The position numbers and the translations under genes are program-made. Positions 1-64,000 of a stretch of 64,000 nucleotides of DNA are shown here, one piece after another. Under the pieces are notes generated by a model, which did not search any database, was not told where the DNA came from, and worked only from the letters and a program-made list of their open reading frames with translations. The stretch's first letter is position 1. Every line of letters begins with the position of its first letter. Origin of the DNA: Thalassolituus hydrocarboniclasticus. GTDB taxonomy: Bacteria; Pseudomonadota; Gammaproteobacteria; Pseudomonadales; Oceanobacteraceae. The stretch covers positions 2,448,448 through 2,512,447 of the forward strand of contig NZ_CP054475.1 of assembly GCF_025345565.1 (NCBI RefSeq). The letters run 5' to 3'.

Positions 1-936
1 GCCCACGCAGTGCAGCTCACCACGGGCCAGCGCCGGTTTCAGCATATTGCCGGCATCCATAGCGCCATCGCCCTTACCGGCACCGACCATGGTATGCAAT
101 TCATCGACAAACAGAATGATGCTGCCTTCGGCCTTGGTGACGTCTTTTAAAACGGCTTTTAAGCGTTCTTCGAACTCACCACGGTATTTGGCACCGGCCA
201 CCAGCGAACCCATATCCAGCGACAGGATGCGCTTATGCTTCAGGTTTTCCGGCACTTCACCATTAACGATACGCTGCGCCAGACCTTCCACCACCGCGGT
301 TTTACCCACGCCCGGAGGTCCGATTAACACCGGGTTATTTTTCGTACGGCGCTGCAGCACCTGAATGGTACGGCGGATTTCATCATCACGGCCGATCACC
401 GGGTCCAGTTTGCCCGCTTCGGCACGCTCGGTCAGGTCGATGCAGTATTTATCCAGCGACTGACGGTTATCTTCGGCATTGGCGTCCTGCACACTTTCAC
501 CGCCACGCAGTTCGTTAATGGCTTTATTAACGCCGTCTTTATTCAGACCAGCCGCAGCCAGAGCCTTACCTGTGCTGTTTTTATCGTCCAGCGCCACCAG
601 CAGAAAGACTTCGCTCGACACATACTGGTCACCGCGTTTCTGCGCTTCTTTATCCGCCAGGTTGAGCAGACGGCCCAGTTCCGGCGCCAGCTGAATATTG
701 CCATCCGGGCTGCTGACTTTGGGCTGCTCGTCCAGCAGCGCCCGCAGGGCACGGCCAAGCTCAACGACATTGGCACCACAACGGCGCACCACATCTTTAA
801 CCGAGCTGCTTGGCTGCTCGAGCAATGCCAACAGTAAGTGGACGGTATCAATCTGATTATGATCCTGCCCCAGCGCCAGACTCTGGCTCTCGGCCAGAGC
901 GTTCTGCAGACTGGTGGTCAACCGATCCATACGCAT
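1..936 (-). CDS. clpB: ATP-dependent disaggregase ClpB, N-terminal part (partial at window edge)
   Basis: ClpB is a hexameric AAA+ disaggregase that works with DnaK in the cytoplasm to resolubilise aggregated proteins after heat shock. The 312 visible codons begin [13 protein letters not shown], carry the Clp N-domain, then the conserved stretch [16 protein letters not shown] and the first Walker A motif GPPGVGKT with its lysine at residue 212, the same number as in E. coli. The Walker B region [14 protein letters not shown] follows, and the frame runs off the left edge. An AGGAG lies 8 bases before the chosen ATG. A sigma-32-like promoter sits upstream. The middle domain and the second AAA module lie outside the window. 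The identification is secure. Confidence 0.97.
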
Positions 937-995
937 ATTCCAATCTCCTAAATAGACGCTCAGGGCAGCCCCGAGCAGAGTTGATTCATTACCAC

Positions 996-1025
996 TTAGA
1001 TGCGACCAGATTAATTTTTTTCAAC
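996..1025 (-). promoter_or_regulatory. Putative sigma-32 heat-shock promoter of clpB
   Basis: Read on the minus strand, GTTGAAA (1019-1025) is followed after 14 bases by CGCATCTAA (996-1004). The RpoH consensus is CTTGAAA, 13-15 bases, CCCCATNTA, so both boxes match at most positions. The predicted start lies about 55 bases before the clpB ATG. ClpB is a classical RpoH target, which supports the reading. Confidence 0.5.
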
Positions 1026-1108
1026 ACCTTCTAGATTAAATTTAGTAAAACTAATAGAAATTCATCTTGATGCAGCGCAAAGACCCGGCTGCCAAGCGTG
1101 TGATCGCG

Positions 1109-1114
1109 TATAAT
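1109..1114 (+). promoter_or_regulatory. Perfect -10 box (TATAAT) upstream of the DMT transporter
   Basis: A consensus TATAAT lies about 80 bases before the transporter ATG. No good -35 hexamer is visible 16-18 bases upstream, so this is a likely but incomplete sigma-70 promoter. Confidence 0.35.
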
Positions 1115-1195
1115 CGCCAGCCTTCATCCGTATCGTCAGCCTTCATTTATATAGTGGCGCGATTCACCTTTTAAAGCGTAGGACACAAACCAGCC

Positions 1196-2098
1196 ATGAC
1201 AGCCCCTGCAATGACCGACGCCCTGCGCCGCGGTGCCTTATTTCTGCTGCTGGGTGAAGCCCTGCTGGCATTAATGGGCGCGCTGGTCAAAGACCTGTCG
1301 GACGTGCTGTCGACCGAGCAGATTGTGTTCTTCCGTAATATCGCCGGTCTGATCGTACTCGCCCCTTTATTGCTGCGTACTGGCTTAACTGAGCTGAAAA
1401 CCCGGGTCTGGCACTGGCATTTGCTGCGCGGTCTGGTTGGTGTCAGCGCCATGTACTGTTACTTCTGGGCGCTGGCTCATCTGCCGCTCACCGAAGCCTT
1501 TCTGGTGAAGCTTTCGGCGCCGCTGTTTATGCCATTACTGGCACTCTGGTGGCTGAAAGAACCCGCCGGGCGCCACAGTTGGCTGGCGCTGCTGATCGGC
1601 TTTGCCGGGGTCAGTGTCATCCTGCAGCCCGGCGCTGAACACCCGGCCATGCTGAGTAATGGCGACAGCTACAACACAGCGCTGCTGATCGGTCTGCTCG
1701 GTGCTTTTCTGGCCGCACTGGCCAAGGTGACCATCCGCCGCATGTCGGCTACCGAATCCAGCCAGCGTATTGTGTTTTATTTTGGCCTGACCGCCACACT
1801 GGTTTCAGCCCCCGGCGCCCTGCTCAACTGGCAGCCGGTTCCTGACAGTACCTGGCTGTGGCTGCTGGCGCTTGGCGTGGTCGCTACCAGCGGCCAGCTG
1901 GCGCTGACCCGCGCCTACCGCATCGCGCCTACCGGCAAGGTCGGTGTTTATGTTTACAGTGCGGTTATTTATGGCGCCCTGATGGGCTGGTGGTTCTGGG
2001 GAGAGATTCCGCCGTGGACGACCTGGGCCGGGGCCATTCTGATCGTACTGGCAGGCTTACTGAACCTGTATGCGCCCAAAACCGGCAACAAAAGCTGA
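1196..2098 (+). CDS. EamA/DMT-family inner-membrane transporter
   Basis: This 300-residue protein has the drug/metabolite transporter layout: two EamA repeats of about five transmembrane helices each (roughly residues 10-140 and 155-292). Typical signatures are the motif FFRNIAGLIVLAPLLLR after helix 1 and LPLTEAFLVKLSAPLFMPLLA in helix 4. Members export or import small metabolites such as amino acids or nucleotides, but the substrate cannot be told from sequence. The frame starts at the first ATG; a second ATG five codons later (1211) is an equally good start because the only AGGA is 12 bases before the first. It stands alone between clpB (divergent) and a LysR gene in the same direction, which might regulate it. 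Confidence 0.85.
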   Translation: MTAPAMTDALRRGALFLLLGEALLALMGALVKDLSDVLSTEQIVFFRNIAGLIVLAPLLLRTGLTELKTRVWHWHLLRGLVGVSAMYCYFWALAHLPLTEAFLVKLSAPLFMPLLALWWLKEPAGRHSWLALLIGFAGVSVILQPGAEHPAMLSNGDSYNTALLIGLLGAFLAALAKVTIRRMSATESSQRIVFYFGLTATLVSAPGALLNWQPVPDSTWLWLLALGVVATSGQLALTRAYRIAPTGKVGVYVYSAVIYGALMGWWFWGEIPPWTTWAGAILIVLAGLLNLYAPKTGNKS

Positions 2099-2258
2099 TT
2101 TCGACTGCAGGTGAATGCATGGGGAGAATTCCCGGCACAGGTATAAGGCGCCATTCTCTTAGATATAAGTCTAATTTATGATCAAAACAGGCTTATTATT
2201 TCCTCAGAATTAAATATACTGGCCATTCTGATGAATTGCCTAGAATGAATCATTAATT

Positions 2259-3167
2259 ATGTCCCGTATCGACTCATTGCAAACCTTTGTCTCCGTTGTG
2301 CGCTCGCGTAACTTTACTTCAGCAGCCGATTCACTGGGAGTGACGCCATCTGCCGTCAGTAAGCAGATCAGCGGTCTGGAAGAACGCCTTGGCGTACGTC
2401 TGCTGAACCGTACCACCCGCTCCGTCAGCCCAACCGAAGCCGGACAAATGTTCTACCAGCACTGCGAGAATATTCTTGAGTCGATCACGGAAGCCGAAAA
2501 GCTGGTCACCGACTTTGACGTCACGCCACGCGGCCGTTTGCGCATCACTGCGATGTCGAACTTCGGCCGCCGTGAGCTGGCGCGTATGTTTACCGATTTT
2601 GCCCAGAAGTACCCGGACATCAGCTTCGACCTGCATATTTCTGACCGCCCGCTGGATATTGTGAAAGAAGGCTACGACTTCGCCCTGCGCCTGGGCTCGC
2701 TGGAAGACTCGCGCCTGATTGCCAAACCGGTGGCCGAGCAAAGCATTGTTATCTGTGCGTCAAAAGAATATCTGGAACGCTGGGGCACCCCGGTAAAACT
2801 GGAAGACCTCAATAACCATCGCATTCTGATTGTCGCCAACGCCGAATACGCCCGTATCAACTGGCTGCGTCAGTTTGAAAAAGACCATGGTTTCAGCCTG
2901 TCGAGCGTCGAACGCAAACTGGCTGTGAATGATATCGACCTGGTATATGAAGCCTGTCTGGCCGGTATGGGGATCACTGCCCTGCCAACCTATATTGCCG
3001 AGCGGCATCTGGAAAGTGGTGAACTGGTGAGATTATTTCCGGAAGTGGATATTCCGGTGCGCAGTATCAAAGTGGTGTTCCCGCAGAACCGTTATCTGGC
3101 GAACAAAAGCCGTGCATTCCTCGACTTTATTACCGCCTACTTTGACGATCCAAGCCAGAACAACTGA
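2259..3167 (+). CDS. LysR-family transcriptional regulator
   Basis: This 302-residue protein has an N-terminal winged helix-turn-helix (residues 1-60, with FTSAADSLGVTPSAVSKQIS as the recognition region) followed by the periplasmic-binding-protein-like effector domain. It belongs to the large group whose members read RIDSLQTFVSVV at the N terminus. Such regulators usually control a neighbouring or divergent gene, but no divergent partner is present; the upstream DMT transporter in the same direction is the nearest candidate. The ligand is unknown. The leader is AT-rich and the ribosome binding site is weak. A strong terminator closes the gene. Confidence 0.93.
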   Translation: MSRIDSLQTFVSVVRSRNFTSAADSLGVTPSAVSKQISGLEERLGVRLLNRTTRSVSPTEAGQMFYQHCENILESITEAEKLVTDFDVTPRGRLRITAMSNFGRRELARMFTDFAQKYPDISFDLHISDRPLDIVKEGYDFALRLGSLEDSRLIAKPVAEQSIVICASKEYLERWGTPVKLEDLNNHRILIVANAEYARINWLRQFEKDHGFSLSSVERKLAVNDIDLVYEACLAGMGITALPTYIAERHLESGELVRLFPEVDIPVRSIKVVFPQNRYLANKSRAFLDFITAYFDDPSQNN

Positions 3168-3193
3168 GCTGCAGCTGAGTTCCGCACATAAAC

Positions 3194-3223
3194 AAACGGG
3201 CCTGATCAGAGGCCCGTTTTTTT
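3194..3223 (+). terminator. Rho-independent terminator after the LysR gene
   Basis: A 9-bp stem AAACGGGCC/GGCCCGTTT closes an 8-base loop and is followed by a T-run. It also lies just past the stop of the convergent thioesterase gene, so it may serve both directions. Confidence 0.9.
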
Positions 3224-3243
3224 ATGCGCTGAATGCCGCCGGA

Positions 3244-3687
3244 TTATTCCTGTGGCAGCAACTGTGGCGCGCAGCGCTCGTAGAAAACCCGCGGTACCTG
3301 AGCGATCTTACGCTCGTCATAGTCAAAGAAGACGATACCGGTTTTGGCTTTCACCACCTGTTTGTCCTGAGCCTGATTTTCGACCCGGTAAATAAAGTCG
3401 CAACCGTATTTATTGAAGTCGGTCACGCCAACATGAAAGGTGAGAATATCGCCAACAAAGGATTCTGCGGTAAAACACACCACCAGATCCGACACCATTA
3501 ATCCCAGACCGCCAATATTAAATTCACCGAAACCATGTTCGCGCAAAAAACGTAAGCGGGCTTCATGCAACAGAGACACCATGCGGTCGTTACCCACATG
3601 ATTGCCGTAATTAATTTCCGTTACCCGCACATCCAGCGTTGTACTGAAGGTAAATTCATCGGGTAATTCGAGTTGTACTCTGGCCAA
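3244..3687 (-). CDS. 4HBT-type acyl-CoA thioesterase
   Basis: This 147-residue hot-dog-fold protein resembles the YbgC/4-hydroxybenzoyl-CoA thioesterase family, which hydrolyses acyl-CoA thioesters in the cytoplasm. The family pattern is seen near the N terminus in LDVRVTEINYGNHVGNDRM, where classical members have an Asp-X-Asp/Asn-X-X-Gly-His-Val arrangement; here the region reads RVTEINYGNHVGN, so the active-site acid is Glu or Asn rather than Asp. The start is a TTG at 3687 preceded by a perfect AGGAGG five bases away. The substrate is not known. Confidence 0.85.
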   Translation of the reverse strand: MARVQLELPDEFTFSTTLDVRVTEINYGNHVGNDRMVSLLHEARLRFLREHGFGEFNIGGLGLMVSDLVVCFTAESFVGDILTFHVGVTDFNKYGCDFIYRVENQAQDKQVVKAKTGIVFFDYDERKIAQVPRVFYERCAPQLLPQE

Positions 3688-4005
3688 AACAGCCTCCTGA
3701 TCGTCTGTTTTGCTGCCAATGCAGCAAAATCCGGGGAATTATTCTGGCAACTGCGATTCCAATGCGGTCTACTATACCGCAGTAGCCGGGGTGTGCAGAT
3801 GAGCCATGCGTCTTACGCCAGCTCTCTGTGCTTTACACCAGTGGCACCCAAACGGATGTTCAGCTGTCTGAGATACAGACAAGAACCATGACTGAACACC
3901 GTAACGGTACGTGCGTACAGGGCTTATCCTGACAAAGCGCCGGCATGATAACGGCGCCCGGCGCACAGTACAAACAGATAACAACAAGGAAATCTGGCAA
4001 CGACT
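3688..4005. other. Divergent intergenic region between thioesterase and prc
   Basis: These 318 bases separate two divergent genes and must hold both promoters. Short open frames here have no family features. A small palindromic stretch GCGGTCTACTATACCGC (around 3763-3779) is visible and includes TATACC. No RNA gene or convincing promoter pair was recognised. Confidence 0.5.
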
Positions 4006-6123
4006 ATGCTTTCCATTTGCTTCCGCACATTGAAAATTGCGCTGACCCTTACAGCGCTGCTCACGGCCCAGCTGAGCCAGGCCACCATCCCGGAAATTGC
4101 CCCCGGCACCGCCTTCAAACCCCTTGAGCCGACCCGTGATCACGCCATGATCACCCAGCAGATCATGAACAACCTGCTGCGCGGCCATTACGAGCATCAG
4201 CGTCTGGATGACAAACTGTCATCACGGGTGCTCGATATCCTGCTCGACGATATCGACAGCACCCGCAGCTATCTGCTGGCTGGCGACGTCAAAGAATTTG
4301 AGCAATACCGTTACAGTCTGGATGAAGCCCTGAACCGCGGTGATATGCGCCCGGCCTTCATCATCTTTAACCGTTTCCAGCAGCGTGTGTCTGAGCGCCT
4401 GTCATTTCTGCTCAACGAACTGCACAGCAAAGCCGCCGATTACCACTTCGACACTGACGAGCGTCTCGATCTCGACCGCGAAAAAGCGCCTTGGGCGACC
4501 ACCAGCGCCGAACTCGACGACCTGTGGCGCAAGCGTCTGAAAAACTCCATCCTCAATCTGAAAATGGCCGGCAAAGAAAAAGACGCCATTATTGAGCTGT
4601 TGAGCAAGCGTTATCAGAACCAGCTGAACCGTGTCCATCAGTCACAATCTGAAGACGCGTATCAGACCTTTATGAATGCCGTTACCCGCGCCTTCGACCC
4701 GCACACCCAGTACTTCTCGCCGCGCAACACCGAGAACTTCAATATCAATATGAGCCTGTCCTTACAGGGCATTGGCGCCGTGCTGCAAACCGAAGACGAA
4801 CACACCAAGGTGGTACGTCTGGTGCCGGCCGGCCCGGCCGCCAAAGCCGGTAACCTGCAGCCTGCCGATAAAATCATCGGCGTTGGTCAGGCCGAAGGCG
4901 ATATCGTTGATGTGATCGGCTGGCGTCTGGATGAAGTGGTCGAGCTGATCCGTGGTCCGAAAAGCACCACCGTGCGGCTGGAAATTCTGCCGGCCAACTC
5001 TTCCGGCACCGACAGCAAAATCATTTCCATCGTACGTGATGAGGTCAAACTGGAAGAGCAATCCGCCCAGAAAGACGTTATCGAGGTTAAAGATGGCGAC
5101 GTGACCCATAAAATCGGTGTGATCGATATTCCGACCTTCTATATCGACTTCCAGGGTCGTATGGAAAACAAGCCGGACTATAAGAGCACGACCCGTGACG
5201 TCACCGTGCTGATTAACGAACTGAAAGAAGAAGGCATCGATGGCCTGATCATTGATCTGCGCAATAACGGCGGCGGCTCACTGGAAGAAGCCATTACCCT
5301 GACCGGCCTGTTTATTCCGCAGGGCCCGGTGGTACAGGTACGCAGTACTCATGGCCGGGTTGAAGTTCTGCCTGATCAGGACCCTTCCGTACTGTACGAC
5401 GGACCGCTTACCGTTCTGGTTAACCGCCTCAGTGCGTCGGCCTCGGAAATTTTTGCCGGTGCGATTCAGGATTATGGCCGCGGTTTAATTGTCGGTGGCC
5501 AGACCTTCGGTAAAGGGACGGTTCAGAGCCTGCGTCCGCTGCGCTCCGGCCAGCTGAAAATTACCCAGGCCAAGTTCTACCGGGTATCCGGTGACAGTAC
5601 CCAGCACCAGGGCGTTATCCCGGATATTCTGTTCCCGTCGCTGTTCGATAAGGAAAAAATCGGCGAAAGCGCGCTGGAAGAAGCCCTGCCGTGGGACACC
5701 ATCCGGCCGGCGGAATACCGCAGCAATAAAGGCATCGCGGCTACCCTGCCCGCGTTACGCCAGCTGCACCAGACCCGTATCGAACACAATCCGGATTTTC
5801 GTTTCCTGCGCGAGCAAAAAGCCCTGATTACCGAACTGCGTCAGCAGACTCAGGTATCGCTGAACGAAAAAGTGCGCGAGCAGGAACGCAAAGCCAACGA
5901 CGATAAGCGTCTGAAACTGGAAAACGAACGCCGCAAAGCCAAAGGCATGCCGCTGTTAACCAGCATCGACGATGAAGAAACCGATAACGCTGCTGACGCG
6001 GAGAAAGAAGACGATAAAAAGCCGGAAGAAGATGATGCCCTGCTGATCGAAGCCGGACATATTCTGGTGGATTATATGAATATTCAGACCGCCAGCCTGA
6101 CCGCCCAGCGCGAAGAAAAATAA
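4006..6123 (+). CDS. prc: Tail-specific periplasmic protease Prc (Tsp)
   Basis: Prc is a periplasmic S41-family serine protease that trims lipoproteins and cell-wall hydrolases and degrades proteins with nonpolar C termini. The 705-residue product starts with a signal peptide (MLSICFRTLKIALTLTALLT, cleavage after SQA). It has an N-terminal helical domain, a PDZ domain (about residues 235-330), the protease core and a charged C-terminal extension. The catalytic dyad is visible: SASASE with the middle serine at residue 478 and GKGTVQ with lysine 503, spaced by 25 residues as in E. coli Tsp. The nearest AAGGA is about 15 bases from the ATG, farther than usual, so the start is mainly chosen from the signal peptide. 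A bidirectional terminator follows. Confidence 0.96.
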   Translation: MLSICFRTLKIALTLTALLTAQLSQATIPEIAPGTAFKPLEPTRDHAMITQQIMNNLLRGHYEHQRLDDKLSSRVLDILLDDIDSTRSYLLAGDVKEFEQYRYSLDEALNRGDMRPAFIIFNRFQQRVSERLSFLLNELHSKAADYHFDTDERLDLDREKAPWATTSAELDDLWRKRLKNSILNLKMAGKEKDAIIELLSKRYQNQLNRVHQSQSEDAYQTFMNAVTRAFDPHTQYFSPRNTENFNINMSLSLQGIGAVLQTEDEHTKVVRLVPAGPAAKAGNLQPADKIIGVGQAEGDIVDVIGWRLDEVVELIRGPKSTTVRLEILPANSSGTDSKIISIVRDEVKLEEQSAQKDVIEVKDGDVTHKIGVIDIPTFYIDFQGRMENKPDYKSTTRDVTVLINELKEEGIDGLIIDLRNNGGGSLEEAITLTGLFIPQGPVVQVRSTHGRVEVLPDQDPSVLYDGPLTVLVNRLSASASEIFAGAIQDYGRGLIVGGQTFGKGTVQSLRPLRSGQLKITQAKFYRVSGDSTQHQGVIPDILFPSLFDKEKIGESALEEALPWDTIRPAEYRSNKGIAATLPALRQLHQTRIEHNPDFRFLREQKALITELRQQTQVSLNEKVREQERKANDDKRLKLENERRKAKGMPLLTSIDDEETDNAADAEKEDDKKPEEDDALLIEAGHILVDYMNIQTASLTAQREEK

Positions 6124-6146
6124 CCTCCAGAGGTTATTTAAGCTAT

Positions 6147-6179
6147 AAAAAAAGCCCGGAGTACTCCGGGCTTTTTTTT
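6147..6179. terminator. Bidirectional rho-independent terminator between prc and yajG
   Basis: The stem GCCCGGA/TCCGGGC with the loop GTAC is flanked by seven or more A on the left and eight T on the right, so it can stop transcription from both convergent genes. Confidence 0.93.
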
Positions 6180-6203
6180 ATGCGTCAGTCATGCTGTAAA
6201 AAA

Positions 6204-6800
6204 TCAGCCCTGCACCGTCACATTCAGTGCCTGCTGAAGTTCTTTATCGTTAAACATATGCTGCCACAGTTTATCCAGAACCTCGTTCACCCATTTCTGG
6301 TTATATTCCACCGCTGGTGACGCCGCCAGAGAGCGGGTTTCGTTGGCGCTGTAGGGCTTGGTGAAGATTTTTCCGTTATCCATAACAGTAATCATAAAGC
6401 GCATTTTCATGCCGCATTCATTTACGATCGCGCCTTCATTACACTGATAAGAAAACTCTTCAACCGTCAGCTGTACCCGCACCGGATCAACCGGACTGGC
6501 AGAGCCAAAACCCAAAGATTTCAGCGACTCCTGCATGCGCGCCGTTAACACATCGCTTAATGGTTTTTCTGACAGCAGCGGAGAATTTTCCGGCGCCCGG
6601 CCACCGCGGTGTCCCAGCACATCGGCGCCTTGTCCGCGCTCATCCACTACCCGCACCAGGGCGTCACGCTGAATTGCCGGCATGCCGCCGGGTACAGTGA
6701 CGCTTTCATTCAGGGCAATGGTTTGTGGTGCCAGTACACAGCCACTCAGACCCGCTGCCATGGTGCCAGTTAACAGGCTGGCGATTACTAACTTACGCAT
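6204..6800 (-). CDS. yajG: YajG-family outer-membrane lipoprotein
   Basis: This 198-residue protein begins with a lipoprotein signal peptide ending in the lipobox LSGC, so it is lipidated at that cysteine and, with Val-Leu rather than Asp after it, probably sorted to the outer membrane. The rest matches the YajG family, whose function is unknown. The open frame extends 28 codons upstream, but the lipobox position fixes the start at 6800. This start overlaps the end of yaaA by 8 bases, so the two are probably co-transcribed and translationally coupled. Confidence 0.85.
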
Positions 6801-7581
6801 TCGGAATATCCTTCTCTGCTCGTTTAAATACCCAGGTATCGCCGCGCGAATCTTCGGCGCTGAAACGATAACCCGCCACATCAAAATCCTGCAGGGCTTC
6901 AGCCTTTTGCAGCTGTCTGCGGATAATATAAGCCGTCATCAGACCACGGGCTTTTTTCGCGTAAAAACTGATGATTTTATACTGGCCGTTTTTTTCGTCT
7001 TTAAAGACCGGTGTAATCAGGCGCGCGTTCAGTTTTTTTGGCTGCACCGATTTAAAATATTCGTTCGACGCTAAATTAACGACCACATCTGTACCCTGTT
7101 GTTCCAGCTCGCGGTTCAGGGCATCGGTAATAATGCTGCCCCAGAAGCTGTACAGATCTTTACCGCGGGCATTATTCAGTTTGGTGCCCATCTCCAGCCG
7201 GTAAGGCTGAATTAAATCCAGCGGTCGCAGTAAACCATACAGGCCACTTAAGATACGTACATGATTCTGGGCAAAATCCAGCTGCTGCTCATCCAGTGTG
7301 TCGGCCTGCAGACCGGTATAAACGTCACCTTTGAAGGCCAGAATAGCCGCCTTGGCATTATCGGCATTAAACGGCAGGCGCCAGTCGTGGTAGCGCTGCA
7401 CATTCAGTTCCGACAGCGCCGGGCTGAGTTTCATCAGCGCACCGATATCATCCGGAGAATACTGTTTAAGCACATCCACCAATTCGGCAGAATGTTGCAG
7501 AAAATCGGCCTGAGTTGCTTTTGCCGTGGTCGGCGGCGTGTCAAAATCCAGCGTTTTCGCCGGTGACAGTAACGTCAGCAT
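6793..7581 (-). CDS. yaaA: Peroxide-stress protein YaaA (UPF0246)
   Basis: YaaA lowers intracellular free iron during hydrogen peroxide stress in E. coli and binds DNA. The 262-residue product has the family start [16 protein letters not shown] and conserved internal motifs such as [19 protein letters not shown] and [13 protein letters not shown]. The frame is open for 44 codons upstream, but that part overlaps the neighbouring divergent gene and the family begins at this ATG. It is coupled to the downstream lipoprotein gene by an 8-base overlap. Confidence 0.95.
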
Positions 7582-7653
7582 GCGGGCATCCTGTAAATGA
7601 AAATTGCGCCTATCATAACGAGTCCCATCCCATGACCCAAATAGAGTCCGCCT

Positions 7654-8349
7654 ATGTCCCTGTTTAAACAGGATAATCAGGGCACAATCCGCTTTGCGCA
7701 CAGCGCCACCCATATCGCTCTGACGTTACCTGAGCCCTGGCCGGTGCTGAGTTCTGCGGTACTCAACGGCGGCTTTGGCAGTACCCACAGCCTGCTTAAC
7801 CTGCGTGTTGATCAGCATGCACCGCCGCCCTGGCCACCAGCAGAACAGACCCTGCAACAACAGGCTGAACAGCTTATGCTGCCAGTGCCCTGCTGCGGCA
7901 TGATGACCGCCGCCTCCATGAAATCACTGGGCTACAGCAGCCTGAGCCTGCAACAACTGCGCGCCGAATGCTGGGTAACCGCCGGACTTTCCAATCTGCG
8001 CCGCAGCGGCGATCCGGCCGATGCTTTTGCCGGTGCCGGAACCATTAATATCTGGCTGCTGCTGCATTTTGCCCTGACCCCGGCGGCTATGGCCGAAGCC
8101 CTGATCCAGCTGACCGAAGCCAAGGTTACCGCCATCCGCGATGCTGAGCTGCTCAGCCCTTTATCCAACCTGCCCGCCAGCGGTACCGGCACCGACAGTC
8201 ATGCAGTGATCTGCCCACCGCTGCCTGCCCATGGTGAAGCCCTCGCTTTTTGCGGCAAACATACCCTGGCCGGCGAGCTGATTGGCCGTGTGGTATTGGA
8301 CGCCTGCGAGCAGAGCATCGGCCACTGCTTGCGCGCTGCAGCCAGCTGA
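7654..8349 (+). CDS. cbiZ: Adenosylcobinamide amidohydrolase, CbiZ family
   Basis: CbiZ cleaves the aminopropanol tail from adenosylcobinamide to give adenosylcobyric acid, letting the cell remodel scavenged corrinoids. The 231-residue product shows family signatures recalled from known members: [12 protein letters not shown] near residue 30, [13 protein letters not shown] near 87, the GDPAD and GTINI segment near 125, [13 protein letters not shown] near 170, and the C-terminal YCGKHTLLGEL-like [13 protein letters not shown]. No other cobalamin gene or cobalamin riboswitch is visible, so the salvage partners must be encoded elsewhere. The 251 bases after the gene contain only unconvincing open frames. 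The ribosome binding site is weak. Confidence 0.82.
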
Positions 8350-8600
8350 TCCCGCCACTTCAGCAGCAGCTGAGCTGCGCAATATGACCACTTTGCCCGG
8401 CAGTAACTGACACCTCTGCCAATGCGCCACCAGCGCCAAACTGCGAACCTGCCAGCGCTGCCTGTGTTTTATTCTGCCAGGCAGAGGGCCGGTCACGCTG
8501 TATCTCCCCCGTAACACCCATCGCAACACCGCGTCGCGATACCGCCACCGCAGCGTCCGGCCCTGACAATAATTACAACGATCCACTGAGGGCAGATTGT

Positions 8601-9911
8601 ATGGCTAAAGATATTCAGGGACTGGGCCTTGGCCTGGCCAGTCGCTTTGCCGGCAGCCGTTGGGCTGAAAAATACGGGCTGCGTAAACCCGCCGAGCGCA
8701 TCGCTTACCTTTCCACCCGCGCCGGTTTTAAATTTGCCGGCGAAATGATGCAGAAGCGTGCACAAAAACAGGACAGCACCCGTGGCGAACGCCTGCCGGA
8801 ACGTAAGCCCCAGGCCCTGTTTGATCTGAGCTTAAGTGAAGAGCAACAGATGATCCGCGACAGCGTGCGCTCCTACGCGGAAGAAATCGTACGCGGCCTG
8901 GCCCACGACGCCGACGAAAACCTGCAACTGCCCGACAGTTATCTGCAGGACGCCATGGCCCTGGGTCTGAATCTGTTCTCGGTGCCCGAATCTCTGGGCG
9001 GTGCGGCACAAAGCTACAGCCCGACCACCAGCGCCATCATTGCCGAAGAACTGGCCTGGGGCGATTTTACCCTGGCCTATGCTGCCCTCGCCCCCGTGGG
9101 GGTCGCCAACGCACTGGTGCGCTGGGGCACACAACAGCAACAGCAACGCTGGCTGCCACTGTGGCTGGCCGAGCAACCGGTAACTGCCGCTATTGCCCTG
9201 CAGGAACCGCATCCGCTGTTCGCCCCCGATAAGCTGACCTGCAGCGCCAAAAGCAATAAGCAGGGCTATGTGCTGAATGGCGTGAAAACCCTGGTGCCTT
9301 TTGCCGGTAACGCCGATCTGTATCTGGTTGCCGCGCTGCTGAATGGCAAACCACAACTCTTTATTGTGCCCGGCGACAGCCATGGCCTGAACTTTACCCG
9401 CAGCCCGGCGATGGGTCTGCGCGCCGCCGCCTCCGGCACCCTGACACTGGATAAAGTGCAGGTGAATGTCGATGCCCTGCTGGGTGGTGAAGACAGTGAT
9501 TTCGATTACCGCGCCTTTGTCGATCTTGGCCAGCTGCACTGGTGCGCCCTGGCCATCGGCACCTGTCAGGCCGCACTGGATTACCTGATTCCTTACTGCA
9601 ACGAGCGTGAAGCCTTCGGCGAGCCCATCAGTCACCGCCAGTCAGTGGCCTTTATGATCGCCAATATCGCCATCGAACTGGAATCCATGCGCCTGCTCAC
9701 CTGGCGTGCGGCCGCACTGGCCGAACAGGGTCAGCCATTCCACCGCGAAGCCTATCTGGCCCATGTTCTGTGTGCCGACAAAGCCATGGAAATCGGCACC
9801 AATGCCGTGCAACTGCTCGGCGGCCACGGCTTTACCAAAGAACATCCGGCTGAACGCTGGTACCGCGACCTGCGCATTCTGGGTTGTGTTAACAGCGGTC
9901 TGCACCTGTAA
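8601..9911 (+). CDS. Acyl-CoA dehydrogenase homologue, divergent and probably non-catalytic
   Basis: This 436-residue protein has the acyl-CoA dehydrogenase fold after an extra N-terminal segment of about 75 residues. The N-terminal domain (SLSEEQQMIRDSVRSYAEE), middle domain and C-terminal helical domain (NEREAFGEPISHRQSVAFMIA) are recognisable. The usual FAD-loop motif TEP..GSD is replaced by QEPHPLFAPDK, and the C-terminal Glu-Gly-Thr with the catalytic base is missing (the end reads RDLRILGCVNSGLHL). It lies 12 bases before an intact acyl-CoA dehydrogenase, so the two may form a heteromer in which this subunit is structural. An alternative is a different activity on the same fold. GAGG lies 9 bases before the ATG. 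Confidence 0.88.
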   Translation: MAKDIQGLGLGLASRFAGSRWAEKYGLRKPAERIAYLSTRAGFKFAGEMMQKRAQKQDSTRGERLPERKPQALFDLSLSEEQQMIRDSVRSYAEEIVRGLAHDADENLQLPDSYLQDAMALGLNLFSVPESLGGAAQSYSPTTSAIIAEELAWGDFTLAYAALAPVGVANALVRWGTQQQQQRWLPLWLAEQPVTAAIALQEPHPLFAPDKLTCSAKSNKQGYVLNGVKTLVPFAGNADLYLVAALLNGKPQLFIVPGDSHGLNFTRSPAMGLRAAASGTLTLDKVQVNVDALLGGEDSDFDYRAFVDLGQLHWCALAIGTCQAALDYLIPYCNEREAFGEPISHRQSVAFMIANIAIELESMRLLTWRAAALAEQGQPFHREAYLAHVLCADKAMEIGTNAVQLLGGHGFTKEHPAERWYRDLRILGCVNSGLHL

Positions 9912-9923
9912 GGAGAACAGCAT

Positions 9924-11132
9924 ATGATGAATCTTGAAGTTCCGAAGAAATTCCGCCCGCTGGTCAATCAGGCCCGTCAGGTTGCCGAACATGTCTTCCG
10001 CCCGATCTCGCGTAAATATGACCGCGCCGAACACGCCTATCCGGTCGAGCTGGATATGCTGGCCGCCATTATGGATGGCATGAACGACGGCACCCTGGGC
10101 GAAGGCGCCGGTGCCGGCAAACTCAAACAGGATAAGAAAAAAACCGACGGCATCGTTAACAGCACCAATATGACCACGGTACTGGGGCTGCAGGAACTGT
10201 GCTGGGGGGATGTTGGCCTGTCATTAACCCTGCCACGCCAGGGATTGGGTAACGCCGCGATTGCCGCAGTAGCCAATGATGAACAGCTGGCCCGTTTCGG
10301 CAAAAAATGGGCAGCCATGGCGATTACCGAGCCGGGCTGCGGTTCGGATTCTGCCGCCATCCGCACCACCGCGGTCAAAGACGGCGATCATTATGTGCTG
10401 AACGGCGAAAAGATTTACGTCACCTCCGGTGAGCGTGCCGAAGCCGTGGTGGTCTGGGCCAGCCTCGACCGTAATATCGGCCGCGCGGCCATTAAATCCT
10501 TTGTGGTGGAAAAAGGCACCCCCGGCATGGAAGTGGTGCGCCTGGAAAAGAAACTCGGTATTAAAGCCTCTGACACCGCCGCCATTACCTTTACCGATTG
10601 CCGTGTGCCTGCGGCCAACCTGCTGGGTTCACCGGAAATCAATGTCGATCAGGGCTTTGCCGGTGTCATGCAAACCTTCGACAACACCCGCCCGGTAGTT
10701 GCCGCCATGGCCGTCGGCGTGGCTAAAGCCGCCCTCGACCGCAGCCGCGAGCTGCTGAAAGAGTACGGCATCAGCGCCGGCTACCGCACCAGTATTAAAA
10801 ACAGCAGCCAGATCGAAGCGCAGCTGTACCGCTACGAAGCCGACTGGGAAGCCGCCCGGTTGCTGACGTTAAAAGCCGCGTGGATGGCCGATAATGGCAT
10901 GCCTAATTCGAAAGAAGCGTCGATGTCAAAAGCCAAAGCCGGACGCAGTGCCAACGCCATCACCTTAGGTTGTGTCGAATTGCTTGGCTCATTGGGTTAC
11001 AGCGAAGATGAATTACTGGAGAAATGGGCGCGGGATTCAAAAATTCTCGATATTTTTGAAGGCACGCAGCAAATTCAGCAACTGATTATTGCCCGCCGTT
11101 TATTGGGTAAAAGCTCAGCCGAATTGCGCTGA
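9924..11132 (+). CDS. Acyl-CoA dehydrogenase, catalytically intact
   Basis: This flavoenzyme should introduce the alpha-beta double bond into an acyl-CoA. The 402-residue protein has the FAD/substrate loop MAITEPGCGSDSAAIR, the middle-domain motif GEKIYVTSGERAEAVVVWA and the C-terminal DIFEGTQQIQQ, whose glutamate (residue 379) is the expected catalytic base. An AAGGAG lies 8 bases before the ATG, and the gap to the preceding homologue is only 12 bases, so the two are one operon. An acyl-CoA synthetase follows in the same direction, giving an activation plus first-oxidation set. Chain-length preference cannot be read from sequence. Confidence 0.94.
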   Translation: MMNLEVPKKFRPLVNQARQVAEHVFRPISRKYDRAEHAYPVELDMLAAIMDGMNDGTLGEGAGAGKLKQDKKKTDGIVNSTNMTTVLGLQELCWGDVGLSLTLPRQGLGNAAIAAVANDEQLARFGKKWAAMAITEPGCGSDSAAIRTTAVKDGDHYVLNGEKIYVTSGERAEAVVVWASLDRNIGRAAIKSFVVEKGTPGMEVVRLEKKLGIKASDTAAITFTDCRVPAANLLGSPEINVDQGFAGVMQTFDNTRPVVAAMAVGVAKAALDRSRELLKEYGISAGYRTSIKNSSQIEAQLYRYEADWEAARLLTLKAAWMADNGMPNSKEASMSKAKAGRSANAITLGCVELLGSLGYSEDELLEKWARDSKILDIFEGTQQIQQLIIARRLLGKSSAELR

Positions 11133-11168
11133 TTTGCACACTATTCAGAGGTGCCCTAGATAAAACCT

Positions 11169-11206
11169 GACATAAATCCTGTGGCCCGGCCGGCAGGATT
11201 TATGTC
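11169..11206 (+). repeat. Perfect 13-bp inverted repeat between the dehydrogenase and acyl-CoA synthetase genes
   Basis: Arms GACATAAATCCTG (11169-11181) and CAGGATTTATGTC (11194-11206) enclose a GC-rich 12-base loop. No T-run follows directly, so a classical terminator is doubtful. It may be a transcript-processing or stabilising hairpin, a weak terminator, or a protein-binding palindrome in front of the synthetase gene. Confidence 0.7.
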
Positions 11207-11250
11207 ATTCTCGACTTCATAACTATAAATACATCACCAAGGTCAGATCC

Positions 11251-13125
11251 ATGAATCGTTCAGCGACTACCCGCCTGCCCGCCGAAGGCATGAGCCAGCC
11301 GCCCCTGAAACCGCGCACTGTCAGTCTGGTTAATATTATCCGCAGCGCCATCATCGGATTACCGGATATCGGCATCACCCTGAAAGGCGTACTCGCGCTG
11401 GCAACCACCAAGCCGGAAAAAAACAAATCCATTGGTTTATTGCTGGAACAACACGCCGCCCGCCAGCCGGATCATATTGCCATCCGCTATCAGCAGCAGC
11501 GCATCAGCTACCGTCAGCTGAACGAAAAAGTGAATCAGCTGGCCCACTATTTTGCCAGTCAGGGCATCAGCCATGGTGATACCGTCGGCGTCATGCTGGA
11601 AAACCGCCCGGAAACCCTGCTGGCCGTACTGGCCACAGTTAAACTCGGTGCCATTGCCAGTATGTTTAATACGTCCCAGCGCGGTGAAGTGCTGGAGCAC
11701 AGCATTAATCTGGTCAAACCCAAACTGCTGGTTGTCGGTGAAGAAATGCTGGGCAATATGGCAACGGTCGAACATGCTCTGCCTGCCGCATTAAAAATGC
11801 AGTTATATTTCTGGCAGGATGGTGCTGACAGTCGGCACGAATGTCCGGGCCATTATCAGAATATTGAGCAGGTGATCGCCTCACAGGACAAAAATAACCC
11901 GGCCAGTACACCACAGGTAAAAATGCATCAGCCCTGCTATTACATTTTTACTTCCGGCACCACCGGTCTGCCCAAAGCCTCAGTCATGAGCCATTACCGC
12001 TGGTTTAAATCCATGGCAGGTATGGGCCTGGCATCGATGAAATTACGCAAAGACGATGTGCTCTATGTCAGCCTGCCGCTGTACCACAACAATGCCTTAA
12101 CCGTATCACTGGCCGCTGTTCTTGGTGCCGGTGCCTGCATTGCAATTTCGCGTAAATTCAGTGTCTCGCGTTTCTGGGATGAAATCCGCGACTATGGTGC
12201 CACCGGCTTCTGCTATATCGGTGAATTGTGCCGTTATCTGCTGAATACAGCACCGTCAGACAAAGACCAGCTGCATAATATCCGCGTGATTATCGGCAAC
12301 GGTCTGCGTCCGGATATCTGGATGGAATTCAAGCAGCGTTTCAATATTAAACACATCAACGAATTTTACGGCGCCAGCGAATGCAATCTGGTCTTTACCA
12401 ATGCATTAAATCTCGATCAGACCGCGGGTATCTGCCCGCTGTCTTACAACATCGTGGCCTACGATATTGAAAACGACGAACCGCTGCGGGATAAAAAAGG
12501 TTTTATGTTGCCGGTTAAAAAAGGTGGCACAGGGCTGTTAATCACCGAGGTCAACGACAAGCAGCCGTTTGAGGGTTATACCGACGCCGAAGCGAGCCAG
12601 AAAAAACTGTTCCGCAATGTCTTTAAAAAAGGCGATTGCTGGTTTAATACCGGTGATCTGGTGCTGAACCAGGGTTTTAAACACGTCGCTTTTGCTGACC
12701 GTCTGGGGGATACCTTCCGCTGGAAAGGCGAGAACGTGGCCACCACTGAGGTGGAATCCATCCTGATGGAATTTGCCGATATTGAGCATGCGGTGGTGTA
12801 TGGCGTGGAAGTACCCCACACCGATGGCCGTGCCGGTATGGCCGCACTCACCCTGCGCGCCGGGGCCGACATTAACTGGAATGCTCTGACCCTGCACCTG
12901 CGCGAAAAATTACCGGCCTACGCCATTCCATTATTTTTGCGCCTGCGTCCGCAGGAAGAAGTGACCGGTACGTTTAAATACCGCAAGGTGGAGTTAAAAG
13001 ACGAGGCCTTCCATCTGGCCAGAGTCAGCGATCCGCTGCTGGTACTAAGCGGTAAAAATGAGCCTTATCAGCCATTAACACCGGCACTAGAGCAAGCCAT
13101 TAATAACGGCCAGCTCAGCCTGTAA
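11251..13125 (+). CDS. Long-chain acyl-CoA synthetase (FATP/FadD6-like)
   Basis: This 624-residue AMP-forming ligase activates fatty acids with ATP and CoA. The P-loop motif TSGTTGLPKASVMSH (around residue 235), the A5 region INEFYGASECN and the AMP-binding motif FNTGDL with DRLGDTFRWKGENVATTEVE are all present, as is the C-terminal GTFKYRKVEL containing the catalytic lysine. The order and spacing match the fatty-acid transport protein subgroup of long-chain or very-long-chain synthetases. AAGG lies 8 bases upstream of the ATG. It follows the two acyl-CoA dehydrogenase genes, suggesting that a fatty acid is activated here and then oxidised. The physiological substrate is not known. Confidence 0.92.
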   Translation: MNRSATTRLPAEGMSQPPLKPRTVSLVNIIRSAIIGLPDIGITLKGVLALATTKPEKNKSIGLLLEQHAARQPDHIAIRYQQQRISYRQLNEKVNQLAHYFASQGISHGDTVGVMLENRPETLLAVLATVKLGAIASMFNTSQRGEVLEHSINLVKPKLLVVGEEMLGNMATVEHALPAALKMQLYFWQDGADSRHECPGHYQNIEQVIASQDKNNPASTPQVKMHQPCYYIFTSGTTGLPKASVMSHYRWFKSMAGMGLASMKLRKDDVLYVSLPLYHNNALTVSLAAVLGAGACIAISRKFSVSRFWDEIRDYGATGFCYIGELCRYLLNTAPSDKDQLHNIRVIIGNGLRPDIWMEFKQRFNIKHINEFYGASECNLVFTNALNLDQTAGICPLSYNIVAYDIENDEPLRDKKGFMLPVKKGGTGLLITEVNDKQPFEGYTDAEASQKKLFRNVFKKGDCWFNTGDLVLNQGFKHVAFADRLGDTFRWKGENVATTEVESILMEFADIEHAVVYGVEVPHTDGRAGMAALTLRAGADINWNALTLHLREKLPAYAIPLFLRLRPQEEVTGTFKYRKVELKDEAFHLARVSDPLLVLSGKNEPYQPLTPALEQAINNGQLSL

Positions 13126-13158
13126 TGCGCACCAGTGCCTTCCGGCAGCCCACAGCAA

Positions 13159-15522
13159 TTATTGCTGTGGGTTGTCGATCATCTCTCCCAGTGCCTGCAG
13201 GTCGAAGGGCTTGGTCATATAACCGTCGACACCGGCATCCTGCGCCTGACGGATCTGATCCGGCAAAGCATCAGCACTGACCCCATAAATACGCACATGA
13301 CGTAACTCCGGCATCGCGCGTAATTTTTTCAGCACATCCAGACCATGAATATCCGGCAGACGCATATCCAGTAAAATAACGTCCGGGGTCTGCTGCTGCG
13401 CCATATCCATGCCTTCGCGGCCGGTACGGGCAATGGCAACATCGAGATTGTCACGACGCTTCAGACCCAGCTCAACAAAGCGGGCATTAATCGGGTTATC
13501 TTCGATATACAGCACACGGCGCTGATTTTCGGCGACCTTCTGCTTTTGTCCCACCGGCACACCGGAATAAACCGGCGGAATAGCATTAAACGAGTACATC
13601 GGTGCCGTCTGCGGCAGTTCCAGCCAGAAACAACTGCCCTCACCTTCGCGGCTGCTGAAATTCAGCACGCCATTCATACGACTGGCCAGTAAGCGACTGA
13701 TCACCAGACCCAGACCATTCCCTTCAATGAGGTTTTGCTCACTGCCAAAGCGCTGAAAAGGGGTAAAGAGAGCGGCCTGATCTTTGTCTGCTATACCGCA
13801 GCCAGTGTCACGGACACTGATCCGTAAGCGCTCGTTTTCCGCAGACTCAATGCGGATATCCACGCTGCCACCCTCACGGTTGTATTTGATCGCATTGCTG
13901 AGCAGGTTAAGAATAATCTGCTTACAACGCACCCGGTCGGCGTATATCCAGGGTTCGGCAACCTCGCTGTGCATGCGGATACGGACACCACAGGCTAAAG
14001 CAGTGGCACGCAGCATCTCACAGCATTCTTCCAGTAAGGTCAGCACCGCGACAGCCTCCATCTGCGGAGGGGTGATATGACCTTCGATTTTGACCAGATC
14101 AAGCACCTGATCAACCAGATCCACCAGATGCTTACCGGCACGCTCAATCATGTCGATAGCTTCTTTCTGCCCAGGTAACTGCAGCTCCGGCTTCAGCAAC
14201 TGACTGAAGCCAATCACCGCATTTAAAGGGGTACGCAGTTCATGGCTGAGCCCGGCAATAAAGCGGGCATTATCGGTCAGGGCATGGAAAGGAGCACGGT
14301 CATCAGCAGCACCATTAGCAACACCATCAGCGCTGGCAACCGGCGCAGATAAAGGTACAGGCGCTCCGGACGGTCGCTCTGTCGCTGTCAGTAACAGCAA
14401 CTTCTGACCATCCTGCTCGTGGGACTGTAACTGCAGCTGCAGGCTGTCTTCGTTATGCCGCGTTTTTTGCAGCCCATCCTGCAACTGAAAATGCCGGAAC
14501 CACTCAACAAAGCCTTCCGACTCCAGCATCTGCACCTGACACCCCTTCACCGAGCGCGCACTCAGACCAAAGCGGCGCGCATAGGCTTCGTTAGCCTGCA
14601 GCACTTCACCGTCAGCCGTCAGTAATGCCAGCGGCTGAGGCAACGCATTCAGCAGGTGCTCTCCATCGGCCGAGGCTGAGCGACTGAATAATGGCAGCGA
14701 CGAGATATCAAGACTGATAGCCACAATGCCCATGGCCTCACCGGCGGCATCGCGCAGAACATTTTTACTGGTCAGGAAACGCAGGGTCTCTGTCTCTGCC
14801 GCTGCCTTCACCGCAGCAGCGCTATGGCGGGTAGCCAAAAAGGGTTCAAGAAAAACACGGAACCCCTCAGCATGACTGACTTCCTCATCGGTGCGCTGCT
14901 GCAATGCCGCCCACTGCGGGGTAAACAGCTCGCTGTCAGTGCGCCCCACAGCATCACGGGAGTTGATGCCCAGCAGGCTTTCTGCGCGGTGATTCAGCAG
15001 CAGGTAACGGCCTTTCATATCCTTAACCGTTACTGCTGCCGGAGTATGGTCCAGCACACTGCCCAGCCAGGCCTGATCACCCTGCTGGGTGCGGTTCTGC
15101 CCCGCTAAAGAGGCGGTTAAATCATGAACAATCGCAGTAAAGCTACGCTCACCGCCCAGGTTCATCTCACTGACCGACAGATGCAGCAAAAATTCTTCGC
15201 CGTTTTTACGTAAACCAGGCAACTCACGGCCACGCCCCATCACCGTGGCGTGTCCTTTATGCAGGTACTCTTCAATATAACCCTGATGGCGCTGACCATG
15301 GCGAACCGGCATCAGCATAGCGATGTTCTCGCCCAGTAGTTCCTCTGCTTCATAACCGAAAATACGGCAAAGCGCCGGATTGCAGGCCTGAATCTGCCCA
15401 TCACTGTTGATCGTCACAATCCCGGCCGCCGCCGTGTCGAACAATATCTGATACAACTCACTGTCGTTTTTCATATTCAGACGGGTCACCATCTGTCTGA
15501 CCCGGCCATAAAGACTTGGCAT
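13159..15522 (-). CDS. Multi-PAS hybrid sensor histidine kinase with C-terminal receiver
   Basis: This 787-residue protein appears cytoplasmic, with no transmembrane helix. In order it has a PAS domain (about 18-135), a second PAS (about 150-275), a third shorter PAS (about 285-370), a linker rich in Ala/Gly, a HisKA domain (LSHELRTPLNAVIGF, His427), a HATPase domain (NLLSNAIKYN, DTGCGIAD, GNGLGLVIS) and a receiver domain (phospho-acceptor Asp719 in LLDMRLPD, Lys in MTKPF). The kinase could autophosphorylate and pass phosphate to its own receiver; no phosphotransfer domain or output regulator is adjacent, so the pathway is unknown. AGGAG lies 9 bases before the ATG. A minus-strand TATAAT at 15588-15593 may be its -10 box. 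Confidence 0.95.
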   Translation of the reverse strand: MPSLYGRVRQMVTRLNMKNDSELYQILFDTAAAGIVTINSDGQIQACNPALCRIFGYEAEELLGENIAMLMPVRHGQRHQGYIEEYLHKGHATVMGRGRELPGLRKNGEEFLLHLSVSEMNLGGERSFTAIVHDLTASLAGQNRTQQGDQAWLGSVLDHTPAAVTVKDMKGRYLLLNHRAESLLGINSRDAVGRTDSELFTPQWAALQQRTDEEVSHAEGFRVFLEPFLATRHSAAAVKAAAETETLRFLTSKNVLRDAAGEAMGIVAISLDISSLPLFSRSASADGEHLLNALPQPLALLTADGEVLQANEAYARRFGLSARSVKGCQVQMLESEGFVEWFRHFQLQDGLQKTRHNEDSLQLQLQSHEQDGQKLLLLTATERPSGAPVPLSAPVASADGVANGAADDRAPFHALTDNARFIAGLSHELRTPLNAVIGFSQLLKPELQLPGQKEAIDMIERAGKHLVDLVDQVLDLVKIEGHITPPQMEAVAVLTLLEECCEMLRATALACGVRIRMHSEVAEPWIYADRVRCKQIILNLLSNAIKYNREGGSVDIRIESAENERLRISVRDTGCGIADKDQAALFTPFQRFGSEQNLIEGNGLGLVISRLLASRMNGVLNFSSREGEGSCFWLELPQTAPMYSFNAIPPVYSGVPVGQKQKVAENQRRVLYIEDNPINARFVELGLKRRDNLDVAIARTGREGMDMAQQQTPDVILLDMRLPDIHGLDVLKKLRAMPELRHVRIYGVSADALPDQIRQAQDAGVDGYMTKPFDLQALGEMIDNPQQ

Positions 15523-15990
15523 CCTTTCAACTCCTCAGGCTATGCCCCTTAACAACCTGCCCCTGCATCCCGGTTCGTCCGGAATTGATTATAATTTACA
15601 CAACTGTAGACCATTAAACCGCACAAAGTAAATGGTTTTAAGCCGGATAGGAAGAGCCTGACGGGCCAAAACCCGCTGATTTTTCCCCAATCCGGAAGTA
15701 TGACTCTTTCCGACATGGCATCATCACTGCCCCATAACGACTAAGACCTTGGGGGAATAAAAGTGCGTCAGCCGCGGAGACTGAGCCAGCGCAAAGCTTG
15801 TGGTAGCTCGCACCCGCTTCCCTGCCCCCGTATCCGCTTAATCATGTTGTAAACCTCGTGGTAGCGCTGACCCCGCTTTCCTGCCCCCGTATCCGCTTAA
15901 TCATGCTGTAAACCTTGTGATAGAATGCGCCGCTTTCCTGCACCGGCCGCCACTTTGGCTGCCCTGACTGAATTCAACGAGGATGACCCG
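15523..15990. other. Intergenic region with kinase promoter and repeated purE leader
   Basis: These 468 bases lie between divergent genes. The left part holds a TATAAT read on the minus strand (15588-15593) for the kinase. The right part, from about 15790, is a degenerate tandem repeat described separately, ending in the likely purE -10 box TAGAAT (15921-15926). No coding feature is supported in between. Confidence 0.6.
15791..15940 (+). repeat. Tandem repeat (about 59-bp period, 2.5 copies) in the purE leader
   Basis: The core CCTGCCCCCGTATCCGCTTA occurs at 15821 and 15880, exactly 59 bases apart, and a truncated third copy with CCTGCACC starts at 15937. Flanking parts such as GTGGTAGC and TGTAAACCT repeat in register. 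Only the last copy contains TAGAAT with TTAATC about 18 bases upstream, so the array looks like a duplicated promoter segment in which two copies lost the -10 box. Confidence 0.85.
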
Positions 15991-16485
15991 ATGACCGTAG
16001 CGGTTGGTATCATCATGGGCTCAAAGAGCGACTGGCCCACCATGCAACACGCAGCAGATATGCTGGATAAACTGGGCGTGGCCTACGAAGTAAAAGTGGT
16101 GTCTGCCCACCGCACCCCGGATCTGCTGTTTGATTACGCCAAAACCGCTCAGGGCCGCGGCATTAAAGTCATCATCGCCGGTGCCGGTGGCGCTGCTCAC
16201 CTGCCGGGCATGTGTGCCTCCCAGACCTCGCTGCCGGTACTCGGCGTGCCGGTTAAATCCCGCGCCCTGAGCGGCCTGGATTCGCTGTTGTCCATCGTGC
16301 AGATGCCTGGTGGTGTTGCCGTTGGTACTCTGGCCATCGGTGATGCCGGTGCGAAAAACGCCGGTCTGCTGGCCGCCCAGATTCTGGCCACCAGCGACAA
16401 CGACCTGCTGGCCAAAATCGACGCCTTCCGCGCCGAACAGACCGACAGCGTGCTGGCCGAACCCGATCCGCGCACCGCACTGTAA
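15991..16485 (+). CDS. purE: N5-carboxyaminoimidazole ribonucleotide mutase PurE
   Basis: PurE converts N5-carboxyaminoimidazole ribonucleotide to 4-carboxyaminoimidazole ribonucleotide in purine synthesis, taking the product of PurK. The 164-residue protein has the class I signatures [12 protein letters not shown] near the N terminus, SAHRTPD near residue 45, and [12 protein letters not shown]. The frame continues upstream by 22 codons, but the family begins at this ATG, which has GAGG about 9 bases before it. purK follows after 61 bases, so the pair is an operon. Confidence 0.97.
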
Positions 16486-16501
16486 GCGTTAACGACCTAT
16501 C

Positions 16502-16524
16502 CGGGCCCGGTACTGCCGGGCCCG
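16502..16524 (+). terminator. GC-rich hairpin between purE and purK
   Basis: A 9-bp stem CGGGCCCGG/CCGGGCCCG with a 5-base loop is followed by ACTTTTCT. It may be a partial terminator that lowers purK expression relative to purE, or an RNA-stability hairpin. Confidence 0.6.
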
Positions 16525-16546
16525 ACTTTTCTGAGAGTGAAGAAGC

Positions 16547-17617
16547 ATGAAAATCGGTATTTTAGGTAACGGCCAGCTGGGCCAGATGCTGTCTGACAGT
16601 GTGCAGGACATCAGCGATATTGACGTATCGCTGTACGATCTGCGTGCCCACAGCGACGAAGCTCTGGATGCGTTTCTGGCCAGTGTTGAGCGCGTATCGT
16701 TCGAAACCGAAAATATCCCGGCACACATCGTTGCCCGTCTGGAAAGCGTTGCCGACAAGCTGTATCCCAGCCTGAAAGCACTGAAAACCTTCCAGAACCG
16801 TCTGCTGGAAAAAACCGCCCTGCGTGCCGCCGGCATCGACACCGCCGATTTCTGTGCCGTTAATTCACTCGACGATCTGCACGCCGCGGTAGAACAACTG
16901 GGCCTGCCTATCGTGCTGAAAACCACCACCGAAGGTTACGACGGTAAAGGTCAGTACGTGCTGCGCAGCCCGGCCGATGCCGAACCGGCCTGGGCCGCCA
17001 TTGGCGGACGTGAACTGATCGCCGAAGCCTTTGTCAGCTTCGAGCGTGAAACCTCCGTCATCGCCAGCCGCGACGTTAACGGCAATATGGTGATCTGGCC
17101 GATGACCGAAAACGTACACCACGAAGGCATTCTGCGTTATTCGCTGTTCCCGGCCGCCGACCTCAGTGCCGAAAAAGCGCAACAGGCCGAGCGCTATATC
17201 CGCCAGCTGGCCGACAGCCTCGACTATGTCGGCACCATCACGCTGGAACTGTTCGACACCGCAAACGGCCTGGTCGCCAACGAAGTGGCACCGCGCGTAC
17301 ACAATTCCGGCCACTGGTCGATTGAAGGCGCTGCCACCAGCCAGTTCCGCAATCATATGCTGGCCATTGCCGGCCGCGCACTGGGCGACACCACCGCCAA
17401 ATACCCGGCCGTTGCCATGCTTAACGTGATCAGCGATGAAACCCCGGCAGAAAAAGCCGCCACCATCGGCAACGCCTTCCGCCACTCCTATGGCAAAGAA
17501 GCGCGCCCGGCGCGTAAGCTCGGCCACGTTACCGTGGTTGCCGCCGACGTTAACGAACGCGATAACACCATCGACCAGCTGGCAGATTTAATTCCTGCCG
17601 GTGTATGGCAACGCTGA
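16547..17617 (+). CDS. purK: N5-carboxyaminoimidazole ribonucleotide synthase PurK
   Basis: PurK is an ATP-grasp enzyme that carboxylates aminoimidazole ribonucleotide with bicarbonate. The 356-residue length matches E. coli PurK (355). The N-terminal nucleotide-binding loop KIGILGNGQLGQML, the ATP-grasp segment LKTTTEGYDGKGQYV and the metal/ATP site VANEVAPRVHNSGHWSIEG are all present. It lies in the same operon as purE, and the two proteins act in succession. Confidence 0.97.
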   Translation: MKIGILGNGQLGQMLSDSVQDISDIDVSLYDLRAHSDEALDAFLASVERVSFETENIPAHIVARLESVADKLYPSLKALKTFQNRLLEKTALRAAGIDTADFCAVNSLDDLHAAVEQLGLPIVLKTTTEGYDGKGQYVLRSPADAEPAWAAIGGRELIAEAFVSFERETSVIASRDVNGNMVIWPMTENVHHEGILRYSLFPAADLSAEKAQQAERYIRQLADSLDYVGTITLELFDTANGLVANEVAPRVHNSGHWSIEGAATSQFRNHMLAIAGRALGDTTAKYPAVAMLNVISDETPAEKAATIGNAFRHSYGKEARPARKLGHVTVVAADVNERDNTIDQLADLIPAGVWQR

Positions 17618-17626
17618 GGAATTATT

Positions 17627-18181
17627 ATGGCCAAGTCATTACAGGAACAGCTGCTCGCCGCCGGTCTGATCGACAAGCAAAAAGCGAAAAAAGCCGCTAA
17701 AGAACTGAAAAAGCAGGATCACCTGCAGCGTACCGGACAAGACAACCAGATCGACGAAGCCAAGGCCAAAGCCGACGCTGCGCGTAAAGAAAAAGCTGAG
17801 CGCGACCGCGAACTGAACCAGAAAAAGGAACAGGAAGCACAGCAAAAAGCCATTGCTGCTCAGGTGCGTCAGCTGGTTACCACCAACGCCATTAAAAGCG
17901 AACATGCCGATATTAAATATCAGTTTGTTGATGGCAAAAAAGTGAAATCCATTTACGTTGACCAGGCCATCTGGGACCGCTTAAGCCGCGGCCAGCTGGC
18001 GGTTATCGCACTGGATTTACCGGGTGAGAAAAAATACGAAGTACTGCCACTGCAGATTGCTGAGAAAATCCGCCAGCGCAAAGATAATCACTTTATTTAT
18101 ATTGCAGAAAGCACTGCTGATGCGATGGATGAAGATGATCCGTATGCAGCGTATCAGATTCCGGATGATCTGATGTGGTGA
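17627..18181 (+). CDS. DUF2058 (YaiL-like) protein
   Basis: This 184-residue protein matches the DUF2058/YaiL family, described only as nucleoprotein- or polynucleotide-associated. It starts MAKSLQEQLLAAGLIDKQKAKKAAKELKK, followed by a highly charged coiled-coil-like segment rich in Lys, Glu and Ala to about residue 75, then a compact domain ending in DDPYAAYQIPDDLMW. GAGGA lies 6 bases before the ATG. It begins 9 bases after purK and is closed by a terminator, so it is likely the last gene of the purEK operon. Confidence 0.9.
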   Translation: MAKSLQEQLLAAGLIDKQKAKKAAKELKKQDHLQRTGQDNQIDEAKAKADAARKEKAERDRELNQKKEQEAQQKAIAAQVRQLVTTNAIKSEHADIKYQFVDGKKVKSIYVDQAIWDRLSRGQLAVIALDLPGEKKYEVLPLQIAEKIRQRKDNHFIYIAESTADAMDEDDPYAAYQIPDDLMW

Positions 18182-18190
18182 CACACGGTT

Positions 18191-18220
18191 AAAAAGAAGC
18201 CCGCTGATGCGGGCTTTTTT
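18191..18220 (+). terminator. Rho-independent terminator after the DUF2058 gene
   Basis: The stem AAGCCCGC/GCGGGCTT with the loop TGAT is followed by six T, 12 bases after the stop codon. Confidence 0.9.
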
Positions 18221-18230
18221 ATGGCTGCCC

Positions 18231-18323
18231 TCTCGTTCCTACGCTCCGCGTGGGAATGCAACTGTGTCCGCAAGGACTCCCACGCAGAGCATGGGAGCCA
18301 GATGAGAGCGTGGAAGCCAGATG
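18231..18323 (+). repeat. Palindromic intergenic repeat, copy 1
   Basis: This is a copy of the roughly 73-bp repeat found at four loci in the window. It starts TCTCGTTCCTACGCTCCGCG and ends CATGGGAGCCAGATG, with the outer parts forming inverted arms (CACGCTCCGCGTGG-like motifs). An extra partial tail GAGCGTGGAAGCCAGATG follows. It lies just after a terminator. Confidence 0.88.
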
Positions 18324-18329
18324 AAATTG

Positions 18330-18632
18330 CTACTCGCAGCGATGCATACCTTCAAGCCACAGCTGATACCGCTCTTTTGCCCTGTCAGTAACCCGAATGG
18401 TTTTACCGGCAACCCATGCCGGGCTGTATCTGCGGTTCAGTATGGCAATATTGATTGTCTCGCCCTGATCGGAAGTGCAGCCATCACCGCCCATACAGCG
18501 CAGATTCCGCAGCCAGCGCTTATCCTGAAAATAATATGAATGCCCGTTACGGGTGAGCTTCACAAGATCAATCAGTACCTCGCCGTTTCCCGGTTCGATA
18601 TAGGCTAAAAGCTCGCGGGTTTTATGCCTCAT
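18330..18632 (-). CDS. Hypothetical 100-residue protein
   Basis: I do not recognise the family. The product is soluble, basic at both ends and contains four cysteines, two of them in the motif RCMGGDGCTSD, plus a helix-like C terminus TDRAKERYQLWLEGMHRCE. Starting at the ATG with a weak GGAAA upstream, it fills most of the space between two copies of the palindromic repeat. The amino-acid mix looks like real protein, but short length and isolation leave doubt. It runs in the same direction as the next small gene and could be co-transcribed with it, though a repeat lies between them. Confidence 0.55.
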   Translation of the reverse strand: MRHKTRELLAYIEPGNGEVLIDLVKLTRNGHSYYFQDKRWLRNLRCMGGDGCTSDQGETINIAILNRRYSPAWVAGKTIRVTDRAKERYQLWLEGMHRCE

Positions 18633-18671
18633 TTTATTTCCAGAGTAACCATTCGATAAAACGCAGAGATC

Positions 18672-18745
18672 TCTCGTTCCTACGCTCTGCGTGGGAATGC
18701 AACTTTACCCGTAAGGACTCCCACGCAGAACATGGGAGCCAGACG
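18672..18745 (+). repeat. Palindromic intergenic repeat, copy 2
   Basis: This copy starts TCTCGTTCCTACGCTCTGCG and ends CATGGGAGCCAGACG. It is in the same orientation as copy 1 and lies between two small minus-strand genes, about 10 bases after the stop of the upstream one. Confidence 0.88.
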
Positions 18746-18755
18746 ATGCCGTCAC

Positions 18756-19088
18756 CTAGCAAGCAACACCGATAACAACCTTTGTTTGCTTCTCGTTTTT
18801 CTGATCAAGATCCGCCCGTCGTTCAGGTTCCTGAGTGCAGCCTCTTGGCTTTATATACTCAACCGCTATTTTCTCAGCGACGTTGATATCCACTACCTGT
18901 CCGTCAGTTCTTTCTACAGTGATGTAATAAGGCTGCTCAAACATCACAATGTAGGTATTCAAAAGATATATAGCACCGTCGTGACTGATTTCAGCCCGGT
19001 TCTCCTCAACCAGAACATATTTTCCGGCATAGGAAGACACCGATGAAAGCAATAAGAAAGAGACCAGTACCGGTTTAAAAAAATTCAT
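18756..19088 (-). CDS. Hypothetical small exported protein
   Basis: This 110-residue product has a clear Sec signal peptide (MNFFKPVLVSFLLLSSVSSYA, cleavage after SYA), so it is probably periplasmic. The mature part is a short beta-rich segment (GKYVLVEENRAEISHDGAIYLLNTYIV) followed by a charged tail with two cysteines. The ATG at 19088 follows GGAT; a TTG one codon earlier is also possible. No family was recognised. The base composition is more AT-rich than that of the neighbours, suggesting an accessory gene. Confidence 0.65.
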   Translation of the reverse strand: MNFFKPVLVSFLLLSSVSSYAGKYVLVEENRAEISHDGAIYLLNTYIVMFEQPYYITVERTDGQVVDINVAEKIAVEYIKPRGCTQEPERRADLDQKNEKQTKVVIGVAC

Positions 19089-19305
19089 CAATTGAAATGA
19101 TCCTTACTCAGATATCCTTTCGGCAAGAACGTACAACTGCTTATCTTATCCCGCACAGCTTTTGCACTTTGCTCGCAGGCCGTTGATTATTTTCCAGGTA
19201 AGCTACCACCCCAACATAATCCCGGCAATAGCCATACCTGACCAATACATCTTGCATCTGGCCATTCTGCTTACACTGGTTTAACTGTTATTTAACGATT
19301 AACCC

Positions 19306-20661
19306 TCATTCTTCTTTACCTCCGGCCTGCTTCTCCGCCGAGTAACCGCGCACCGCATTAATCCGCGCAAATACCAGCGCGCCCAGAGTCAGAATGGCGT
19401 ACAGCACCAGCATAAAGATCAGCTGCTCCGGGTTGTCGGTGTATTCAAAGTGCAGAATCAGGCCGCCGCCAATCGCCAGACCGACAATGGATAACAGGGT
19501 AATAAACAGCGATGAATCAGTCAGCTTGCGGATACGGAAGTTGGCAATGGCCATTAACAATGACACCAGCAAAAAGGTAACGCTGCCGAATTCGAGTATT
19601 ACTTTTAAGCCACCGGCCAGAATCAGCGCCATCGCTAATACCGCCATCATGGCGATGGCTGCCACCGGTATATTATTGCTGCGTTTTTCCAGACTTTTAG
19701 GGAAGAAACCATCACCGGCAATCACCGCCACCTGGCGTGAGGCGCCGAATAAGGTACCGTTGATGGCACTGCTGGTTGCCAGTACTGCCCCCAGTACCAC
19801 AATATCGGCGCCGATATGGCCGAGTATTTTTCCGGCTCCGGCGGCCAGTGCGTATTCTTCGTTGGCGATAATATCGGCGGCGGGAATGGCGAGAATGGCA
19901 GCCACAGCGATTACCACGTACAAAATGATGGCAATGACGATGGCGCTGTAAATCGCACGCGGAATATTTTTATCGGGGTTTTCCATTTCTTTTACCGCAT
20001 TAATCACCAGCTGAAAGCCTTCGTAAGCCACAAAGGTAACGGCCGCAACAGTAAGAATATTGAGCCAGGAGAATTCAATCTCCGGATGCACCAGCAGTTC
20101 CGTCAGGCTGGTTTCACGGTGCAGCAGTAAAATCACGGCAATCAGCAGTAATAAAGCCAGTTTGCTGTACACCATAATGTCTTCGATTTTGCCCATGCCG
20201 CGCACACTCCAGACATTCACCAGAGTAAAAAGCGCAATCACACCACAGGCCACCGCTTTGCGCAGATCGTTATTATCGGCAAAACCGGTGCCGCTTAACG
20301 CATAGGAAGCAAAGGTGTAGGCATAAAGGGCAATGGTGCTGATATAACCGAAAATCACGTACCAGCCAATCAGCGCGGCGGCCAGTGGCGAGCTGGGAAA
20401 GGTACGTTTAAAAAAACCGTAGGTCGCGCCTTCGTCACGGTAGTACACGCCCAGTTTTACGTAAGAATACGCCGCCAGCGCGGCAATGATGCCGCCAGCC
20501 ATAATCGCCAGAGGCGTATAGGGGCCGATCAGGGCAACGGAAATACCGAGAATGGTAAAAATACCGCCCCCCACCATGCCGCCCAGGGCAATGGCGATCA
20601 GCTCGGGTAATCCCAGCGCTTTACCTTCGCTGCGTACGCTGAACCAGTGGGGTAATTTCAT
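19306..20661 (-). CDS. APC-family amino-acid permease
   Basis: This 451-residue integral membrane protein has about twelve hydrophobic segments and the APC-superfamily start LGLPELIAIALGGMVGGGIFTILG, where the unwound first helix binds the substrate. A second signature is VTFVAYEGFQLVINAVKEMENP in helix 6. It should import an amino acid or polyamine by cation or proton coupling; the substrate is not evident. GGAG lies 5 bases before the ATG. It is divergent from the export operon that begins at 20851, with about 190 bases between them. Confidence 0.9.
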   Translation of the reverse strand: MKLPHWFSVRSEGKALGLPELIAIALGGMVGGGIFTILGISVALIGPYTPLAIMAGGIIAALAAYSYVKLGVYYRDEGATYGFFKRTFPSSPLAAALIGWYVIFGYISTIALYAYTFASYALSGTGFADNNDLRKAVACGVIALFTLVNVWSVRGMGKIEDIMVYSKLALLLLIAVILLLHRETSLTELLVHPEIEFSWLNILTVAAVTFVAYEGFQLVINAVKEMENPDKNIPRAIYSAIVIAIILYVVIAVAAILAIPAADIIANEEYALAAGAGKILGHIGADIVVLGAVLATSSAINGTLFGASRQVAVIAGDGFFPKSLEKRSNNIPVAAIAMMAVLAMALILAGGLKVILEFGSVTFLLVSLLMAIANFRIRKLTDSSLFITLLSIVGLAIGGGLILHFEYTDNPEQLIFMLVLYAILTLGALVFARINAVRGYSAEKQAGGKEE

Positions 20662-20850
20662 CGGAGCTCCGGGCTGAATATCGGTGATCAGTAAGAATAA
20701 TAAAGCGTGAACAGAGGCTGAACTGACTGTGCCCTATAAAAAGGGAATTGTGTTGCAGCAGCAGGAATAATCCTATGACTTATATCACTGGGCAAGCATA
20801 TGAAAAAGCTCTAAGGTAACTCCACAGCTGCCGCAACAGGACGTTATACC

Positions 20851-22011
20851 GTGAAAAAACTGCTGATATCCGCCGCCATTCTGGCCGCTCTGGTTGCCGC
20901 CTTTATGCTGCGCCCCGCTAAACCCATCGAAGTACGCATGGGTCAGGCTGCTCCGGGACTGGTCGAAGCACTGGTTTCCAATACCCGCTCAGGCACTATT
21001 AAAGCCTGCCAACGCTCCCGCCTTTCTCTGGCGCTGGGCGGACAGGTGAATCATTTATACGTTGATCAGGGCGATAAAGTCGAAGCCGGTACATTATTGC
21101 TGGAATTATGGAACGACGATTTAAAAGCCGCACTGGAGCAAAGCAAGGCACAGGTGCGCATGGCGGAATTAAATAAAGCCTCCGCCTGCCGTCAGGCTCA
21201 GGCCGATGAGCGCGAAGTAAAACGCCAGCGTGAATTATTCAAAAAACAACTGGCCTCAGCCGAACAGCTCGACCGGGTAGAAACCAGTGCCGAAATTACC
21301 CGTTTAAGCTGCCAGCAGAATGAAGCTCAGGTGCAGAATGCCAAAGCCAGCGTGGCGGTGCAGCAGGCACGCTTAGCGCAGACACAATTGCGCGCGCCGT
21401 TCGCCGGTATTGTTGCCGAAGTGAATGGCGAGGTCGGCGAATACGCCACCCCTTCTCCGCCAGGTGTTGCCACCCCCCCCGCCATTGATCTGATCGACGA
21501 GCGCTGCCTGTATGTGCGCGCACCGATCGACGAGGTGGACGCTTCAGTAATCCGCGTCGGTATGGATGCACGGGTAACCCTCGATGCCTTCCGCGATCAG
21601 GCCTTTACCGGCAAGGTCAGCCGCATTGCCCCTTACGTGGAAGATAAAGAAAAGCAGGCACGCACAGTGAATGTGGATGTCACCTTAAATGCCCTGCCCG
21701 ACGATGTGCAGTTGCTGGTTGGCTACAGCGCCGATATTGAAGTAATTACCGCCGCCAGTCCGCAGGCATTGCGTATTCCCAGCGAAGCGCTGCTTGAAGG
21801 TAATCATGTGCTGACTCTGGCTGCTGACGGTAAAACCCTGCAGAAAAAAGCGCTGACCCTGGGCCTGAGTAACTGGACCTGGACCGAAGTAAAAGAAGGC
21901 TTAGACGCTGGCCAGCCGGTGTTGTTATCCCTAGATAATCCGGCAGCGGTCGATGGTGCCGAAGTGACGGTCATCGACGACGGCGATAAGCGTCAGGCTG
22001 ATCAGCCATGA
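20851..22011 (+). CDS. Periplasmic adaptor (HlyD/MacA-like) of an ABC exporter
   Basis: This 386-residue membrane-fusion protein has an N-terminal signal anchor (MKKLLISAAILAALVAAFML), a barrel-sandwich lipoyl-like half (LSLALGGQVNHLYVDQGDKVEAGTLL), a long alpha-hairpin (about residues 95-175), the second half (LRAPFAGIVAEVNGEVGEY) and beta-barrel domains. It should bridge the inner-membrane permeases to an outer-membrane channel. It starts with GTG preceded by CAGGA and overlaps the ATPase gene by 4 bases. The outer-membrane factor is not in the window. Confidence 0.9.
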   Translation: MKKLLISAAILAALVAAFMLRPAKPIEVRMGQAAPGLVEALVSNTRSGTIKACQRSRLSLALGGQVNHLYVDQGDKVEAGTLLLELWNDDLKAALEQSKAQVRMAELNKASACRQAQADEREVKRQRELFKKQLASAEQLDRVETSAEITRLSCQQNEAQVQNAKASVAVQQARLAQTQLRAPFAGIVAEVNGEVGEYATPSPPGVATPPAIDLIDERCLYVRAPIDEVDASVIRVGMDARVTLDAFRDQAFTGKVSRIAPYVEDKEKQARTVNVDVTLNALPDDVQLLVGYSADIEVITAASPQALRIPSEALLEGNHVLTLAADGKTLQKKALTLGLSNWTWTEVKEGLDAGQPVLLSLDNPAAVDGAEVTVIDDGDKRQADQP

Positions 22012-22766
22012 ACCAGGCCAAATCTGCAGCTGCAGCCAACACCGCACTCATCCGTGTGCAGGGGGTAAATAAAACCTTCCTGCTCGGTGATGAGCCGGTA
22101 CACGCGCTGAATAATATTGGCCTGAGTATTCAGGCCGGTGAATATTTATCGGTAATGGGGCCATCCGGTTCCGGTAAATCTACCCTGCTGAATATGCTCG
22201 GCCTGCTCGATGTACCGGATAATGGCCAGTACTGGCTGAACGGTGCCGATACCGTGCCCATGAGTGAAGAACAACGCGCGGTTTACCGCCGCAGCCATAT
22301 CGGTTTTGTTTTTCAGTCGTACCATTTAATTCCGCGTTTAAGTGCCAGCGAAAATATCGAGCTGCCGTTAATTCTGGCCGGCATTGCACCGGCAGAACGC
22401 AAACGCCGGCTGGCACCGGTGATTGAGCGTCTGGGCCTTGGCAGCCGCGCCGGACATTTACCCAATCAGTTATCCGGCGGCCAGCGTCAGCGCGTAGCCA
22501 TTGGCCGCGCCATTATTATGAAACCGCGCCTGCTGCTCGCCGATGAACCAACCGGTAACCTCGACAGTCAGTCCGGTGCCGAAGTCGTACAGCTGCTGGA
22601 AGAGCTGAATGCCGACGGCATTACCTTAGTTGTGGTTACCCACGATGCCGATCTGGGCCGCCGCGCCAGCCGCCGTATCCGTATGGTGGATGGCGTGATC
22701 GTCAGCGATGACCGTACGCCTTCTTCAGACACTCAAAGCCGTACCGATCAGAGCGACGCACCATGA
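22008..22766 (+). CDS. ABC-transporter ATP-binding protein (MacB/LolD type)
   Basis: This 252-residue cytoplasmic ATPase has Walker A GPSGSGKST, Q-loop FVFQSYHLIPR, the signature LSGGQRQRVAIGRA and Walker B LLLADEPTGNLDS, followed by the H-loop VVVTHDADL. The sequence is typical of MacB/LolD ATPases that couple to FtsX-type permeases. Unlike E. coli MacB, the ATPase is a separate protein. It overlaps both flanking genes by 4 bases (ATGA), so the operon is translationally coupled. Confidence 0.95.
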   Translation: MNQAKSAAAANTALIRVQGVNKTFLLGDEPVHALNNIGLSIQAGEYLSVMGPSGSGKSTLLNMLGLLDVPDNGQYWLNGADTVPMSEEQRAVYRRSHIGFVFQSYHLIPRLSASENIELPLILAGIAPAERKRRLAPVIERLGLGSRAGHLPNQLSGGQRQRVAIGRAIIMKPRLLLADEPTGNLDSQSGAEVVQLLEELNADGITLVVVTHDADLGRRASRRIRMVDGVIVSDDRTPSSDTQSRTDQSDAP

Positions 22767-23980
22767 TCCGCACCCGCGACCAGCTTAATTTCAGCATCCG
22801 CGCCCTGCTGCGTCAGCGCTTCCGCACGCTGATGCAGCTGATTGCGATGTCAATTGGTGTACTCGCGGTGGTGTTATTAACCGGCCTCGGTGAAGGCGCG
22901 CGCCAGTATGTGCTGGGCGAATTTTCGGTACTGGGAAAAGACATTCTGATTATGCTGCCGGGGCGCAAAGAAACCTCCGGCGGTATGCCACCGATGACTG
23001 GCGAAGGCACGCGCGATATTACCCTGCAGGATGCCCAGAGCCTGCTGCGCCTGCCCGAAGTGGAGCGTATTGCTCCGCTGGTCGTCGGTAATGCCGAAAT
23101 CTCGCGCGGCGCTCGCAGCCGCGAAACCCTGGTGCTGGGCACCAACAGCACCTTCTTCGATATCCGCCATATTCAGCTGGCACGCGGCCAGATTCTGCCT
23201 GAGTTGCCACTCGATCAGCCAAGCCCGGTCTGTGTGATCGGCACCACATTAAAACAAGAACTGTTTGCCGCCGAACAGGCACTTGGCCAGTGGGTTGGCA
23301 TCGACACCTACCGCTGCCGGGTGATTGGTATTCTGGCCGATACCGGCACCGGCCTCGGCATGAATATGAGCGAAGCGCTGATCATGCCGGTGGCCAGCAG
23401 TATGCAGCTGTTTAATACCGAAGGCGTGTTCCGGGTAATGATTGATGTGCGCTCGGCCATGGGCATGGGCGTGTTAAGCCGCCAGATCGAAGACATTATG
23501 CGCGAGCGCCACGACGGCCAGCTCGACGTCACCCTGATTACTCCCGACTCACTGCTGAAAGCCTTCGACAGTATTCTCTCGGTGCTGACCTTTGCCATTG
23601 CCGGTATCGGTGCCATCAGCCTGTTTGTCGCCGGCGTACTGATTATGAACATGACGTTAATTACCGTATCGCAGCGCACCGCCGAAATCGGCCTGCTGAA
23701 AGCGCTGGGGGCTTCCAGCCGCGAAGTGCGCCAGCTGTTTGTAACCGAAGCGGTAATGCTGTCGTTGTTTGGCGCCCTGCTGGGCACCCTGCTGGCCGAA
23801 ATTCTGTTATGGCTGGTGCGCATCCGTTATCCGGAAATTCCTTTTGCTGCTCCCTTATGGGCTACCGTCGCGGCCACCGCCATTGCCGTAGGCTGCGGCT
23901 TTTTGTTTTCCTGGATTCCCGCCAGCCGCGCCGCACATATGGCGCCGGTTACCGCCCTGCAACATCAGAACGGCAAATAG
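22763..23980 (+). CDS. FtsX/MacB-type ABC permease, first paralogue
   Basis: This 405-residue inner-membrane protein has one N-terminal transmembrane helix, a large periplasmic MacB-type core domain (about residues 45-250) and three C-terminal helices of the FtsX domain, including the coupling region ISQRTAEIGLLKALGASSREVRQLF-like segment. Such permeases do not move substrate through the membrane but transmit ATP-driven movement to the periplasm (mechanotransmission). It is followed after 8 bases by a second, similar permease, so the exporter is probably a heterodimer. Confidence 0.93.
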   Translation: MIRTRDQLNFSIRALLRQRFRTLMQLIAMSIGVLAVVLLTGLGEGARQYVLGEFSVLGKDILIMLPGRKETSGGMPPMTGEGTRDITLQDAQSLLRLPEVERIAPLVVGNAEISRGARSRETLVLGTNSTFFDIRHIQLARGQILPELPLDQPSPVCVIGTTLKQELFAAEQALGQWVGIDTYRCRVIGILADTGTGLGMNMSEALIMPVASSMQLFNTEGVFRVMIDVRSAMGMGVLSRQIEDIMRERHDGQLDVTLITPDSLLKAFDSILSVLTFAIAGIGAISLFVAGVLIMNMTLITVSQRTAEIGLLKALGASSREVRQLFVTEAVMLSLFGALLGTLLAEILLWLVRIRYPEIPFAAPLWATVAATAIAVGCGFLFSWIPASRAAHMAPVTALQHQNGK

Positions 23981-23988
23981 GAGGCCCA

Positions 23989-25185
23989 ATGCACAGCACT
24001 GACTGGTTACATCTGGTGTTTTCCTCCGTGCGCTACAACCCGCTGAAAAGCCTGCTCACCGCGCTTGGCATCGCCATTGGTATTGCCGCCGTTACCCTGC
24101 TGACTTCGCTGGGCGAAGGCGTACGCATGTATGTGATGGATAACTTCTCACAGTTTGGCACCCGCATTATTGCCGTCAGTCCGGGCAAGAACGACACCGC
24201 CGGTATGGGCGGTGTGCTCAACTCGGTACGCCTGCTGACCATGGAAGATTACCGCAGCCTGATTAACCTGCCCTACGCCGAACACGTGGTCGCCAGCGTG
24301 CAGGGCACCGGCCCAATTGAATTTGGCGAGCGGGTACGCAACACCGATATTTATGGCACCACACCGAGCATGGTACAGGCCTGGGATTTTCCGCTGGCCA
24401 GCGGGCGCTTTCTGCCCGAAGCCCAGGGCGGTAATTCGCGCGCCTTTGTTGTGCTTGGCCATAAGGTCTGGCAGGAATTATTTAAAGGCAGCAATGCGCT
24501 GGGGCAGTTTATCCGCGTTGGTGGTCAGCGCTTTCGCGTCATTGGTGTGATGAAACCCAAAGGCAGCATGCTCGGCTTCGACCTCGACGACATGGTCTAC
24601 ATTCCCGCCGACCGCGCACTGACACTGTTTAACCGCGAAGGATTAATGGAAGTAGACGTGGTGTTCTCCGCCGCCACCACCTCAGAAAATATGCGCGACA
24701 TTGTGCGCAAACGGCTCATCGAACGCCACGGTCAGGAAGACTTTACCATCGTCACTCAGGACGAAATGCTGGAAAGCCTGAACAGCATTCTGTCGGTGCT
24801 GACCATGGGCGTTGCCGCGCTCGGCTCCATCTCATTACTGGTCGGCGGCGTCGGCATTTTCACCATCATGACCACCAACGTACGCGAGCGCACGCCGGAA
24901 ATCGGTCTGCTGCGCGCCATTGGTATTTCCCGCCGGCAACTGCTCAGCCTGTTTCTTGGCGAGGCCGTCTTATTATCGGTTATTGGTGCCCTCGCCGGCA
25001 TGTTTGGCGCCCTCGCCCTGCTCGCCATCACCGGTTTAATAATGCCGGACTTCCCGATACAACCCAGCCCGCTGTACCTGATGATTTCCCTTATTTTTTC
25101 CGCACTGATTGGCTTAATGGCCGGCATGGGTCCGGCCTGGCAGGCGGCTAAATTAAGTCCGATTGAGGCGCTGAGGGATGAATAA
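23989..25185 (+). CDS. FtsX/MacB-type ABC permease, second paralogue
   Basis: This 398-residue protein has the same plan as its neighbour: an N-terminal helix (PLKSLLTALGIAIGIAAVTLLTSLGEG), a periplasmic core domain and three C-terminal helices with NVRERTPEIGLLRAIGISRRQLL as the coupling segment. The open frame extends 60 codons upstream into the preceding gene, but a GGAGG at the previous stop codon and the shared N-terminal pattern place the start at 23989. The two permeases are clear paralogues and presumably the two halves of one complex. Confidence 0.93.
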   Translation: MHSTDWLHLVFSSVRYNPLKSLLTALGIAIGIAAVTLLTSLGEGVRMYVMDNFSQFGTRIIAVSPGKNDTAGMGGVLNSVRLLTMEDYRSLINLPYAEHVVASVQGTGPIEFGERVRNTDIYGTTPSMVQAWDFPLASGRFLPEAQGGNSRAFVVLGHKVWQELFKGSNALGQFIRVGGQRFRVIGVMKPKGSMLGFDLDDMVYIPADRALTLFNREGLMEVDVVFSAATTSENMRDIVRKRLIERHGQEDFTIVTQDEMLESLNSILSVLTMGVAALGSISLLVGGVGIFTIMTTNVRERTPEIGLLRAIGISRRQLLSLFLGEAVLLSVIGALAGMFGALALLAITGLIMPDFPIQPSPLYLMISLIFSALIGLMAGMGPAWQAAKLSPIEALRDE

Positions 25186-25235
25186 AAGCGGGATAAAAAA
25201 GATTTATTATTAAGCGCTGTTCAGTGCAATAAAAT

Positions 25236-25268
25236 AAAAAAGGCCAGTCATCGCTGACTGGCCTTTTT
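25236..25268. terminator. Bidirectional terminator between the exporter operon and tRNA-Pro
   Basis: The stem AGGCCAGTCA/TGACTGGCCT with the loop TCGC is flanked by A on the left and T on the right, so it can end transcripts from both the exporter operon and the convergent tRNA. Confidence 0.92.
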
Positions 25269-25285
25269 ATAGGAATTCTGGAAAT

Positions 25286-25363
<78 letters not shown>

Positions 25364-25408
25364 CACATGTTCAGAAACGAGCTGAAAAGCCCCTTAAGAA
25401 CGCGCTCA

Positions 25409-25436
25409 AGTATACTTAAGCCACTGAAAAGTTAAA
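25409..25436 (-). promoter_or_regulatory. Putative sigma-70 promoter of tRNA-Pro
   Basis: On the minus strand TTTAAC (25431-25436) and TATACT (25409-25414) are 16 bases apart. The start of transcription would lie about 40 bases before the tRNA. Confidence 0.45.
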
Positions 25437-25469
25437 GATTTTTTTAGAATGCGGGACTGTGCGGGAGGC

Positions 25470-25838
25470 TCAGGAACGGTTGTCCGGGCTGAGTAAATCG
25501 GCCAGTTCTTTAAGCTCGGCAATCATGTTTTTGATGAGTGCCTGATCCATCGCCACGGCATTGGATTCACCCTCTTCACTCAGACGCTGACGCGCACCAC
25601 CGATGGTGTAGCCTTCGTGGTAGAGCAAGGCGCGGATTTCACGCACGAGGATCACATCCTGACGCTGGTAATAACGGCGGTTGCCACGGCGTTTCACCGG
25701 ACTGAGTTGTGGAAATTCCTGTTCCCAGTAACGCAGAACATGAGGTTTCACATCGCACAATTCGCTCACTTCACCGATGGTGAAATAGCGCTTGGCGGGG
25801 ATGGGGGGAAGTTCGTTATTGTGGCTGGGTTCCAGCAT
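25470..25838 (-). CDS. MerR-family transcriptional regulator
   Basis: This 122-residue protein has an N-terminal winged helix-turn-helix ([27 protein letters not shown]) and a short C-terminal helix. In many gammaproteobacteria a gene of this type follows ihfA directly, and its role is not well defined. It has no cysteine set for metal binding. The start lies inside ihfA (23-base overlap), so expression is coupled to the translation operon. Confidence 0.92.
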
Positions 25839-26121
25839 ACGCCTCTACCCGAACCTTAAGTTTTTGCCCCGGCTTAAAGGTCACAACGCGACGGGCGGAG
25901 ATAGGGATTTCTTCGCCTGTTTTTGGATTGCGACCCGGCCGTTGACGCTTATCACGCAGGTCGAAGTTGCCGAAACCCGACAACTTCACCTGCTCATTAC
26001 GGCTTAAGCTATCGCGGATCTCATCAAAAAAGAGATCCACCATATCTTTCGCCTCGCGCTTGTTGAGACCAAGATCTTCGAACAGTTTTTCTGCCAGTTC
26101 TGCTTTGGTCAAAGCGGTCAT
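25816..26121 (-). CDS. ihfA: Integration host factor subunit alpha
   Basis: IHF bends DNA sharply at specific sites and takes part in recombination, replication and transcription as a heterodimer with IHF-beta. The 101-residue product begins [28 protein letters not shown] and contains the DNA-contacting arm [24 protein letters not shown], both typical of IhfA. It begins 1 base after the pheT stop codon, the usual gammaproteobacterial arrangement. Confidence 0.98.
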
Positions 26122-26122
26122 G

Positions 26123-28516
26123 CTAACCCCTTAGCGTTGCTCCCAAGCTCTCTTCAAGATGAGCCAGTACTGATGAAACAGAATCGTTCACTTCTTCATC
26201 AGTTAATGTGCGCGAAGGATGCTGCCAGGTCAACCCCAAAGCCAGACTTTTTCTATCTGGATCAATGCCTTTGCCGACATACACATCAAACAGGTTGAGC
26301 TTTGTCAGGTAATCCCCTGCTTTCGCACGGATTGCCTGTAAAACCTGATCAACCTGCACATCCTGAGCGACCACCAGAGCCAGATCGCGGCGCATTTCCG
26401 GGAACTTCGACAATTCGGAGAAATCCGGAATCGCAATCTCACGCACTGCCGCCAGATCCAGCTGCACCAGATACAGCGCCTGCTTAACGCCCAGAGGCTT
26501 CTGCAGGCTCGGATGCAGCGCACCCATTACGCCAACTTCCTGCCACTGACCGTCCGCGTCGAGCTTTTCGATGCGTGCAGTCTGGCCCGGATGCAACGCC
26601 GGATGGCTTGCCGCGACAAAACGGTAGCGGCTCAGCTGACCGGTACGTGCCAGCAGGGATTCCACATCGCCTTTGGCATCAAAGAAATCGACGCCGGCAT
26701 CGGTATCAGCCCAGGACTGCGGCAGACGATTGCCCGTCAGAGCAAAAGCCAGTGTCGGAATCTGATCCAGCTGGCCATCGGCCTGTGGCACAAAGCGCAG
26801 GCCGGTTTCGAACAGACGCACACGCGGCTGCTGACGTTTGAGGTTGTAGCTGACCGCCTGTACCAGACCGGCGAGCAGATCGGTACGCATCACCGACATT
26901 TCTGCCGAAATCGGGTTCAGCAGTGCAATCGGTGCATGGTCAGGGTCCATGGATTTCTGCAGCTGAGGTTCAACAAAGCTGTAGGTAATGGCTTCCTGAT
27001 AACCGCGTGCCACCAGATGACGACGCAGATCACCCATGCTCAGGCGGTTTTCAGCCACGCGCGCCAGCGGCGAGGCCGCACTTGGCAGACGCACCGGCAG
27101 GCGCTCGTAACCGTAGATACGGGCCAGTTCTTCGATCAGGTCAGATTCAATCGCCATATCGAAGCGGTAGCTTGGCGCAACCACATCCCAGCCATCGTCG
27201 GTCGCAGTCAGCTGCATACCCAAACGGGTGAGGATGTCTTCAATTTCGCTATCGGCCAGCTTCAGGCCCAGAATCAGCTCGGCACGGGCACGACGCAGGT
27301 GAATGGTCGGCGCTTTTGGCAGATGCGCTTCACTTGCCACTTCCACCACAGGGCCGGGCTGACCACCGCAGATATCCAGCAGCAATGCTGTCGCACGTTC
27401 CATGGCTTTGGCCGCCAGATTGTAATCAACACCACGCTCAAAGCGGTGGGAAGAATCGGTATGCAGGCCATAGTTACGGGCACGGCCGGCAATCGCCAGC
27501 GGTGCAAAGAAAGCTGCTTCGAGCAGCAGATCCTGCGTATCGTCCGCCACACCGGAGTGCTCACCACCCATAATACCGGCAATAGCCAGCGGCTTGGCGT
27601 GGTCGGCAATCACCAGAGTGTCGGCGTTCAGTTCAACGTCCTGACCATCGAGCAGCGTCAGTTTTTCGCCCTGCTCGGCCATACGCACACGAATGCCACC
27701 GTCAATCTGTTTCAGATCGAAAGCATGCATCGGCTGACCCAGCTCCAGCATCACGTAGTTGGTAACATCGACCACCGGATCAATGGAGCGGATACCGCCA
27801 CGACGCAGCTTTTCCACCATCCATAATGGTGTAACGGCTTTTACGTTGACGCCTTTGACGATACGGCCCAGATAACGCGGGCACTGCTCGGCTGCCGAGA
27901 CTTCGATGGCAGGTTTGTCATCGATGGCAGGCGCTACAGCGTTAACGACCAGCTCGGTCAGATCGGCTTTGTTCAGTACGCCCACTTCACGCGCCAGACC
28001 GGCCATGCTCAGGCAATCGGCGCGGTTCGGGGTCAGATCCACTTCGATGATGGCATCATCGAGGTTCATATATTCGCGGAAATCGGCGCCAACCGGTGCA
28101 TCTTCCGGTAATTCCATCAGACCATCGGAGCTTTCGGCCATACCCAGCTCGGCTTCGGCACACAACATACCGAAGGACTCGACGCCACGCAGCTTGGCTT
28201 TCTTGATTTTAAAGTCGCCGGGAAGCACCGCTCCGATTTTCGCCAGCGGGATCTTCAGGCCGGTACGGACGTTCGCCGCACCACAGACAATCTGGAAGGT
28301 TTCATTGCCATCGGTCACCTGACACAGACTGAGTTTGTCGGCATCCGGGTGTTGTTCGCGGCTGACTACCTGGCCCACCACAACGCCGGAGAACATACCG
28401 GCAACGGCTTCTACGCCGTCAACTTCGAGGCCAGCCATCGTTACCTGGGCGGCCAGTTCTTCAGTGCTGACAGCCGGCTGCACCCACTCGCGTAACCATT
28501 GTTCGCTGAATTTCAT
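26123..28516 (-). CDS. pheT: Phenylalanine-tRNA ligase beta subunit
   Basis: PheT forms the alpha2-beta2 enzyme that charges tRNA-Phe. The 797-residue protein has an N-terminal tRNA-binding domain (about residues 40-150, with [18 protein letters not shown]), the B3/B4 editing domain, B5 domains and a C-terminal ferredoxin-like anticodon-binding domain ([17 protein letters not shown]). Its length matches E. coli PheT (795). It follows pheS after 26 bases. Confidence 0.98.
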
Positions 28517-28542
28517 GTTGTACTAAATCCTGTAATAAGCGA

Positions 28543-29559
<1,017 letters not shown>

Positions 29560-29576
29560 TCAATTGACGTCAGATT

Positions 29577-29626
29577 GACAAAAAAATAGGGGAATCACCT
29601 AGATTACCTAAGCTCATCCCCTATTT
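29577..29626 (-). terminator. Terminator or attenuator between rplT and pheS
   Basis: On the minus strand a 10-bp stem AAATAGGGGA/TCCCCTATTT encloses a 23-base loop, and its 3' arm continues into a run of T. In E. coli pheST is attenuated through the pheM leader peptide; here no leader peptide rich in phenylalanine codons was found in the 60 bases before the hairpin. It may be a simple partial terminator. Confidence 0.75.
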
Positions 29627-29686
29627 CGCAGGCGTTGGTCAGAGCTTACACACTGACCATTACCGTTTTCCGGCTAAGCGGTGAAA

Positions 29687-30040
29687 TTACAGGCTGGACT
29701 TGGCTTTTTCAACCAGAGCCGCAAACGCTGCTTTTTCGTTAACCGCCAGATCAGCCAGTACTTTACGGTCAATTTCAACAGCGGCTTTTTTCAGGCCGTT
29801 GATGAACTTGCTGTAAGACAGACCGTTAATACGTGCACCGGCGTTGATACGCGCGATCCACAGCTGACGGAACTGACGCTTACGCTGACGACGGTCGCGG
29901 TAAGCATACTGACCAGCTTTGATCACAGCTTGTTTAGCTACACGGAATACACGGCTACGCGCACCGTAATAACCTTTAGCCTGCTTCAGAATTTTTTTGT
30001 GACGACGACGAGCGATCACACCACGTTTTACACGAGCCAT
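29687..30040 (-). CDS. rplT: 50S ribosomal protein L20
   Basis: L20 is an early-assembly protein of the large subunit and, in E. coli, a repressor of its own operon. The 117-residue product begins [20 protein letters not shown] and is highly basic, as expected, with the conserved [21 protein letters not shown]. It lies 21 bases after rpmI. Confidence 0.99.
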
Positions 30041-30061
30041 AGTTTATCTCCTGAATACCGA

Positions 30062-30256
30062 TTAAAGATTAGGCAGCATGCGTGCTACCAGCTTAACGTC
30101 AGAGGCGTGAACCTGAGACATACCGCGCAGATGACGCTTACGCTTGGTGCTCTTTTTGGTCAGGATGTGGCTACGGAACGCACAACGGTGTTTGAAGCCG
30201 TTCGCGGTCTTCTTGAAGCGCTTGGCTGCGCCGCTCTTAGTTTTGATTTTAGGCAT
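30062..30256 (-). CDS. rpmI: 50S ribosomal protein L35
   Basis: This 64-residue basic protein begins [20 protein letters not shown] and ends [13 protein letters not shown], as in other bacteria. The open frame extends 28 codons upstream, but the family length and the GGAG 7 bases before it place the start at 30256. It stands between infC and rplT. Confidence 0.98.
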
Positions 30257-30341
30257 TTTGTTACTCCAAAAGGTTATGGTGCATACAGAAACTAAGACCC
30301 TGTATAACACCTGCCATAACGAGCAGTCGGTAGAACGCATA

Positions 30342-30363
30342 AACCCGGCATTAAGCCGGGGTT
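30342..30363 (-). promoter_or_regulatory. Hairpin between infC and rpmI
   Basis: On the minus strand the stem AACCCCGGC/GCCGGGTT with loop TTAAT lies just after the infC stop, with little U after it. In E. coli the infC-rpmI spacer is part of the structure bound by L20 for feedback control; a similar role here is inference from position only. Confidence 0.4.
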
Positions 30364-30386
30364 ATGTGATTCATTTAGGAACCAGA

Positions 30387-30932
30387 CTACTTCTTCTTAC
30401 CCGGGGCGATGACCATCACCATTTGACGGCCTTCCATTTTCGGGTGTTGTTCCACAGTGCCGAGTTCCTTCAGGTCCTCTTCAATGCGTTTCATCAACTC
30501 CATCCCGATATGCTGGTGAGCCATCTCACGACCGCGGAAGCGCAGAGACACTTTCGCTTTATCACCACCCTCAAGGAAACGTGTCAGATTACGTAATTTA
30601 ATCTGATAATCACCTTCTTCAGTGCCCGGACGGAACTTCATTTCCTTAATCTGGACCTGATGCTGGCGTTTTTTGGCTTCGGCTTTTTGCTTCTTCTCTT
30701 CGTAAAGCTTCTTACCGAAGTCCATCACCTTACATACGATCGGATCGCCATCTGAAATCTGTACCAGATCCAGGGCTGCTTCTTCCGCCATACGCAAAGC
30801 GTCTTCAATACTGACGATACCAACCTGGCTTCCATCGGCGCCGATCAAACGTACCTCGGTTGCACGAATTTGATCGTTAATGGCAGCTCGATTGTCTTGA
30901 CGGCCGCCCTTTCTGTTATCGCGTCTGATGAT
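30387..30932 (-). CDS. infC: Translation initiation factor IF-3, non-AUG start
   Basis: IF-3 binds the 30S subunit and checks the start codon. The 181-residue product has both domains: [21 protein letters not shown] and the C-terminal region [22 protein letters not shown] through [17 protein letters not shown]. There is no ATG, GTG or TTG at the right place. The frame is open back to two ATC codons (30932 and 30929) preceded by GGAG at 5 or 8 bases, and the N terminus [11 protein letters not shown] fits the family. infC normally starts with a rare AUU or AUC, through which IF-3 represses its own translation. The ATC shares one base with the thrS stop TGA. Confidence 0.93.
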
Positions 30933-32863
30933 CAGTTCTCCATTCCAAACCGTCCGCGCTGTGCAATGCTGCCTTCTAAGAGTTCTATAAAGGCATCGAT
31001 GCTCATTACACCCAGGTCTTCACCTTTACGGGTACGCACAGCGACGGTGTTTGCTTCTACTTCTTTATCCCCTACAACCAACAGGTAGGGTACCTTGTGC
31101 AAAGTGTGCTCGCGGATTTTAAAGCCGATCTTCTCGTTTCTCAAGTCCGCAACGGCCCGGAAGCCTTTTGATTTCAGGTTTTGGGCCAGATTCTGACAAT
31201 ATTCACCCTGATTGTCGGTGATATTGAGAACCGATACCTGCTGCGGTGCCAGCCATGGCGGCATCGCACCCGCATAGTGCTCGATCAGAATTCCGATAAA
31301 GCGCTCGAAAGAGCCCAGAATCGCCCGGTGCAGCATCACTGGTGTTTTACGCTCGCCGTCTTCATCGACGTATTGAGCACCAAGACGCTCCGGCAGCATG
31401 AAATCGAGCTGCACAGTACCACACTGCCAGACGCGGTTTAAGCAATCACGCAGTGAGAATTCAATTTTAGGACCATAGAAGGCACCTTCGCCCGGCTGCA
31501 GCTCCCACTCCAGACCCGCATCGTTGAGCGCGTCTTCGAGTGCCGCTTCAGCCTGATCCCACAGGGAGTCATCACCGATACGGCCTTCCGGACGGGTGGA
31601 CAGCTTCATTTCCACCGCATCGAAGCCGAAGTCTTTGTACACAGCCAGAGTCAGCTTGATGAAGTCAGAGGCTTCCTGACGGATCTGCTTTTCCGACACA
31701 AAAATGTGTGCATCGTCCTGGGTAAAGCCACGCACACGCATAATGCCGTGCAGTGCACCGGACGGCTCGTTACGGTGACAGGAACCGAATTCTGCCAGAC
31801 GCAGCGGCAGGTCGCGGTAGCTCTTCAGCCCCTGATTGAACACCTGAATATGACACGGGCAGTTCATCGGCTTAACCGCGTAAGTACGCTTCTCAGACTC
31901 AGTGGTGAACATGGCATCGCCATAGTGTTCCCAGTGGCCGGATTTTTCCCACAGGGTACGGTCAACTACCTGCGGTGTTTTGATTTCCTGATAACCGGCA
32001 TCCTGCTGCACTTTGCGCATGTACTGTTCCAGCACCTGCCACATAGTCCAGCCATTCGGGTGCCAGAACACCATACCCGGCGCTTCTTCCTGCAGGTGGA
32101 ACAGGTCCAGCTGCTTGGCCAGTTTACGGTGATCGCGTTTTTCCGCTTCTTCGATACGGGTGATGTAGGCCTTCAGATCTTTTTTGTCGTTCCAGGCAGT
32201 ACCGTAAATACGCTGCAGCTGTTTGTTCTGCGAGTCACCACGCCAGTATGCACCGGACACACGCATCAGCTTAAATACACGCATAACACGGGTATTCGGC
32301 ACATGTGGACCACGACACATGTCGATGTATTCTTCGTGATGATACAGACCAACGGCCTCTTCACCTTTCTGAATCAGGTCGTCAATCAGCTCAACTTTGT
32401 AATCTTCGCCACGGTCAACGAAAACACGACGCGCTTCTTTAATCGGCGTCATTTTCTTGATGACTTCGTAGTCTTTCTTGATCAGCTCACCAACGCGTTT
32501 TTCGATGGCGGTGACGTCTTCCGGGGTAAAAGGACGCTCGAACTCGATGTCGTAATAAAAGCCGTTATCGATAACAGGACCGATTGCCATTTTTGCTGTT
32601 GGGTACAGCTGCTTTACCGCATGTCCGACCAGGTGCGCAAAAGAGTGACGGATCACTTCCAGACCTTCTTCATCGCGACCGGTGATCAGTGTGATATTTG
32701 CGTCTTCGGTGATCAGTTCACAGGCGTCCACCAGCTGGCCATTAATACGGCCACATACCGTTGCTTTTGCCAGACCGGGGCCAATATCTTCGGCCACCTG
32801 CAGCAGTGTTACCGGCTGGGCAAATTCGCGTTTGGAACCATCAGGAAGGGTAATAACAGGCAT
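30932..32863 (-). CDS. thrS: Threonine-tRNA ligase
   Basis: ThrS is a class II synthetase that charges tRNA-Thr. The 643-residue product has the N-terminal TGS domain ([20 protein letters not shown]), the editing domain with [11 protein letters not shown], the catalytic core ([10 protein letters not shown], containing a zinc ligand cysteine, and [10 protein letters not shown]) and the anticodon-binding domain. E. coli ThrS is 642 residues. AAGGAT lies 5 bases before the ATG. It is the first gene of the translation operon; the 115 bases upstream should carry its promoter. Confidence 0.98.
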
Positions 32864-32978
32864 ATCAGATCCTTGTCAGTGGTGGCCCCCACGACAGGCC
32901 ACATGAATAAAAAAAGAGGACGTACTCTACAGACCGCGCCGCGTGCTGTAAACCGCGGGTTTTATCACGCCAGCAACC

Positions 32979-33977
32979 TCAGCTCCGGTGCAGCCACTGG
33001 CGCGGCGATAATCCGCTTTCACGCTTAAACGCCCGGCTGAAGGCGCTCTGCTCGGAATAGCCCAGCAGCAACGCAATTTCGCTGTGGGTCAGGCGACCTT
33101 CACTCAGATATTCTTTCGCCAGCTGCATACGCGTTTGCGCCAGCACCTCTTTAAAGGCCAGCTGGTACTCTTCCAGACGACGGAATAATGTGCGCTCGGA
33201 AAGATGCAGCAAGCGCGCAACTGTACGCGAGGTTGGTTCGCCACTCTGTAAGGCTTTCAGCAGTGCGGTACGCAGGCTCTGCACAAAGCTTTCGCTCTGC
33301 GGCAGCACATCCATTAATGCCTGAGCCTGCTGCTCCAGCAATTGCTTTAAGCCGGCATTGTGGTTATTGACCGGCAACGCCAGATATTCCGGTCGGATCA
33401 GAATGGCGGTTTGCGCCTGCTGAAACAGCACCTCACAGCCCAGCGTCTGGCGATAGGGTTCAGTATCGGCCGGCTCGGCAAAAGAAAAATGCACCACCTG
33501 CGGGCTTAAATCGGCCCGCGCTGTCATCTGACGGATAAAGGTCAGCATCCCCACCACCAGCACCTCATCCGACAAGCGCGACGACGGGCCGTAGTCGGTA
33601 CTCCAGCTCAGACGCAGACAACCATCCTGCAGGCTGGCTGTTGCCCGGTCGCCATCGTGCAGCAGCCGCTGATAACGCTGAAAACCCTGCAGAGCGTCAG
33701 CCACCGTTTCACTCGACAGCAACAAATAACCCAGTACGCCGACAAACTCCGGCCGCACCAGCTGCCCCAGCTCCAGACCAATATGACGCTGCGGATAACG
33801 CTGCTGCAAACGCTCAAGCAGTTCCCACCACTGGCTGAAGCTGATGCGACTGTCGGCCGAAAAGCCCTGCAGATAGGCATATAAGTCGCAGCGGGTATCG
33901 CCCTCCTGTTCAAGAAAGCAACGCGCCAGACCTGCCAGATCACCACTGACCTGCAGCTGCGCCAGCATTGTCATCAT
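32979..33977 (-). CDS. AraC-family transcriptional regulator
   Basis: This 332-residue regulator has an N-terminal ligand-sensing domain of the type found in OruR/ArgR-like AraC proteins (about residues 15-200) and a C-terminal double helix-turn-helix (about 235-330), with HLSERTLFRRLEEYQLAFKEVL and IALLLGYSEQSAFSRAFKRESGLSPRQW. GGAGG lies directly before the ATG. It is divergent from a sterol-desaturase-family gene, and a direct repeat of two half-sites lies between them, so it probably controls that gene. The effector is unknown; a fatty acid or lipid is a reasonable guess. Confidence 0.95.
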   Translation of the reverse strand: MMTMLAQLQVSGDLAGLARCFLEQEGDTRCDLYAYLQGFSADSRISFSQWWELLERLQQRYPQRHIGLELGQLVRPEFVGVLGYLLLSSETVADALQGFQRYQRLLHDGDRATASLQDGCLRLSWSTDYGPSSRLSDEVLVVGMLTFIRQMTARADLSPQVVHFSFAEPADTEPYRQTLGCEVLFQQAQTAILIRPEYLALPVNNHNAGLKQLLEQQAQALMDVLPQSESFVQSLRTALLKALQSGEPTSRTVARLLHLSERTLFRRLEEYQLAFKEVLAQTRMQLAKEYLSEGRLTHSEIALLLGYSEQSAFSRAFKRESGLSPRQWLHRS

Positions 33978-34006
33978 GCCCTCCTCTCTTTGTTACGGCC
34001 CACCTT

Positions 34007-34045
34007 GGCAGAGATTGTCAAAACAAAGGCAGATAATGTCAATTC
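34007..34045 (+). promoter_or_regulatory. Direct-repeat operator between the AraC regulator and the desaturase gene
   Basis: GGCAGAGATTGTCAAAAC (34007-34024) is repeated as GGCAGATAATGTCAATTC (34028-34045), 14 of 18 positions equal, with a 21-base period that places both copies on the same face of the helix. This is the layout AraC-family activators use. The downstream copy is about 58 bases before the desaturase ATG. Confidence 0.72.
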
Positions 34046-34103
34046 AGAACCAAAGCAACGCACTAAAGTAGAACGTCACAACAACAATAATAAGGAGCCA
34101 GAT

Positions 34104-34973
34104 ATGCAGGATGTTCTGCACGCCCTGTTTTTCGTCGTCGCCTTTGGCGGCCTGTTTCTTGGCGTTATGCTGGCGGAATACTGGTATGCCCGCCGTCAGG
34201 GAAAAACCGGCATTTACCATGCACGCGAAACCCTCGCCAACCTGACCACCGGCTTTTCCTACAAACTGGTCGATGGTATTGCCATCGCGCTGTTTATTCA
34301 GGCGTTCTATTTGTGGGTGTACGACTACGGCCTGCAATGGAATCCGGAGCTGTCTGTTCTCAGCGTGCTGGCGCTGATTGTGTTTATCGACTTCTGCTTT
34401 TACATCAACCATGTACTGATGCACAAAGTGCGCTGGTTCTGGAATGTGCATGTTACCCATCATTCGTCTGAACATATGAATTTCTCCACTGCGCTGCGCC
34501 AGAACTTTACCTTTGCCCTGTCCGGCTCCTGGCTGTTCTGGTGGATTCCGGCGGCACTGATTGGCTTTGATAAAAACTGGGTTCTGCTCGCCATTGAAGG
34601 CAATCTGGTTTATCAGTTTTTTATGCACACCGAGCAGGTGCGTAAGCTCGGCTGGCTGGAAAAATTTATGAATACCCCGTCACACCACCGCGTGCATCAC
34701 GGCAGCAATCCGAAGCAGATTGATACCAACTTCGGCGGTATTTTTATTGTCTGGGACAAACTGTTCGGTACTTTCCGGGCAGAAGATGACGCCGGCGAGA
34801 TTAAATACGGCGTCACCCGCATGCCTGCCAAACCTTACAATCCCTTTTATTTACAGGTACACGATTGGGTCGACATGTTTAAGGACGTGTGGCGCTATAA
34901 AGATCTGCGGATTCTCTACAAACACCCCGACTGGGCACAGCAGCAATACGGCCGGCAGAATGATATAAAGTGA
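34104..34973 (+). CDS. Sterol desaturase/fatty-acid hydroxylase family membrane protein
   Basis: This 289-residue protein has about four transmembrane helices and the histidine clusters of the non-heme di-iron hydroxylase superfamily: HVLMH, HVTHHSS and SHHRVHHG, which bind the two irons at the cytoplasmic membrane face. Family members hydroxylate or desaturate sterols, fatty acids or other lipids. The frame is open 38 codons upstream, but AAGGAG 7 bases before the ATG at 34104 fixes the start. It is divergent from an AraC regulator with a likely operator between them. Confidence 0.93.
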   Translation: MQDVLHALFFVVAFGGLFLGVMLAEYWYARRQGKTGIYHARETLANLTTGFSYKLVDGIAIALFIQAFYLWVYDYGLQWNPELSVLSVLALIVFIDFCFYINHVLMHKVRWFWNVHVTHHSSEHMNFSTALRQNFTFALSGSWLFWWIPAALIGFDKNWVLLAIEGNLVYQFFMHTEQVRKLGWLEKFMNTPSHHRVHHGSNPKQIDTNFGGIFIVWDKLFGTFRAEDDAGEIKYGVTRMPAKPYNPFYLQVHDWVDMFKDVWRYKDLRILYKHPDWAQQQYGRQNDIK

Positions 34974-35150
34974 TAACGCTCAAAGGGGGCTCCGGGCATT
35001 CACTCAAGGCTACAGCCCCCTCCGGCATACGACTGCAACAACGCCGCCGGCCATTACGGCCAATAAGGACAGAGCGAAATTCTCTGGCCAGCATTGCCGC
35101 ATCAGCCACAGCCGTCTAAGCTCATTGCTGTATTAGCCAGCCTTTCTGAC

Positions 35151-36113
35151 ATGACTAAGCCTCCTGAAACAAACATGAACAACACCCCGGACGCCTCACA
35201 AGAGGCGACTCAGGGGGCTGCCGTTGTCACCGTTCTGAACAGCCTTGATGCACTGATTTATGTCGCCGACATGTCGACCTATGAGCTGCTTTTCATCAAC
35301 GATTATGCCCGCCAGAAATGGGGCGAACCCGGTAACAAACGCTGCTGGGAATATCTGCAGAAAGATCAGCAGGGCCCCTGTACGTTCTGCACCAATCATA
35401 AACTGCTGGATGAACAGCAGCAGCCAACCGGGGTATACGTCTGGGAATTCCAGAACACTCAGAACAAGCACTGGTATCAGTGTCGCGATGAAGCCATCCG
35501 CTGGATCGATGGTCGTCTGGTACGTATTGAAATTGCGACCGATATCTCCGACCGAAAACGTATGGAGCAGGAACTGGAAGCAGCCCGCCGCGAAGCTGAA
35601 TATCTGGCCGGCACCGATGCCCTGACCCGGCTGAATAACCGCCGCGCCTTTTTTAAACTGGGCGAACAGGTTCTGAAAGAGGCACAGCGCTTTGGTCGCC
35701 CGACGTCCATCATCATGTTTGACCTCGACCACTTTAAGCAGATCAACGATACCTGGGGACACAGTGCCGGTGATGCCGTCTTACAAAGGGTTGCAACGCT
35801 GGCCGAAGCAACCATAAGGAATGCGGACATTCTGGCCCGTATTGGCGGCGAAGAGTTTGCCATCCTGCTGCCACAGACCGATATGCCGCAGGCACGCATA
35901 CTGGCCGAGCGCATCCGCCAGACGCTGGACAGCGATACCCTGTTAATCAACGGCACAGACATTCATGTTCAGGCAAGTTTTGGCATCAGCAGCTGCGAGC
36001 ATTGCGACGATCTGACGCTGGCCGGCCTGCTGAATATTGCCGATGAACAGCTCTACCTTTCCAAACAGCATGGTCGCAACCGTATATCGGTACACCAGAT
36101 CAGCAAGCCTTAA
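35151..36113 (+). CDS. Diguanylate cyclase with a cysteine-containing PAS domain
   Basis: This protein of about 320 residues makes cyclic di-GMP. An N-terminal PAS-like domain (about 25-135) contains the cysteines of NKRCWEYL (65), GPCTFC (77 and 80) and YQCRDE (111), which might bind a metal or sense redox. A coiled linker leads to the GGDEF domain with active-site GGEEF (residues 232-236) and the inhibitory site RNAD five residues before it, so it should be active and product-inhibited. The start is uncertain: ATG at 35151 or 35175, or a TTG at 35094 in the same frame; none has a strong ribosome binding site. It is followed by tRNA-Val. Confidence 0.9.
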   Translation: MTKPPETNMNNTPDASQEATQGAAVVTVLNSLDALIYVADMSTYELLFINDYARQKWGEPGNKRCWEYLQKDQQGPCTFCTNHKLLDEQQQPTGVYVWEFQNTQNKHWYQCRDEAIRWIDGRLVRIEIATDISDRKRMEQELEAARREAEYLAGTDALTRLNNRRAFFKLGEQVLKEAQRFGRPTSIIMFDLDHFKQINDTWGHSAGDAVLQRVATLAEATIRNADILARIGGEEFAILLPQTDMPQARILAERIRQTLDSDTLLINGTDIHVQASFGISSCEHCDDLTLAGLLNIADEQLYLSKQHGRNRISVHQISKP

Positions 36114-36225
36114 CATCACCAACAGCAGTGCCCCGCCATCCCCTGGCGGATGCAGAGCACTGCGCAGGTGATTGTTTTTCAAGCACTTATCGCGCAGAAA
36201 TTCGTTTAACAAACAAGAAAAGCAC

Positions 36226-36254
36226 TTGCACCCGCGAAAAGGCATCGTTAATAT
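36226..36254 (+). promoter_or_regulatory. Putative sigma-70 promoter of tRNA-Val
   Basis: TTGCAC (36226-36231) and TAATAT (36249-36254) are 17 bases apart, with the tRNA starting 12 bases after the -10 box. GC-rich GCGCC follows the -10, as in stringently controlled tRNA promoters. Confidence 0.5.
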
Positions 36255-36266
36255 ACGCGCCACTTC

Positions 36267-36343
<77 letters not shown>

Positions 36344-36348
36344 GAATT

Positions 36349-36376
36349 AAAAAAACCGGCCTCTGGCCGGTTTTTT
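36349..36376. terminator. Bidirectional terminator between tRNA-Val and uvrB
   Basis: The stem ACCGGCC/GGCCGGT with the loop TCT has A on the left and T on the right, serving tRNA-Val and possibly uvrB from the other side. Confidence 0.9.
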
Positions 36377-36446
36377 CGTTTCTGCACTTTGCTTCAGTTC
36401 TGCACGTGGCTTTTTATCAGACTGCGTCAGTGAAACAAGAACAGCC

Positions 36447-38477
36447 TCAGCTGTTCTCGATCACCTTATTTTTCATCTGATGCAATAAGTCACGCAGACG
36501 CGCCGCTTCTTCAAAATTAAGATCTTTCGCCGCTTTAAACATCTGATCTTCAACTTTAGCCACGCGCTTAACCAACTCAGCGGCAGACAATGCCTGCCAG
36601 TCATCCGCCGCATAACCGGCCTGATCTTCAGCCACTTTACGCCCACGGGTCTTGCCTTTGCCTTTCTTACCCGGCGGTGGCGCCGCTTCGAGAATGTCTT
36701 CCACCGACTTGGTCACCCCAACCGGAGTAATGCCATGCTCGGTATTGAAAGCCACTTGCTTTTCACGGCGGCGGTCGGTTTCATCGATGGCTCTCTGCAT
36801 CGAATCGGTCATGCGGTCAGCGTAAAGAATCGCTTTACCATTCAGGTTACGCGCAGCCCGGCCGATGGTCTGAATCAGCGAGCGCTCGGAACGCAGGAAG
36901 CCTTCTTTATCGGCATCGAAAATCGCCACCAGCGACACTTCCGGAATATCCAGACCTTCACGCAATAAGTTAATACCCACCAACACGTCAAACTCGCCCA
37001 GACGCAGGTCGCGGATAATTTCCACCCGCTCAACCGTATCAATATCAGAGTGCAGATAACGCACGCGGATACCCTGCTCGAGCAAAAACTCGGTCAGGTC
37101 TTCGGCCATGCGTTTGGTCAGCACGGTAATCAGAATCCGCTCGCCGTTGGCGACGCGCTCGCGCAATTCATGCAGCACATCGTCCACCTGGCCGGTGGCC
37201 GGACGCACTTCAATTTCAGGGTCAATCAGACCGGTCGGACGCACCACCTGCTCAACCACAGCATCCTGATGCTCTTTTTCATAATTACCCGGCGTCGCCG
37301 AAACAAAAATGCACTGCGGCACAATGGCTTCCCATTCTTCAAAGCGCATCGGCCGGTTATCCAGCGCCGACGGCAGACGGAAACCAAACTGCACCAGGGT
37401 TTCTTTACGCGAGCGGTCACCGCGGTACATACCGCCGATCTGCGGAATGGTCACATGGGATTCATCGACAAACACCAGCGCATCATCGGGAATATAATCA
37501 AACAGCGTTGGCGGTGGCGCGCCCTCTTCACGTCCGGATAAATAGCGCGAGTAGTTTTCGATACCGGAGCAATAACCCAGCTCCTGCATCATCTCGATAT
37601 CGTAACGGGTACGCTGCTCCAGCCGCTGCGCTTCCACCAACAGATTATTATCGCGGTAATACTGCAGGCGTTCTTCCAGCTCGACCTTAATACCTTCAAC
37701 CGCATCAAGGATGCGCTGGCGGGGGGTCACATAGTGGGTTTTCGGATAAATAGTTACCCGCGCCAGACGGTTCAGCACCTCACCGGTCAGCGGGTCGAAG
37801 CTGCTGATCTGTTCCACTTCGTCGTCAAACAGCTCAATACGTACCGCTTCGTCGTCGCTTTCCGCCGGGAAGATATCAATCACATCACCGCGCACCCGGT
37901 AAGTACCGCGATGAAAATCCATATCGTTACGGGTGTATTGCAGCTCAGCCAGACGACGCAGCACGGTGCGCTGATCAATGCGGTCACCACGCACAATGTG
38001 CAGCATCATTTTCAGATAGGAGTCCGGATCACCCAGACCATAAATCGCCGATACGGTGGCCACAATCACCGCATCGCGGCGCTCCATCAGCGCTTTGGTT
38101 GCTGACAGCCGCATCTGCTCAATGTGCTCGTTAACCGAAGCATCCTTATCGATAAAGGTGTCGGACGATGGCACATAGGCTTCCGGCTGGTAGTAGTCGT
38201 AGTAAGAAACGAAATACTCAACCGCGTTATTGGGGAAAAACTCTTTAAACTCACCGTACAGCTGGGCCGCCAGGGTCTTGTTATGCGCCATGATAATGGC
38301 CGGGCGCTGACACTGAGCGATGACATTAGCCATGGTGTAGGTCTTGCCTGAACCGGTCACACCCAGCAGGGTTTGCTTCAGCAGACCGGCATTTACACCA
38401 CCGACCAGCTGACGGATGGCTTCCGGCTGATCACCGGCGGGAGAATATTTGGCAGAAAGCTCAAATGCCTTGCTCAT
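36447..38477 (-). CDS. uvrB: Excinuclease ABC subunit B
   Basis: UvrB verifies damage during nucleotide excision repair and loads UvrC. The 676-residue protein has Walker A GVTGSGKT near the N terminus, the beta-hairpin region [18 protein letters not shown], helicase motifs such as [17 protein letters not shown] and [16 protein letters not shown], and the C-terminal UVR domain ([17 protein letters not shown]) that binds UvrC. Length matches E. coli UvrB (673). It is divergent from an aminotransferase gene. No SOS box was confirmed. Confidence 0.99.
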
Positions 38478-38593
38478 CAGGATTCCAGTTATAGGTTAAA
38501 TCAAGTAGCATTATACGGTTTTTTTTACCGGCAGGACTTGGCGCTTTACGCCCGTTTCTGCCGCCGACCATCGCGTTATTGAGGATACACATT

Positions 38594-39775
38594 TTGGATC
38601 TGCAATTGTCTGATCGCGTTCAACAGATCAAGCCCTCCCCAACACTGGCCGTGACTAACCGTGCTGCCGAACTCAAGGCTGCAGGCAAAGACATTATTGG
38701 CCTGGGTGCCGGTGAGCCGGATTTCGATACCCCCGAGCATATCAAGCAGGCGGCGGTTGAGGCTATTAACAACGGCTTCACCAAGTACACCGCGGTGGAC
38801 GGTACTCCGGGTCTGAAGAAAGCGATTATTAACAAGCTGCAGAAAGACAATGGCCTGAGCTACGAAGCCAACCAGATTCTGGTGTCCTGCGGCGGCAAGC
38901 AGAGCTTCTTTAACCTGGCTCTGGCCTACATCAATCCGGGCGATGAAGTGGTTATTCCGGCGCCATACTGGGTTTCTTACCCGGATATGGTTGTGATTGC
39001 CGGTGGCGTACCGGTGGTTATCGAAACCGATGAAAGCACCCGCTTTAAAATCACCGCCGAGCAGCTGGAAGCATCGATCACCGCTAACACCAAACTGGTG
39101 GTACTGAACAGCCCGTCCAACCCGTCCGGTGTGGCTTATACCGCTGACGAACTGAAGGCCCTGGGCGCCGTTCTGAAAAAGCATCCGCAGATCATGATCG
39201 CCACCGATGATATGTACGAGTACATCTGGTGGGCAGATTTTGCCTTCGAAAACATCCTCACCGTCTGCCCTGAACTGTACGACCGCACCATCGTACTGAA
39301 CGGTGTATCCAAGGCGTACAGCATGACCGGCTGGCGTATCGGCTATGCCGCCGGTCCGGCCAAGCTGATTGGCGCGATGAAGAAGGTACAGTCGCAGAGC
39401 ACCTCTAACCCGACCTCCATTTCTCAGGTCGCAGCAGAAGCGGCACTGAATGGCGGCCGCGATTGCGTTCTGCCAATGGTTGAAGCCTTTAAAGAACGTC
39501 ACGACTACGTGGTGAAAACCCTGAACGAGATTCCGGGCTTCAGCTGCATCCCGGCCGACGGCGCTTTCTACGCATTCCCGAATGTCAAAGGCGCGATGGA
39601 TAAAGCCGGTATCGATAACGATGTCGACTTTGCCGAAAAACTGTTGCTGGAAGCCGGTGTCGCGCTGGTTCCGGGTTCTGCCTTCGGCTCACCGGGTTAT
39701 ATGCGCCTGTCATTCGCGACCAGCATGAAAACTCTGGAAGATGCCCTGAACCGCATCAAAAAAGCACTCAGCTGA
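38594..39775 (+). CDS. Class I pyridoxal-phosphate aminotransferase, aspartate type
   Basis: This 393-residue enzyme resembles the 1-gamma or Thermus-type aspartate aminotransferases. Key motifs are IGLGAGEPDFDTPEHI, the substrate region VVLNSPSNPSGVAY, the aspartate in MIATDDMYEY and the pyridoxal-phosphate lysine at residue 240 in SKAYSMTGWRIGYAAG. It should move the amino group between aspartate and 2-oxoglutarate, and perhaps also act on aromatic substrates. The start is TTG at 38594 with AGGA 8 bases before; an upstream TTG would add five residues but lacks a ribosome binding site. A terminator follows. Confidence 0.93.
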   Translation: MDLQLSDRVQQIKPSPTLAVTNRAAELKAAGKDIIGLGAGEPDFDTPEHIKQAAVEAINNGFTKYTAVDGTPGLKKAIINKLQKDNGLSYEANQILVSCGGKQSFFNLALAYINPGDEVVIPAPYWVSYPDMVVIAGGVPVVIETDESTRFKITAEQLEASITANTKLVVLNSPSNPSGVAYTADELKALGAVLKKHPQIMIATDDMYEYIWWADFAFENILTVCPELYDRTIVLNGVSKAYSMTGWRIGYAAGPAKLIGAMKKVQSQSTSNPTSISQVAAEAALNGGRDCVLPMVEAFKERHDYVVKTLNEIPGFSCIPADGAFYAFPNVKGAMDKAGIDNDVDFAEKLLLEAGVALVPGSAFGSPGYMRLSFATSMKTLEDALNRIKKALS

Positions 39776-39803
39776 GTGCTTTTACGACACGTTTAACGCA
39801 TAT

Positions 39804-39831
39804 AAAAAAACCGCCTGCTGGCGGTTTTTTT
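39804..39831 (+). terminator. Rho-independent terminator after the aminotransferase gene
   Basis: The stem ACCGCC/GGCGGT with loop TGCT, extended by A/T pairs, ends in seven T. It is symmetrical and could act in both directions. Confidence 0.9.
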
Positions 39832-39847
39832 ATGTCTGCTGTTCACC

Positions 39848-39916
39848 TGACTCCCACGCTCTGCGTGGTAGCCCTTACTGGCGCAGTTGCATTTCCACGC
39901 GGAGCGTAGGAACGAG
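39848..39916 (-). repeat. Palindromic intergenic repeat, copy 3 (inverted)
   Basis: This copy is in the opposite orientation to copies 1 and 2: reading the minus strand it starts CTCGTTCCTACGCTCCGCG and ends GCGTGGGAGTCAG. It sits between a terminator and the end of the convergent hda gene, again a 3'-end location. Confidence 0.88.
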
Positions 39917-39937
39917 GAAATATCAGCAAAAGGCCAC

Positions 39938-40645
39938 TTACCAGCCCATTTCCGCCTTAATAAAAGGAATGGTCAGCTTACGCTGGGCCGACAAAGAAGC
40001 CTGATCGAGGGTTTCCAGCAAATCAAACAATCCCTGCATATCACGCGGACCACGGGTCAGAATAAAGCGCGCCACTTCATCACTCATATTCAGACCACGG
40101 CGTTTGGCGCGCAGCAACAGCGCCAGCACTTTATCGTTATCTTCCAGCGGCTCGACCTGATACACCATGCCCCAACTGAGGCGGGATGAGAGATCGGGCA
40201 GCTGCACACCGATATGACCCGGCGCCTGACTGGCGGCAATCAGCAGATGCCCCTGACGGTCGCGGATACGGTTAAATAAATGGAACAGCCCCTCTTCCCA
40301 GTCCGGACGACCGGCAACGGCCTGAATATTATCCAGCGCAACCAGCGGTAACTGCTCCATCGCATCGAGAACTGCCGGGCTGTATTCCACCAGTTCGTCC
40401 AGCGGCAGATAGACGCTTTGATGCCCCAGCCCTTCAGCATAATGGCAGGAAGCCTGCAGCAGATGGCTGCAGCCAACGCCCGGCGCGCCCCACAAATACA
40501 GATAAGGCTCGCCATGTACCGTCCACTGCTGCTGCAGCGCTTGCACGATCTGCTCGTTCGGGCCGGCGTAATAGTTCGCAAAGCGCGCATCATCGCGCAC
40601 CGCGACCGAGAGGGTCAGTTGTTGATGATGATCCATGGTCTGCAT
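39938..40645 (-). CDS. hda: DnaA regulatory inactivator Hda
   Basis: Hda binds the sliding clamp and stimulates ATP hydrolysis by DnaA, preventing repeated initiation. The 235-residue protein has an N-terminal clamp-binding stretch (QLTLSVAV), the AAA+ core with Walker A GAPGVGCSHLL, Walker B LVALDNIQAV, and an arginine-finger region LSSRLSWG, as in the DnaA/Hda family. A second ATG three codons in (MDHHQQ) is also a possible start. It begins immediately after the DUF2066 gene, the common gammaproteobacterial arrangement. Confidence 0.95.
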   Translation of the reverse strand: MQTMDHHQQLTLSVAVRDDARFANYYAGPNEQIVQALQQQWTVHGEPYLYLWGAPGVGCSHLLQASCHYAEGLGHQSVYLPLDELVEYSPAVLDAMEQLPLVALDNIQAVAGRPDWEEGLFHLFNRIRDRQGHLLIAASQAPGHIGVQLPDLSSRLSWGMVYQVEPLEDNDKVLALLLRAKRRGLNMSDEVARFILTRGPRDMQGLFDLLETLDQASLSAQRKLTIPFIKAEMGW

Positions 40646-41656
40646 TTATGGCTGCCAGCGAAAAACCTGCTCCTGCTCCGTGGCGAGCAGGCGCTTATCC
40701 AGGGCCAGAGTACTCCAGACCTGCGCCCAGTCGGCCGCCAGATCCAGCTCCAGTGTTAAATCCTGCTGATTAACCGCCAGCACACGTACCGAATTCACCG
40801 CCACATTGGCGTTAAGATAACTGATCACATCGTGATACTGGCGGAAATTCTGCACGCCCTGAATCATCAGCTGGTGACCACCGGCAATACCATCGCTGCG
40901 CAGGGCATAACGTGCAGACAGAAAGCCAGCCACCTGATCGGCCACCTGCAGCAGCACGGCATTCACATCCTCACCTTCAGCCTGCAGATCGAGCCAGTCA
41001 CCCTTATGCTGAATAAAGCCCTGATAAAGCCAGCCATTATCGCGCCCCGGAGACAAACGCCCGGCTATAAAGGCATCGGCGGCGTAACGGGCAGAGGCTT
41101 TTTGCACGTCGTCTTTAAATAAACCCCACAGGCGCTCTACTGGCAGAATCAGCTCGTCTTCCAGATCCTGCGCCGGCCATAACAGAGGAATACCGCGCTC
41201 ACTCATGGCGCGCTCAAGCCGTGCCCGCCAGGCGCCGCTGTTCTGGTTCAGCGCCTTGCGCTGCAACTCATCTTCAACGCCCTGCCACAGCAATACCAGC
41301 GGACGGCTTTTACCCCATACCGGCTGCTGCGCGTCTTTTAACAGGGAATCGATCAGGTTCTGGGCAAATAACACTTCCAGCAGCAGACTGTCGTCGGCTT
41401 CGTCGCGGCTGTAGCGAAAACTTTTTACATAACGGTCGGCATTGGCCGCCGCTGCCTGTACTGTCTCATTCTGCACACTCGCCGTCTGGCCGGAGACCTT
41501 CACCAGCACCTGCTGCAGCGCATCCTGAATACCGCTCTGGCGGCTGTCCTGCGACTGATCGGTAACCGGCACACGCACCTGATACAGGTCAGAGACGGTC
41601 ACTGCATGACTGCCAAGGCTTAGAAACAACAATAAAATCAGACTGGCTGCACGCAC
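40646..41656 (-). CDS. DUF2066 exported protein
   Basis: This 336-residue protein of unknown function belongs to DUF2066, usually found beside hda and purM. It has a signal peptide (RAASLILLLFLSLGSHA) and repeated segments such as LYQVRVPVTDQSQDSRQ and ALQQVLVKVSGQ typical of the family. A longer frame exists, but a GTG at 41656 with AGGA 8 bases before, directly in front of the signal peptide, is the better start. Its stop codon abuts the hda start with no gap, so the two are translated from one mRNA. Confidence 0.88.
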   Translation of the reverse strand: MRAASLILLLFLSLGSHAVTVSDLYQVRVPVTDQSQDSRQSGIQDALQQVLVKVSGQTASVQNETVQAAAANADRYVKSFRYSRDEADDSLLLEVLFAQNLIDSLLKDAQQPVWGKSRPLVLLWQGVEDELQRKALNQNSGAWRARLERAMSERGIPLLWPAQDLEDELILPVERLWGLFKDDVQKASARYAADAFIAGRLSPGRDNGWLYQGFIQHKGDWLDLQAEGEDVNAVLLQVADQVAGFLSARYALRSDGIAGGHQLMIQGVQNFRQYHDVISYLNANVAVNSVRVLAVNQQDLTLELDLAADWAQVWSTLALDKRLLATEQEQVFRWQP

Positions 41657-41879
41657 AGACAGGTTCCTTACAGCTGAATATTTAAATCGGGCGGTATTGT
41701 GCCACGAATGTTCAACATAACCACTACTGCGTCCGAAATTGTGCCGCAGGCCGCAAAATAAGAATGTGCCTTCCGGCATCTTTCCTCACAGCACGCCCGC
41801 GAAAATCTGACCACACAGACAGCTTTCAGCCGCTCTCAGATTTGCTCATTTCCATGATGCAGGACGGCGCACAAATCGT

Positions 41880-41885
41880 TAGAAT
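41880..41885 (+). promoter_or_regulatory. Likely -10 box of the purM operon
   Basis: TAGAAT followed by ACGCGCC lies 35 bases before the purM ATG and matches the purE leader (TAGAAT, then GCGCCGC). A -35 box is not clear. The shared element may only be the local style of sigma-70 promoters. Confidence 0.4.
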
Positions 41886-41920
41886 ACGCGCCTTTCTATG
41901 GGCCACCCAGTGACGACGGC

Positions 41921-42973
41921 ATGAGTGAACAACAATCCCTGAGCTACAAAGACGCTGGTGTCGATATCGACGCCGGAAATGCATTGGTCGAACGCATCAA
42001 AGGCGTTGCCAAACGTACCCGCCGCCCGGAAGTGATGGCCGGACTGGGTGGTTTCGGCGCCCTGTTCGAGCTGCCACAGGGCTACCGCCAACCGGTTCTG
42101 GTATCCGGCACTGACGGTGTAGGCACCAAGCTGCGCCTGGCAATGGATCTGAAAAAACACGACACCATCGGTATCGATCTGGTTGCCATGTGTGTCAACG
42201 ATCTGGTAGTTGCCGGCGCTGAGCCGCTGTTTTTCCTCGACTACTACGCCACCGGCAAACTGAACGTGGACGTAGCCGCCGCGGTTGTCAGCGGTATCGG
42301 TGATGGCTGCGAGCAGGCCGGAGCCTCTCTGGTTGGTGGTGAAACCGCCGAAATGCCGGGCATGTACGAAGGCGAAGACTACGACCTGGCCGGTTTCTGC
42401 GTCGGTATCGTTGAGAAAGACGACATCATCGACGGCTCCAAAGTAAAAGCCGGCGACAAGCTGATCGCGATGGCATCCAGCGGCCCGCACTCCAATGGCT
42501 ACTCGCTGATCCGTAAGATTATCGAAGTATCTGGTGCCGACCTGAGCGCCGATCTGGATGGTCAGCCGGTTGCTGATGCACTGATGGCGCCAACCCGCAT
42601 TTATGTGAAATCCGCACTGAAGCTGATTAACGCCTCTGACGTACACGCTATGTGCCACGTAACCGGCGGCGGTTTCCAGGAAAACATTCCGCGCGTTCTG
42701 CCTGACGACTGCAAAGCCGTTATTGATACCAACAGCTGGAAATGGCCTGCGGTTTTTGAATGGCTGCAGAGCAACGGTAAAGTGGCTACCGCAGAAATGT
42801 TCCGCACCTTTAACTGTGGTGTCGGCATGATTGTCGCGCTGCCGGAAGAAAAAGCCGATGCCGCTATCGCCCTGCTCAACGCCGAAGGCGAACAGGCGTG
42901 GCTGATTGGTGAAATTCAGGCCAAAGACGACGCCGACGAACAGGTTGAATTTACCGGTAACCGCAGTCTATGA
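41921..42973 (+). CDS. purM: Phosphoribosylformylglycinamidine cyclo-ligase PurM
   Basis: PurM closes the imidazole ring with ATP to give aminoimidazole ribonucleotide, the substrate of PurK. The 350-residue protein has the family start [14 protein letters not shown], the motif [12 protein letters not shown], the ATP-binding [13 protein letters not shown] and [14 protein letters not shown]. It overlaps purN by 4 bases. E. coli PurM is 345 residues. Confidence 0.98.
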
Positions 42974-43644
42974 ACGACAGCAGCACCCACGATAAGCCTG
43001 CTGTACCGCGTATCGTGATTCTGATCTCCGGCAGTGGCAGCAATATGGTTGCCATTGCCGATGCCATTAAAAGTGGCAGTATGGAAGCCGAAATCGCCGC
43101 GGTTATCTGTAACCGTCCGGAAGCGGCGGGCCTGCAGAAAGCCCGCGACCGCGACCTGCCGGCCTCCGTACTGGATCACAAAGAATTCAGCAGCCGTGAA
43201 GACTTTGACCGCGCACTGATGGCAGAAATCGACGAACATGCCCCCGATCTGGTGGTGCTGGCCGGATTTATGCGCATTCTGACGCCGGATTTTGTCGCTC
43301 ATTATCATGGCCGCATGCTGAATATTCACCCGTCATTACTGCCGAAATATCAGGGCCTGCATACCCATCAGCGTGCCCTTGATGATGGCGAGAATGAACA
43401 CGGTGTGACGGTGCATTTTGTGACCGAAGAGCTGGACGGCGGACCGAACGTGATTCAGGCGGTTGTACCGGTTTACGACGGTGACGATGCTGCCAGCCTG
43501 CAAGCGCGCGTACAAATACAGGAACACATAATTTATCCGATTGCGGTTAAATGGTTTGTTGAAGGCCGCCTGACCATGGCCGGCAACACTGCCCGCCTGG
43601 ATGGAAATGTGATTCCCGCGACCGGATTGCAACTGACGTCCTGA
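42970..43644 (+). CDS. purN: Phosphoribosylglycinamide formyltransferase PurN
   Basis: PurN transfers a formyl group from 10-formyl-tetrahydrofolate to glycinamide ribonucleotide. The 224-residue protein has the motif [15 protein letters not shown], the folate-site region [29 protein letters not shown] with the catalytic histidine, and [14 protein letters not shown] with the catalytic aspartate. The N terminus is about ten residues longer than that of E. coli. It is coupled to purM by an ATGA overlap. Confidence 0.97.
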
Positions 43645-43689
43645 TTTTGCTCCGATATACTGTTGGCCAAACGGATTTGGCTGACCTCT

Positions 43690-44490
43690 ATGATTTCCTC
43701 TTTATATTCCCGCCTGCTCGCTTTTACCCTGCTTGTCTGTACACCCTTTTCTTTTGCCACTGCCGCAGAAAAAACAGACGCCAAAGCAAAACCTGTCAGC
43801 ATAGCTGCAAGCGAAGTGACACTCCTTAAGCCTTTTTCCGCGCACTACAAAACAGAGTGGAAACTCGGCTGGTTCAGCATTGACGTTGAAGCCAAGCGCA
43901 GTTTGCGCCAGCTTGCCAGTGGCCATTGGCTGTTAACCTTCGAAGCAGAAACCAGCGCCGCAGCTTTAAAAGAAACCTCCGAATTTAATCTTCACAACGG
44001 CCGGATAACACCACTGGCCTATCACTACCGCGCCAGCGGCCTGTTTAACGAACCCGACCGTACACTGCTGTTTTCTCCGGAACTGAAACTGATTAAAGAT
44101 CTGGAAAACAACAAAGACTACCCGAAGGCATGGGAACATGAGGTTCATGACAACCTTACCTATATGCTGCAGGCCAGTCTGGATCTTGCTCAAACCGCGC
44201 CACAGCAAAGTGATTATGAAAACGGCCTGCACGGCAAAGAACTGACATACCCGGTGTTTGAGAAAAAACGTGTTAAAGAGTTCCAGTTCAGAATTATCGG
44301 CGAAGAGCAGCTGAGTACACGGATAGGTAAGCTGAAAACCATCAAGGTTGAACAGATACGTCAGAAAAAAGGGCGCGAAGTCTTTGCCTGGTTTGCCATC
44401 GATCGTGACTACCAGCTGGTACGTCTGGTTGACAAGGAAAAAGGCAAAACACGCTATCAGATTGATATTACCGACCTCAAAGACGGATAA
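43690..44490 (+). CDS. DUF3108 periplasmic protein
   Basis: This 266-residue protein of unknown function belongs to DUF3108. A signal peptide (SLYSRLLAFTLLVCTPFSFATAA) precedes a beta-rich domain with FSAHYKTEWKLGWFSIDVEAKRSL and a C-terminal segment EVFAWFAIDRDYQLVRLVDKEKGKTRYQIDI, as in other members found after purN. The start is the ATG at 43690; a TTG nine codons upstream is in frame but no convincing ribosome binding site supports either. It probably belongs to the purMN transcript. Confidence 0.85.
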   Translation: MISSLYSRLLAFTLLVCTPFSFATAAEKTDAKAKPVSIAASEVTLLKPFSAHYKTEWKLGWFSIDVEAKRSLRQLASGHWLLTFEAETSAAALKETSEFNLHNGRITPLAYHYRASGLFNEPDRTLLFSPELKLIKDLENNKDYPKAWEHEVHDNLTYMLQASLDLAQTAPQQSDYENGLHGKELTYPVFEKKRVKEFQFRIIGEEQLSTRIGKLKTIKVEQIRQKKGREVFAWFAIDRDYQLVRLVDKEKGKTRYQIDITDLKDG

Positions 44491-44560
44491 CTCACCGTCT
44501 TCGCCCAACTGTGCTTTTCAGGTAAACTGCCTGCTCTTTTGACTCCACAGGAAGCACAGC

Positions 44561-45142
44561 ATGCGACTCAGCGACGGCGATATTGAACAACGCATTGCCG
44601 ATGGCAGCATTGTTATCGATCCACAGCCAGCCAGCGATGCCATCGCCGGCATCAGCGTAGACCTGCGCCTCGACCACCGCTTCCGCGTATTCAACAACAA
44701 CTCAGTGACTCACCTCGACCTGTCCGGTGACCGCATTCAGCTTGAACGCGACATCAACCGCATCATGAGTAAAGAGATCGAGATTGAAGCCGATGACGCT
44801 TTGTTTATTCACCCGGGCGAACTGGTGCTGGGCGCGACGCTGGAATCGGTCAGCGTACCCGAAGATCTGGTTGGCTGGCTGGATGGCCGCAGCTCCCTCG
44901 CCCGCCTCGGCCTGATGGTGCATGTGACTGCCGGACGGATTGATCCGGGCTGGCAGGGGCAGATCGTGCTGGAGTTCTATAACAACGGCAAACTGCCACT
45001 GGCACTGCGACCGGGGATGGTGATCTGTGCCATGTCGTTTGAGATGCTTTCAAGCCCGGCACTGCGTCCTTATAACAAACGCGAAAATGCCAAATACCGC
45101 GACCAGAAAGGCGCCACCTTCAGCCGCATAGCGAAGGACTGA
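44561..45142 (+). CDS. dcd: dCTP deaminase
   Basis: Dcd deaminates dCTP to dUTP, the main dUMP source for thymidylate synthesis in gammaproteobacteria. The 193-residue length equals that of E. coli Dcd. Characteristic are [17 protein letters not shown], the active-site region [29 protein letters not shown] with the catalytic glutamate in VLEFYN, and the C-terminal [12 protein letters not shown] that closes over the active site. A terminator follows. Confidence 0.98.
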
Positions 45143-45160
45143 TTCTCAGGCAACACGCAT

Positions 45161-45190
45161 AAAAAAGCCCGGTAAATTCCGGGCTTTTTT
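45161..45190. terminator. Bidirectional terminator between dcd and wzz
   Basis: The stem AAAAAAGCCCGG/CCGGGCTTTTTT with loop TAAATT lies 18 bases after dcd and 7 bases before the end of the convergent wzz gene. Confidence 0.92.
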
Positions 45191-45197
45191 ATATCAT

Positions 45198-46697
45198 TCA
45201 GCTGCGGTTTTTATTCCTGCTGGAGATCATCGCCGCACGCATCAGCGCCAGCATCACACCCAGCATGCCACCAAGAATAATGCCCAGTGTCAGGTGTGTG
45301 CCTATCTTTCTGCCCACCTGTGCACTACCACCACGAACAACAGGTGCCGCATCGGCAACAAACAGATGTCCGCCACTCTGCAAGGTCTGCTGACGGTAAA
45401 TAGCAATAAAACGATCCAGCTGCTGCTGAATAGTATTCAGACTGGTTTCAACGCCAGCCAGCGAGCCGCGCAGGATTGCCTGAGAATCCAGGTTGCCATA
45501 ATTCTTGTTGTCAGTACCGGTCAGAATGGCAATTTCTTTTTCCAGCCCCAACAATTCCTCGGTCGCAGCAGTACGGCGCTGAAACAGATCCTTGCGCATT
45601 TCGACATCACCAAGCTTATTGCCCAATGCCAATAACGAATCCAGAAACGACTCATCAAACTGCGCTCCGGAAGACTCATTGCTGCCCGCCGTTTTGTTCA
45701 GATCCTGTGCGCTGGTACGAGACAACTGATTTAACGCCGCATCATAAGAGGCAACCAGCTTGGTCAGACGCTCATGTTCCAGGCGCAGTAAACGCTGGCG
45801 GGAAAACAGACGCACCATAATCGCAGGATCTTTTGCTGCCAGCTCAGATGAGTTGGAGTAGGCAAATTCGCGCAGCGGGCCAATTTCGCTTCCCTCCAGC
45901 ATCAGTAACTGCCGGCGAATATCATCCAGGGTGCGGCCATCCACCACCAGACTGCCTGTGCCCGGAAACTCCGACAGCTTAGCCACGGCCAGCTGCAACG
46001 ATTCCAGATACGAGGTTGCGCTGTCGTATACATCAATAATGTTCAGATTGTCTGCGGCACTGAATGCCTGCAATGGCCGTTCAATATCGGCATTCATCAG
46101 CCCACGCTCGGTGGCCAGCTGCGCCCAGGCATCAACTACAGCCGCAACCGCCTGCTCAGCTTCAGCAGCGGTAATCCCTGCGGTCTGAAGGTTCAGGCTG
46201 AGAGTCAGCGAAGCATGGGATTTTTCACGCAGCTCTTTCAGCGCTGACTCGGCGGCGGCACGCATTTCCGGAGGGGTTTTGCTGTTTACCAGCAGTTCAT
46301 TCAGCTTTTCTTCGGTCGCCCGGTACAGTGAGTTGGAATAATATACATCCAGGGATTTTGCCAGCTGCTCAGCAGAGACCGTAACCCTGCCCTGCGTCTC
46401 AACAGCGTTCAGTACGGCCGGGGTAATAATGTCACGCGGGCTGAACACCCGGCCATTGGGGTATTTATCGCCATTCAGAAAGGTCAGCGTAATGGGATAA
46501 TCAACGCTGTGCGGCACCGCAAACGAAGCTCTGGCAAAGTGAAACATCAGTACGGCAAGTCCCACACACAGTGCAACACCCAACACCAGCCCACGCTGAC
46601 GCCAGATATTACGGAACAGATCCGTCAGATTAACTTCATCTTCCATACCAATAACAGGGCTTACTGCCGCAGGATTAACGGGGTGTTGCTGACTCAT
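45198..46697 (-). CDS. wzz: Wzz-type polysaccharide chain-length determinant
   Basis: Wzz proteins in the inner membrane set the length of Wzy-polymerised polysaccharide. This 499-residue protein has an N-terminal Wzz domain with the first transmembrane helix (LVLGVALCVGLAVLMFHFA) near residue 40, a long periplasmic coiled-coil region, and a C-terminal transmembrane helix (LTLGIILGGMLGVMLALM). It is longer than classical O-antigen Wzz (about 330-350 residues). No kinase domain or outer-membrane exporter gene is present nearby, so it most likely acts with the Wzy polymerase at 61758-62930. GGAG lies 6 bases before the ATG. It is separated from the main cluster by housekeeping genes. Confidence 0.9.
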   Translation of the reverse strand: MSQQHPVNPAAVSPVIGMEDEVNLTDLFRNIWRQRGLVLGVALCVGLAVLMFHFARASFAVPHSVDYPITLTFLNGDKYPNGRVFSPRDIITPAVLNAVETQGRVTVSAEQLAKSLDVYYSNSLYRATEEKLNELLVNSKTPPEMRAAAESALKELREKSHASLTLSLNLQTAGITAAEAEQAVAAVVDAWAQLATERGLMNADIERPLQAFSAADNLNIIDVYDSATSYLESLQLAVAKLSEFPGTGSLVVDGRTLDDIRRQLLMLEGSEIGPLREFAYSNSSELAAKDPAIMVRLFSRQRLLRLEHERLTKLVASYDAALNQLSRTSAQDLNKTAGSNESSGAQFDESFLDSLLALGNKLGDVEMRKDLFQRRTAATEELLGLEKEIAILTGTDNKNYGNLDSQAILRGSLAGVETSLNTIQQQLDRFIAIYRQQTLQSGGHLFVADAAPVVRGGSAQVGRKIGTHLTLGIILGGMLGVMLALMRAAMISSRNKNRS

Positions 46698-46894
46698 ACG
46701 AGCTCCATTCTATAAACAAAACCTGCACACGCCTGAAAGATTCAGAAATGCCCAGCCATTCAACTCACAGCCACTAAGGATAGTCTCAATTGGTTACATT
46801 TAAGGTACCAGAAAAACAAAAAGCCGACGACAAGCAAAAGTTCTCCGCCAAAGAACAAAATCCTCAGTAAAAGCCAATAAAATCAAACAGATGC

Positions 46895-46923
46895 TTGACA
46901 GCCGAAATCCGCATCAGCATAAT
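46895..46923 (+). promoter_or_regulatory. Sigma-70 promoter of tRNA-Asn
   Basis: Perfect -35 TTGACA (46895-46900) and near-perfect -10 CATAAT (46918-46923) are 17 bases apart, with GCGC following the -10 box. The tRNA begins 20 bases later. Confidence 0.85.
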
Positions 46924-46942
46924 GCGCATCACTTACTGATGT

Positions 46943-47018
46943 TCCCCGATAGCTCAGTCGGTAGAGCAGTAGACTGTTAATCTATTGGTCGTTGGTTCAA
47001 GTCCAACTCGGGGAGCCA
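46943..47018 (+). tRNA. tRNA-Asn (anticodon GTT)
   Basis: A 76-base cloverleaf with acceptor TCCCCGA/TCGGGGA, anticodon loop CTGTTAA, T arm GTTGG..CCAAC with TTCAAGT, and encoded GCCA. The anticodon GTT reads AAC and AAU asparagine codons. It stands between wzz and the dehydratase gene at the start of the polysaccharide region; no duplicated tRNA 3' end was found nearby to suggest an integrated island. Confidence 0.97.
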
Positions 47019-47160
47019 CTTCAGTAAGATCCCGCCAAAGATCTTCCCAGTCTCTAATTGAGACAAAACTCAAAAAACATCCGATAAAAAAGCCAGAATT
47101 TACAGAGTATAACCGCAAATTTTCTGCGTATGCTGCTAAACTTTCGTGTCTAATAACCAG

Positions 47161-49083
47161 ATGATTTTTGGCCATATGATCAACTTTTTGCTGAATGCTT
47201 CGCGTCCCGTTAAGCGCATTATTTCTGTCACTTACGATTTTATTGCCGTTCCTTTTGCAATTTATCTCGCCCTTGCACTGCGCTTTGGTAGCGTAACACC
47301 AAACGTAGATAACGCCGTTATTTCAGCAGCACTGATCACAACACTTATTACTTTAATTACCTTCGTCAAATTAGGCCTGTACCGCGCGGTTGTACGTTTT
47401 ATGACTGGCCAGGCGTTTGTCAGACTGGCTCTGGGAATTGCCATATCGGCCATCACTCTGGCCAGCAGTTCTTTTTTTACCCATGCCGGCCTGCCACGTT
47501 CAAGCCTTATTATTTATTGCTTCACCGCCTTTGCCGTACTGGGAACACCGCGTCTTTTTATCCGCAGCATTGTCACCCAGCTGGGCCGGTCAAAATGCGA
47601 ACCGGTATTAATTTATGGCGCAGGACAACAAGGGGTTGCACTCGCCAATGCATTAACCGGCAGTGATCACTACCGTACCTTTGCTTTTATTGACGATGAT
47701 AATAAAAAGCAGAATATGAATATTCAGGGTCTGAAAGTTCATGCTGCCGATGAAATCAAAAAACTGACGGAACTTCACCAGATAAAAAAAGTCCTGCTGG
47801 CTCTGGGCAGAACCAGTATCGCCGAACGCAAACGGCTGATTGAGAAACTGGCTGACAGCAAACTGGAAGTACTGACCGCTCCATCTGTTAATGACATTAT
47901 CAGTGGCAAAGCGCGGATTGAAGAAGTGCGCGAAGTTGAAATCGAAGATTTACTCGGCCGTGATTGCGTTACTCCACGCAGCGAACTGCTGCAAAACAAT
48001 ATTCACAATAAAATTGTACTGGTTACCGGTGCAGGTGGTTCTATCGGTTCTGAGCTTTGCCGGCAAGCCCTGCTGCAACAACCAAAACAACTCATTCTGT
48101 TTGAACTGAACGAGTACAGCCTGTATGCCATCGAGCAGGAGCTGCAACAACTGAGCAGCACCCATCATATCGATACTGAAATTATTTCCATCCTGGGCTC
48201 GGTACAAAAACAGAATCGTCTTGAAGCTATCTTCCGCACCTTCGGTGTACAGACTATTTATCATGCTGCTGCGTACAAACACGTACCTATGGTCGAGCAT
48301 AATGTGGTTGAAGGTGTGCGCAACAATGTATTCGGCACCTGGTACTGTGCAGAGGCTGCGATCGCCGCCGGTGTCGAACGCTTTGTATTAATTTCTACCG
48401 ATAAAGCCGTACGCCCGACCAATGTAATGGGCGCATCTAAACGCATGGCCGAATTGATTTTACAGGCACTGGCTGAACGCCAGCGCGATACCCTGTTCTG
48501 CATGGTACGTTTTGGCAATGTGCTGGGCTCATCCGGCTCGGTTGTGCCCTTATTCCGCAGACAGATTAAAGAAGGCGGCCCCATTACGGTTACGCACCCG
48601 GATATTATCCGTTACTTTATGACCATTCCTGAGGCCTCGCAGCTGGTCATTCAGGCAGGGGCCATGGGTAAAGGTGGCGACGTATTTGTACTGGATATGG
48701 GAGAGCCGGTAAAAATTACCAGCCTGGCGAAGAAAATGATCCGGCTATCAGGTTTAACAGAAAAAACCGAGCAGAACCCTCATGGTGATATTGAACTGCA
48801 ATTTACCGGTTTGCGCCCCGGCGAGAAGCTCTACGAAGAGCTGCTGATTGGCGACAATGTAGAAGGCACTGATCACCCACGTATTATGACTGCAAATGAA
48901 GTGCACTTGTCCTGGCCTGAAACCCACAATTTACTGAACAGACTGGATAAAGCCTGTCACGAATTCCGCGTAGAAGACGTGATTAACTTATTACTCGAAG
49001 CTCCGGCTGCCTACAGTAAGCAGGGAGAATCACCGGACTGGGTGTTAAATGCATCTTTAAATGCATCAAAAACACTTAAATAA
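47161..49083 (+). CDS. UDP-sugar 4,6-dehydratase (WbpM/PglF/CapD family)
   Basis: This 640-residue inner-membrane enzyme has four N-terminal transmembrane helices (about residues 15-120), a CoA-binding-like Rossmann domain (VLIYGAGQQGVALANAL) and the catalytic dehydratase domain with TGAGGSIGSELCRQ, YHAAAYKHVPMVE and ISTDKAVRPTNVMGASKRMAE, whose lysine is part of the active site. WbpM-type enzymes convert UDP-GlcNAc to the 4-keto-6-deoxy sugar used for QuiNAc, FucNAc or bacillosamine. The start is uncertain: GTG 47146, ATG 47161 or ATG 47176, none with a clear ribosome binding site. It is on the opposite strand from the O-antigen operon but likely supplies the substrate of the DegT aminotransferase at 54125-55285. 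Confidence 0.93.
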   Translation: MIFGHMINFLLNASRPVKRIISVTYDFIAVPFAIYLALALRFGSVTPNVDNAVISAALITTLITLITFVKLGLYRAVVRFMTGQAFVRLALGIAISAITLASSSFFTHAGLPRSSLIIYCFTAFAVLGTPRLFIRSIVTQLGRSKCEPVLIYGAGQQGVALANALTGSDHYRTFAFIDDDNKKQNMNIQGLKVHAADEIKKLTELHQIKKVLLALGRTSIAERKRLIEKLADSKLEVLTAPSVNDIISGKARIEEVREVEIEDLLGRDCVTPRSELLQNNIHNKIVLVTGAGGSIGSELCRQALLQQPKQLILFELNEYSLYAIEQELQQLSSTHHIDTEIISILGSVQKQNRLEAIFRTFGVQTIYHAAAYKHVPMVEHNVVEGVRNNVFGTWYCAEAAIAAGVERFVLISTDKAVRPTNVMGASKRMAELILQALAERQRDTLFCMVRFGNVLGSSGSVVPLFRRQIKEGGPITVTHPDIIRYFMTIPEASQLVIQAGAMGKGGDVFVLDMGEPVKITSLAKKMIRLSGLTEKTEQNPHGDIELQFTGLRPGEKLYEELLIGDNVEGTDHPRIMTANEVHLSWPETHNLLNRLDKACHEFRVEDVINLLLEAPAAYSKQGESPDWVLNASLNASKTLK

Positions 49084-49087
49084 GCTT

Positions 49088-49520
49088 TCTCGTTCCTACG
49101 CTCCGCGTGTGAATGCAACTGTCCCGCAAGGGCTACCACGCAGAGCGTGGGAGCCAGATGTTACCTTTTCCCGTTCCTTCGTTCCTCGTTCCTACGCTCC
49201 GTGTGGGAATGCAACTGTACCCGCAAGGGCTACCACGCAGAGCGTGGGAGCCAGGTGTATTTTCTCGTTCCCACGCTCCGCGTGGGAACGCAACTCCTAC
49301 GCTCCGCGTGGGAATGCAACTGTACCCGCAAGGGCTACCACGCAGAGCGTGGGAGCCAGATGTACGCAGAGCGTGGGAGCCAGGTGATTTTTTCTCGTTC
49401 CCACGCTCCGCGTGGGAACGCAACTCCTACACTCCGCGTGGGAATGCAACTGTGCCCGCAAGGGCTACCACGCAGAGCGTGGGAGCCAGATGTACGCAGA
49501 GCGTGGAAGCCAGGTGATTT
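49088..49520 (+). repeat. Cluster of palindromic repeats with a 130-bp tandem duplication
   Basis: Two single copies (49088-49160 and about 49186-49256) are followed by a compound unit, with an extra 5' head and extra 3' tail, present twice in tandem: 49261-49390 and 49391-49520, exactly 130 bases each and differing at only three positions. The unit is the same family as the repeats at 18.2, 18.7 and 39.8 kb. Open frames crossing this block are translation artefacts of the repeat. Confidence 0.93.
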
Positions 49521-49539
49521 TAAAAAAGTGAAACTCCTG

Positions 49540-51165
49540 TCAGAGCACCGCGCTCAGCAAACTCTGCGCTTCATTAATCAACTGTCCTAAGTGCTCCTCA
49601 CCGACAAAACTTTCTGCATAAATTTTATAAATATCTTCCGTCCCGCTCGGACGTGCAGCAAACCAACCCTGCTCTGTACACACCTTAATTCCGCCAATAG
49701 CTGCCCCATTACCTGGCGCACGGGTATGTACCGCGGTAATGTCAGAACCGGCAAGTTGTGAAGCCTGAATGCGGTCAGCTGTCAGCTGTTTAAAAGCCGC
49801 TTTCTGTGCCGGGGTTGCTGGCGCATCGATGCGACGATAAACAGGATTACCATGCTGCTGCACCAGCCTGGCGTAATATTCCGATGGTTTCAGACCCGTT
49901 ACCGCCATAATTTCTGCGGCCAGCAGGCACAATACAATGCCGTCTTTATCGGTAGTCCATGGTTTGCCATTCAGGGTTAAAAAGCTGGCACCGGCGCTCT
50001 CTTCTCCACCGAATGCCAGCTCAGCATTAAACAGCCCTGGTACAAACCATTTAAACCCGACCGGCACTTCGTACAATTCACGGTTATTCGCCTGTACCAC
50101 GCGGTCCATCATTGAACTGGTAACCAGGGTTTTGCCCACTTTCAGAGTGGCTGACCAATGTGGACGATGGGTTAATAAATAATCAACACACACACACAGG
50201 AAATGATTCGGATTCATTAAGCCTGCAGAATCGACAATACCATGACGATCGGCATCGGGGTCGTTACCAAAGGCAATATCAAATTGATCTCTGACCTTAA
50301 GCAAATTCGCCATCGCAGCGGTACTGGAACAATCCATACGGATACGGCCATCGTGATCCGGCGGCATAAAAGCAAATGCCGGATCGACCTGCTGATTAAC
50401 CACGCTGATATTCATACCGGCTTCAGCGCCCAGCGCCTGCCACACCGGCAGCGCAGTACCCCCCATAGGATCAGCACCCAGCTTCAGCCCGCTGTTACGG
50501 ATAGCCTGCAGATCAACAACCTGACCCAGCTGGGCAATATACTCAGCAACAAAGTCGTATTCCTGCGCCTGCGTGCGGGCCGTACTGATATCCAGGCGCT
50601 TCACATCCGTGCAGCCATTATGCAGATATTCGTTAGCACGCTGTTCAATCCAGCCGGTAACGTCACTATCGGCAGGGCCGCCATCCGGGGTGTTGTACTT
50701 AATACCACCGTCTTCCGGCGGATTATGCGAAGGCGTAATAATCAGACCATCGGCCTGCCCTGCCGGCTCAGACGCGTTAAAACTGAGAATGGCACGGCTG
50801 ACCAGCGGCGTTGCCGTAACCTCTCCACCCGCGGCAATACGCACATCAATATTGTTAGCAGCCAGCACCTGCAAAGCGGTTTCCCAGGCAGGCTGTGACA
50901 AAGCATGAGTATCCTGACCGAGAAACAGTGGCCCACCAATATTGGCCTGAGCGCGGTAATCGGCCACAGCCTGAGCAATACTCAGAATATGCCACTCGTT
51001 AAAGGTACTTTTTAATGCAGAGCCACGGTGCCCGGATGTGCCAAAAGCAACACGCTGTGCCGCGACAGAGGCGTCTGGTTTAATCGCATAAAAAGCATCC
51101 AGTAAATTCTGAATCACACACGCATCCTCATTTTGGGTGTTCTGATAATGGCCCCATAATAGCAT
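49540..51165 (-). CDS. pgm: Phosphoglucomutase, alpha-D-glucose type
   Basis: Pgm interconverts glucose 1-phosphate and glucose 6-phosphate and so supplies RmlA with glucose 1-phosphate. The 541-residue product has FGTSGHRGSA near residue 45, the phosphoserine motif ITPSHNPPEDGG with Ser146 (the same number as in E. coli), the metal loop NDPDADRHGI, the sugar loop GGEESAGASF and the phosphate loop ARPSGTEDIYKIY. A longer frame exists, but AGGAG 7 bases before the ATG at 51165 and the family length support this start. It lies downstream of the O-antigen operon on the same strand. Confidence 0.96.
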   Translation of the reverse strand: MLLWGHYQNTQNEDACVIQNLLDAFYAIKPDASVAAQRVAFGTSGHRGSALKSTFNEWHILSIAQAVADYRAQANIGGPLFLGQDTHALSQPAWETALQVLAANNIDVRIAAGGEVTATPLVSRAILSFNASEPAGQADGLIITPSHNPPEDGGIKYNTPDGGPADSDVTGWIEQRANEYLHNGCTDVKRLDISTARTQAQEYDFVAEYIAQLGQVVDLQAIRNSGLKLGADPMGGTALPVWQALGAEAGMNISVVNQQVDPAFAFMPPDHDGRIRMDCSSTAAMANLLKVRDQFDIAFGNDPDADRHGIVDSAGLMNPNHFLCVCVDYLLTHRPHWSATLKVGKTLVTSSMMDRVVQANNRELYEVPVGFKWFVPGLFNAELAFGGEESAGASFLTLNGKPWTTDKDGIVLCLLAAEIMAVTGLKPSEYYARLVQQHGNPVYRRIDAPATPAQKAAFKQLTADRIQASQLAGSDITAVHTRAPGNGAAIGGIKVCTEQGWFAARPSGTEDIYKIYAESFVGEEHLGQLINEAQSLLSAVL

Positions 51166-51256
51166 GAGTGGCTCCTGTAACACGGAGCTCTGGGAGTGAC
51201 ATGTCTTTCGCGATGAAACGGTAAGAGCGGAATGTCTGCCGCGACACATCGTTTTG

Positions 51257-51363
51257 TGCAGGAGCGGCCCATGGCCGCGATGCCCGCCAACGGCGGGCCG
51301 ATAAACATCAACGCTGCATAGCGACTTTAAAAACCCCGATTCGCGGCCATGGGCCTCTCCTAC
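51257..51363. repeat. Inverted pair of REP-type elements
   Basis: The element GGAGCGGCCCATGGCCGCGA (51261-51280) is followed by a separate perfect hairpin GCCCGCC/GGCGGGC (51282-51298) and then, in reverse orientation, by a second copy (51339-51363, reading GTAGGAGAGGCCCATGGCCG on the minus strand). Each has a 6-bp stem around CAT, and together they can form a large stem, like a BIME. The second copy overlaps the last codon of the upstream MBL gene and provides its TAG stop. Confidence 0.85.
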
Positions 51364-52829
51364 CCAATCACCACATCGGTATCCGGTAACATCTCCCGGT
51401 AGAGCTGCCGCAATTCACGCTTCGCCTCATCATCACCATGCACAATACGGATATGCTGCGGCTTATGGCGCATACGTTTGACAAAATTAAGCAGGTCGCG
51501 CTGATCGGCATGGGCACTGTATCCACCAAGCGTATACACACCCGCTTTAATATCTACCCGCTGACCATCCAGCACCACGTAACCAGGTGATTTACCCTCG
51601 CGGAAACGCGGGCCATATTGCTGAATATCACGCCCCGCTGTACCACGCGCCTGATAACCAACAAATATCACATCGGTACGCTCATCCGGCAGCAGGGCTC
51701 TTAAATAATTCTGAATACGACCACCGCTGCACATTCCACTGGCGGCAATTACAACAGCCGCACGGCCGGTCTTTTTAAGATAAGCAACGGTATTCAGATG
51801 ATCGGCATGGCGGTTAACAGTAAGCAACTGCTCAAAATCCAGCGGATGCCGCCCTGCCCTTACCTTATTGCGCGCCTCAGCATCCCACAGATGCTTTAAT
51901 GCGCGATAACTGGCGGTAAATTCAGCAGCCAGCGGCGAATCGACAATAATATCCAGATGCTCCCACACATTGTCAGAGCCACTGTTACGGGTATTGGCCG
52001 CGCTTACCCGGTGAATAATCTCCTCAAGCTCGTACAACAACTCCTGCGTACGGCCAATCGAAAATGCCGGGATTAATACCGTTCCGCCATTTTTCAGACA
52101 GGTTTCAATAACCTGCTGCAACTGTGCTCGGCGCTGGCGGCGCGATTCATGCACCCTGTCACCATAGGTGCTTTCAATAACCAGAGTATCGGCACGATAC
52201 GGGGCTTTTGGCGCAGGCAATAACGGTGAATACGGTGCACCCAAATCACCGGAAAATACGATTTTATGGGACTTTTCCCGAGCATGTTTTTCTGCCGGAG
52301 AGGCGGCCGCAGTCAGAGAGGCGGCAGCCAGATCAAACTCCACATAGGCAGAGCCCAGAATATGCCCTGCACAATGAAACTTTGCCTTTAAACCATCGAT
52401 ACCCGCAATATCAAACCACTGCTTATAAGGCACCGGCACCAACAGCGACTGCAACTTCTGCAACACCGAGCGGATTAACCGCTCATCACGACTGACGCCC
52501 ACTTTAATAGCATCTTCAATTACCAGAGGCAGTAACTGTGCCGTTGCCTCACTGGCATACACCGGGCCGTCAAATCCCGCCGCCAATAAATAAGGGATAC
52601 GCCCAACATGATCAATATGGCAATGGGTAACCACTAAAGCCTGAATACCTGCCAGCGGAAAATCGATTTGCTTGCGGTTAAAATCTTCGTTACCGCTTTC
52701 CCGGTCAATGGACTCCGCCCCCTGAAACAAACCGCAATCAACCAGCAACGACAGCCCGTTCGCCAGTTTCAGCTGATGACAGGAGCCGGTTACACCATTA
52801 ACCGCGCCATGATGAAGTATTTCAAACAT
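51360..52829 (-). CDS. MBL-fold/beta-CASP hydrolase, RNA-processing type
   Basis: This 489-residue protein has an N-terminal metallo-beta-lactamase domain with the metal motif THCHIDH (about residue 70), GHILGSAYVEF and SGDLG, an inserted beta-CASP domain, and the C-terminal beta-CASP histidine motif GGYSAHADQ. The arrangement matches the group of CPSF-73-like and RNase J-like nucleases in bacteria (YSH1/CPSF family), which cut RNA. Its substrate here is unknown. AAGGA lies 6 bases before the ATG; the open frame reaches 20 codons further without a ribosome binding site. The stop codon is contributed by a REP element. Confidence 0.93.
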   Translation of the reverse strand: MFEILHHGAVNGVTGSCHQLKLANGLSLLVDCGLFQGAESIDRESGNEDFNRKQIDFPLAGIQALVVTHCHIDHVGRIPYLLAAGFDGPVYASEATAQLLPLVIEDAIKVGVSRDERLIRSVLQKLQSLLVPVPYKQWFDIAGIDGLKAKFHCAGHILGSAYVEFDLAAASLTAAASPAEKHAREKSHKIVFSGDLGAPYSPLLPAPKAPYRADTLVIESTYGDRVHESRRQRRAQLQQVIETCLKNGGTVLIPAFSIGRTQELLYELEEIIHRVSAANTRNSGSDNVWEHLDIIVDSPLAAEFTASYRALKHLWDAEARNKVRAGRHPLDFEQLLTVNRHADHLNTVAYLKKTGRAAVVIAASGMCSGGRIQNYLRALLPDERTDVIFVGYQARGTAGRDIQQYGPRFREGKSPGYVVLDGQRVDIKAGVYTLGGYSAHADQRDLLNFVKRMRHKPQHIRIVHGDDEAKRELRQLYREMLPDTDVVIG

Positions 52830-52920
52830 AAAAATCCTTTTAAATGCTGCAATAACCACATCAGTATGCTGACACTCCCCTGAACCCAAACCTATCAGGC
52901 AATTGTCGGATAAGCAGGAC

Positions 52921-52951
52921 GACTTCCGACTTCCGACTTCCGACTTCCGAC
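52921..52951. repeat. Short tandem heptamer repeat (GACTTCC)
   Basis: Four complete GACTTCC units and a partial fifth lie between the SpoU gene stop and the MBL gene start. A 7-base unit in this position can change copy number by slippage and alter the spacing between the genes, not a reading frame. Confidence 0.85.
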
Positions 52952-52954
52952 TAA

Positions 52955-53464
52955 TTAACGCTTTAACCTGTTTCTGTTATCCCGACTTCTTTTTATCAGC
53001 TCATCCCCTGATTTAATGTCCTTTGCCGGGCCAAGCTTTGCCAGGCGGTCATAAAGCACAACATTAACCGTTGCCGCCAGATTCATACACCCCACCGTAG
53101 GGATATAAACCACCTCATCTGCAGCACTGACAATATCCTGCGGAATACTGCCATCTTCAGGGCCGAACACATAAAGCGCATGCTCAGGATGCTCAAACTC
53201 CGGCAGCGGCGTTGCACCGACAACCAGTTCCACACAAATAAGGCGGGTATCATCCGGCAACTGCTCTTTAACCAGAAGCAGACTCCCGACATGAGACATC
53301 TGCGCTTTTTCTGCCACGTTACGCGTATCGGTACTGTGCTTTACGGCACGGTCATAACGGCTGCCGGTGTAAAAGATGCCATCAGCCTGATAGCACCCCA
53401 GCGCCCGTAAAACCGAACCGACGTTACCGGCATCTTTGGGGTTTTCTAAACCAAGATAAACCAT
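52955..53464 (-). CDS. SpoU/TrmH-family RNA methyltransferase
   Basis: This 169-residue protein is the catalytic SPOUT domain alone: the start LGLENPKDAGNVGSVLRAL contains the conserved asparagine-arginine pair region, the middle has YVFGPEDGSIPQ, and the C terminus has VYIPTVGCMNLAATVNVVLYD, the knotted AdoMet-binding segment. Such enzymes 2'-O-methylate tRNA or rRNA; the target is unknown. It lies between the O-antigen operon and the MBL gene on the same strand. Confidence 0.9.
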   Translation of the reverse strand: MVYLGLENPKDAGNVGSVLRALGCYQADGIFYTGSRYDRAVKHSTDTRNVAEKAQMSHVGSLLLVKEQLPDDTRLICVELVVGATPLPEFEHPEHALYVFGPEDGSIPQDIVSAADEVVYIPTVGCMNLAATVNVVLYDRLAKLGPAKDIKSGDELIKRSRDNRNRLKR

Positions 53465-53538
53465 AAGCTCTTTGTGAAATTTAGAATTAGAAGTGCCGAG
53501 AATAAAAACCAGTCATGCAAATCTCAAAATACCTGAAA

Positions 53539-54132
53539 TTAACGTGTGATAATCTTTTTAAGAGTCAGAAAAATCAATTTAAGATCAAGACACAGACTCT
53601 TCGAATCAACATATTCTAAATAGTAAGATTGCTTTATCGGCAAAATGATATCGATATATGCCTGCCTTGAATCATTATATTTCGCGAGAATTTCGTTTTC
53701 ATCGACCATTTCAATAGAAGCTTTGTCTGTGATACCAGGTCTTACAGACAACACCTTCTCCCGCACATCAATGGGATAACAGTCAATAAACTCCTGAACT
53801 TCCGGGCGCGGTCCGACCAGACTCATTCGCCCCATAAGAACGTCGATCAACTGTGGTAATTCATCAATTTTTGTTTTGCGTAAAAAATGACCTGAACGAG
53901 TAATGCGTGAGTCTGCTCCTACCGTCAAACGACCTGATTTTTCGGCATCCAGACGCATGGTACGAAATTTATGGATTTTGAATGGCACGCCAAAACGACC
54001 GACTCGATTCTGCCTGAAAAAAACAGGGCCAGCTGAATCCAACTTAATCCATATTGCAATCAGGGCAAAAAAAGGTGCAAGAATCAGCAACCCGAAAAAA
54101 GATGCCAGCACATCTAAAAGCCGCTTAATCAC
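53539..54132 (-). CDS. Initiating phosphoglycosyl transferase (PglC/WcaJ-C-terminal type)
   Basis: This 197-residue monotopic enzyme moves a sugar phosphate from a UDP-sugar to undecaprenyl phosphate, starting repeat-unit synthesis at the inner membrane. It has the re-entrant membrane helix ([22 protein letters not shown]), the motif FKIHKFRTM, the catalytic Asp-Glu pair in [10 protein letters not shown] and GPRPEV. The start is GTG at 54132 with AAGGTG 7 bases before; it lies 8 bases inside the DegT gene, so the two are coupled. A longer frame starts at 54165. PglC-type enzymes use UDP-diacetylbacillosamine-like sugars, consistent with the neighbours. This is the last gene of the O-antigen operon. 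Confidence 0.93.
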
Positions 54133-55285
54133 AACCAAGCACCTTCTTGACTGCACGAACAACACGCTGCTGGTCTGAATACGTCATCTTAGTGTACAAG
54201 GGCAAAGAAACTTCCGTCTCATAAGCGGCATGCGCATTTGGGAACACTTCAGGAGTAAGAGAGTAAGTGTCACGCCAGTACGGCTGTAAATGCAGAGGAA
54301 TAAAATGCACCGAACAACCGATGCCTTCATCAGCCATTTTCTGTATAAACTCATCCCGCGCAATACCTGCTTCAGGCTTAAGACGGATGGGATACAAGTG
54401 CCATGCATGTTCAGACCCATTACCAGGTAATGCAGGTAGCACCAAAGGCACACCCGAAAACTCCTGATTATAAAATCCCGCCATGTCATTACGCTTCAGC
54501 TGAAATGCTGGTAAACGCTTTAACTGATGTATGCCAATGGCGGCTGCGATATCGGGCATATTGTACTTAAAACCCGGTGCAACAATCTCATAGAACCAAG
54601 CAGGTTTAGTAGACGTATAACGATCAAAGGCATCCCGGCTTATCCCATGCAACCGCATAATGCGACAACGCTTGGCAAGCTCTGCATCACGGGTTACCAC
54701 CATACCACCTTCACCAGTAGTCATGGTTTTGTTGGCATAAAAACTGAATACCGTAAAATCAGAATCCAAGGTACCGATCAGTTTACCATTATAATGGGTA
54801 GGCAATGCATGAGCCGCATCTTCAACAATACGAATACCATGCGTTTTAGCAACTTTAATAATGGCATCCATATCGCACGACAGCCCAGCAAAATGAACTG
54901 GCATCACCGCCTTGGTTTTATCGGTAATGGCCGCAGCAAAGGATTCCGCAGTCATATTGAAAGTTGCTGAATCAACATCAACAAAAACCGGTGTCCCCCC
55001 CAAGTAACGAATCACTTCTGCAGTTGCAGTGAAGGTATAGTCGGGCACAATAACTTCATCCCCCGGGCCAACACCTAAGGCTTCTAAAGCCAGATGCAAC
55101 CCAGAAGTGGCGGAGTTTACAGAAATTGACTGAAGTGAGGAATCGCCTAAAAACTCAGTAAACTGCTCTTCAAATTTCTTAGCCTTCGGCCCAGTAGTTA
55201 CCCAGCCAGAGCGTAAGGAATCAACAACCTCAGAAATCTCCTCTTCACCGATTTCCGGCAAAGCAAACGGAAGAAAACCATTCAT
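54125..55285 (-). CDS. DegT/DnrJ/EryC1 aminotransferase (PglE/ArnB-like)
   Basis: This 386-residue pyridoxal-phosphate enzyme of the sugar aminotransferase family starts with [20 protein letters not shown] and has the cofactor aspartate region [16 protein letters not shown] and the internal aldimine lysine (residue 186) in [15 protein letters not shown]. The start pattern and the [10 protein letters not shown] segment fit the PglE/ArnB group that aminates the C4 keto group of UDP- or dTDP-4-keto-6-deoxy sugars. The UDP-sugar dehydratase at 47161-49083 would supply the substrate, and the adjacent acetyltransferase could acetylate the product. Its overlap with the transferase gene below and the acetyltransferase above shows one operon. 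Confidence 0.93.
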
Positions 55286-55875
55286 CGTGCAACCTCAAAA
55301 GTCTTTTCCATATAATACTGACCCGAAATAAATGCTTGTACTTTAAAACCTGTTTTATAGTAAAAATTTAACGCTCTGACATTTGAACAAGCAACATACA
55401 AACCCAGCTTATCTACACCATTACCAGTGCAATAGTTATCAACTGCATTCATCAGGAAAGACCCTACACCTACAGAATCATTACTAACGGCTATCGAAAG
55501 TATAAGGTGTTCTGCCTCATCAAAACGATCGGAGTTCTGAATAATCGCAGAGAGACGCTTCAATATGAATCTAAAGGAAACTGAGGGTCTGGAAAGAAAA
55601 AACTTAATTATATCCAGACGATTCTCTCTTTTGAATTTTGAAACCTTACCTGGCAGGCCTTTACCAAAAACAACAAACCCTTTAATATCAGTAGTTAAAC
55701 CATTTTCTACACAAACATAGAAAGCATTTTCATCAGTTAAAAATTCAGAGTAATACTTAACAATAAGATCACGCCCCATACTCCCACTGATATGATCAGA
55801 TGGATAACTAGCAGCATGAATCAAGGCCACATCATCAAGATGAATTGGACTCACATTTATACATTTAAATGACAT
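55282..55875 (-). CDS. GNAT-family N-acetyltransferase
   Basis: This 197-residue protein has the GNAT fold: an N-terminal substrate part, the acetyl-CoA-binding loop [18 protein letters not shown] (about residue 130) and the C-terminal [19 protein letters not shown] that closes the pocket. Given its place between two sugar aminotransferase genes, it probably acetylates an amino sugar nucleotide, for example a 4-amino sugar. Fdt-type acetylation is already covered by the left-handed beta-helix enzyme at 56993-57454. It overlaps the following DegT gene by 4 bases. The sequence is more AT-rich than its neighbours. Confidence 0.85.
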
Positions 55876-55877
55876 AA

Positions 55878-56996
55878 TTATCCCCTGTAAGCATTACAAG
55901 CATCAATGACGAAAGCTACATCAGAGCCACTCATAACTGAACTAACAGGTAAGCTTAACACTTCGGAATGGATGCTCTCAGTTGTATCAAAATGACCACT
56001 AAAAACCCTAGAATAAGCCTTCTGATTATGAGGTGCTATAGGGTAATGAATCATAGTCTGAATGCCAACATTTGATAGGTATTGTTGCAGACAATCCCGC
56101 TGACCAGTACGAACCACAAATAAATGAAAGGCATGATGTTCCAATCCACGGGAAACATCTATTGAAGAAACTGGCAATAATATCGCGGGATTATTTATAC
56201 CATCAGCATAGGTAGCTGCAATTTCCCGGCGACGTTTCGTTTCTGAATCAAGATATCTCAATTTTACACGCAGCATGGCAGCTTGCATTTCATCAAGCCG
56301 GCTGTTTACCCCCTGATACAGGTTTTCGTATTTTTTGTTGCTACCATAATTACCCAGTACTCGAATCGTTTGTGCCAACTCATCATTATTTGTAGTTACA
56401 GCCCCCGCATCACCAAGTGCACCCAAGTTTTTACCTGGATAGAAGCTAAAACCCGAAGCATGACCCCAGTTACCGGCTTTTTTACCATTGATTGCTGCAC
56501 CGTGCGCCTGAGCAGAATCCTCCAGCACTAACAAGTCGTGTTTATTTGCAATATTCATAATTTCTGGCATATCTGCCAGCTGGCCATATAGGTGAACCGC
56601 TACAATTGCTTTGGTTTTATCCGTAATAGCCGCACGAATATTTTCCGGGCTAATATTGTAAGTAGCAGGGTCTGGCTCTACTAACACTGGCCGGAGGTGA
56701 TTTTCGGTAATGGCTAAAATACTGGCGATATAGGTATTGGCGGGTACGATTACCTCGTCACCGTCTTTGAGCTTGCCCATTTCTTTCCAGGCACGAAGAA
56801 CCAGAATCAGAGCATCTAAACCGTTCGCCACACCGATACAATGTTTGGTTCCGCAGTAATCTGCAAATTCTTGCTCGAATGCTTTAACTTCTGCCCCCTG
56901 AATATACCAGCCAGAATCTATAACACGGGCACAAGCCTGAATTAATTCGTCGCGATACTGAGCATTGATCGCTTTTAAATCTAAAAATGAGATCAT
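55878..56996 (-). CDS. fdtB: dTDP-3-amino-3,6-dideoxy-hexose transaminase (FdtB-like)
   Basis: This 372-residue DegT-family enzyme aminates the C3 keto group of dTDP-3-keto-6-deoxy-galactose to give dTDP-Fuc3N. Seen are [40 protein letters not shown], the cofactor region [19 protein letters not shown] and the aldimine lysine 189 in [16 protein letters not shown]. The motifs match the FdtB/QdtB group. It directly follows fdtC with a 4-base overlap. Distinguishing Fuc3N from Qui3N pathways needs the isomerase product; see the fdtA entry. Confidence 0.9.
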
Positions 56997-57454
56997 TCTA
57001 AAAACCTGATTATTTTAGCTGGATTACCGACAACAACTGCTTTTGGAGGAACATCTTTTGTTACAACCGCACCAGCACCAACCATAGCCGACGCACCAAT
57101 TGTAACTCCTGGCAGCACTGTTGCATTAGCTCCAATGCTCGCAGAATCACACACTGTAATGCCAGTAAAGCTGTCAGGATATTCTTTTGAGCGTGGAAAA
57201 GGATCATTGGTAAATGTGACATTGGGTCCAATAAAAACATTATTACCAATTCGTGTACCATCCCAAACCTGGACTCCTGACTTGACGGTTACGTTATCAC
57301 CAATAATAACATCGCCTTCAATAAGGCATTGTGCACAAATATTACAGTTTTCACCGACTATTGCACCTTTTAAAATCACAACAAATTGCCAAACTTTTGT
57401 GCCAGCACCTAAGGTACATTCTGAAACATCCGCGAGTGAATGGATAAAACTCAT
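56993..57454 (-). CDS. fdtC: Sugar-nucleotide N-acetyltransferase, left-handed beta-helix (FdtC-like)
   Basis: This 153-residue enzyme has hexapeptide repeats from about residue 10 on ([34 protein letters not shown]) that fold into a left-handed beta-helix, and it forms trimers. Its position between fdtA and fdtB, both overlapping by 4 bases, identifies it as the acetyl-CoA-dependent enzyme that turns dTDP-Fuc3N (or Qui3N) into dTDP-Fuc3NAc. The sequence [23 protein letters not shown] is typical of FdtC/WlbB-type members. Confidence 0.88.
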
Positions 57455-57852
57455 TTATTCACCGATTTTGTAAAATCAGAATAATCACGGATATAGTCCG
57501 ATTCATCATAGTGTTCACTGGCCAAGACCAACAAAACACAATCGTCACTAAAATCGTGCATTTCCCGCCACACATTATTACCAATCAGAAGACCTTTTGT
57601 CGGTGAATCTAACCATACCGATTCTTTATCTATACCATCGTCCAACAGCATACGGCACTTTCCAGCTACACAAACGGCAAGCTGTTGCAGATTTTTGTGC
57701 GCATGAAACCCACGGGAAACGCCAGGCTGGGTGGCAAAGATGTAATAAACACGTTTAACCTCAAAGGGGATGTGCTTATTTGCTTCTATTGCTACCAATG
57801 AACCACGTTCATCCCCGAGCGATGGTAGATCAATAAGACGAATAAGGCTCAT
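57451..57852 (-). CDS. fdtA: dTDP-4-keto-6-deoxyglucose 3,4-ketoisomerase (FdtA/WxcM-like)
   Basis: This 133-residue small cupin-type isomerase moves the keto group from C4 to C3 of dTDP-4-keto-6-deoxyglucose made by RmlB. It has [31 protein letters not shown], the histidine pair [11 protein letters not shown] and [31 protein letters not shown], all typical of FdtA/QdtA. FdtA gives the galacto isomer and QdtA the gluco isomer; one residue in the active site decides, and I cannot assign that with certainty. It overlaps rmlA and fdtC by 4 bases each. Confidence 0.92.
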
Positions 57853-58730
57853 ATTTTACCCTCTGACACTTCCAGCAGATATTGGCCATAGCTGTTTTTG
57901 CTCATTAACTTGCCAGCTTCTTGCAGCTGTTCTTTGCTCATCCAGCCATTGTTGAAAGCGATTTCTTCGATACAGGCCACTTTATAGCCCTGGCGCTTTT
58001 CAATAGTTTCTACAAACTGTGCGGCTTCCAACAAGCTTTCATGGGTGCCGGTATCTAACCAGGCGAAGCCACGCCCCAGCAGCTCTACGTTCAGTTCGTT
58101 TAAATCGAGGTAGGCGTTGTTAACACAGGTAATTTCTAACTCGCCACGATCGCTGGGCTTCACGTTTTTTGCGATTTCGATTACGCGGTTATCGTAAAAA
58201 TACAAGCCAGTTACCGCATAGTGGGACTTGGGTTTATTCGGTTTTTCTTCGATTGAAACAGCTTTCATGTTGGTATCGAACTCCACCACACCAAAGCGTT
58301 CTGGGTCTTTTACCTGGTAACCAAATACGGTTGCACCCTTGCCTTCTTTGGCCTTTTTAACCGCTTCTTTCAGTTTTGGAGTGAAGCCTTGACCGTAGTA
58401 AATATTATCGCCCAGTACCAAACATACATCGTCAGTCCCGATAAACTCCTCGCCAATAATGAAAGCTTGAGCCAAGCCATCGGGGCTTGGCTGTATGGCG
58501 TAGCTCAGGTTTACACCAAACTGACTGCCATCTTGCAGCAGACGCTGAAAGGCGGGTTGATCTTCCGCTGTGGTAATAATGAGAATGTCGCGGATACCAG
58601 CCAACATCAGCACCGACAACGGATAGTAAATCATAGGCTTGTCGTAGATCGGTAACAGTTGTTTGGATACGCCCATCGTAATGGGGTACAAACGAGTGCC
58701 GGAGCCTCCTGCGAGGATGATACCTTTCAT
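57849..58730 (-). CDS. rmlA: Glucose-1-phosphate thymidylyltransferase RmlA
   Basis: RmlA makes dTDP-glucose from glucose 1-phosphate and dTTP. The 293-residue product begins [18 protein letters not shown] with the nucleotide-binding loop, continues with [22 protein letters not shown] and [12 protein letters not shown], and has the typical [19 protein letters not shown] near the C terminus. Length matches E. coli RmlA (293). Its ATG shares one base with the rmlB stop codon. No rmlC or rmlD is present, so the pathway does not lead to rhamnose here. Confidence 0.97.
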
Positions 58731-59848
58731 TATTTATTTCCTAAACGTGCTAATTGGTAGTCGCCGTTTAATACACGTTGCCACCATTGTTCGTTGTTTA
58801 AATACCACTCTACGGTTTTACGTAAGCCAGTTTCAAAAGTTTCTTCCGGTTGCCAGCCCAGTTCATTGGCAATTTTACTGGCATCAATGGCGTAGCGGCG
58901 ATCGTGTCCAGGACGGTCTTTCACATAGGTGATGAGGGTCGAATGGCCTCCTTTCGGCGCCTGGCTTGACACTAAATCATCCAGAATGGTGCAGATAGCC
59001 TGAACTACTTCAATGTTCCGCTTTTCGTTATGGCCACCAATATTGTAGGTTTCACCTACTGCTCCCTGTGTAATTACCCGATACAGCGCACGCGCATGGT
59101 CTTCTACATACAGCCAATCGCGAATCTGATCTCCCTTGCCGTAAATGGGCAGTGGTTTACCGTGTAAGGCATTCAGAATCACGTGCGGTATCAGTTTTTC
59201 CGGGAAATGATAAGGGCCATAGTTGTTGGAGCAGTTAGTAATAATAGTTGGTAAACCATAAGTACGCCGCCAGGCACGTACAAGGTGGTCGGAACTGGCT
59301 TTACTGGCACTATAGGGCGAGCTTGGCGCATAAGCTGTTGTTTCTGTAAATAACGGTAATTCTGTATCGTTGTCGCGGGCATGGCCCGCTCCTATAGGTT
59401 CGCTATTCGCCACATCATCCGGGTGCGGCAGGTCGCCATAGACTTCATCGGTACTGATATGATGGAAGCGGAACGCCGCCTTACGACCTTCGTCCAACTC
59501 TTGCCAGTAGCTGCGAGCCACTTCCAGTAACGTCAAAGTGCCAACGACGTTGGTTTCAATAAACGCAGCGGGACCATCTATCGAACGATCCACATGACTT
59601 TCAGCTGCCAGGTGCATCACCGCATCAGGCTGATGCTGGGCAAACACACGGTCTAATTCAGCACGGTTGCAGATATCTACCTGTTCGAAAGTATAACGTT
59701 CAGACGTGCTAACAGCAGACAGATTTTCCAGATTTCCGGCATATGTCAGTTTATCGAGGTTTACGACTGAATCATTGGTGTCGTTAATAATATGGCGAAC
59801 AACTGCTGAGCCAATAAAGCCCGCTCCACCAGTTACCAGAATCTTCAA
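58730..59848 (-). CDS. rmlB: dTDP-glucose 4,6-dehydratase RmlB with an in-frame REP-derived insert
   Basis: RmlB converts dTDP-glucose to dTDP-4-keto-6-deoxyglucose with bound NAD. The 372-residue product has the Rossmann start [20 protein letters not shown], the active-site [24 protein letters not shown] with the tyrosine-lysine pair, and [17 protein letters not shown]. It is 11 residues longer than E. coli RmlB (361). The extra part, about [12 protein letters not shown] after HPDDVANSE and before [11 protein letters not shown], is encoded by a REP-type palindrome at 59373-59396 that keeps the frame. The loop is normally variable, so the enzyme may remain active. Confidence 0.96.
59373..59396 (-). 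repeat. REP-type palindrome inside the rmlB coding sequence
   Basis: On the minus strand the segment reads ATAGGAGCGGGCCATGCCCG followed by CGA, with a 6-bp stem GCGGGC/GCCCGC around a 3-base centre. It differs from the pair at 51257-51363 mainly by a compensated G/C swap in the stem. It is translated as IGAGHARD within RmlB. Confidence 0.88.
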
Positions 59849-59858
59849 GAGCCAATCC

Positions 59859-60638
59859 TCATCTACTTTTGTAGTAATAAATCAAATGATCATAGGTAAA
59901 ATGCAAAACCACAGAAAATAACCAAATCAGTGGCGATACCAGCATATAATTTTTAGCCAAAATTTTAGCTTTGTCGTGAAATATACTTCTCCGCGAGCGA
60001 GTTTTCATTGTATTTCCACGATGTGATCGGTAATAAAACAACGGCTCAGGAACAGCTACAAAATTAGTCAGACTGGCAGCACGTATAACAAAATCCCAGT
60101 CTTCTTCTTTAAGCGATTCGTCAAAACCATTCATCTCATGAAATAACCGGCTGCTGAACAGAATTGAACCTGCAGGAACATGCTGGCTGACAAATACACT
60201 ATTCAGCACCCTCCCAACCTTGGGATTTTTGGGGAAAACACGCATATTTTCAGCAGAATCCGAATCGAATTCTAATGCCTGCGTATAGCAAAACTCAGCA
60301 TTATCAGACGACAGAATCAATTTCATTTGCTTCTCAATTTTATCAAGCGCCCAATAATCATCAGAAGCCAGCAGTGCAATATAATCACCCGTGGAAAACT
60401 CTGATACACCCCGGTTAAGCGTTTTACATACACCGGCGTTAGACTGCTCAACAAAAGTGAAGCCATGCTTATCTGAAAGCGAGCGAATGGTACTACAACT
60501 ATTATCTTTTGACCCATCATCAATAACAATCAACTCAATATTCTTGTAACTCTGATTAAGAACACTAAGAATAGCCTGTTCTACATAAGCTTCATGGTTA
60601 TAACAAGGAACAATAACACTAACTTTTGGCATATTCAT
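59859..60638 (-). CDS. Family 2 glycosyltransferase
   Basis: This 259-residue GT-A enzyme begins [27 protein letters not shown], followed by [13 protein letters not shown], and has the metal/nucleotide-binding aspartate pair in [15 protein letters not shown] (a DXD variant) and [13 protein letters not shown] near residue 185. It adds one sugar of the O-antigen repeat unit on the cytoplasmic face of the membrane; donor and acceptor are unknown. The C terminus has a hydrophobic segment ([17 protein letters not shown]) that may anchor it. It overlaps the following GT4 gene by one base and is 10 bases before rmlB. Confidence 0.9.
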
Positions 60639-61765
60639 TATTGGATAATATCCTTATAGAATTCTAACAGCTTTTTCTCCTCAGACTCCCAACTGTATTT
60701 TTGCATAACTGCAGCACGGCCGGATTCGCCATAACTCCGCGCCAGACCAACATTGCCACAAATAGATTTAATTGCATCTACAATCTCATCAACAGAATAT
60801 GGGTCGACTACTTTTCCACAAGAGGACTCATTTACAATAGTCTCCCAAAGAGGAAAATTGGAAGCAATAACGGGCACCCCTGCAGCCATATATTCAAACA
60901 GTTTGATTGGCAAAGCCTCAACTTGATTAGGGCTCGGGTGTAATGTAACCATTCCAACATTTGATTCAGAAAGCGCCTTCCGGACACCCTCACGTCCTAG
61001 CATTCCTCTAAAATCAACCTGACTCCAGCAACAATGACTATTAACAAGCCTTTCTGTATTGGGTGAATCAAAGGTGCCACACAAAATTAATTTGTACTCA
61101 GGACCAAGCACCCCGAGTGCATCCATAAGCTCAACAATCCCCCGCTCAACATTAATAGACCCAATATAACAAATAACTTTTTCACCTTCTTTTATTACAG
61201 GAAGATCAAGAAACTCGTCTAAAATAGGATAATTTTTAACGCAAACAGTGTTATTATTAATAGACTTAAAGCGGCTCTCAATTAATGGGGTTGCAGCAAC
61301 AACCCCAGCAATACGCTTCGAAACAAAATTTTCGATAATCTCAGCAACTGATGAAAGTGGCTTTCTTATCAAGACTGGCAACCACATTTTATACAGCAAT
61401 TGCCTAGGAAAATCCTCATGAGAGTCCCAGATCACTTTAAACCCTTTGAAAGTCAGGATATATGCCAGGATCAGATTTTCAGGATCGTGAAAGTGAACAA
61501 CCACTTTTTCACTAGAAACAACTGTTCGCTTAATATCTGCTAAATATGCAATGACTCCACGATAGTGAGAGAAAACCCTGAAAAGCCGATTACCAACCCG
61601 CTCCCCCAGATCAACAATCTTGACTACCGAATCATCGTCGTTACCATGGCCATCAAAAACGATAAGAGTGCTATCATACGCTCTAGACAGCGATATTAGC
61701 TCCTTTAAATAGATTCGGATGTCATGTCTTTTATGGACAGTTGTAATATGAAAAATACTAGACAC
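60638..61765 (-). CDS. Family 4 glycosyltransferase (GT-B fold)
   Basis: This 375-residue enzyme has an N-terminal Rossmann-like domain (HDIRIYLKELISLSRAYD) and the C-terminal GT4 domain, with VICYIGSINVERGIVELMDAL as the start of the second half and the donor-binding region LPIKLFEYMAAGVPVIASNFPLW. It should transfer a sugar from a nucleotide donor to the lipid-linked intermediate. The specificity cannot be read. It overlaps the polymerase gene by 8 bases. The gene is strongly AT-rich. Confidence 0.9.
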   Translation of the reverse strand: MSSIFHITTVHKRHDIRIYLKELISLSRAYDSTLIVFDGHGNDDDSVVKIVDLGERVGNRLFRVFSHYRGVIAYLADIKRTVVSSEKVVVHFHDPENLILAYILTFKGFKVIWDSHEDFPRQLLYKMWLPVLIRKPLSSVAEIIENFVSKRIAGVVAATPLIESRFKSINNNTVCVKNYPILDEFLDLPVIKEGEKVICYIGSINVERGIVELMDALGVLGPEYKLILCGTFDSPNTERLVNSHCCWSQVDFRGMLGREGVRKALSESNVGMVTLHPSPNQVEALPIKLFEYMAAGVPVIASNFPLWETIVNESSCGKVVDPYSVDEIVDAIKSICGNVGLARSYGESGRAAVMQKYSWESEEKKLLEFYKDIIQ

Positions 61766-62930
61766 TTACACGCTCACTCTTGTAGACAGAATAAAATAAT
61801 GAGAAAACACCACTTGAAACCCCAAGATAGAGCGTCAAATATTGGTCAGATACTAAAACTTTCATTAGAAGAAATATGTAAAGCAAGAATGACAGTACAT
61901 AAATGAAATAAAAATATGGTGAACATTCAGCAATTCGTAAGAAGCGCTTTCTCTTGCCTAAAAAAGCCAAAGCAGGCAATAACAATAGCCAAAGATATAA
62001 CACAAGACCTATCAAACCATTATTCAACCACACTAATATGAAATTATGAGGGTAGGCCGATACACTTCCAAATTCAGATAAATATGCCCCATAGTTGCCC
62101 CAAATAGGAGATTCAATTATCTCATTTAAAGCGAACACAATATATTCATATCGATTAGAAACGCTTTCATCACTTGCTGAAATCCTCATAATTCTATTAT
62201 TCAATTCAATATCAAACATTAAGTAAAGCATGCTGAGCAATAGTGCGACAACACAAACAAAAACGAACTCTTTTGTAAAAGCTCCCTTAAAATAAATATA
62301 AGTAATCAATGAGGAAACCACATAAAATATTAAAACCGATCTAGAACCAATCAAAAAAATAGAACTCATGGAAACAAAGAAAAATAAACAAAGGAGTAGC
62401 ATTTTATTCTTTGATAACAGATAAGAAAAAACAATAAACACAGGAACAATATAAAGAAAAGCAAATATCAGATAAGTACTTACATCTTTGCTCATGCTTC
62501 TTGGATTGAAATGATAAGTACCTTCTAAATTGAAAAAAATCATTAGTGAATAAAATACAAGATAAAGCAAAACAGGCCATATGTGAACATAGAACACATA
62601 AGCCTTCTTAAAAAGAAAGAATAGATACAGAACATTAAACAAATAGACAACAGTCCAAACTAGCAATTCAACCTGAGCCACACCACTTTCGGATAACATA
62701 TAATGTATTACCGAAACAGACAAAAAGAATAGCATTGTAAATACAAACAAACAATCAAATCTATTGAGTTTAAATCCAAGCACCAGCAAAGGGGATAAGG
62801 CAGCTGTTACAAGAGTAAAATAGCCCCCCAGATATGGGTAAAAACCATATTTAAAGATCAAAAAATTATAGATAAGAAAACCAGGAAATATAGCCAAGAA
62901 GGATATATTATAACCCATATTTCGATACAT
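61758..62930 (-). CDS. wzy: O-antigen polymerase Wzy (putative)
   Basis: This 390-residue inner-membrane protein has about ten to twelve hydrophobic helices and one larger periplasmic loop (about residues 230-275, SASDESVSNRYEYIVFALNEI). The order and the motif LIGSRSVLIFYVVSSLI followed by PHNFILVWLNNGLIGLVLY match Wzy/O-antigen-ligase-type proteins. In this operon polymerase is more likely than ligase, but the two cannot be separated by sequence alone. It is the most AT-rich gene of the window, which is usual for wzy. It overlaps the downstream transferase gene by 8 bases. Confidence 0.82.
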   Translation of the reverse strand: MYRNMGYNISFLAIFPGFLIYNFLIFKYGFYPYLGGYFTLVTAALSPLLVLGFKLNRFDCLFVFTMLFFLSVSVIHYMLSESGVAQVELLVWTVVYLFNVLYLFFLFKKAYVFYVHIWPVLLYLVFYSLMIFFNLEGTYHFNPRSMSKDVSTYLIFAFLYIVPVFIVFSYLLSKNKMLLLCLFFFVSMSSIFLIGSRSVLIFYVVSSLITYIYFKGAFTKEFVFVCVVALLLSMLYLMFDIELNNRIMRISASDESVSNRYEYIVFALNEIIESPIWGNYGAYLSEFGSVSAYPHNFILVWLNNGLIGLVLYLWLLLLPALAFLGKRKRFLRIAECSPYFYFIYVLSFLLYIFLLMKVLVSDQYLTLYLGVSSGVFSLFYSVYKSERVSV

Positions 62931-62939
62931 AAACTTAGC

Positions 62940-64000
62940 TCAAGAGATTATAAAATTGAACATTTTTTTTCTACCCAGAAAGAACTGGCTATTATGCCAA
63001 AGCAAGGAGAAGTCCCCATTAAACTTGTAGCAATTCGCTTTAAGAATATTTAATTTATATAAAACCTCACTCGGAGGATATAAAGAAAAAGCAGCCACTT
63101 CCATGACAATTAGTGGCCGTTGAATCAAATTTATTTGACGACCTTCAAGCCAGCTCCACATTGGAAAGCTGTAGCAAACGCCAAACCTGAAACCGGGAAC
63201 ATCTGCATAGCCGCCTGTTGTATCGTAGCTATAGCCAGCACGTTCAAAGTAGTCCTGAGTAACAGAGTAATCTACTCTTAAATAATGCTGACGAATGCCA
63301 ATTGGTTTTGCATACTTATTACAAGCAATTACAAATTTATCAAATTGTCTTTTTTCATATGCAATCATTCCACCATCACGATATGTATTATAACTGCCAT
63401 GCACACCAACATTGTGCCCCCTGGAAATAATACGTTTTATAAGCTGCTGAATTCTTTGTTCCTGTATACTATATTCACCATCAATTTTTCCTGCACTATG
63501 ATTAACTATAAAGTAAAAAGTAGCTTTCAAACCATTACGCTCACAGGCATCCATATACCAATCGAATGTATTGTATGGGTCAAGCTTGTATATTTTTAAA
63601 GGGGCGATTATAGCATTGAGAACCCTTTTAAAAGCGAGAATAATATCCTTTCTTTTAATTACGTCCATAAGGGCTGTTTTAAAAAGACCCAAGGGCTTAT
63701 TTACCAGAGAATCAAACGGATCATCGACATCACAGCTCACTCTTATTGATGCTGTATGCTTTTTTCTATCAAGAGCAGGCCAAAGCCTGGACATAGAGAA
63801 CCATAAGACTTCTAAATATTCATTAATAATGGGCCGATCCAGAAAGTTAGCCTTATAAGCTAAAGAAGAAGTACCAGGAAAACGATCATGATTGTCCCGA
63901 TCCTGTACTACCAATTCCTCATAGCGTGATAACATAAAAAAGGCACTGCCGAAAATATCAATCCCGAGTTGGACGTGATCTCCATCATCAACAATCAATC
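62940..64000 (-). CDS. Polysaccharide-deacetylase-like protein (partial at right edge)
   Basis: About 352 codons are visible and the frame remains open to the edge, so the N terminus is missing. The core fits the polysaccharide deacetylase (NodB) fold: the motif SCDVDDPFDS gives the Asp pair, GHNVGVHGSYNTY the His-X-X-X-His-like metal site, and ATFYFIVNHSAGKIDG follows the usual strand. Such proteins occur in O-antigen and capsule clusters and may deacetylate the repeat unit, or serve another role in assembly. It lies 9 bases before wzy. The AT-rich composition continues from that gene. Confidence 0.78.
   Translation of the reverse strand, partial: LIVDDGDHVQLGIDIFGSAFFMLSRYEELVVQDRDNHDRFPGTSSLAYKANFLDRPIINEYLEVLWFSMSRLWPALDRKKHTASIRVSCDVDDPFDSLVNKPLGLFKTALMDVIKRKDIILAFKRVLNAIIAPLKIYKLDPYNTFDWYMDACERNGLKATFYFIVNHSAGKIDGEYSIQEQRIQQLIKRIISRGHNVGVHGSYNTYRDGGMIAYEKRQFDKFVIACNKYAKPIGIRQHYLRVDYSVTQDYFERAGYSYDTTGGYADVPGFRFGVCYSFPMWSWLEGRQINLIQRPLIVMEVAAFSLYPPSEVLYKLNILKANCYKFNGDFSLLWHNSQFFLGRKKMFNFIIS

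Follow-up and report, generated by a model that had tools for sequence, protein, structure and literature searches.

Two adjacent genes of Thalassolituus hydrocarboniclasticus very probably encode the unequal subunits of a single obligate alpha2beta2 acyl-CoA dehydrogenase (ACAD) of the FadE24/FadE23 type, which most likely acts on long-chain acyl-CoA in the opening reaction of beta-oxidation. The genes were found in a window of 64,000 nucleotides (contig NZ_CP054475.1, positions 2,448,448 to 2,512,447 of the forward strand), and the genome it comes from is a single contig of 4.07 Mb. All coordinates below are those of the window. A pair of this kind is already known: it is the counterpart, in an oil-degrading bacterium, of a mycobacterial gene pair, and the find is real and largely expected. 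The first-pass annotation regarded such a heteromer as little described, which does not hold, since alpha2beta2 ACADs of actinobacteria as well as of proteobacteria have been reviewed, Scd1AB of Pseudomonas among them (PMC8399759), and the present pair appears to be orthologous to FadE24-FadE23.

Layout of the gene pair

Gene 1 (8601..9911, + strand) encodes a FadE24-type ACAD of 436 amino acids with a 73-residue N-terminal extension, the putative helper subunit, and gene 2 (9924..11132, +) encodes a FadE23-type ACAD of 402 amino acids, the putative catalytic subunit. The names helper and catalytic subunit are used here for the two proteins because "alpha" denotes the catalytic subunit in the steroid literature. 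Both products are acyl-CoA dehydrogenases according to Pfam. The open reading frame coordinates confirm that the genes are separated by exactly 12 bases. The AGGAG ribosome-binding site of gene 2 (9911..9915, +), 8 bases before its ATG, overlaps the stop codon of gene 1, which suggests that translation of the two genes is coupled. A promoter scan of positions 8300-13300 found no promoter.

Gene 3 (11251..13125, +) lies 118 bases downstream of gene 2 and encodes a FadD6-like long-chain acyl-CoA synthetase (PRK08279, 798 bits with a cut-off of 625). Upstream of the pair, at 7654-8349, is a gene for a CbiZ adenosylcobinamide amidohydrolase, which is kept in this position in approximately half of the host-family loci.

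Division of the FAD site between the two proteins

In MCAD the FAD spans the interface of two subunits. One of them gives the flavin pocket and the catalytic base, while residues around Arg281 and Gln349-Gly353 of the partner hold the ADP half of the cofactor. Every MCAD subunit therefore has both half-sites. The residues of the window proteins were mapped to the human MCAD sequence in an alignment that held helper orthologues (45 close, 6 distant), catalytic orthologues (43 close, 8 distant) and 40 ordinary ACADs. The ordinary ACADs carry both residue sets, the flavin and base side as well as the ADP side, and Ser/Thr142, Thr168 and Glu376 are kept in all 40.

The helper has lost the flavin side. 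The position of MCAD Ser142 is occupied by Phe207 (codon 9219..9221, +), with Phe in 44 of the 45 close orthologues, and that of Thr168 by Pro233 (9297..9299, +), with Pro in 42. Ser or Thr at both positions is found in none of the helpers in the whole alignment, and Phe207 would be expected to block the flavin pocket. At the C-terminal end, MCAD Glu376-Gly377-Thr378 is replaced by Asn431-Ser432-Gly433, where the codon aligned to the catalytic Glu is 9891..9893 (+). The helper has Gly at MCAD 255 in helix G, and thus Glu at neither of the known base positions. The first-pass annotation had reported that gene 1 lacks the Glu-Gly-Thr end and the FAD loop; both losses were confirmed and are fixed across the 45 orthologues, which shows that they are not accidental. 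Eight of these do have Glu at the 376 position, in no case with Gly-Thr after it. What is constantly lost in the helper is the flavin pocket; the base Glu is missing from most of the orthologues but not from all.

The ADP side is intact in the same protein. Arg336 (codon 9606..9608, +), Phe339-Gly340, Gln347, Gln404 and Gly407-Gly408 correspond to MCAD 281, 284-285, 292, 349 and 352-353, and the stretch Gln404-Leu-Leu-Gly-Gly408 (9810..9824, +) to Gln349-Gly353. MCAD Arg281, Phe284, Gly285, Gln292, Gln349, Gly352 and Gly353 are all present in 45 of 45 close helpers. Structure prediction gave a good monomer model of the helper, which confirms the ACAD fold only. The N-terminal extension (8601-8816, about 73 residues) is predicted with low confidence to be helical and contains Gly42-Phe43, which is invariant in the aligned set; it is also found in the Nocardia and Rhodococcus orthologues.

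The catalytic subunit shows the opposite pattern. Gene 2 was described in the first-pass annotation as retaining both motifs, including Glu379, and this is correct: the flavin/pyrophosphate loop TEPGCGSD is found at residues 135-142 (10326..10349, +), with MCAD Ser142 and Asp143 present in all 43 close orthologues, and the predicted catalytic base and its loop, Glu379-Gly380-Thr381 (11058..11066, +), are kept in the same number. MCAD Thr136, Ser142, Asp143, Thr168, Glu376, Gly377 and Thr378 are present in all 43, except for one Ser at 136. The stronger half of the pattern had been missed, namely that gene 2 has lost the FAD contacts of the ADP side. Its product lacks MCAD Arg281, Gln292, Gln349 and Gly353, and these residues are substituted in nearly all catalytic orthologues (Gln292 to Ser in 35, Gln349 to Glu in 38). 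Arg281, Gln349 and Gly353 occur together in none of the catalytic subunits in the alignment; two more distant ones (L045 and L048) retain Arg281 and Gln349 and lack Gly353. A complete FAD site is found in none of the aligned orthologues of either protein.

Gene 2 is under strong purifying selection (dN/dS 0.013-0.022). The structural model of its product was poor (mean pLDDT 58) and could not be used. The N-terminal domain (9924-10316) is atypical, with 19 bits against the Pfam N-domain model, which is below the cut-off, and with a variable charged loop in place of the usual PEEYGG region.

Crystal structures of ChsE4-ChsE5 and ChsE1-ChsE2 show one subunit with the bound flavin ring and the Glu, and a partner that makes the contacts to the ADP-ribose (PMC11153573). 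The residues of the window proteins are divided in the same way, which suggests that the pair is one enzyme. In such enzymes a single FAD forms per heterodimer, and activity requires the heteromer (PMC8399759). Adjacent genes, a single subunit with Glu and flavin pocket and a partner with the ADP-side residues, all of which are found here, would place the pair in the alpha2beta2 class. The gene 2 protein would then bind the acyl-CoA and the flavin ring and carry the catalytic base Glu379. The gene 1 protein would have no flavin of its own and would use its Arg, Phe-Gly, Gln and Gly-Gly residues to grip the ADP portion of the FAD in the gene 2 protein. The tetramer would thus have two active sites and not four. 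Neither protein alone would be expected to bind FAD or to be active; we infer both this inactivity and the tetramer itself from the residue pattern.

Co-inheritance and relationship to FadE24-FadE23

The two genes are practically always found together. Among 293 genomes sampled from the host order, the helper gene is present in 58, the catalytic gene in 58 and both in 57. One of the two exceptions is a 65%-complete assembly, and in the other a gene is cut at a contig end. In a sample of 299 genomes from the phylum, the same 11 genomes carry the helper and the catalytic gene. The catalytic gene is next to the helper gene on the same strand in 74 of 76 cases, at a distance of 12-265 bases measured between match ends. 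The obligate heteromer that had been proposed is thus supported by the reciprocal loss of FAD contacts as well as by co-occurrence.

The long form of the pair occurs, among others, in Thalassolituus, Oleispira, Ketobacter, Alcanivorax, Alloalcanivorax, gamma proteobacterium HdN1 and Agitococcus, and also in Acinetobacter, Nocardia farcinica and Rhodococcus. The gene order is the same in the Nocardia, Rhodococcus and Acinetobacter pairs. A shorter type, whose helper has about 370-380 amino acids and lacks the N-terminal extension, was also seen (L049, L051, L127, L129 and L130), and this paralogous pair is often present in genomes that have the long form as well. In two relatives within the order (G078:C40:172254-174709 and G137:C207:8750-11205) the helper gene precedes a tandem of two catalytic-type genes, and both genomes have an additional distant catalytic-type gene elsewhere; the tandem genes are possibly alternative partners for one helper. 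Pairs were found on the plasmid-labelled sequences NZ_CP104448.1 (4.1 Mb) and NZ_LN868939.1 (2.7 Mb), which are chromosome-like in size, so plasmid carriage cannot be deduced from them. A pair is also found on the 38.5 kb plasmid p5 of Rhodococcus DN22.

Identity to the Nocardia pair is 50% for the helper and 65% for the catalytic subunit, and to the Rhodococcus pair 47% and 62%. In the phylogenetic tree the proteins from these two genera nest within both long-form clades, with support of 100 and 98. In Nocardia and Rhodococcus the pair is preceded by a gene for a hisN-type phosphatase, like impC in the Mycobacterium tuberculosis order impC-pflA-fadE24-fadE23-fadB4 (PMC2834668). Because of this clade membership and synteny, the window genes are taken as orthologues of fadE24 and fadE23, the link to Rv3139-Rv3140 running through Nocardia and Rhodococcus. 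The likeness, as seen in the Nocardia and Rhodococcus orthologues, comprises gene order, size class, N-terminal extension and residue pattern. The difference lies downstream, where a gene for a FadD6-like synthetase comes next in the host family and fadB4 in M. tuberculosis.

FadE23-FadE24 has been spoken of as a complex, with reference to a 2013 paper on heterotetramers, and deletion of the FadE24 orthologue MAB_3486 in M. abscessus increased free fatty acids and decreased triacylglycerol (PMC11980559). Papers on the mycobacterial complex also cite labelling by an ATP probe and propose that it may bind ATP and have a different activity. It is accordingly conceivable that the complex exists but has a role outside ordinary acyl-CoA dehydrogenation, such as sensing or the binding of nucleotides. 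This is improbable, though it is the alternative that survives best. The residues of the flavin pocket and the EGT loop do not vary among the 43 close catalytic subunits, in keeping with a conserved dehydrogenase chemistry, and an FAD enzyme would also be expected to label with an adenine probe.

Steroid-type enzymes, homotetramers and origin

The first-pass annotation compared the pair with the heteromeric dehydrogenases of steroid degradation in actinobacteria. The comparison is valid for the architecture: in ChsE4-ChsE5 (FadE26-FadE27) and Tcur3481-Tcur3483, as in the window, the genes adjoin, one subunit has the flavin ring site and the base, and the other has the ADP side. It fails for the catalytic base, which is placed elsewhere, and the pair stands apart in the tree, although a single origin was not rejected. 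All six steroid-type or PimC-like catalytic subunits, FadE26 and Tcur3483 included, have Glu at MCAD 255 in helix G and Gly or Ala at 376. The catalytic subunit in the window has Thr at 255 and Glu at 376, in the C-terminal loop, and so does not have the helix-G base of the steroid class.

A steroid- or polycyclic-CoA dehydrogenase of the ChsE/Scd/PimCD class is therefore an unlikely identity for the pair, even though the reciprocal losses recur in Tcur3481/Tcur3483, FadE26 and IpdE2/PimC-like pairs. In a quick tree both subunits were separated from both steroid subunit types and grouped with ordinary ACADs (support 96). AU tests, on the other hand, permit union of the helper with the steroid helper (p 0.58) and of the catalytic subunit with its steroid counterpart (p 0.35), as well as the two subunits as sisters (p 0.61). 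The only steroid marker tried, IpdE2 (NF050027), had no match over the cut-off in this genome, and there is no steroid cluster among the conserved neighbours of the pair. The position of the base and the absence of the IpdE2 marker led to rejection of a steroid assignment. PimC-PimD, the pimeloyl-CoA dehydrogenase, and its dicarboxylate relatives are also two-gene ACADs for which a heterotetramer has been proposed (PMC12543098). The window proteins scored 26-60 bits against TIGR03203/TIGR03204, where the cut-offs are above 600.

Slightly less probable still is that the genes are tandem paralogues whose products each form a homotetramer of their own, with an alternative base in the gene 1 protein. 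The fold is that of the MCAD and SCAD homotetramers, the catalytic subunit shares the MCAD base and Thr255-Arg256, the ACAD domains are kept in both proteins, and the helper gave a good monomer model. However, each protein of the pair has one half-site with the FAD site incomplete in every aligned orthologue, the helper in the window has no Glu at a known base position, and the genes are practically never inherited apart. Decay of gene 1, as its missing active-site motifs could suggest, can be dismissed because the selection data contradict it (dN/dS 0.035-0.053, strong purifying selection), the ADP-side residues are invariant and the gene is intact in dozens of genomes across wide divergence.

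The obligate FadE24/FadE23-type heteromer thus remains the preferred reading. That the two heteromer classes arose independently is suggested by the quick tree but is not established, given the unions that the AU tests allow. A wider proposal can be made only tentatively and is rather doubtful: FadE24/FadE23 might be a second obligate heteromeric ACAD class, which arose separately from an MCAD-like ancestor by mutual loss of half-sites, kept its base in the C-terminal loop and has a long-chain role in hydrocarbon-degrading gammaproteobacteria and mycobacteria.

Substrate and biological significance

The substrate may be long-chain acyl-CoA, a guess with about an even chance of being right. It is based on the adjacent FadD6-like synthetase, the MCAD-like active site, the hydrocarbon-degrading life of the carriers and the phenotype of the FadE24 orthologue in M. 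abscessus. The link to the synthetase drawn in the first-pass annotation is real: all 10 host-family loci whose flanks are long enough have the synthetase gene after the pair. Outside the host family this adjacency is missing, except in one genome, L127, where the synthetase is 3.5 kb away, and the pair is an autonomous unit with varying neighbours. The link is a host-family feature, and synteny with the synthetase was rejected as a general property of the pair.

The domain of the E. coli type of FadE, PF09317, is absent from this genome, which would make the pair a candidate for the sole long-chain dehydrogenase. This was rejected because at least five further FadE-like proteins, with the PF12806 domain, are encoded in the genome, so that the pair is not the only long-chain candidate. 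In proteomic papers on growth on alkanes in Alcanivorax and Oleispira, of which the Alcanivorax paper names several ACADs, none was matched to the pair.

It is misleading to annotate either gene on its own as "acyl-CoA dehydrogenase", and expression of a single gene would be expected to fail. Split-site dehydrogenases do not seem to be tied to steroids, as the same reciprocal loss is also found here, where the base is placed differently. The pair is spread over oil-degrading Pseudomonadales (Thalassolituus, Oleispira, Alcanivorax and Ketobacter) and Acinetobacter, and a harmless marine strain might be a convenient place to learn the role of the uncharacterised FadE23-FadE24 complex of mycobacteria.
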